A stretch of 24,435 nt of DNA from Deltaproteobacteria bacterium RBG_13_61_14. Its GTDB lineage: Bacteria > RBG-13-61-14. The notes below the pieces were generated by a model. The model was given only the letters and a program-made list of their open reading frames with translations. It was not told where the DNA came from and ran no database searches. Of the stretch, positions 1 to 24,435 are shown piece after piece; position 1 is the first letter of the stretch, and the number at the start of each line of letters is the position of its first letter. Made by a program: the position numbers and the translations under genes. Where the stretch lies: contig MGQK01000016.1 of NCBI GenBank assembly GCA_001797815.1, forward strand, positions 36,359-60,793, given 5' to 3'.

Positions 1-49
1 ATCAAAAGTGGTAAGATAGTCCCCGCGCCGCGGAGACAGATCCATTTCG

Positions 50-1222
50 ATGATCCAGGGAAAAACGAGCAACCTCCCGATCCTGCGCCGGCCGGTGCGG
101 CTGGGGTTCATCGGCTGCGGGATGGTGTCCCGGGTGGGGCACGGTCCGGCGGTGAAGGGGGATCGCCGCGCGGTGGTGGCCGCTTGCGCCGACCCCGACG
201 ATCAAAACCGCGAGAGTTTTGCCAAACCGCACCCGGTCTGCGTGAGTTACCGCGATCACCGGGAGATGCTGGAAAAAGAGGACCTGGATGCGGTGGTGAT
301 CGCCACTCCGCCCTGGCTGCACGCCGAGCACGTGGAGGACGCGGCGAAGAGGGGTTTGGCGATTTTGTGCGAGAAGCCGCTGGCCGGCACCATCGAGGAT
401 TGCGACCGCATCCTGGCCGCGCGAGACCGGCACGGCGTGCTCTTGCAGGTGGGCCATTCCAAGCGCTTTGAGGTCGGGTTCCAGCGGATCAAGGAATGGC
501 TGGTTTCAGGCAAGCTGCCCCCGCCGCACCAGATGAGCGTGTATTGGCATTACTACATCCCGGACTTCACCCAGAACCCGGCCAAATGGTTCCTGGACAA
601 ATCCAAGCAATGGTTGGGCCGGGACCTGCTCAAGGAGTGGGGAGCCTGGCGCATTCTCGATCCCCGCTCCGGCGGCGGCGACTTTTTCGACCACGGCCCG
701 CACTACCTGGACCTGGCCCGGTTCCTCCTGGGCGAGATCGAGAGCATCTCGGCCGAGACCAACAACCTGGTTCAGAGCCGGCTCTTCGAGGACCAGGCCG
801 CGGCCACGCTACGGCTGTCCACCGGCTGCCTGGTGGTGCTGGAAAAGAGCAACCAGGTGATCGGCCGGCCCACGGGTTTTGAAATCGGCTACCTTTATGC
901 AGAAGGGGTTAAAGTCAAGTTCGAATGCGAGCAGGAGTATCAGCTGAAGCCGATGCGGGTCTGGCGCTACGGCCTGGCCAACATCCCGCTCGATCTCTGG
1001 ACGCCGGCGGTCTCGCCCTGGGGCAAGCGGCAGTCCCTTTACTTCCGGCAGATGCGCCATTTTCTTGATCGTCTGACCGGACAGGAGACGCTGACGCGGA
1101 AGTTCGAAGGCCCCTGGGCGGCCACGGCCGAGGATGCGCGCGCCGCGGTGGTCTGGACCAAGGCGGCTTACCGCTCGTCCGAGCTGGGGATCAAGGTCAA
1201 GCGGGGCGAGCTCGGGCTGTAA
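50..1222 (+). CDS. Gfo/Idh/MocA-family NAD(P)-dependent oxidoreductase
   Basis: A 390-residue protein of the usual length for this family of sugar and polyol dehydrogenases. The N-terminal Rossmann fold has a dinucleotide-binding glycine cluster at about residues 19-30 (GFIGCGMVSRVG). The family EKP motif is at 108-110, where the lysine is the expected catalytic or cofactor-contacting residue. The C-terminal alpha/beta domain has the conserved GGGDFFDHGPHYLD segment at about 208-221, which normally holds the substrate-binding Asp and His residues. There is no signal peptide, so it should act in the cytoplasm. The substrate cannot be read from the sequence and there are no pathway genes beside it. 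The ATG at 50 has only a weak, distant GGAG (32-35). It converges on the lipocalin gene with a 21-bp gap. Family assignment is firm; specificity is unknown. Confidence 0.9.
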   Translation: MIQGKTSNLPILRRPVRLGFIGCGMVSRVGHGPAVKGDRRAVVAACADPDDQNRESFAKPHPVCVSYRDHREMLEKEDLDAVVIATPPWLHAEHVEDAAKRGLAILCEKPLAGTIEDCDRILAARDRHGVLLQVGHSKRFEVGFQRIKEWLVSGKLPPPHQMSVYWHYYIPDFTQNPAKWFLDKSKQWLGRDLLKEWGAWRILDPRSGGGDFFDHGPHYLDLARFLLGEIESISAETNNLVQSRLFEDQAAATLRLSTGCLVVLEKSNQVIGRPTGFEIGYLYAEGVKVKFECEQEYQLKPMRVWRYGLANIPLDLWTPAVSPWGKRQSLYFRQMRHFLDRLTGQETLTRKFEGPWAATAEDARAAVVWTKAAYRSSELGIKVKRGELGL

Positions 1223-1243
1223 ACGCGCGGCCGATCACTCGCA

Positions 1244-1819
1244 CTAACGCCGGGGCGGGTAATCTTTCTGGTTGACCATTTGGAATTGCGAGAAATCGTA
1301 GCCCTGGGCCTCAAGCCTTTGGATGATGCCCGGGAGCACGTCCTCCGGCAGCTCCGGCGTCCGACTCAGAATCCAGCCGTATTTCCGGGACGGATGGCCC
1401 ACGACCGCGTATTCATAATCCGGGCCTAAATCAATAATCCAATAATCCCCGGCCAGAAAATTAAGCCGCAAAAAAGGGATAAACGTCACTTTGAGCTTGG
1501 CGTTGGTCTTGGGGTCCGCGACCCACGCCACTCCCTTGGCCTGGGTAAGACCGCCGTCGCTCAAGTAACACGCGTTCAGGACCGCGACCGTCCCGTCTTC
1601 GTTCAAAGTATAGGTCGCCGTCGTTCCGCCCACGCACTTGCGGTCAAACACTTGCGGGATGCTGGCAATCGAATACCAGGCGCCCATATAGCGGGTCAGG
1701 TCAACCTTGGGGACCACTTTCATTTCTGTTTCCAAAGGCTCTGCTCCCAAGGCAAAGGGACTCAAGCTTAGAAACATCATGCTCACCAAAAACGAATTCA
1801 GACTTGGGTTCTTCATCAT
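1244..1819 (-). CDS. Secreted bacterial lipocalin (Blc-like)
   Basis: A 191-residue protein with an N-terminal signal peptide (hydrophobic stretch about 8-24, likely cleavage after ALG at 23-25). There is no lipobox cysteine, so it is predicted to be soluble in the periplasm or exported, unlike E. coli Blc, which is a lipoprotein. The lipocalin signature GxW appears in YMGAWYSIA (about 44-52). It is followed by beta-strand segments typical of Blc/apolipoprotein D: a TATYTLNEDGTVAVLNAC-type strand pair, a DYWIIDLGPDYEYAVVG-type strand and SRKYGWILSRTP. The family binds small hydrophobic ligands such as lysophospholipids; the ligand here is unknown. A GGAGG lies just upstream. The second ATG (1816) has better spacing (about 7 nt) than the first (about 4 nt), so the true start may be one codon later. 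It is divergent from the esterase gene across 148 bp with a putative promoter for each. Confidence 0.9.
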   Translation of the reverse strand: MMKNPSLNSFLVSMMFLSLSPFALGAEPLETEMKVVPKVDLTRYMGAWYSIASIPQVFDRKCVGGTTATYTLNEDGTVAVLNACYLSDGGLTQAKGVAWVADPKTNAKLKVTFIPFLRLNFLAGDYWIIDLGPDYEYAVVGHPSRKYGWILSRTPELPEDVLPGIIQRLEAQGYDFSQFQMVNQKDYPPRR

Positions 1820-1838
1820 TCTTCCTCCTCTGGCTTAA

Positions 1839-1866
1839 AGGATAAGAATAATTTCCTAAAAGGCAA
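1839..1866 (-). promoter_or_regulatory. Putative sigma70-type promoter for the lipocalin
   Basis: Read on the minus strand there is a -35-like TTGCCT (1861-1866), a 16-nt spacer and a -10-like TATCCT (1839-1844). This would start transcription about 12-15 nt before the Shine-Dalgarno of the lipocalin gene. It is a consensus match only. Confidence 0.4.
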
Positions 1867-1890
1867 GGGATCGAACCTTTTTGCCCGCGA

Positions 1891-1919
1891 TTGCCATTTC
1901 CGTTGCTTCCTGATATAAG
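1891..1919 (+). promoter_or_regulatory. Putative sigma70-type promoter for the carboxylesterase
   Basis: TTGCCA (1891-1896), a 17-nt spacer and TATAAG (1914-1919) match the housekeeping consensus well. The predicted transcription start near 1926 leaves about 40 nt of leader before the ATG at 1968. It also argues against an upstream TTG start at 1929. Confidence 0.5.
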
Positions 1920-1967
1920 CATTCTCATTTGAGAAAAACCTCACCCTTCCACAAGGAGAAAGTTCTG

Positions 1968-3578
1968 ATGATTAAAAAAATCATGCTGACCGGAGCTATG
2001 GGCCTTATTCTATTCGCGAGTTTTGCGGCAAGGGCCGAGTTTCCATGCTCTGACCCGGTCCCCACCCGATCCGGCCCGGTGCAAGGGGCGCAAGATTCCA
2101 ACAACCCCGCGGCTTGCGCCTGGAAAGGCATCCCCTTTGCCGCGCCCCCAGTGGGCGAACTCCGTTGGCAGCCGCCGCAGCCTGTCTTGCCTTGGTCCGG
2201 TGCGCGCCGGGCGGACAAGTTCGGCGACCGCTGTATGCAAAAGGGAATTATGGCGCTGGAAGGCGTCATGTCCGAGGCGGGGATGAGCGAGGACTGCCTC
2301 TACCTGAACGTCTGGCGGCCGAAGAAAGAAGGCACCTTCCCGGTCATGGTCTGGATTCACGGCGGCGGCTATTACGGCGGCGCGGCCTCCACGGCCTTTT
2401 ACTGGGGCGACCGGCTGGCCGTGGCCGGGGACCTGGTGGTGGTGAGCACCAACTACCGGCTGAACGTGTTCGGGTTCTTCGCTCACCCGGCGCTGCGGGA
2501 GGAGGACCCGCACCGCTCTTCGGGCAGCCAGGGCACGCTCGATCAGGTCGCGGCTTTGCAATGGGTGCAGGACAACATCCACAATTTCGGCGGCGATCCG
2601 AACAACGTCACCATCTTCGGCGAGTCGGCCGGGGGCTGGAGCATTTGCACCATGGTGGCCACGCCCCTGGCCCAGGGCCTGTTCAAAGGCGCCATCCTGG
2701 AGAGCGGCGGCTGCAAGCAGAGCCAGGATCTGGAAAAGGGTTATGCGACGGCCAGGAAAATCTCGGAGAATCTCGACTGCCCGGCCGGGGACCTGGAATG
2801 CCTGCGCCGGCTTCCGGCCGAGAAAGTCCTGAAAAAGGGGTTTGCCGGCGGCATGGGCAACCTGGAGTTCATGCCCCATCACGATGGTTACGCGCTTTTC
2901 GACACGCCGCTGGCCATGATCCGGTCCGGCAATTACAACCACGCGGCCTTCATGGCCGGCTCGACCCGCGACGAGTTCGGCAAGGCCCTGAAGCTCCGGC
3001 GCGACGTCAAGAAGATCAAGCCGGAAGACTACGAGCGGCAGTTGGTCGAGCGGTTCGAGTTTTCGCCCGAAGAAGCGAAAACCCTGGTGCAGCTCTACCC
3101 GCTGGATCAGTTCGGCAACCGGCCGGTCGAGGCTTACGGCCGGATGTTCGGGGCGGACATGGCCCTGGCCTGCCCTACCTACGCGGGCCTGCTGGCCGCG
3201 GCGGAGCGGCAATCCGGCACTTATTATTACCGTTTCGACTACCTCGGGATGAAATACAGCCAATACACGGGCGCGGCGCACGCCTTCGAGATCCCATTCA
3301 TTTTTGATTCCCTGGACCGGCCGCCGACCAGCCTGTTCTACAACCGGCACAACCTGGGAGAGGCCAAGGCCCTGTCCCGGATCATCCAGGGCTACTGGAT
3401 CAACTTTGCCAAGACCGGCAACCCGAACGGAACGGGCCTGCCGGAATGGCCGGAGTTCGATCCCGAGCGGCAGAGGGTTCAGATTCTGAACACCGACACT
3501 CACGCGGAGCCGGCCGACATCTCTCCCCGCTGCTCCTTTTGGGAAGAGCATAGCAAGGAGATTGATCTGGGTTTCTAA
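1968..3578 (+). CDS. Secreted type-B carboxylesterase/lipase
   Basis: A 536-residue alpha/beta hydrolase of the carboxylesterase type B (cholinesterase-like) family, which cleaves carboxylic esters. A Sec signal peptide covers about residues 1-23 (basic MIKK, hydrophobic core, cleavage near ARA/E). Family landmarks are in order: SEDCLYLNV at 107-115, the oxyanion-hole HGGGY at 131-135, the nucleophile elbow GESAG at 218-222 (Ser220), the acid region GSTRDEF with Glu336, and the catalytic His438 in AAHAFEIPFIF. All three catalytic residues are therefore present. The ATG at 1968 was chosen because AAGGAG (1953-1958) sits 9 nt upstream and the signal peptide begins there. The stop codon TAA (3576-3578) lies in the left terminus of an adjacent palindromic repeat, so the natural C-terminus may have been altered by repeat insertion. 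The physiological substrate is unknown. Confidence 0.92.
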   Translation: MIKKIMLTGAMGLILFASFAARAEFPCSDPVPTRSGPVQGAQDSNNPAACAWKGIPFAAPPVGELRWQPPQPVLPWSGARRADKFGDRCMQKGIMALEGVMSEAGMSEDCLYLNVWRPKKEGTFPVMVWIHGGGYYGGAASTAFYWGDRLAVAGDLVVVSTNYRLNVFGFFAHPALREEDPHRSSGSQGTLDQVAALQWVQDNIHNFGGDPNNVTIFGESAGGWSICTMVATPLAQGLFKGAILESGGCKQSQDLEKGYATARKISENLDCPAGDLECLRRLPAEKVLKKGFAGGMGNLEFMPHHDGYALFDTPLAMIRSGNYNHAAFMAGSTRDEFGKALKLRRDVKKIKPEDYERQLVERFEFSPEEAKTLVQLYPLDQFGNRPVEAYGRMFGADMALACPTYAGLLAAAERQSGTYYYRFDYLGMKYSQYTGAAHAFEIPFIFDSLDRPPTSLFYNRHNLGEAKALSRIIQGYWINFAKTGNPNGTGLPEWPEFDPERQRVQILNTDTHAEPADISPRCSFWEEHSKEIDLGF

Positions 3579-3720
3579 GTGCAGGGTTTCATAAATGGTG
3601 TTCCATATTATTGTCTGGACCCAAATCATCGGCCGCGGGTAGGGGCGGTTCGCGAACCGCCCCTACCCGCCCCTGACGTAATCTCGATACGTCATCGAAT
3701 TTATGAAACCCTGCACTAAG
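3575..3720. repeat. Palindromic MITE-like element A (nested inverted repeat)
   Basis: Perfect 19-bp inverted arms AGTGCAGGGTTTCATAAAT occur at 3578-3596 and, reversed, at 3699-3717. They are flanked by CTAAG (3575-3579) and CTAAG (3716-3720). The interior holds a separate perfect palindrome (3635-3670). The right end (3691-3720, GTCATCG...GCACTAAG) is one of several related 30-bp ends in this cluster. No transposase is encoded, so any mobility would have to be supplied in trans. Confidence 0.8.
3635..3670. repeat. 36-bp perfect palindrome with GTAGGGGC core
   Basis: GCGGGTAGGGGCGGTTCG is followed directly by its reverse complement, giving a perfect 36-bp palindrome in the middle of element A. 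A related GTAGGGGC...GCCCCTAC palindrome lies inside the inverted repeat at 14072-14213, so this core appears to be a repeat family of its own. Confidence 0.85.
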
Positions 3721-3910
3721 TGGACTATTTCATAAATATCATTACGTATTCTTGATCTTCATGTCAGTCCTGGGATACCGAAAGGCTACCCCCCTCTCCT
3801 TATCCTCTCCCCCGCTGGGGGGAGAGGGGAGGGTGAGGGGGAGCTTGATGGGGCAAGGCGGGAGCGAGCAGTGAAAATACGTCATCGAAATTATGAACTG
3901 AAGCACTAAG
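3716..3910. repeat. MITE-like element B with CT-rich hairpin core
   Basis: The left end (from 3721, TGGACTATTTCATAAAT...ACGTATT) is an imperfect inverted copy of the right end, GTCATCG...GCACTAAG at 3881-3910, with about 20 of 30 positions pairing. A strong inner hairpin lies between the ends: CCTCTCCCCC (3804-3813) pairs with GGGGGAGAGG (3818-3827), within a longer CT/GA-rich inverted repeat spanning about 3789-3840. No coding capacity is apparent. Confidence 0.7.
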
Positions 3911-3968
3911 GCTCCCGGAACGGGAAAGGTCAATTTTGAACGTCGGATTCCGCCGGAACTTTGCGGGG

Positions 3969-4091
3969 CTAAGTCCTTCGATTCATAAGTTCGATGACGA
4001 ACTTATTTACTCAGGACTTAGTGCTGAGTGAGCAAACTCATCGAGCAAGCAGAAATGATATGTCATCGTATTTGCGAATCGAAGCACTAAG
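3969..4091. repeat. MITE-like element C and compact hairpin
   Basis: The 30-bp stretch 3969-3998 (CTAAGTCC...CGATGAC) is the inverted counterpart of 4062-4091 (GTCATCG...GCACTAAG). Within it, 3969-4021 folds on itself: CTAAGTCC (3969-3976) pairs with GGACTTAG (4014-4021), and ATAAGTTCG (3985-3993) pairs with CGAACTTAT (3998-4006) around a 4-nt loop. The next gene starts only 7 bp after this element. The bases between elements B and C (3911-3968) hold no recognised feature. Confidence 0.7.
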
Positions 4092-4097
4092 CCGGGC

Positions 4098-6041
4098 ATG
4101 ATCCCTTCCCTGACCACGGCCTGGGAAAAGGAATTTTTCGGTCCAGTGGTCGGTCCGGCCCTGGCGGGGGACGGCACTCTTTATCTGGTGGATTCCCTGA
4201 ACCGGCTCCAGCGCCTTTCCCCCCAAGGCGATCCGCTCTGGACCCGCGAGCTGCGCGCCCAAGCGGTGGCGCTGGCCGTTAACCCGGAAAGGGATGAAGC
4301 CGCGGTCTTGCTCAAGCCGGGCCGGCTGGTCTGCTTCGCGGCCGACGGCTCTTTCGCCTGGACCACCGAAGTGGCCGGTGAGCCGGCCAGCCTCGAGCCC
4401 CGGCCCGACGGCCGCGCCTGGCTGTTCGCTTCTCACTCCGGGCTTTGCCGCGAATACCTGGCGGACGGCGCCGCCGGTGCCAGTTACCATTTCCAGTTCA
4501 ACTTGCTCGCGGCCTGTTACCTGGGCGAGGATAGCCTGGCCGCGGTCAGCGCCACCGGCCGGCTGGTCTTGCTCCATCGCCAGAGCAGCCGCTTCCAGGT
4601 CTTTCCGCTCAACCGCTACGTGGCCGGCATCTCCTCCGACCGGCAAGGCACGCTCCTCGCCCTGCCCGTCTACAAGGAAGGGATCCTGCTGGTGCGGCCC
4701 CAAGAGAAGCGGATGGACACCTGCGACCTGGATCGCAACGTGCTTCTGGCCGCGCTGAGCGAAGACGGCGAGTTCCTGCTCGCCGGCGCCGGCGACGGCG
4801 CCCTGGTGTTGGTCCAGGGCGGAGGAAACGTGGTGTTCAGCCGGCGCCTCGATCAGGCCGTCTCCGGGTTGTCCCTGGGACCCGGGCTTTCCCGGGCCGC
4901 GGCAGCCACGGCCGAGGGCCGGGTCTACGTGCTCGAATCCGCGGCCGAGCGGGGCGATCGCTATGCATTTCTAGATAACAGATCCCCGGAAGCAGCCTCG
5001 GCGGCCGAGCTTGCGGCCCGCTGGACGCTCCAGCTCTTCGCCTCCGAGCGCCGGCCCGGCCCCCGCCGCCTCTGGCTCCCGGCCGGAGGCAAGTTCCTCC
5101 TCGCCCTGGATGAATGCCAGGTGTTGCAGGTAATCGAGACCGCCGGCCGGGTCATGCTCAAACGCGATTTCCTGGGCGACCGCCTGCAAGTCGTGCTCAA
5201 TCCCTCGGGCCAGGTCGCCCTGGCCGGAGACGAGTACCAACTGGTCGCCATCTCGCTCCGCAACCGCTCCTTGATTCCCCTGCCCTCCCCGGCCCAAACT
5301 TTCTCGGCCAGCGACCAAGGAGGCCTGGTGCTGCTCGGCCGCGATACCGCAGACCTGGAACTTTACCTGCTGGGCAACCCTCCCGCGCTGATCTGGAAAT
5401 CCCGGGCCCCGGCTCCGATCCTCGACTTGTGCCTGGCGCCCTCGGGCGAGCGATGGTTCGGGCTGTTTCAGGACGGCTGGCTCCGCAGCCTGGACCTGGA
5501 CCAGAAACAGCTCTGGGCCCAGCCGGTGTTCGCGGTGCCCCCGATCGGACCTTCTTCCCGCCCGCCCGAGACCGCGGCGACTTACCGCCTTCATCCCTGG
5601 GGCCAAAACCTGCTCCTGGTCTCCGAGCGCGCGGTGACGGCCTATGGTCCTGACGGCAACCAACTCTGGTGCATTCGCAGCGGGGAGGGCGTTGATGGGG
5701 CGGAGCCCTTCGGCTCGGGAGTGCTCATTCGCGAGCGCGGCAACGGCTTTCAGCTCGTCGGGCCGGAAGGGGGCGTCCGCTTCAGCGAGCGGCCCCGGGC
5801 GGGCAAGGCGTTTTTCTATCTTGACCGCCAATCCCACCCGGCCCTGATTTTGGCGGAAGGGACGAGCCTGACCTGCCGGGTGGCCGGCCAGGCGGCCTGG
5901 CGCTACGAAGCGCCGGCCCTGGTGGAAGACGTGGCGGCCGGGCCGGAAGGTGTGGCCGTGATCGCCGGCGAGGAGTTGATCTGGCTGGACTTGACCGGGG
6001 TGGTTGCAAAAATTTCGCGGTTTGATTACCTCGACCTTTAG
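4098..6041 (+). CDS. Beta-propeller (WD40/PQQ-like) repeat protein, function unknown
   Basis: A 647-residue protein made almost entirely of repeated beta-blade units of the type LxLVSxxGRLxLLxxxGxxLW. Clear examples are LYLVDSLNRLQRLSPQGDPLW near the N-terminus, LLAGAGDGALVLVQGGG, AAATAEGRVYVLES, GLFQDGWLRSLDLDQKQLW and AVTAYGPDGNQLW, which is the PQQ-enzyme/quinoprotein blade style. About two propellers' worth of repeats is plausible. No signal peptide or membrane helix is seen, so it is probably cytoplasmic and may act as an interaction scaffold. It lacks the dehydrogenase features needed to call it an enzyme. The ATG at 4098 sits 7 bp after a palindromic repeat and has no good Shine-Dalgarno, so the original promoter or N-terminus may have been displaced. 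The next gene begins 30 bp downstream on the same strand and may be co-transcribed. Confidence 0.75.
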   Translation: MIPSLTTAWEKEFFGPVVGPALAGDGTLYLVDSLNRLQRLSPQGDPLWTRELRAQAVALAVNPERDEAAVLLKPGRLVCFAADGSFAWTTEVAGEPASLEPRPDGRAWLFASHSGLCREYLADGAAGASYHFQFNLLAACYLGEDSLAAVSATGRLVLLHRQSSRFQVFPLNRYVAGISSDRQGTLLALPVYKEGILLVRPQEKRMDTCDLDRNVLLAALSEDGEFLLAGAGDGALVLVQGGGNVVFSRRLDQAVSGLSLGPGLSRAAAATAEGRVYVLESAAERGDRYAFLDNRSPEAASAAELAARWTLQLFASERRPGPRRLWLPAGGKFLLALDECQVLQVIETAGRVMLKRDFLGDRLQVVLNPSGQVALAGDEYQLVAISLRNRSLIPLPSPAQTFSASDQGGLVLLGRDTADLELYLLGNPPALIWKSRAPAPILDLCLAPSGERWFGLFQDGWLRSLDLDQKQLWAQPVFAVPPIGPSSRPPETAATYRLHPWGQNLLLVSERAVTAYGPDGNQLWCIRSGEGVDGAEPFGSGVLIRERGNGFQLVGPEGGVRFSERPRAGKAFFYLDRQSHPALILAEGTSLTCRVAGQAAWRYEAPALVEDVAAGPEGVAVIAGEELIWLDLTGVVAKISRFDYLDL

Positions 6042-6071
6042 GTTTATTTTGAAACAACAGGAGAATTAATC

Positions 6072-7127
6072 ATGAAATTTGCGAAAGGGAGGACAGGTCT
6101 CGCCGGCCTGGCGATGATCGTGTTGCTAACGATGATCGCTATCTCCTGCGCGAAAACCCCGCAGATGGAAACGCCCCATGGGATTGCGTCGCTGGAGAAA
6201 ATCAAGCTGGGCGGGGTAAAGCAATGGCTCCTGATCCGGGGCCAGGACACCTCCAACCCGGTGCTGCTCTTCCTTCACGGCGGGCCGGGCTCGCCGGAGA
6301 TGCCGCTCGAGCATCATTTCGGCCGCGAATTGGAAAAACATTTCGTGCTGGTGCATTGGGACCAGCGGGGCGCGGGCAAGTCGTATCACGTGCGCATTCC
6401 GGAAGAGACGATGAATATTGAGCAGTTTATCTCGGACGCGCATGAGCTGGTGGAGCTGTTGCGGAAACGGTTCGGGGCGGAAAAGATTTATGTGATCGGC
6501 CACTCCTGGGGCACGGTTGTCGGCACCTTGCTGGTCCAGCGCTACCCGGAACTGTTTTACGCCTACCTGGGGATAGGCCAGTGCGTGGACCTGCAAAGGA
6601 ACGAGGTGCTGTCCTATCAATTTGTCCTTTCGGAAGCCAGGCAGCGTGGCAACCTCAAGGCAGAGCGCCAACTGGAGAAGATCGGGCCGCCGCCCTATGC
6701 CAACTTGAGAGAACTTGGAACCCAGCGTAAATGGCTGACCCGGTTCGGGGGCGGCATCACCCGCGAAGGCAAGTATCGCCCCCTGATCAAGATCGCGATG
6801 GGTGCGCCGGAATACACTCCTGCTGATTTCGTGAAATACCTTTACGGCAATTATTACGGTTCCAAGCACATGGAAGATGAATTGATGACCATCAATTTTC
6901 TGGAGCAAGCGCCCCGGCTCCTGGTGCCGGTTTACTTTTTTGAAGGACGCTATGATTACAACACGCCCTGGGAGTTGGTCCAGGAATATTACGAGAAGCT
7001 CGACGCTCCCCGGGGCAAACACCTGGTGTGGTTCGAGAACTCGGCCCATTCGCCGAACATGGAGGAGCCGGAGAAATTTCTTGACGTCCTGGTAAACCAG
7101 GTGTTGGTGGAAACGTATCCATTTTAG
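6072..7127 (+). CDS. Lipoprotein alpha/beta hydrolase (proline iminopeptidase-like)
   Basis: A 351-residue protein. The N-terminus is a lipoprotein signal: hydrophobic segment about 10-25 followed by the lipobox AISC, with Cys26 as the predicted lipidated residue, so it is probably membrane-anchored outside the cytoplasm. The catalytic domain carries the oxyanion motif HGGPG (69-73), WDQRGAGKS (96-104) and the nucleophile elbow GHSWG (143-147, Ser145). An acid in GRYDYNTP (about Asp295) and a His in NSAHSPN (about His326) complete the triad. HGGPG plus WDQRGxGxS is typical of the proline iminopeptidase/peptidase S33 branch, but substrate prediction in this fold is unreliable. AGGAG (6059-6063) lies 8 nt before the ATG. 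The stop TAG (7125-7127) falls in the first unit of an ATTTTAG heptamer array, so the last residues may be repeat-derived. Confidence 0.88.
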   Translation: MKFAKGRTGLAGLAMIVLLTMIAISCAKTPQMETPHGIASLEKIKLGGVKQWLLIRGQDTSNPVLLFLHGGPGSPEMPLEHHFGRELEKHFVLVHWDQRGAGKSYHVRIPEETMNIEQFISDAHELVELLRKRFGAEKIYVIGHSWGTVVGTLLVQRYPELFYAYLGIGQCVDLQRNEVLSYQFVLSEARQRGNLKAERQLEKIGPPPYANLRELGTQRKWLTRFGGGITREGKYRPLIKIAMGAPEYTPADFVKYLYGNYYGSKHMEDELMTINFLEQAPRLLVPVYFFEGRYDYNTPWELVQEYYEKLDAPRGKHLVWFENSAHSPNMEEPEKFLDVLVNQVLVETYPF

Positions 7128-7557
7128 ATTTTTGATTTTAGATTACCAATTAAGACCGATCATTTCCGAGCTCTTAGAGTTTTTATCGAAGCGACCGTCA
7201 TGGCCAGGATCTCATTGGTTTCAGTCATGAGATCTTCTAACCTCTTGGCGGGTAAGATTGCACCTTCCACCAGCAGCTCCAACCAATAAAGAGTTTCGTC
7301 CGCCTCTTCTTCTACAAACCCGAGCTTGGCAATAACGTCCGCCCGGGATCTTCCTCGACAGGCCGCGCGGTAGTTGGCTCCGACAGAAGTGGCCGAGCGC
7401 AATATCTGGGCGCCGATTACTCCTGCCATGCGATTTTTAGGCAAGGCATTGACCAGCCGGATCACTCTCAAACCAAGTTGCTTGGTCCTTTTCTTAAACA
7501 TCTGTTCGTTCACTGACTTGTCCTCCAATCTAAAATCTAAAATCCAAAATCTAAAAT
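7121..7557. mobile_element. Putative S23-gene cassette bracketed by inverted ATTTTAG heptamer arrays
   Basis: The left array (7121-7144) reads ATTTTAG-ATTTTTG-ATTTTAG-ATT. The right array (7527-7557), on the opposite strand, reads ATTTTAG-ATTTTGG-ATTTTAG-ATTTTAG-ATT. Over the first 24 nt the arms differ at one base. Between them is a single minus-strand four-helix-bundle gene. Both outside neighbours terminate at the TAG of the outermost heptamer, which suggests the cassette was inserted into, or replaced, the 3' ends of existing genes. There is no transposase. 'Mobile' is an inference from this architecture. Confidence 0.5.
7160..7513 (-). CDS. Four-helix-bundle protein (23S rRNA intervening-sequence / S23 family)
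   Basis: A 117-residue protein of the S23/IVS-encoded four-helix-bundle family, also related to the Avd accessory proteins of diversity-generating retroelements. Family hallmarks are an N-terminal FKKRTKQLGLRVIRLVNALP helix, LRSATSVGANYRAACRGRS in the second helix, and VEEEADETLYWLELLVEG followed by NEILAMTVASIKTLR. The GTG at 7513 is chosen as start because the family usually begins at this NEQ-FKKRTK position and TCCTCC (7521-7526; GGAGGA on the coding strand) lies 7 nt upstream. Reading further upstream would translate the heptamer repeat into FRFWILDFRL, which is unlikely to be real. No retroelement RT or rRNA operon is nearby. The molecular function of free-standing members is unknown; they are basic and presumably bind nucleic acid. 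Confidence 0.85.
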   Translation of the reverse strand: MNEQMFKKRTKQLGLRVIRLVNALPKNRMAGVIGAQILRSATSVGANYRAACRGRSRADVIAKLGFVEEEADETLYWLELLVEGAILPAKRLEDLMTETNEILAMTVASIKTLRARK

Positions 7558-8738
7558 TCCCCCCTTGCTCCCGGGATCGGATATCGGCCATACTCCCGCG
7601 CCGCTCGCAGCATGGCCAGGAAGTTTTTGGTCTTGACCCCGGAGTGGATCGAATTGGAGCTGGACAGGATAAAACCTCCGCCCGGCGCGCAGCCCTGGAT
7701 CAGCCTCTTGACCGCATCCTCCACTTCCCCGGGCTCTCCCTGGCTGAGCAGCCGGCCGCAGTCCACGTTGCCGAGCAGGACCAGCCGATCGCCGTGGGAT
7801 TTCTTGAGTGCGAAGATGTCCATCCCGGCCGCCGGCTCGATGGCGTGATAACCGTCAAAGCCGCACTCGGAGAGGAAAGCCTTGCCCAGGGCAATGATGT
7901 TTCCGTCGGTGTGCTTGAAAAAAGGCCGGCCGTGCCTATGGCACAACTCCGTGATCTCGCGCAACCGGGGCGCGAAAAAGCGGCGGAACATTTTGGGCGA
8001 GAAATACGGACCCTGGGTCCCGGCGAAATCGGTGCCGCCGATAAAGCCGTGAAAGCCGGCCTCAATCTGCGCCCGAAGCAGGTTGAGCACGGTGCGATTG
8101 GCTGCGACCAGGTAGCGCTCGACCAGTTCGGGTTCCAGGACCATGGCTTCGAGGAAGACCTGGAACCAGGAGGTATGGTTGGGCATGATCACATCGGCCA
8201 GGCCCAGGAGGAACCGGTGCTGATAAGGCTGGAACATGGCTTTGAGCGTCTGGATGAGAGCGGCCGGCAATTGCAAAGCGCCATGGCGCTCCAGGTGCTC
8301 GACGTGCCGGCGGAAGCCTTCCAGCCCCTGCTGCCGGATGGAGCAGTCCTTCTCGCCCGAGGTATCGGCCTCCAGGTCCACTTTGATGATCCGCCAGGAG
8401 CCATCGGAGTGATCGGTGATCCTGTAGGTCAACGGTTCAATTTCCTGAAAATCGGCATCTTCGTAATAAATGGGAGGCAAGGGGACAACATCCAGGTCGA
8501 GTTGCTCATAAAGCTCAAGGTGATCCTTGATGCCTTTCAGGGTGAGCTCGGCCAGGCCCCCGGGCCGATGGGCATAATCGCAGCGGACCGGGCCCAGGAT
8601 CCGACCGCCGCCCCCGACCAGCATCTCCCGGCCCATGATCTCCGAGGCCACCGGCGCGTTGATGAGAAGCTCGAAGACCGGCACCCGGTCCGGCTCGCGG
8701 TGGGCGATGGCGGCGCCTACTCTCTCCTTGGAATTCAT
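7551..8738 (-). CDS. Uroporphyrinogen decarboxylase-fold protein (MtaA/CmuA-like methyltransferase family)
   Basis: A 395-residue TIM-barrel protein of the UROD superfamily. The N-terminus AHREPDRVPVFEL (about 12-24) is the family entry motif. Further on are GTDFAGTQGPYFSP, FFKHTDGN, LLGNVDCG and GGGFILSSSNSIHSG, which match UROD-like methylcobamide methyltransferases better than HemE. The Zn-type H-x-C...C signature of MtaA/MtbA is not intact: the histidine is followed by HTDG rather than HxC, so catalysis may differ. It lies 1 bp behind the SGNH gene (stop 8740, start 8738) and is surely co-transcribed with it. Its stop TAG (7551-7553) is provided by the heptamer array. The first about 75 nt are closely repeated in the fragment at 10998-11162. 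It could be a corrinoid-dependent methyltransferase or an unrelated enzyme on this fold; no corrinoid protein gene is adjacent. Confidence 0.85.
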   Translation of the reverse strand: MNSKERVGAAIAHREPDRVPVFELLINAPVASEIMGREMLVGGGGRILGPVRCDYAHRPGGLAELTLKGIKDHLELYEQLDLDVVPLPPIYYEDADFQEIEPLTYRITDHSDGSWRIIKVDLEADTSGEKDCSIRQQGLEGFRRHVEHLERHGALQLPAALIQTLKAMFQPYQHRFLLGLADVIMPNHTSWFQVFLEAMVLEPELVERYLVAANRTVLNLLRAQIEAGFHGFIGGTDFAGTQGPYFSPKMFRRFFAPRLREITELCHRHGRPFFKHTDGNIIALGKAFLSECGFDGYHAIEPAAGMDIFALKKSHGDRLVLLGNVDCGRLLSQGEPGEVEDAVKRLIQGCAPGGGFILSSSNSIHSGVKTKNFLAMLRAAREYGRYPIPGARGEF

Positions 8739-8739
8739 C

Positions 8740-11001
8740 TCATTCCGCTGAAGCTCCCGCCTGCCAAGGGATGGCCTCGATTCGGGTCAGCATCACTTCG
8801 ACCAGACCCTCAGTCGGGTCCAGCCGAATTGCCTCAACCTCATCACTCAGAATCCAATCCGGGTCATCCGCGAGATCAAACCGGTAATCGCTCGGGGTTG
8901 CGCCCGCCTCAGGCGCGACACAAGATTTGCGCTCTTCTGAAAAGCGGCCGGACCGGCGGTCCTGCCAATACAGACATACCTTTCCCAGAAGCGGCGAGCG
9001 GAGGGGGGTGATTTCGAGGCGCACCCGAACTTCCGCGATCAAAGCGGCTGGAAGCGAGAGCCCGGCGAAGACGAAGTATGGATCCGGCCCCAGGCTTAGA
9101 AAAGTAGTATCCCCGCGCGGCTCCAAATTGTGGCGTTGCGGCCCCGACTGGTCTCGGCTCGGGTCGAAGATCACCACTGGTTTCCCCGCGGAAAGGCCGG
9201 ACGGCCGAAATCGGAAGCGCAACGCGATCCGGCTCTTGACGTCGTCCGTGATTTCCGTGAGAGAACGAGTTTCGGATTTCCAGTAATAGATACGATCCGA
9301 CCGATCCAAGGAAAGAGGGGAGACCGGTTTCTTGGGTCCCTTTCCAGCGGCGGCCAAGTAAATGTCCAGAACCGGCAAAAAACTGGTCCCCGGCTTCGCC
9401 TGGACCCACAAGTAGGGATCGCGCCAACGGAGAAAGGAATGGAGATAAAACTTCTCCATCCGGCCCACGTGCTCAGGGCTTCGACGCAGAGCCGCAGCGA
9501 AAGCTGATTGACCCGCCTCGGCCTGATCCTGGCGCAGCCGAAGCAAACCCACCAGCAGATCCGGCAGCGTAGATTCCGGGACCAGACCTTGAAGCCGGCC
9601 GAGAAGCCGGACAGCCTGCTCATTGATCTGGCGATCGTCGAACTGAAAGGCGAGACAGAAAGCCATTCCCTGGATTCTTTCAGCCAGAAATTCCGGGGTA
9701 ACCTTCATGCGGTCGAGCCAATCGGACTGACGGGCGATCAGATCCTCCGCAGCGACCGGCTCGAACCGGTCAGGATGATCGGCCGCAATAGCCGCGGCCA
9801 ACTCCGCGGCGATCAAAACCTGCCCCTCAAGAGTCGGATGGCACATGTCGTCCATCAACTCGAATCCGGTCATCCCTTGCGGACTTCGCTCATCGAAGAC
9901 GCGGGCCAGATCCAACATGGGAACCCCCTCCTGCGCCGCCAGGCGAAGGAGCGCCAGGTTCTGATAAGAGGGGGCGCGGAACAAGCGCGAATCATTCAAG
10001 TCCAGTGCCTCCAGAAAGTGAGTCCGCGCGGCCGCGGCGTTGCCCGTCGCCAACTCCTCTTTCGCCTCCAAGAAATGGCCTCGGGCATGCTCCGGGTCCC
10101 GGACCATGATCGCCGCGATCAGTCGTGCGGATTCGCGGTGCCGACCTGCCTGCAAGGCTTCCTCCGCTTGGCGGGCGAGGTCTTCCAGCTCCACGCGCCG
10201 GTTCAGGGGCATGGAGTCGGGGTATCGGGATTTTTGCGGCGGCCATTCGCGCCAGTTTACAGCCACGGTGCAGAGTCTTACCGGCACTTTCCGAGTCCGA
10301 GCCGCGCGAATCATGGTCTCCATATTCAGCAGAAAATTTTTCTGAATCGCCTCCCTTCTGGCCGCCGGAAACTTATTAACCTGAAGCACCAGATGTTCCT
10401 TCTGGGCCCAAGCGCTCATCGCGCCGCCGACCTTGGCCCTGGTGATCCGGACCAGATGCCGGGCGGCGCGGAAAACGGCGCTGTGTTGCTCCAGAAACTT
10501 GAGGATCGGAAAAATGAATGGGGTCTCGGCAGGATTGACGGGCTTGTAGAATGCCAATTCATTGTTGCCGCAGTAAATCACCATCTCGTCCGGATCGAGT
10601 TCAAGGGCGGCCTCAAAGAAATCATTGACCGTGGTGCTGTTGATGCCCCTGGTCCCGCAGTTGATCACCTCCACGCTTCCGTGCCGGGCATGGGTAAGCA
10701 GCATCTCCTGGAGCAGCTTGGGAAAAGTGGATTGGGGATTATAAATGGCCCCCATGGTGGCGGACTCGCCGAAGCAAAAAATCCGGTAGGTATCCGGGGG
10801 TTTAGGAACCTGAAATACTGGGGAGCCCTCGGCGTGGGCAAAACGCCATCGGCCCTGGCCCAACGGCTCAAAGATCCATCCCATGTGCGAGGTCAAGGGC
10901 GCAACCCGGAGGATTCCCTCGGCTCCAGCGATTACCACAAACATGACCACAGCGGAAAATACCACCCGCTTGAGAATCGAATCTGAACCAGTTCTCATCA
11001 T
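8740..11001 (-). CDS. Membrane-anchored SGNH/GDSL-like hydrolase with TPR region
   Basis: A 753-residue protein with one N-terminal transmembrane helix (about 12-30), placing the rest outside the cytoplasm. SGNH landmarks are block I FCFGESATMG (75-84, presumed nucleophile Ser80, with Glu in place of the usual Asp of GDS), block II INCGTRGINS (113-122), block III YCGNNE (143-148) and block V DDMCHPTLEG with the expected Asp/His pair. Between blocks III and V is an insert of amphipathic helix pairs (about 275-350, for example EEALQAGRHRESARLIAA and AKEELATGNAAAARTHFLEAL) that reads as TPR repeats. The C-terminal about 250 residues look like a beta-rich domain of unknown type. The family includes esterases and polysaccharide O-acetyl hydrolases or transferases; the substrate is unknown. 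Its ATG overlaps the stop of the upstream UROD fragment (ATGA), indicating translational coupling. Confidence 0.82.
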   Translation of the reverse strand: MMRTGSDSILKRVVFSAVVMFVVIAGAEGILRVAPLTSHMGWIFEPLGQGRWRFAHAEGSPVFQVPKPPDTYRIFCFGESATMGAIYNPQSTFPKLLQEMLLTHARHGSVEVINCGTRGINSTTVNDFFEAALELDPDEMVIYCGNNELAFYKPVNPAETPFIFPILKFLEQHSAVFRAARHLVRITRAKVGGAMSAWAQKEHLVLQVNKFPAARREAIQKNFLLNMETMIRAARTRKVPVRLCTVAVNWREWPPQKSRYPDSMPLNRRVELEDLARQAEEALQAGRHRESARLIAAIMVRDPEHARGHFLEAKEELATGNAAAARTHFLEALDLNDSRLFRAPSYQNLALLRLAAQEGVPMLDLARVFDERSPQGMTGFELMDDMCHPTLEGQVLIAAELAAAIAADHPDRFEPVAAEDLIARQSDWLDRMKVTPEFLAERIQGMAFCLAFQFDDRQINEQAVRLLGRLQGLVPESTLPDLLVGLLRLRQDQAEAGQSAFAAALRRSPEHVGRMEKFYLHSFLRWRDPYLWVQAKPGTSFLPVLDIYLAAAGKGPKKPVSPLSLDRSDRIYYWKSETRSLTEITDDVKSRIALRFRFRPSGLSAGKPVVIFDPSRDQSGPQRHNLEPRGDTTFLSLGPDPYFVFAGLSLPAALIAEVRVRLEITPLRSPLLGKVCLYWQDRRSGRFSEERKSCVAPEAGATPSDYRFDLADDPDWILSDEVEAIRLDPTEGLVEVMLTRIEAIPWQAGASAE

Positions 11002-11162
11002 GAGTTCAACCGGGGCAGGCGGCCACCAATACCAACCATCATGTCCAGGCCCATGATCTCCGAGGCCACCGGCGCGTTGATGAAAAGCTCGAAGACCGGC
11101 ACCCGGTCCGGCTCTCGATGGGCCAGAGCCAGGCTGACCCGTTCCCTGGAGCTTGATCCCAT
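10998..11162 (-). pseudogene. Truncated UROD-family gene fragment (54 codons), coupled to the SGNH gene
   Basis: An ATG at 11162 opens a 54-codon ORF containing AHREPDRVPVFEL, INAPVASEIMG and MVGIGGR. It aligns with about the first 48 residues of the full-length UROD-family protein starting at 8738. At the DNA level, about 75 nt match with about three mismatches. After GGR the similarity ends, and six unrelated codons lead to a TGA (10998-11000) that overlaps the next ATG (10999-11001) as ATGA. The simplest reading is a second UROD-family gene with a large internal deletion, leaving a short leader-like ORF that now couples translation into the SGNH gene. A functional short peptide is not excluded. 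No strong Shine-Dalgarno is seen. Confidence 0.75.
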
Positions 11163-11189
11163 ACTTTAAATATCCATTCTAACTAATTG

Positions 11190-11217
11190 ATTATATATCA
11201 TAATTTAATAATTCAAA
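11190..11217 (-). promoter_or_regulatory. Putative promoter for the UROD fragment-SGNH-UROD operon
   Basis: On the minus strand the AT-rich gap contains a perfect -10 TATAAT (11190-11195) with a -35-like TTGAAT or TTTGAA 15-16 nt upstream (11211-11217). The predicted start near 11183 lies just before the 11162 ATG. Confidence 0.5.
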
Positions 11218-11249
11218 GCGAGGTATAGTTGGCTTGAAAAAGAAAAGAT

Positions 11250-12506
11250 TTATCGCGCCTGGATCAGACCGCGCACTTCGGGCGCAAACTCATAGACCCA
11301 ATTGCGGTCTTTTAGTCCCTGCATGTTGATCCGCGGCGCCTGTCCGAAGTATTCGCCGCGGGTGAGGTCGTTCCACTCCCGGCAGTCCGGGCAGCGGGTC
11401 TCAAAAAAGTTGTATTGGAACCCGCCCTCAAAAACCCGGACCAGGGCATAGCCGCTCGGGTATTCCTTGGTCGGCGGCACTTCCACGTGCGGCACGCTTC
11501 CGGTCTCAGGCACCACCGTAACTTTCGCCCGATGGCTGTGGCCGTTAAAGACTCCGACCACCTGCGGGTTCTGACCCAGGATGGCCAGGAACCGCGCCCG
11601 AATGTCCTTGTCCACGTCCACCCAGGCCGCGGCCATGGGCCGGTGCACAAAGACAAAGGCGGGCATTTGCCGGTGGACTTGCAGGTCCTGTTCCAGCCAT
11701 TGGAACTCTTCCTCGGGAAACGCCTGCCACCCGTCCGAAAGCCGGTTGTCGTCCAGGCAGACAAAGTGGAAGCCCTGATGGTCAAAGCTATACCAGCCCT
11801 TTTCCAGTCCGAAGACCTTGAGGAAGTAATCCTCCGGGTAATTCTCCACCCGGTCATGGTTCCCGCGCAGCACGTGATAGGGCATGTGCAACTGGTCGAG
11901 AATCTGCTTCATGGCCTGGAATTCGTGCTCGGTAAACCATGAAGTCAAGTCCCCGGTCACGACCGCGAGCTCGGCTCCGCTGGCATTGACCTCCTCCACC
12001 GCGGCCTCGTTGGTGAACTGCCAGTAGTTGTGGATCGGATAGCGCCAGGTGAAGCCTTTACTCACCGGCGGCAGCCAGCTCACCGGCAGCACGAACAAGC
12101 CGGCCACGTCCTCCATGGCGTGCGGATCGCTCAGCACCGCAAAAGTGAATAACAGTTTGCCCGGAGGCGGGGTCAGGGTGGTAAGCTTTCCGGGCGAAAG
12201 CTTCCGATGATGCCCCTTGTGTCCGCCGCATTCCGTGCGATAGGAATACGTGCTCCCTGGATCGAGGCCCTTGACCTCCACGTAATGAAAACGCGTCGCG
12301 CCCTCTTCTTCCGCAGTCTGATCCAGGTCTTTGGGGGAATTCCCGTATCGCACCGCGCCCGGGCAGGACTTCGCGGTGGTCCAGGTCACGATAAACGAGG
12401 TGTCCGTGACCGTGACCAGCTCTTCATCCCGGATTCCAGGCCAGGCCGGCAGGGGCAGAATGACCAGCAGGATCAAGGCGCTGCCGAAAAATTTTCGTTT
12501 GATCAT
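11250..12506 (-). CDS. Secreted calcineurin-like metallophosphoesterase with N-terminal FN3-like domain
   Basis: A 418-residue exported protein. A signal peptide covers about residues 1-23. A fibronectin-III / purple-acid-phosphatase-type N domain spans about 28-115 (VTDTSFIVTWTT...VEVKGLDPGSTYSYRTEC). The phosphoesterase domain has all the metal-binding motifs in order: SDPHAME (Asp127, His129), GDLTSW (Asp186), GNHDR (Asn216, His217, Asp218), FVHRP (His288) and NGHSHR (His323, His325). It should hydrolyse phosphomono- or diesters outside the cytoplasm using a dinuclear metal centre; the substrate is unknown. The ATG at 12506 is preferred because it starts the signal peptide. No convincing Shine-Dalgarno precedes it, and a long upstream extension would run antisense through the M20 peptidase gene. 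The 3' end is 87 bp from the UROD-operon start. Confidence 0.88.
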   Translation of the reverse strand: MIKRKFFGSALILLVILPLPAWPGIRDEELVTVTDTSFIVTWTTAKSCPGAVRYGNSPKDLDQTAEEEGATRFHYVEVKGLDPGSTYSYRTECGGHKGHHRKLSPGKLTTLTPPPGKLLFTFAVLSDPHAMEDVAGLFVLPVSWLPPVSKGFTWRYPIHNYWQFTNEAAVEEVNASGAELAVVTGDLTSWFTEHEFQAMKQILDQLHMPYHVLRGNHDRVENYPEDYFLKVFGLEKGWYSFDHQGFHFVCLDDNRLSDGWQAFPEEEFQWLEQDLQVHRQMPAFVFVHRPMAAAWVDVDKDIRARFLAILGQNPQVVGVFNGHSHRAKVTVVPETGSVPHVEVPPTKEYPSGYALVRVFEGGFQYNFFETRCPDCREWNDLTRGEYFGQAPRINMQGLKDRNWVYEFAPEVRGLIQAR

Positions 12507-12589
12507 GAGGAAAATGCTATCACGAGTCTTCCGCCAAGCCAAATATAAGCTCTCAGGCCCCAAGCATTCGCCGACCGAATAAATTGTAG

Positions 12590-12670
12590 CCCACCCTTCG
12601 TCCGCGAAGGGTGGGTTTACTGACGCCCTGACACCCTGACCTACTACTTGACACCTGACACTTGACACCC
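12590..12670. repeat. Perfect hairpin followed by TGACAC-type short tandem repeats
   Basis: CCCACCCTTCG (12590-12600) and CGAAGGGTGGG (12605-12615) form an 11-bp perfect stem with a TCCG loop, in the divergent gap between the phosphoesterase and peptidase genes. It is followed at 12624-12670 by degenerate repeats of TGACAC/TGACC. It is not an obvious terminator because no gene on either strand ends here. It may be another dispersed repeat. Confidence 0.6.
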
Positions 12671-12691
12671 ATAAGATTGGGCATGGATAGT
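12662..12691 (+). promoter_or_regulatory. Possible promoter for the M20 peptidase
   Basis: A perfect TTGACA (12662-12667) with an 18-nt spacer to GATAGT (12686-12691), about 20 nt before the start codon. The -10 match is only 4 of 6, and TTGACA belongs to the TGACAC repeat, so this is tentative. Confidence 0.3.
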
Positions 12692-12711
12692 CCATCAAAA
12701 GGAGGCAAGGT

Positions 12712-14058
12712 ATGGGCTTTCTTGGGCAAGTGAATTGGGAATCCACGTGCGCCGAGGCCGAGGCGCATTTCATTCGGCTGCTCCAGTTCAACACCACCAA
12801 CCCGCCGGGCAACGAGCTTCCGGCCGCGGAATATTTGGCCGAAGTGCTCCGGAAAGAGGGCCTGGAGCCGGAGGTGTTCACTTCCGCGGCGGGACGGGGG
12901 AACATGGTCTGTCGGCTCAAGGGCACGGGCGAGAAAGCGCCGCTTTTGCTCAACGGGCATTTGGACGTGGTGCCGGTGGAGGAGAGCCAGTGGAAGTATC
13001 CGCCCTTTGCCGGGACCAAGGCCGAGGGCTACATCTGGGGACGGGGCGCGGTGGACATGAAGCAGATGGTGGCCATGAGCCTGATGACCATGATCCTGGC
13101 CAAACGCGGGGGCGCTAAACTCAAGCGCGACCTGATTTTCGCGGCAGTGGCCGACGAAGAGGCCGGCGGCGCTTTTGGCGCCGGCTGGCTGGTGGCGAAT
13201 CACCCGGACCAGCTCAAGGCCGAGTATGGGCTGGGCGAGATGGGCGGCTTCAGCATGAGCATGGCCGGCAAGACCTTTTACCCGGTGCAGGTGGCGGAGA
13301 AAGGCATCTGCTGGGTGCGGATCACCGCGACCGGCGAGCCGGGCCACGGCTCCATCCCCAACCCGGAATCCGCGCCCATCAAACTGGCTCGCGCCTTGAG
13401 AAAACTGGGGCACATCAAACTCCCTCAACACAATACCCCGGTGGTTGAGACCTTTTTGAAACGGCTCTCCCAAAACCAGCCCTTTCCCAACAGCCTGGTG
13501 CTGAAGCTTTTACTCAAGCCCAGCCTGAGCAGTTTCATCCTGGAAAAACTTTTCCCGGACCCAGGCCTGGCCGCTACCTTCTGGGCCATGCTCCGCAATA
13601 CCGCTAACCCGACCGTGCTTCGCGCCGGAGAAAAAACCAACGTCGTTCCTTCCATCGCCGTGGCCGAGGTGGACGGCCGGCTCCTGCCCGGCCAAACCAA
13701 AGAGAGCTTCCTGGCCGAGTTGCGCGAAATCATCGGCCCGGACCTGCAGGTCGAGGTGCTGAACGAGCTTAAGCCTACGACCGCAGACCCCAACGACCCG
13801 ATCCTGGACCAGATTGCGAAATTGGTGGACAAGCACGATCCCGGCGCGGTGGTGGTGCCCAACATGGTGCCGGGATTCACCGACGCCACCCATTACTCCA
13901 AGCTGGGCGTCAAGTGCTTTGGCTTCTCGCCAATGAAGCTCAACCCCGAAGATAATTTCAAGTCGCTTTTCCACGGCCACAACGAGCGGATTCCAGTGGC
14001 CGGCTTTCACTTTGGGGTCAGGCTTCTGGCGGAGTTAGTGGAAGTCTTGAGTAGTTAA
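12712..14058 (+). CDS. M20 family metallopeptidase (ArgE/DapE/CPG2-like)
   Basis: A 448-residue cytoplasmic protein of the M20 dinuclear zinc peptidase family. The metal and catalytic residues are visible: GHLDVVP (His83, catalytic Asp85), GRGAVDMK (bridging Asp115), ADEEAGG (catalytic Glu149 and metal Glu150), GLGEMGG (Glu176, where the family usually has NEGG) and a C-terminal HGHNER (His421). A dimerisation domain lies in between, with GEPGHGSIPNP at its start and the LRAGEKTNVVPSIAVAEVDGRLLPG return segment. It probably hydrolyses an N-acyl amino acid or dipeptide amide bond; the substrate is uncertain. The start is well supported by GGAGG (12701-12705) 6 nt before the ATG. It stands alone in its transcription unit, with a long inverted repeat after it. 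Confidence 0.92.
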   Translation: MGFLGQVNWESTCAEAEAHFIRLLQFNTTNPPGNELPAAEYLAEVLRKEGLEPEVFTSAAGRGNMVCRLKGTGEKAPLLLNGHLDVVPVEESQWKYPPFAGTKAEGYIWGRGAVDMKQMVAMSLMTMILAKRGGAKLKRDLIFAAVADEEAGGAFGAGWLVANHPDQLKAEYGLGEMGGFSMSMAGKTFYPVQVAEKGICWVRITATGEPGHGSIPNPESAPIKLARALRKLGHIKLPQHNTPVVETFLKRLSQNQPFPNSLVLKLLLKPSLSSFILEKLFPDPGLAATFWAMLRNTANPTVLRAGEKTNVVPSIAVAEVDGRLLPGQTKESFLAELREIIGPDLQVEVLNELKPTTADPNDPILDQIAKLVDKHDPGAVVVPNMVPGFTDATHYSKLGVKCFGFSPMKLNPEDNFKSLFHGHNERIPVAGFHFGVRLLAELVEVLSS

Positions 14059-14071
14059 GCCTTTCCCCTGG

Positions 14072-14213
14072 AGGTAACCCTTCAGTTATCAGTGGCAAAG
14101 CACATCGAAGAACCCCGTAGGGGCGCGGCTTGCCGCGCCCTTCCTGGGCAGGGCAAGCCCTGCCCCTACACGGCTCAATCGTGCGCCCGCCCCTGATAAC
14201 TGAAGGGTTACCT
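14072..14213. repeat. MITE-like inverted repeat with nested GTAGGGGC core (element D)
   Basis: 21-bp perfect inverted arms lie at 14072-14092 (AGGTAACCC...ATCAG) and 14193-14213. Nested inside are GTAGGGGC (14117-14124) paired with GCCCCTAC (14162-14169), and two further hairpins: GGGCGCGG/CCGCGCCC (14121-14128 with 14133-14140) and GGGCAGGGC/GCCCTGCCC (14146-14154 with 14157-14165). The arms differ from those of element A, but the core type is shared. A T-run follows at 14219-14226, so the structure might also help terminate the peptidase transcript. Confidence 0.8.
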
Positions 14214-14399
14214 GGAGAGTTTTTTTCACTTGACAGCTTCCAAGATTAGATGCTAGGTTAATAAATAGATTAGCCTGGAAATAATCTCAACGCTCCATTA
14301 TTTACTTAGCGGTTTCAGACCCTTGTCAGCAGTAAGCAAATTTACGTTTACCAGCCTGAATCATCCCACAAGGAAGCAAACTTCAGGGGTGGAATCATA
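14214..14399 (+). other. Leader/promoter region of the formate dehydrogenase operon
   Basis: This AT-rich gap holds a TTGACA at 14230-14235, but only a weak -10 at usual spacing. No convincing sigma54 -24/-12 box was found. AAGGAAG near 14370 and a purine-rich AGGGGTGG just upstream of the 14400 ATG are possible ribosome-binding sequences. No gene is apparent. Confidence 0.35.
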
Positions 14400-14924
14400 A
14401 TGAGCAAAAAAGCGAAAAAGGACCCGTTTGCCTCCAGGGGCCGGAAGGCCCGGCCGAGCCAAATGCGGCCCAAAGTGGATCCTTCGCTCCGGGCCTTGCT
14501 TGAAAAATACCCGGCCGAGCGGAGCAACCTCATCCCCCTGCTCCAGGTGGTGCAAGACCAGCACGGGTGGCTGACGGAGGACTCCATGGCCGCCATCGCC
14601 GAATACCTGCATGTGCCTTCCAGCATCGTTTATGGCGTGGCGACCTTCTATGCCCAGTTCTATATGACGCCCCAGGGCAAACACCGGGTCAAGGTCTGCC
14701 AGGGCACCGCCTGCCACGTGCGGGGAAGCCAGGCGATCATGGATCAGCTCTCGAGCAAGCTCGGCATTCCGCCCGGCGGCACCACCTCCGACCTCCTCTT
14801 CAGCCTGGAGCGGGTGGCCTGCTTCGGCTCCTGCGCCCTGGCGCCGGTCATGGTGCTGGACGGCAAGGTCCACGGCCGGGTCACCATCAAGAAGGCCGAG
14901 AAGATTGTGGAGGGGGTGAAATGA
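14400..14924 (+). CDS. nuoE: NuoE-like [2Fe-2S] subunit of NAD-dependent formate dehydrogenase
   Basis: A 174-residue thioredoxin-fold [2Fe-2S] protein like the 24-kDa subunit of complex I and the small subunit of NAD-linked hydrogenases and formate dehydrogenases. The N-terminal about 90 residues are the helical NuoE domain (LIPLLQVVQDQHGWL, VYGVATFYAQF). The cluster ligands are Cys100 and Cys105 (KVCQGTACHVRGS) and Cys141 and Cys145 (VACFGSCALAPV), in the expected C-x4-C / C-x3-C arrangement. Its stop overlaps the start of the NuoF-like gene by 4 bp (ATGA). With nuoF and fdhA it should form a soluble diaphorase module that passes electrons between formate and NAD(H). The basic N-terminal about 25 residues have no obvious counterpart in the family. 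There are no membrane complex I genes nearby, so this is not a Nuo operon. Confidence 0.92.
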   Translation: MSKKAKKDPFASRGRKARPSQMRPKVDPSLRALLEKYPAERSNLIPLLQVVQDQHGWLTEDSMAAIAEYLHVPSSIVYGVATFYAQFYMTPQGKHRVKVCQGTACHVRGSQAIMDQLSSKLGIPPGGTTSDLLFSLERVACFGSCALAPVMVLDGKVHGRVTIKKAEKIVEGVK

Positions 14925-16768
14925 GGTTCGAACAATTGCAGGCCCGGGCTAAAAAAGCCTGGCAAGAAGTGGTTTCCCCCCAAATCCCCCTGATCCGGAT
15001 GGGGATGGCTACCTGCGGCCGCGCCGCCGGCGGCCAGGAACTGCTCCAGGCCTTCCAGGAAGAGCTCGCCAAGAACAAAATCCAGGCCCAGTTCAGCGAA
15101 GTCGGCTGCCTGGGCCTCTGTTACGCGGAGCCGATGGCCGAGATCATTCTGCCCGGCCGGCCCGGGGTGCTCTTTGCCAAGCTCACTCCGGCCAAGATGA
15201 AAAAGATCGGAGAGGACTATCTGGTCCACGGCAAAATCGTCGGCGATTCGGCTTTGGCGGTGATGGGCCCGGCCCGGAACGGAACCCCCGCTTTCACCGA
15301 CCTGCCCATGGTCAAAGGCCAACAGCGCACGGCACTCCGCAACTGCGGGATCATTGACCCTACCAACCTCGATCATTACCTGGCCCACGACGGGTATGTC
15401 GGCCTGAAGCGGGCCTTGTCTCTGTCCCCGGACGAGGTGATCGCCGAGGTCAAGACCTCGGGTCTGCGCGGCCGCGGGGGGGCGGGTTTTCCCACCGGCC
15501 AGAAATGGGAGTTCTGCCGCAAGGCCACCGGCACACCCAAATACTTGATTTGCAATGCCGACGAAGGGGACCCGGGCGCCTTCATGGACCGCTCGGTCTT
15601 GGAGAGCGATCCGCATTCGGTCCTCGAGGGCATGGCCCTGGCCGCCTATGCCATCGGCGCTGAGCACGGCTATATTTACTGCCGGGCCGAGTATCCGCTC
15701 GCGCTGGAGCGGCTGGACCTGGCCATCCGCCAAGCCACCGAGCACAATCTGCTTGGCGACAACATTCTCGGTTCAGGGTTTAATTTACACCTCAAGATCA
15801 AGATGGGCGCCGGCGCCTTTGTCTGCGGCGAAGAGACCGCGCTCATGGCCTCGATTGAAGGAAGACGGGGCATGCCCCGGACCCGGCCGCCTTTCCCCGC
15901 CAACCAGGGTTTATTCGGCAAGCCCACCACCATCAACAACGTAGAGACACTCGCCAACCTCCCGCCCATCCTGGCCAAAGGCGGGGCCTGGTATGCCGGC
16001 TTCGGCACCGAGAAGAGCAAGGGAACCAAGACCTTTGCCTTGGCCGGCAAGGTGGACCGCACCGGCCTGATCGAGGTGCCGATGGGCATTACCCTGAAAG
16101 AAATCGTGTTTGATATTGGCGGCGGCTCGCCCATCGGCAAGAAGATCAAAGCGGTGCAGACCGGCGGGCCTTCGGGCGGATGCATTCCCGCGGAGCTCTT
16201 TGATCTGCCGGTGGACTACGAGCGGCTCGCCGCCGTGGGCTCGATCATGGGCTCGGGCGGCATGGTGGTCTTGGACGAGAACACCTGCATGGTGGACGTG
16301 GCCCGTTACTTCCTCGAATTCACCAAGAACGAGTCCTGCGGCAAGTGCGCCCCCTGCCGGCTGGGCACCCGCCAGATGCACGAAATCCTGACCGACATCT
16401 GCGCCGGCCGGGGCCGGCCCGGAGACATTGAGCTTTTGGAAGAGATCGGCGCCGCGGTTAGAAAAGGCTCGCTCTGCGCCCTGGGCGGGACCGCGCCCAA
16501 CCCGGTGCTGACCACGATCCAGCACTACCGCCACGAGTATGAACAACATATTCAGGACCAGCGCTGCTTCGCCGGCGTGTGCAAGGCGTTGATCACCTAC
16601 TCGATCAATGCCGAGACCTGCAACGGCTGCCGCGTCTGTGCCACCAACTGCCCCCAACAGGCGATCAGCGGCGAAAAGAAAAAGCCTCATGTGATTGATA
16701 CCGCACTCTGCATCAAGTGCGGCATCTGCTACGAGATGTGCAAGTTCGACGCCGTGGTCCGGCAATAG
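14921..16768 (+). CDS. nuoF: NuoF/HydB-like FMN- and NAD(H)-binding Fe-S subunit
   Basis: A 615-residue flavin-iron-sulfur subunit. Residues about 25-105 are a thioredoxin-like ferredoxin domain (Cys32; Cys63 and Cys67 in GCLGLC). The NuoF core follows, with FMN site GLRGRGGAGFPTG (181-193), YLICNADEGDPGAF (208-221) and NAD-site segment CGEETALMASIEG. The N3-type 4Fe-4S motif is SCGKCAPCRLGT with a later Cys. The C-terminus adds two 4Fe-4S ferredoxin motifs: Cys567/570/573/577 and Cys597/600/603/607. This three-part architecture is typical of HydB/HoxF-type subunits of bifurcating hydrogenases and NAD-linked formate dehydrogenases, not of complex I NuoF. The start at 14921 is fixed by the ATGA overlap with nuoE and AGGGGG just before. 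Whether the complex bifurcates electrons to ferredoxin cannot be decided from sequence alone. Confidence 0.92.
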   Translation: MRFEQLQARAKKAWQEVVSPQIPLIRMGMATCGRAAGGQELLQAFQEELAKNKIQAQFSEVGCLGLCYAEPMAEIILPGRPGVLFAKLTPAKMKKIGEDYLVHGKIVGDSALAVMGPARNGTPAFTDLPMVKGQQRTALRNCGIIDPTNLDHYLAHDGYVGLKRALSLSPDEVIAEVKTSGLRGRGGAGFPTGQKWEFCRKATGTPKYLICNADEGDPGAFMDRSVLESDPHSVLEGMALAAYAIGAEHGYIYCRAEYPLALERLDLAIRQATEHNLLGDNILGSGFNLHLKIKMGAGAFVCGEETALMASIEGRRGMPRTRPPFPANQGLFGKPTTINNVETLANLPPILAKGGAWYAGFGTEKSKGTKTFALAGKVDRTGLIEVPMGITLKEIVFDIGGGSPIGKKIKAVQTGGPSGGCIPAELFDLPVDYERLAAVGSIMGSGGMVVLDENTCMVDVARYFLEFTKNESCGKCAPCRLGTRQMHEILTDICAGRGRPGDIELLEEIGAAVRKGSLCALGGTAPNPVLTTIQHYRHEYEQHIQDQRCFAGVCKALITYSINAETCNGCRVCATNCPQQAISGEKKKPHVIDTALCIKCGICYEMCKFDAVVRQ

Positions 16769-16774
16769 CAATAG

Positions 16775-16861
16775 CCCCGGCTTTTAAGCCGGGGATGAAA
16801 GGTAGCCGCGACTGCGCTGCGGCCGCGGAAGCGGATCATAGCCACGGCCTTTAGGCCGTGG
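16775..16861. repeat. Array of palindromic hairpins between nuoF and fdhA
   Basis: Two similar units, each introduced by ATAGCC or TAGCC, form perfect hairpins: CCCCGGCTT/AAGCCGGGG (16775-16783 with 16786-16794) and CCACGGCCT/AGGCCGTGG (16842-16850 with 16853-16861). A GC-rich partial palindrome lies between them (about 16806-16828). The last hairpin ends inside the GGAGGAG ribosome-binding sequence of fdhA (16860-16866). Confidence 0.8.
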
Positions 16862-16871
16862 AGGAGAAAAG

Positions 16872-19550
16872 ATGGAAGAAATCAAATTTACGATTGACGG
16901 ACAAGAGGTAACGGCGAAGCCCGGGCAATCGGTGCTGGAAGCGACGCTTGCCGCGGGGATCTACATCCCCAACCTCTGTTACGACCCCAAGCTGGAACCC
17001 TATGGCGGTTGCCGGCTCTGCGTGGTCGAGATCGAGGGTATGCGGGGTCTCCCCACCGCCTGCACCACCAAAGTCACGCCGGGCATGAAGGTCCGCTCCG
17101 AGACGCCGGAGGTGCACCAGGTCCGCAAGATCACCATGGAACTTTTGGTGGCCGACCACCCGCTCGAATGCCTCACCTGCTCGCTTAACCAGCGCTGCGA
17201 CCTGCAAAAGGCCGCGGCCTTCCTGGGAGTGGATCAAAGCCGCCTGCGCCGGAGCGAACGCGCCCTTGCCAACGACGAGAGCAACCCCTTCTTTGTCCGC
17301 GACTTCAAGAAGTGCATCCTCTGCGCCCGCTGTGTCCGCGTCTGCTCCGAGGTCCGGGGTCTGGGCGCGATTGACATGGCCAAGCGGGGTTACGAAGCGT
17401 TCATCTCGCCCTTTGCCGGGCTGCCCATCGCGGACTCGATCTGCGAGTCCTGCGGCGAGTGCGTGGACCACTGCCCCACCGGCGCGCTCTACGTGCGGGG
17501 CGAGGCCATTCTGCCCGGAAAGGAAGTGAAGACCATCTGCCCTTACTGCGGCGTCGGCTGTCAAATGGTCCTGGGCATTCGCCAGAACCGGATCGTCAAA
17601 GTTCTGGGCGACCTCACCTACCCGGTCAACTCGGGCAGCCTCTGCGTCAAGGGCCGCTTCGGCCTGGACTTCGCCAGCTCCGAAGACCGGCTCAAGACCC
17701 CGCTGATCAAGAAGAACGGCCAGTTGGTGGAGGCCACCTGGGATGAGGCGCTGGACCTGGTGGCGAGCCGGTTCAAGGAGATCAAGAAGAAGCACGGCGG
17801 CCAGGCTATCGCCGGGCTGTGCTCGGCCAAGGCCACCAACGAGGAAAATTACCTCTTCCAGAAATTCATCCGCGCCGGGGCAGGATCACCCCATATAGAC
17901 CACTGCGCCCGGCTTTGACACAGCTCCACCGTGGCCGGTCTGGCCGCAAGTTTTGGCAGTGGGGCGATGACCAATTCCATTTCCGAGTTCGAGACCGCGG
18001 ACACCGTCTTCATCATCGGCTCGAACACCACCGAGGCCCATCCCATCATCGGGCTTAAGCTCCGGCGAGCCGCCTTGTTTCACGGCGCAAAAATCATCGT
18101 GGCCGACCCCCGCCGGATTGATATCACCCAGGTGGCCAAGCTGCACCTGCGCCAGCGCTCGGGCACCGACGTGGCGCTGATCAACGCCATGATGAACGTG
18201 ATCCTGGCCGAGGGCCTGGAGGACAAGAATTTCATCGCCGAGCGCACCGAGGGCCTGGAAGACGCGCTTCCGGCCATCAAGGAGATGACCCCGGAGCGGG
18301 CGGAGAAAATCACCGGCGTGCCGGCCGAGAACATCCGCCAGGCTGGCCGGATGTTCGCGCAAGCGGACCGCGCTTCCATCGTCTATGCCATGGGCATCAC
18401 CCAGCACTCGCACGGCACGGACAACGTGAAGGCGCTTTGCAACCTGGCCATGCTCACCGGCAACCTGGGCAAGGAAGGCGCGGGCGTGAACCCCTTGCGC
18501 GGCCAGAACAACGTGCAGGGCGCGTGCGACATGGGCGGGCTGCCGAACGTGCTTCCGGGCTACAAGCCGGTGACCGACGAGGCGGCGCGCAAAGTTTTTG
18601 AAGAGGCCTGGGGCGTAAAACTCCCGGAGAAGCCGGGGCTGACCATGATTGAAATGCTGAACGCCGCGGAAAAAGGCGAGATCAAGGCGCTCTTCATCAT
18701 GGGCGAGAACCCGGCGCTGTCCGACCCCAACCTCAACCACACCCGCCACGCCCTGGACCAATGCGAGTTCCTGGTGGTGCAGGACATCTTCCTGACCGAG
18801 ACCGCACAGTTCGCCGACGTGGTCCTGCCCGGCGCGAGTTTTGCCGAGAAGGACGGCACCTTCACCAACACCGAGCGCCGCGTCGGCCGCGTGCGCCAGG
18901 CGCTGACTCTTCCCGGCCAGGCCCGGCAGGATTGGCAGATCATCCAGGATCTCTCGAACCGTATGGGCTATGCCATGAAGTATGACAGTCCCAGGCAGAT
19001 CCTGGAAGAGATCAACCAGTTGGTGCCGCAATACGCCGGCATCACCTGGTACCGGATCGAAAAAAAGGGCATCCAATGGCCTTGCCCGGATACCTCGCAC
19101 CCGGGCACCAAGTTCCTGCATCAGGACAAGTTCACCCGGGGCAAGGGAAAGTTCCATCCCACGCCCTTCATTGAGTCAGCCGAGCTGCCGGACAAGAAGT
19201 ATCCGCTGCTCCTCACCACCGGCCGGCAGCTTTACCACTTCCACACCTCGACTATGACCGGCCGGGTGGAAGGCCTGGAAGAGCTGTGTCCGGGCGGCAG
19301 CGTGGAGATCAATCCCGAGGATGCCGCCGGCCTGGAGATCATGGACGGCGAGAAGGTGGAAGTGGCCTCGCGGCGAGGCAAGGTGGAGGCGATCGCGCTG
19401 GTCACCGAGAAAGTCCCTAAAGGCACCATCTTCATGCCCTTCCACTTCGCGGCCGCGCCGGCCAACATGCTCACCAACGACGCGCTCGACCCGACGGCCA
19501 AGATCCCGGAGCTGAAAGTGTGCGCCGCCGCGGTCCGCAAAGTGGCCTGA
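16872..19550 (+). CDS. fdhA: Selenocysteine-containing formate dehydrogenase alpha subunit (UGA-recoded)
   Basis: An 892-residue Mo/W-bis-pterin formate dehydrogenase read through an in-frame TGA (17916-17918). Codon 349 is predicted to be selenocysteine: the context is HCARL-U-HSSTVAGL, exactly where FdhA proteins have the metal-coordinating Cys or Sec. Sequence on both sides of the TGA is in the same frame and continuous with the family. Cofactor sites in order are [2Fe-2S] Cys36/47/50/64; the His96/Cys100/103/109 cluster; ferredoxin clusters Cys148/151/154/158 and Cys191/194/197/201; the [4Fe-4S] of the catalytic domain Cys223/226/230/258; then Sec349; then pterin domains with ENPALSDPN, DVVLPGASFAEKDGTFTNTERR and a C-terminal molybdopterin dinucleotide-binding domain (LLLTTGRQLYHFHT). 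It oxidises formate to CO2 and feeds NuoF/NuoE. GGAGGAG precedes the ATG. SelA, SelB, SelC and SelD must be encoded elsewhere. Confidence 0.95.
17916..17950 (+). promoter_or_regulatory. Selenocysteine TGA codon and bSECIS-like hairpin
   Basis: TGA at 17916-17918 is followed after exactly 18 nt by a GGTCT apical loop (17937-17941). The loop closes a GTGGCC/GGCCGC stem (17931-17936 with 17942-17947, one G-U pair). The loop sequence and its distance from the TGA match my recollection of the E. coli fdhF SECIS, and the encoded VAGL is the same. This element would recruit SelB with Sec-tRNA. Confidence 0.85.
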
Positions 19551-19570
19551 GCTTCAAGCGGGAAAGAACC

Positions 19571-19598
19571 AGGGGCGGAATTCCAACCCGCCCCTTTT
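19571..19598 (+). terminator. Rho-independent terminator after fdhA
   Basis: AGGGGCGG (19571-19578) pairs with CCGCCCCT (19588-19595) around a 9-nt loop, and the pairing strand runs into TTTT. It lies about 20 nt after the fdhA stop and separates the dehydrogenase operon from the following pair of genes. Confidence 0.75.
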
Positions 19599-19760
19599 AA
19601 TTCGAGCCTGTCTTCCTAAAAAAGGCCCGGGCCGGGTTTAAGGGATTATGGCTGAACCTCCTTGCAGGGTGTTAAAACGGCACGATTTGCCTTGCTTACC
19701 CGCGAGGTTAATCGCGATTCCGGGATTGTCAATAGCCGCGTTTTCTGCCGCGCTGAATCC

Positions 19761-19789
19761 TTGCCTTTCCGTTCTCGGGTATTTAAAAT
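19761..19789 (+). promoter_or_regulatory. Putative promoter for the membrane Fe-S gene pair
   Basis: TTGCCT (19761-19766), a 17-nt spacer and TAAAAT (19784-19789) give a good sigma70-type match. It lies in the 377-bp gap between fdhA and the next gene (19551-19927). The rest of that gap after the terminator contains no gene I can support. Confidence 0.45.
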
Positions 19790-19927
19790 GAGCCCAGGCG
19801 GGAAAAGAGGGGATTTGACCGAATCCAGGCGCCGGGAACGGGAGAAGGAATTGAAGAGAAAAGCTTCGACCTCGTCTACCTCGAACTTTTCCTGAAATCG
19901 GTCCACCCCTTGGGGAGCAGAAAAACC

Positions 19928-20563
19928 ATGTCCGGCAAAAAATCCTGGATCCTTTTTATCGCTTCTTGCTTGGCCACGGTTCTGGCCGGATGGTGGGCCA
20001 TGCGGCTGGTGCAGACGTCGGAGTGCGTCCATTTCAACGTCAATTTTCCAACTCAAGGCAACGAGAAAGTGCTGAGCCGCGAAGAACTAGGCGGACCTTG
20101 GACCCGATTGCCCGCGGAAAAATGGACCGGTTATCCCCCCGGAGGCCACATGGTCTGGGGACGGGAGGGCGAAGTGCGGGTGGACATCGGCCGGCAGGGA
20201 TTTCTCAAGCGAATCCTGCAGCCGTGGGACGTTACCATCGGCACCCACTGGCTCCGCAACGTGGGTGTCGCGCCACGAAAAATCGGGCTCGAACTGGACA
20301 TGTGCGGCATGCCCGTGGCCTGGGATACCTTTGAGCGGGAATGGGACAAAAACCGCCATGCTTCCACCCGGGAGATCCCGCCCGGCAAAACCTTCAACAT
20401 GGATTGGCACTTTCGGATCCCGGTCGAGAGACGGAACCGGAATCAGGTTTGCCAGGGCGGATTGAAGATATTCGACGCGGGCACGGACCGATTGCTCACC
20501 TTTTTACCGATCACCCTGCTCAACTCTCGGGTTCAGCCGAGTACTTCTGGAGCAGTGAACTGA
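19928..20563 (+). CDS. Membrane-anchored extracytoplasmic protein of unknown function
   Basis: A 211-residue protein with a short basic N-terminus (MSGKKSW) and a single hydrophobic helix at about 7-26. This acts as an uncleaved anchor or signal and leaves about 180 residues outside the cytoplasm. I do not recognise the family. The soluble part is predicted to be beta-rich (VTIGTHWLRNVGVAPRKIGLELDMCG, PPGKTFNMDWHFRIPV) and has three isolated cysteines, in SECVHF, DMCGM and QVCQGG, but no CxxCH haem or clustered Fe-S motif. The ATG at 19928 is chosen for the GGGGAG (19912-19917) 10 nt upstream and for the position of the hydrophobic segment. Its TGA overlaps the ATG of the NapH-like gene by one base (TGATG), so the two are probably made together. 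A role as the periplasmic partner of that Fe-S protein is inference. Confidence 0.75.
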   Translation: MSGKKSWILFIASCLATVLAGWWAMRLVQTSECVHFNVNFPTQGNEKVLSREELGGPWTRLPAEKWTGYPPGGHMVWGREGEVRVDIGRQGFLKRILQPWDVTIGTHWLRNVGVAPRKIGLELDMCGMPVAWDTFEREWDKNRHASTREIPPGKTFNMDWHFRIPVERRNRNQVCQGGLKIFDAGTDRLLTFLPITLLNSRVQPSTSGAVN

Positions 20564-21420
20564 TGCGCCGCCATCTCGTCAAGAGGTTTGTTTTTTTCCT
20601 GGCCGGCCTGGTCCTCTTTTATGCGCCGTTTGCCCTGCTGACCCGGCTGCTGATCCATCTCACGCATAGTCCGCTGGCGGCCGACGCCCATCGGATTTGC
20701 CTTCGGATGCCCATTGAATGGATCGCCCAGCCGTGGATGTATCGGACCCTGTGGGACCAGCCGCTTTATCTCATCGTCCTGGTTGCGCTGCCCGGCCTGG
20801 CATTCGTTCTGGGCCCCCTGTTTTGCGGATGGATGTGTCCTCCCGGCATGTTTACCGAGTATCTCAGCCGCTTGCTTCCCGCCCGGTGGCAAATCCGCCT
20901 CTCCGGCAAAATCAACCCGTCTCCGATTCGTTACGGGGTCCTGGCGGGCATGGTGATCGCTCTCTTTTTCAACGCCCGTCTGAGCTGCGCCTTTTGCAAT
21001 TTTTCCATGATGCAGGGCCTGGTCAATGCCGGGTTCGGCGATTTTCAGGGGTTGCGCCATTGGTGGTCTTTTTCCATCCTGACCTTGGGTTTGTGGCTTT
21101 TCGTCCTGGGACTTTTCACCAGGGGCGGCCGCGGCTGGTGCAATTTGCTTTGCCCGGCCGGCGCGCTCATGGGGCTTTTTCATTCGCTCGGGCAAAAATC
21201 AAGAATCGGGTGGGCGGTGCGAATAAACTCTTCGGCTTGCCAAGCCTGCGGCACTTGCGCCTCGGTTTGTCCGGCCGGGGCAGTATCCCAAGCGAGCGAG
21301 ACGAAAATCAATTACCACGCCTGCAACGCTTGTCTGGACTGCGTGCAGGCCTGTCCGCAAAACGCCATTTTTTACCGGCGGACGCTGGAGAACCCGATAA
21401 CCGGCCCGGAGCCGAGGTAA
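20563..21420 (+). CDS. NapH-like polytopic membrane protein with two 4Fe-4S clusters
   Basis: A 285-residue protein. Transmembrane segments are visible at about 8-30, 66-90, 125-145 and 165-190. Two CxxxCP loops, CGWMCPPG and CNLLCPAG, follow membrane helices, as in NapH, NosR, CcoG and YccM proteins. The C-terminal about 60 residues hold two ferredoxin motifs, CQACGTCASVCP and CNACLDCVQACP, expected to bind two [4Fe-4S] clusters. Family members move electrons between the quinone pool and partner redox proteins across the membrane. Here the 211-residue upstream gene overlaps it by one base, and the formate dehydrogenase operon lies just upstream behind a terminator. The start at 20563 is set by the TGATG overlap. 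The exact partner and electron donor are unknown. No nitrate- or nitrous-oxide-reductase genes are in the window. Confidence 0.85.
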   Translation: MRRHLVKRFVFFLAGLVLFYAPFALLTRLLIHLTHSPLAADAHRICLRMPIEWIAQPWMYRTLWDQPLYLIVLVALPGLAFVLGPLFCGWMCPPGMFTEYLSRLLPARWQIRLSGKINPSPIRYGVLAGMVIALFFNARLSCAFCNFSMMQGLVNAGFGDFQGLRHWWSFSILTLGLWLFVLGLFTRGGRGWCNLLCPAGALMGLFHSLGQKSRIGWAVRINSSACQACGTCASVCPAGAVSQASETKINYHACNACLDCVQACPQNAIFYRRTLENPITGPEPR

Positions 21421-21433
21421 TGTCAAGAATTTT

Positions 21434-21592
21434 GTGTCCACAATAAAATAGGGGACACTCCTTGTTTGTGGTTTTTCTAATTTAACACTAATTTCACGTC
21501 GGTCATATAGTATTACCCAAGGGTGCCACTGGCTAAGCCCGGAGGGCTTGCCAGTGCATAGGCAATCCCTTCGGGATTGGCCCGTGGCACCC
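21434..21592. repeat. Intergenic hairpin cluster including a double-hairpin cruciform repeat
   Basis: GTGTCC (21434-21439) pairs with GGACAC (21453-21458). A larger structure at 21521-21592 is bounded by GGGTGCCAC and GTGGCACCC (21521-21529, 21584-21592). It contains two inner hairpins: ACTGGC-AAGCCC / GGGCTT-GCCAGT (21528-21555) and CAATCCC/GGGATTG (21563-21579). Outside it, TAATTTCACGTC near 21490 and GACGTAAAATTGG near 21611 form a weaker inverted pair. The 21421-21633 gap has no gene that I can support. Confidence 0.75.
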
Positions 21593-21633
21593 GATCATTA
21601 CTCTACTTTTGACGTAAAATTGGTATTACCGCT

Positions 21634-22149
21634 TCATCTTTTTCTTGGTCTTTTAACTCCTAAGGCTTTCGCGATCTGCTCGAATCCTCGTTCGCCCTGA
21701 TAAGGAGCAAGTTCTTCTTTCATCCCCCTTAAAATCACCTTATGCCAACTGGAGGATGTATCAAGATGACGACGGATGAAGGAAGCGGGCAGAGTATAAA
21801 ATTCCGGCGCCTTCTCGCCCGTTCGACCATCACGACCCCGATAAAATTGTCCAATGTTCAGAAAAACCGCGATCACAAAATCAAATGCGCTGATACTGGC
21901 TTCCTTAATTGGGAATCCCCGACTGCTGTCTGTGGCATACCTGCTTTTCACCTGAACTCGAACTTGAGCCTTTTGACCCGGACGAGGACGGTGGCGAGGA
22001 TCGGAATGAATGCAAATGAGGTCATACCCTTCATTGTTCGGAGGAGCTTTATAAGTCAAAATATTCCTGCGCATCAAATAGCCTTGCACCAGATGTTCCG
22101 CTCCTGCAGAAACTACGGGAAGCCGTAACCAAGTCTGTTCATCGGCCAT
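21634..22149 (-). CDS. Hypothetical protein, possible PD-(D/E)XK-like nuclease fold
   Basis: A 171-residue soluble protein. The N-terminal half has the layout of small restriction-endonuclease-like folds: GAEHLVQGYLMRRN helix (Glu18), then GYDLICI (Asp43), then a strand ending in VRVQVKSR (Gln66-Val-Lys68) after a 22-residue spacing. This corresponds to E...D...(E/Q)xK. I cannot assign the family with certainty; DUF4365-type proteins look similar. AGGAG (22157-22161) lies 7 nt before the ATG. It begins 21 bp after the nucleotidyltransferase gene stop on the same strand, so the two are likely one transcript. It does not resemble HEPN, the usual partner of such nucleotidyltransferases: there is no Rx4-6H motif. 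Nuclease activity is inference. Confidence 0.7.
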   Translation of the reverse strand: MADEQTWLRLPVVSAGAEHLVQGYLMRRNILTYKAPPNNEGYDLICIHSDPRHRPRPGQKAQVRVQVKSRYATDSSRGFPIKEASISAFDFVIAVFLNIGQFYRGRDGRTGEKAPEFYTLPASFIRRHLDTSSSWHKVILRGMKEELAPYQGERGFEQIAKALGVKRPRKR

Positions 22150-22170
22150 CTCGGAACTCCTCTTGTTTAT

Positions 22171-22509
22171 TCAACAAAGAATCCCTTCCCGCCGGGCATT
22201 GATGTAAAGAGGTTCCCAGCGCCTATTCTCAAAATTGTCGGAGGAAACCACAATAGCTGATACTATCACACCGTATTGATCCAACATCTCATAAGCTAGG
22301 TCCAGAACTCGCCCTTCCAAGACCTCGCTGAACTGGTCCACCACCACCAGAAAATCAAAATCCGAATCCGCTTCCGCCTCGCCCCGCGCCCGGGAACCGT
22401 AGAGGATCACCTGCTCGATTCGATCCCCCAGTTGCTCCCGGAGCCGTTGGGCAAACTCGCGGGAGATATTCTCCGATCGAACGTCGTTGTTGGCATCAAA
22501 GTTATTCAT
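22171..22509 (-). CDS. Small nucleotidyltransferase (MNT/MntA-type)
   Basis: A 112-residue minimal nucleotidyltransferase. The polymerase-beta-fold signature is intact: YGSRARGEAEADSDFD with Gly38-Ser39 and the metal-binding Asp50/Asp52. It is followed by FLVVVD and the subfamily's GVIVSAIVVS strand and C-terminal EPLYINARREGIL. Members such as MntA act as antitoxins that AMPylate a HEPN toxin encoded next door. Here no HEPN gene is adjacent; the downstream partner is the putative nuclease-fold gene 21 bp away. There is no clear Shine-Dalgarno at 22509, and a TAAAAT box (22517-22522 on the minus strand) only 7 nt upstream suggests a leaderless or near-leaderless transcript, or a slightly later start. 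Function as an antitoxin is inferred from the family. Confidence 0.88.
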   Translation of the reverse strand: MNNFDANNDVRSENISREFAQRLREQLGDRIEQVILYGSRARGEAEADSDFDFLVVVDQFSEVLEGRVLDLAYEMLDQYGVIVSAIVVSSDNFENRRWEPLYINARREGILC

Positions 22510-22583
22510 TCGGTCTATTTTAGCACATTCGAATCATGCCCGCGCAAGTTTATAATATTTTTCGAGGTGATAGGGTTAGATCG

Positions 22584-23690
22584 TTAGATAACACTCAACG
22601 GAAGAACTTCCTGGCAAACGCTTTCAGTTTCCATGCAGAGGTAGAGCCAAGCTTGGGGCGCGGCTTGGCGGATAGCGCCGGATATGCGGCGGAGGAGAGG
22701 TTGGCGGATGAAGCGGAGATAGCGGAGCTTGCCGTCGAGCCCGGTGATGAACTCTCCGAGCAAGATGCGGGAGTTGGAAAAGCGCTCGCGGACGATGGGG
22801 GCCAGCCGGGGGTTAAAGCGGAGCGCGCCCAGGCTGGTCCAGGCCACTTGCTCCGGGGCTACCGTTGCGAATATTTTGTTAACCACTTCTTCATAAGCCT
22901 CTCCCGCTCCCGGCTCATCCAGGATCGGGTCGAAATGGAATCCGACCTTATAGCCCCAGCCGGCTACTCTCTTGGCCGCCTGCAAGCGCGCCTCCAGCGT
23001 GGCCGCGCCCTGCTCTTCCCTTGCGATCATCTCCTCCGGGTTCACGGACCAGCTCACCACGGTTTTCCCCTGGTGGTCCAATCCCTCCAGGCATTCCACC
23101 CGGTCGCTCTTGGTCTTGAGCTCGAAGACCGCGCCTTCCTGCCCGGCAAAAAAGTTAATCAGCGCCGGGGCCAGGCCCAGCCAGGGTTCCAGGGCCAGGC
23201 TGTCGGAAAGCTCGCCGGTGCCGATACGAAAGGGCAGGTCAGGGCACGAATCCAAGCCTCCTCCGCCGAAGTAGCTTCGGCTACGAAGGCTGGATCGTGC
23301 CCTACGATTAGTGAGATAATCGGAAACCTCGGACAACATATCCTCCCAGTTGAGGCGCACGGTGATGGGCGAAGGGCCCAGGTATTCCTGGAGCACGCAA
23401 TAGGAGCAGTCAAAGGGACAGCCGAGCACCGGGTTGAGGATCCAGTAGCCGCAGTTGATGTGGCTCTGGGTGCAGGGGCAGGGTTTCAGAAACTCGCCTG
23501 AATAAACATCGAGCAAAAGCGTGCGCTTGCCCTGGCCGATCGGGTCCGGATAATTTCTTTTCAGCCAGTCTTGCACTTCGGGGATACCGGAGACTTTCTC
23601 GACCGGAAGATCGGGCCACCCCGCCAGCAAATGTTGGGCGCGCGCATGCCGCTCGGCTTCAGGGGTTATCAAGACACGCTCGAAGTTCAT
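22584..23690 (-). CDS. SPL-family radical SAM protein (spore photoproduct lyase-like)
   Basis: A 368-residue radical SAM enzyme. The cluster-binding motif CPFDCSYCVLQ (91-101: Cys91, Cys95, Cys98) follows an upstream cysteine-rich segment KPCPCTQSHINCGYW (70-83). Further SPL-like landmarks are FRIGTGELSDSLALE, VFELKTKSD, VSWSVNPEEM and VGFHFDPIL. Spore photoproduct lyase repairs thymine dimers in spores; relatives in non-spore-formers are a separate clade of unknown substrate, so 'photoproduct lyase' should not be asserted. Residues 130-150 (RARSS...DSCP) are encoded by a 63-nt palindromic repeat inserted in frame just before the FRIGTGE motif. The gene starts 1 nt after the stop of the upstream helical ORF and lacks a strong Shine-Dalgarno, so it is probably translationally coupled. 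Confidence 0.88.
   Translation of the reverse strand: MNFERVLITPEAERHARAQHLLAGWPDLPVEKVSGIPEVQDWLKRNYPDPIGQGKRTLLLDVYSGEFLKPCPCTQSHINCGYWILNPVLGCPFDCSYCVLQEYLGPSPITVRLNWEDMLSEVSDYLTNRRARSSLRSRSYFGGGGLDSCPDLPFRIGTGELSDSLALEPWLGLAPALINFFAGQEGAVFELKTKSDRVECLEGLDHQGKTVVSWSVNPEEMIAREEQGAATLEARLQAAKRVAGWGYKVGFHFDPILDEPGAGEAYEEVVNKIFATVAPEQVAWTSLGALRFNPRLAPIVRERFSNSRILLGEFITGLDGKLRYLRFIRQPLLRRISGAIRQAAPQAWLYLCMETESVCQEVLPLSVI
23241..23303. repeat. 63-nt palindromic repeat inserted in frame within the radical SAM gene
   Basis: The ends AGGGCACGA (23241-23249) and TCGTGCCCT (23295-23303) are perfect inverted repeats. Inward, TCCAAGCCT and AGGCTGGA continue the pairing with one bulged base, and GCCGAAG/CTTCGGC forms the tip region (23265-23280). 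Its length is exactly 21 codons and all three stop-free boundaries preserve the host reading frame. Confidence 0.75.
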
Positions 23691-23691
23691 C

Positions 23692-24435
23692 TCAACCTGG
23701 CTCGAAAAGCTTCCTCAGGTTATCGGAAGCGGCGGCGGCGAGCAGCTTCTCTGCGGCGAGGCGAAGTTGCTCGGGCGAGGCAAAGCGGAACTGCAGCGCG
23801 ACCGTTGAGTCCTCAAAGTCGCTGGCCGGGGAAAGGCGGACGCCGTCGGGCAGGGAGAGGCGCGCCACGGCCTGGTCGAAGCGGCGCCGGGCCTGAAAGA
23901 GCCGGGGGTTGCGCAGCCGGCGGAGCGCGGCGAGCAAGACCTCCACTTTCTGCGGGCGAGAAAGTTGGGAGCGGTTGAGAACTTCGGTGATCGAGGAGTT
24001 GCCCAGCAACTCCGTCACCGGCAGGCGGTCGCGGGAAGCGATCTCCTGGAGCAAGGCGAGCATCTCGCGGAGCTTGTTGGAGCCGGGCCGGAGCTCGGCC
24101 AAAAGCGGCCAGAGGGTCTGGCGATCATCAGCGGTGAAGCCCAGCAAGACCTGGACCTGGCCCAGGGGAATGCTGGTGGAAGCGATCAGCTCTTGCCAGG
24201 GCGGCTCCAGCTTTTGCAGGTCAAGAAGCCAGCCCAGGATTTTGCGGGCCGGCGTGAGGCCGAGCGCGGGCAGGTAGCGCGCGATGATCTCGGAGTCGGC
24301 GAGCTTGAGCCGCTCGTGGAGAAAGAGGACGATGTGGCCGGCCTCGATGAAGTTAAAGCTCCGGGTCGCGGCGTTGTCCCAGAAGTAGAGGTCAAAGGCC
24401 GAGCGGTCCGGGAGCTCATCGGCGGAGAAGACCCG
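23692..24435 (-). CDS. Helical protein, possibly ParB-like DNA-binding; 5' end outside the window
   Basis: An open frame runs from the window edge (24435) to the TGA at 23692-23694 with no start inside that needs to be used. About 247 residues are visible. The TTG at 24147 is internal to the continuous frame. The protein is rich in Leu, Ala and charged residues and almost wholly helical, with a stretch FIEAGHIVLFLHERLKL followed by repeated helices (SIPLGQVQVLLGF, MLALLQEIASRDRLPVTELL, ITEVLNRSQLSRPQKVEVLLAALRRLRNP). The layout resembles the helix-turn-helix half of ParB-like proteins, and such genes are, as I recall, found beside SPL-family radical SAM genes. The N-terminal ParB nuclease domain, which would prove this, is not in view. 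It is translationally coupled to the downstream radical SAM gene. Confidence 0.75.
   Translation of the reverse strand, partial: RVFSADELPDRSAFDLYFWDNAATRSFNFIEAGHIVLFLHERLKLADSEIIARYLPALGLTPARKILGWLLDLQKLEPPWQELIASTSIPLGQVQVLLGFTADDRQTLWPLLAELRPGSNKLREMLALLQEIASRDRLPVTELLGNSSITEVLNRSQLSRPQKVEVLLAALRRLRNPRLFQARRRFDQAVARLSLPDGVRLSPASDFEDSTVALQFRFASPEQLRLAAEKLLAAAASDNLRKLFEPG

Follow-up and report, generated by a model that had tools for sequence, protein, structure and literature searches.

A translated palindrome in a spore photoproduct lyase-family gene is probably a nested pair of small mobile hairpins

How does a gene for a radical SAM enzyme come to carry, in frame, a DNA palindrome that is missing from its relatives? 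Within the window (the whole stretch of 24,435 nucleotides that was analysed), the gene at positions 22584-23690 of the minus strand encodes a 368-residue protein of the spore photoproduct lyase (SPL) family (Pfam SPL, E 8e-21; NCBIfam matches fall below the equivalog cut-offs), with its CxxxCxxC and GTGE motifs intact. A first-pass annotation had described a 63-nt palindrome inside this gene, and the letters at 23241-23303 (AGGGCACGAATCCAAGCCTCC...GGCTGGATCGTGCCCT) confirmed that it is real and near-perfect. Folded as single-stranded DNA the region reached -23.2 kcal/mol, compared with a mean of -11.6 kcal/mol for shuffled sequences (z -5.0; 0 of 200 shuffles matched it). As annotated, the palindrome corresponds to codons 130-150, which run from 23303 down to 23241, encode RARSSLRSRSYFGGGGLDSCP and are followed by DLP-FRIGTGE.

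Residues 130-150 were absent from all 22 of the 22 homologs aligned (the closest 51-52% identical, from two genomes in the same order), leaving a clean 20-residue gap and bearing out the view that the stretch is an insertion. Because Pro150 (codon CCT) aligns with a proline of several homologs, the net gain is 60-63 nt. A search of genome contigs with peptide patterns confirmed no homologs of the SPL-family protein. No conserved motif of the enzyme is broken by the insert. The annotation had also placed an extra cysteine near the active-site region; this was not supported. The cysteine derives from an arm of the outer hairpin described below and lies between helix 1 and the FRIGTGE strand. In (beta/alpha) barrels the stretch between a helix and the next strand normally sits on the side opposite the active site, and a single-sequence structure model of poor quality (mean pLDDT 41) is compatible with a coil at this point. 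Most likely the protein tolerates the insert as a surface loop, and no new function comes with it.

The palindrome is not a product of chance, since the same genome (4.7 Mb, 132 contigs) holds a 93% identical copy at C126:8119-8174 and a diverged copy at C99:15355, both of them intergenic; with the SPL-family gene these make three occurrences of the core sequence. Both of the observations that the annotation had held against its own reading, homologs sharing the residues on non-palindromic DNA and a genome free of other copies, failed to appear.

The 63-nt palindrome is a composite of two elements. When an inner unit is removed from 23241-23303, the remaining sequence is AGGGCACGA|TTGGATTCGTGCCCT, a 24-nt hairpin of the form AGGGCACGA-TTGGAT-TCGTGCCCT. 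Its 5′ arm occupies 23295-23303 and its loop and 3′ arm occupy 23241-23255, while an adjoining GTAG tag, recognised by comparison with loci L006, L016 and L017, lies at its 5′ foot at 23302-23305 (all minus strand). Five contigs of this genome (C121, C53, C130, C70 and C55) carry GGGCACGATTGGATTCGTGCCC uninterrupted, and C44 has a near-identical sixth copy. GTAG, intact or degenerate, precedes several of these copies (elsewhere the tag is GTAG, GCAG or degenerate), and most lie near an inverted partner with an identical TTGGAT loop. As described by Di Nocera et al. 2013 (PMC3733652), GTAG REPs are short palindromes with GTAG at the stem foot, mostly intergenic and arranged as inverted dimers. 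The outer hairpin is alike in each respect: a short stem-loop has GTAG at its 5′ foot, and the element is dispersed, mostly intergenic and often found as inverted dimers (four in 765 kb of its own genome, more in the loci collected). Open frames running through these dimers look spurious.

The inner element is a 39-nt unit, TCCA followed by GCCTTCGTAGCC...GGAGGAGGC (in full TCCA-GCCTTCGTAGCCGAAGCTACTTCGGCGGAGGAGGC), at 23256-23294 on the minus strand. It lies between CGA and TTGGAT, exactly at the 5′ edge of the outer hairpin's loop, and supplies 13 codons that read SSLRSRSYFGGGG. Its ends were located with an empty-site test, in which the unit was removed, the flanks were joined and a match was sought to uninterrupted sequence elsewhere in the DNA collected. 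With the exact trim (four nucleotides, YYCR, to the left of the core and none to the right), 80 of 245 joined flanks matched existing uninterrupted sequence, such as CCCTCTCCCCCTTCTT|CAGGGGGAGAGGG, GCGAAGGGTCGCT|ACTTCGC, CCGAGCTTA|CGCTCGG and GTCATTCCCGCG|AAAGCGGGAATCC. Left trims of 0-3 or 5-8 nt, or a right trim shifted by 1-3 nt either way, gave only 0-4 matches, and a control with mismatched flanks gave 9. Because exact removal of YYCR plus core restores far more empty sites than any other trim tried, both ends of the unit are known to the base. Units are 38-43 nt long, mostly 39, and outside YYCR-GCCTTCGTAGCC...GGCGGAGTAGGC there is no conservation between copies. Consistent direct repeats were not found around unit copies; as read from these junctions, insertion makes no target duplication. 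Insertion of IS200/IS605 elements is also free of target duplication.

According to the empty-site test, the outer stem does not belong to the mobile unit, even though the composite is shared by C126 and 23241-23303. In the C126 copy, which stands beside an inverted partner, the unit occupies the same loop position of the outer hairpin, which leaves two routes, a jump of the entire composite or separate insertions at an identical position. The 21 residues divide accordingly between the two elements: the outer hairpin encodes RAR...LDSCP and the unit encodes SSLRSRSYFGGGG; at L016, where the outer hairpin is empty, one frame reads RARLDSCP. Since 24 and 39 nt are both divisible by three and no stop interrupts the reading frame, the SPL-family gene stays open; it would yield a protein with 21 extra residues, RAR-SSLRSRSYFGGGG-LDSCP.

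Comparison of copies pointed to two alternative folds of the unit. In hairpin A (23271-23284, minus strand; GTAGC-CGAA-GCTAC), GTAG and CTAC change jointly to GCAG and CTGC in other copies, one pair being TA in 113 and CG in 30 of 154 distinct cores. In hairpin B (23265-23281, minus strand; GCCGAAG-CTA-CTTCGGC), one free pair was AT in 54 and TA in 20 of 89 copies, and double changes filled 15 cells compared with 6.3 after shuffling, above all 500 shuffles. The two hairpins are mutually exclusive, with GTAG unpaired in B and paired with CTAC in A, and compensatory changes occur in both. A subfamily, ACCTGCGTAGCC...GGAGCAGGT, was seen at L312, L313, L318 and L420 (phylum of a Verrucomicrobia locus); there the outer stem of the unit changes from G-C to A-T and from T/T to G-C, in a compensating manner.

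About 250 unit copies, most of them intergenic, were examined from at least 12 phyla. Two relatives of the same phylum carry 3 and 13 copies, and a pattern scan of the genome collection returned at least 119 stretches, or at least 127 copies together with two viral contigs. Among the matches listed were Desulfobacterales, Armatimonadota, Nitrospira, Patescibacteria, Verrucomicrobia, Lentisphaerae, Phycisphaerae (Planctomycetes), Elusimicrobia, Flavobacteriaceae, Cloacimonadota, Neomarinimicrobiota, Omnitrophota, Rhodospirillales and others. When genomes were sampled with a covariance model, the phylum of a Patescibacteria locus had the unit in 10 of 379, that of a Verrucomicrobia locus in 10 of 387 and that of a Nitrospirales locus in 30 of 395. 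The 39-nt core had no match in the phage and plasmid collections, the two viral contigs apart. Unit-bearing genomes are mostly metagenome-assembled, and some single copies may be binning error; as a general explanation of the spread, this is countered by genomes that hold many copies with flanks peculiar to each genome. At L365, L367, L196 and L330, two or more unit-bearing composites stand roughly 80-170 nt apart, as if tandemly amplified.

The unit is also translated elsewhere. Six other convincing in-frame copies were found, in genes for Mfd, RecG, a staphylococcal-nuclease homolog, ComEC, a macro-domain protein and a TIGR00375 protein, the last from a family with a relationship to endonuclease Q. 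The Mfd copy falls within the RID domain, where 38 residues are unmatched between two E. coli-like parts; that in RecG follows the wedge domain, that in the nuclease homolog fills a 14-residue gap (42 nt) and that in ComEC lies in the N-terminal part. Two further candidates were left out: the exonuclease VII locus L280 because of a weak model match, and the sugar nucleotidyltransferase locus L318 because the profile match stops just before the insert. Most of the six host proteins act on DNA. This bias towards DNA-repair genes is a lead, the number being small and the genes having been classified after the fact. The same leaning was seen for other REPs in the 2013 survey, where GTAG REPs lie in frame inside genes, many for DNA repair and including a photoreactivating enzyme in Thauera (PMC3733652).

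The annotation's idea of a protein-coding mobile repeat outside Rickettsia is upheld by these further non-Rickettsia genes; the same survey reports in-frame REPs in other bacteria (PMC3733652), so that their occurrence outside Rickettsia is not new in principle. Its likening of the locus to Rickettsia palindromic elements (RPEs) survives in part. The unit behaves as RPEs do, being a mobile palindromic repeat translated in frame within unrelated protein genes, but the locus is not a single element: it is a host GTAG-type hairpin with a 39-nt unit in its loop. It also differs from RPEs in host range and in the nested composite of 39 and 24 nt seen here, and the likeness drawn here is one of behaviour.

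Insertion sites were not random. Perfect stems of at least 8 bp surrounded the junction at 10% of insertion sites compared with 0.3% of random sites, and stems of at least 6 bp at 17% compared with 1.7%; complementary flanks of at least 8 nt were present in 62 of 162 copies, compared with about 21 when flanks were mismatched. Joined sites often form hairpins that hold the junction in the loop, and the majority of sites are without a long perfect hairpin. The dinucleotide CT directly preceded the junction at 26-32% of sites, the background being 5.4%, and the excess held after de-duplication; the junction in the SPL-family gene is GA|TT, not CT|. Judged by where its copies lie, these comparisons show that the unit favours hairpin loops and sites 3′ of CT. 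RAYT enzymes reportedly cleave at CT (PMC8266576), and the shared preference is a suggestive pointer to a RAYT-like enzyme, not proof of one.

Taken together, the locus likely consists of two small, non-autonomous mobile hairpins, one nested in the other: a GTAG REP-type element and, in its loop, a REP-like unit that crosses phyla. The unit family is probably new, resembles GTAG-tagged REPs and is probably moved as single-stranded hairpins by an HUH enzyme. In the model that we propose, the unit would move as a folded single-stranded hairpin, and a Y1/HUH transposase akin to RAYT or IS200/IS605 enzymes would cut and join it in trans. Its internal GTAG/CTAC could serve as guide and target, by analogy to guide pairing in IS200/IS605 and RAYT systems (PMC8266576), and exposed hairpin loops on single-stranded DNA would be the preferred landing sites.

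The nearest competing account is a classical REPtron, in which the unit would be no more than a normal GTAG REP, mobilised by a cognate RAYT gene in its own genome. This would explain why the unit is short and mostly intergenic, has GTAG beside a palindrome and follows CT at the junction, and the genome offers 19 Y1_Tnp genes. However, most of these genes (L064-L082) are framed by GGGGTCAG...CTGACCCC, of TIR type as in TIRYT genes, and not by the unit; 49 Y1 loci of unit-bearing genomes had no unit copy nearby; and a Y1 gene was undetected in 4 of 14 such genomes. The extra flanking stem (GCC../..GGC), the YYCR leader and a GTAG able to pair also set the unit apart, and we regard a REPtron as unlikely, if credible. 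A second account dispenses with a transposase: hairpins would enter hairpin loops through template switching in replication or through repair. The missing cognate enzyme, the frequent hairpin-loop targets and the absence of target duplications fit this process, and no other gene family was found to recur beside unit copies. Yet base-exact ends across many unrelated targets and phyla, together with the CT preference, look enzymatic, and transposase-free copying seems improbable. It is more doubtful still that the composite serves as a structured regulatory RNA, or as something like a terminator, and has a coding position only by accident. Most copies are intergenic and the stem changes include G-U pairs, but an Rfam scan gave no family at the curated cut-off (only two sub-threshold miRNA look-alikes); the copies are scattered in unrelated hairpins and genes, the gene context is not constant and a conserved position relative to one gene class was not seen. 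That the 21 residues are a naturally selected loop of the protein lineage, with the palindrome incidental, accords with an intact, in-frame SPL-family gene but is scarcely believable when 22 of 22 homologs lack the residues and both component sequences are found again in non-coding DNA elsewhere in this genome.

Under the preferred reading of two nested mobile hairpins, the inner unit differs from GTAG REPs in several ways: its GTAG lies inside a larger palindrome and is alternatively paired with CTAC, it has a YYCR leader, it lodges in the loops of other hairpins and it spans many phyla. It may still coincide with one of the 24 published GTAG REP families (PMC3733652), whose general description served for this comparison. 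With IS200/IS605 and RAYT (TnpA-REP) systems it shares a hairpin with a putative tetranucleotide guide and, for RAYT, the CT at which those enzymes are reported to act (PMC8266576), but it is without an adjacent cognate transposase gene. The TIRYT-like Y1 elements of its own genome belong with the TIR-type Y1 elements that have GGGGWSAS ends (PMC3733652), and their ends are unrelated to either the unit or the outer hairpin. In the literature searched, the core sequence was not found; the single match, of one 13-letter piece, was to a paper on something unrelated. The family appears undescribed there, as do its exact ends, nesting, hairpin-loop targeting and phylum span. We would venture only tentatively that the unit represents a separate minimal class of mobile DNA, a cross-phylum hairpin of 39-43 nt that inserts, to the base and without duplication, into the loops of other palindromic repeats, through which genomes would build nested hairpins, and that enters DNA-repair genes in frame in excess of chance.

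The nesting reveals an origin for composite palindromes, translated ones included. The mobility of REPs has mostly been inferred and clear insertion events are scarce; here, 80 filled/empty matches fix both ends. A target rule of hairpin loops and sites 3′ of CT, combined with covarying GTAG/CTAC, makes a model of single-strand transposition directly testable.

Other repeats were noted in the window. An intergenic cluster of repeats and inverted repeats at 3575-4091 (TCATCGAA..GCACTAAG and CTAAGT..TTCATAAAT) belongs to another palindromic repeat family. A direct repeat of 119 nt, 84% identical between its copies, lies at 8614-8732, inside the start of the gene at 7551-8738, and at 11032-11150, just past the gene that closes a stretch at 11001. 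An intergenic 25-nt inverted repeat at 14072-14213 has arms 96% complementary and 92 nt apart, and an inverted repeat at 21521-21592, with 32-nt arms that are 84% complementary and smaller hairpins within, is possibly another nested palindrome.
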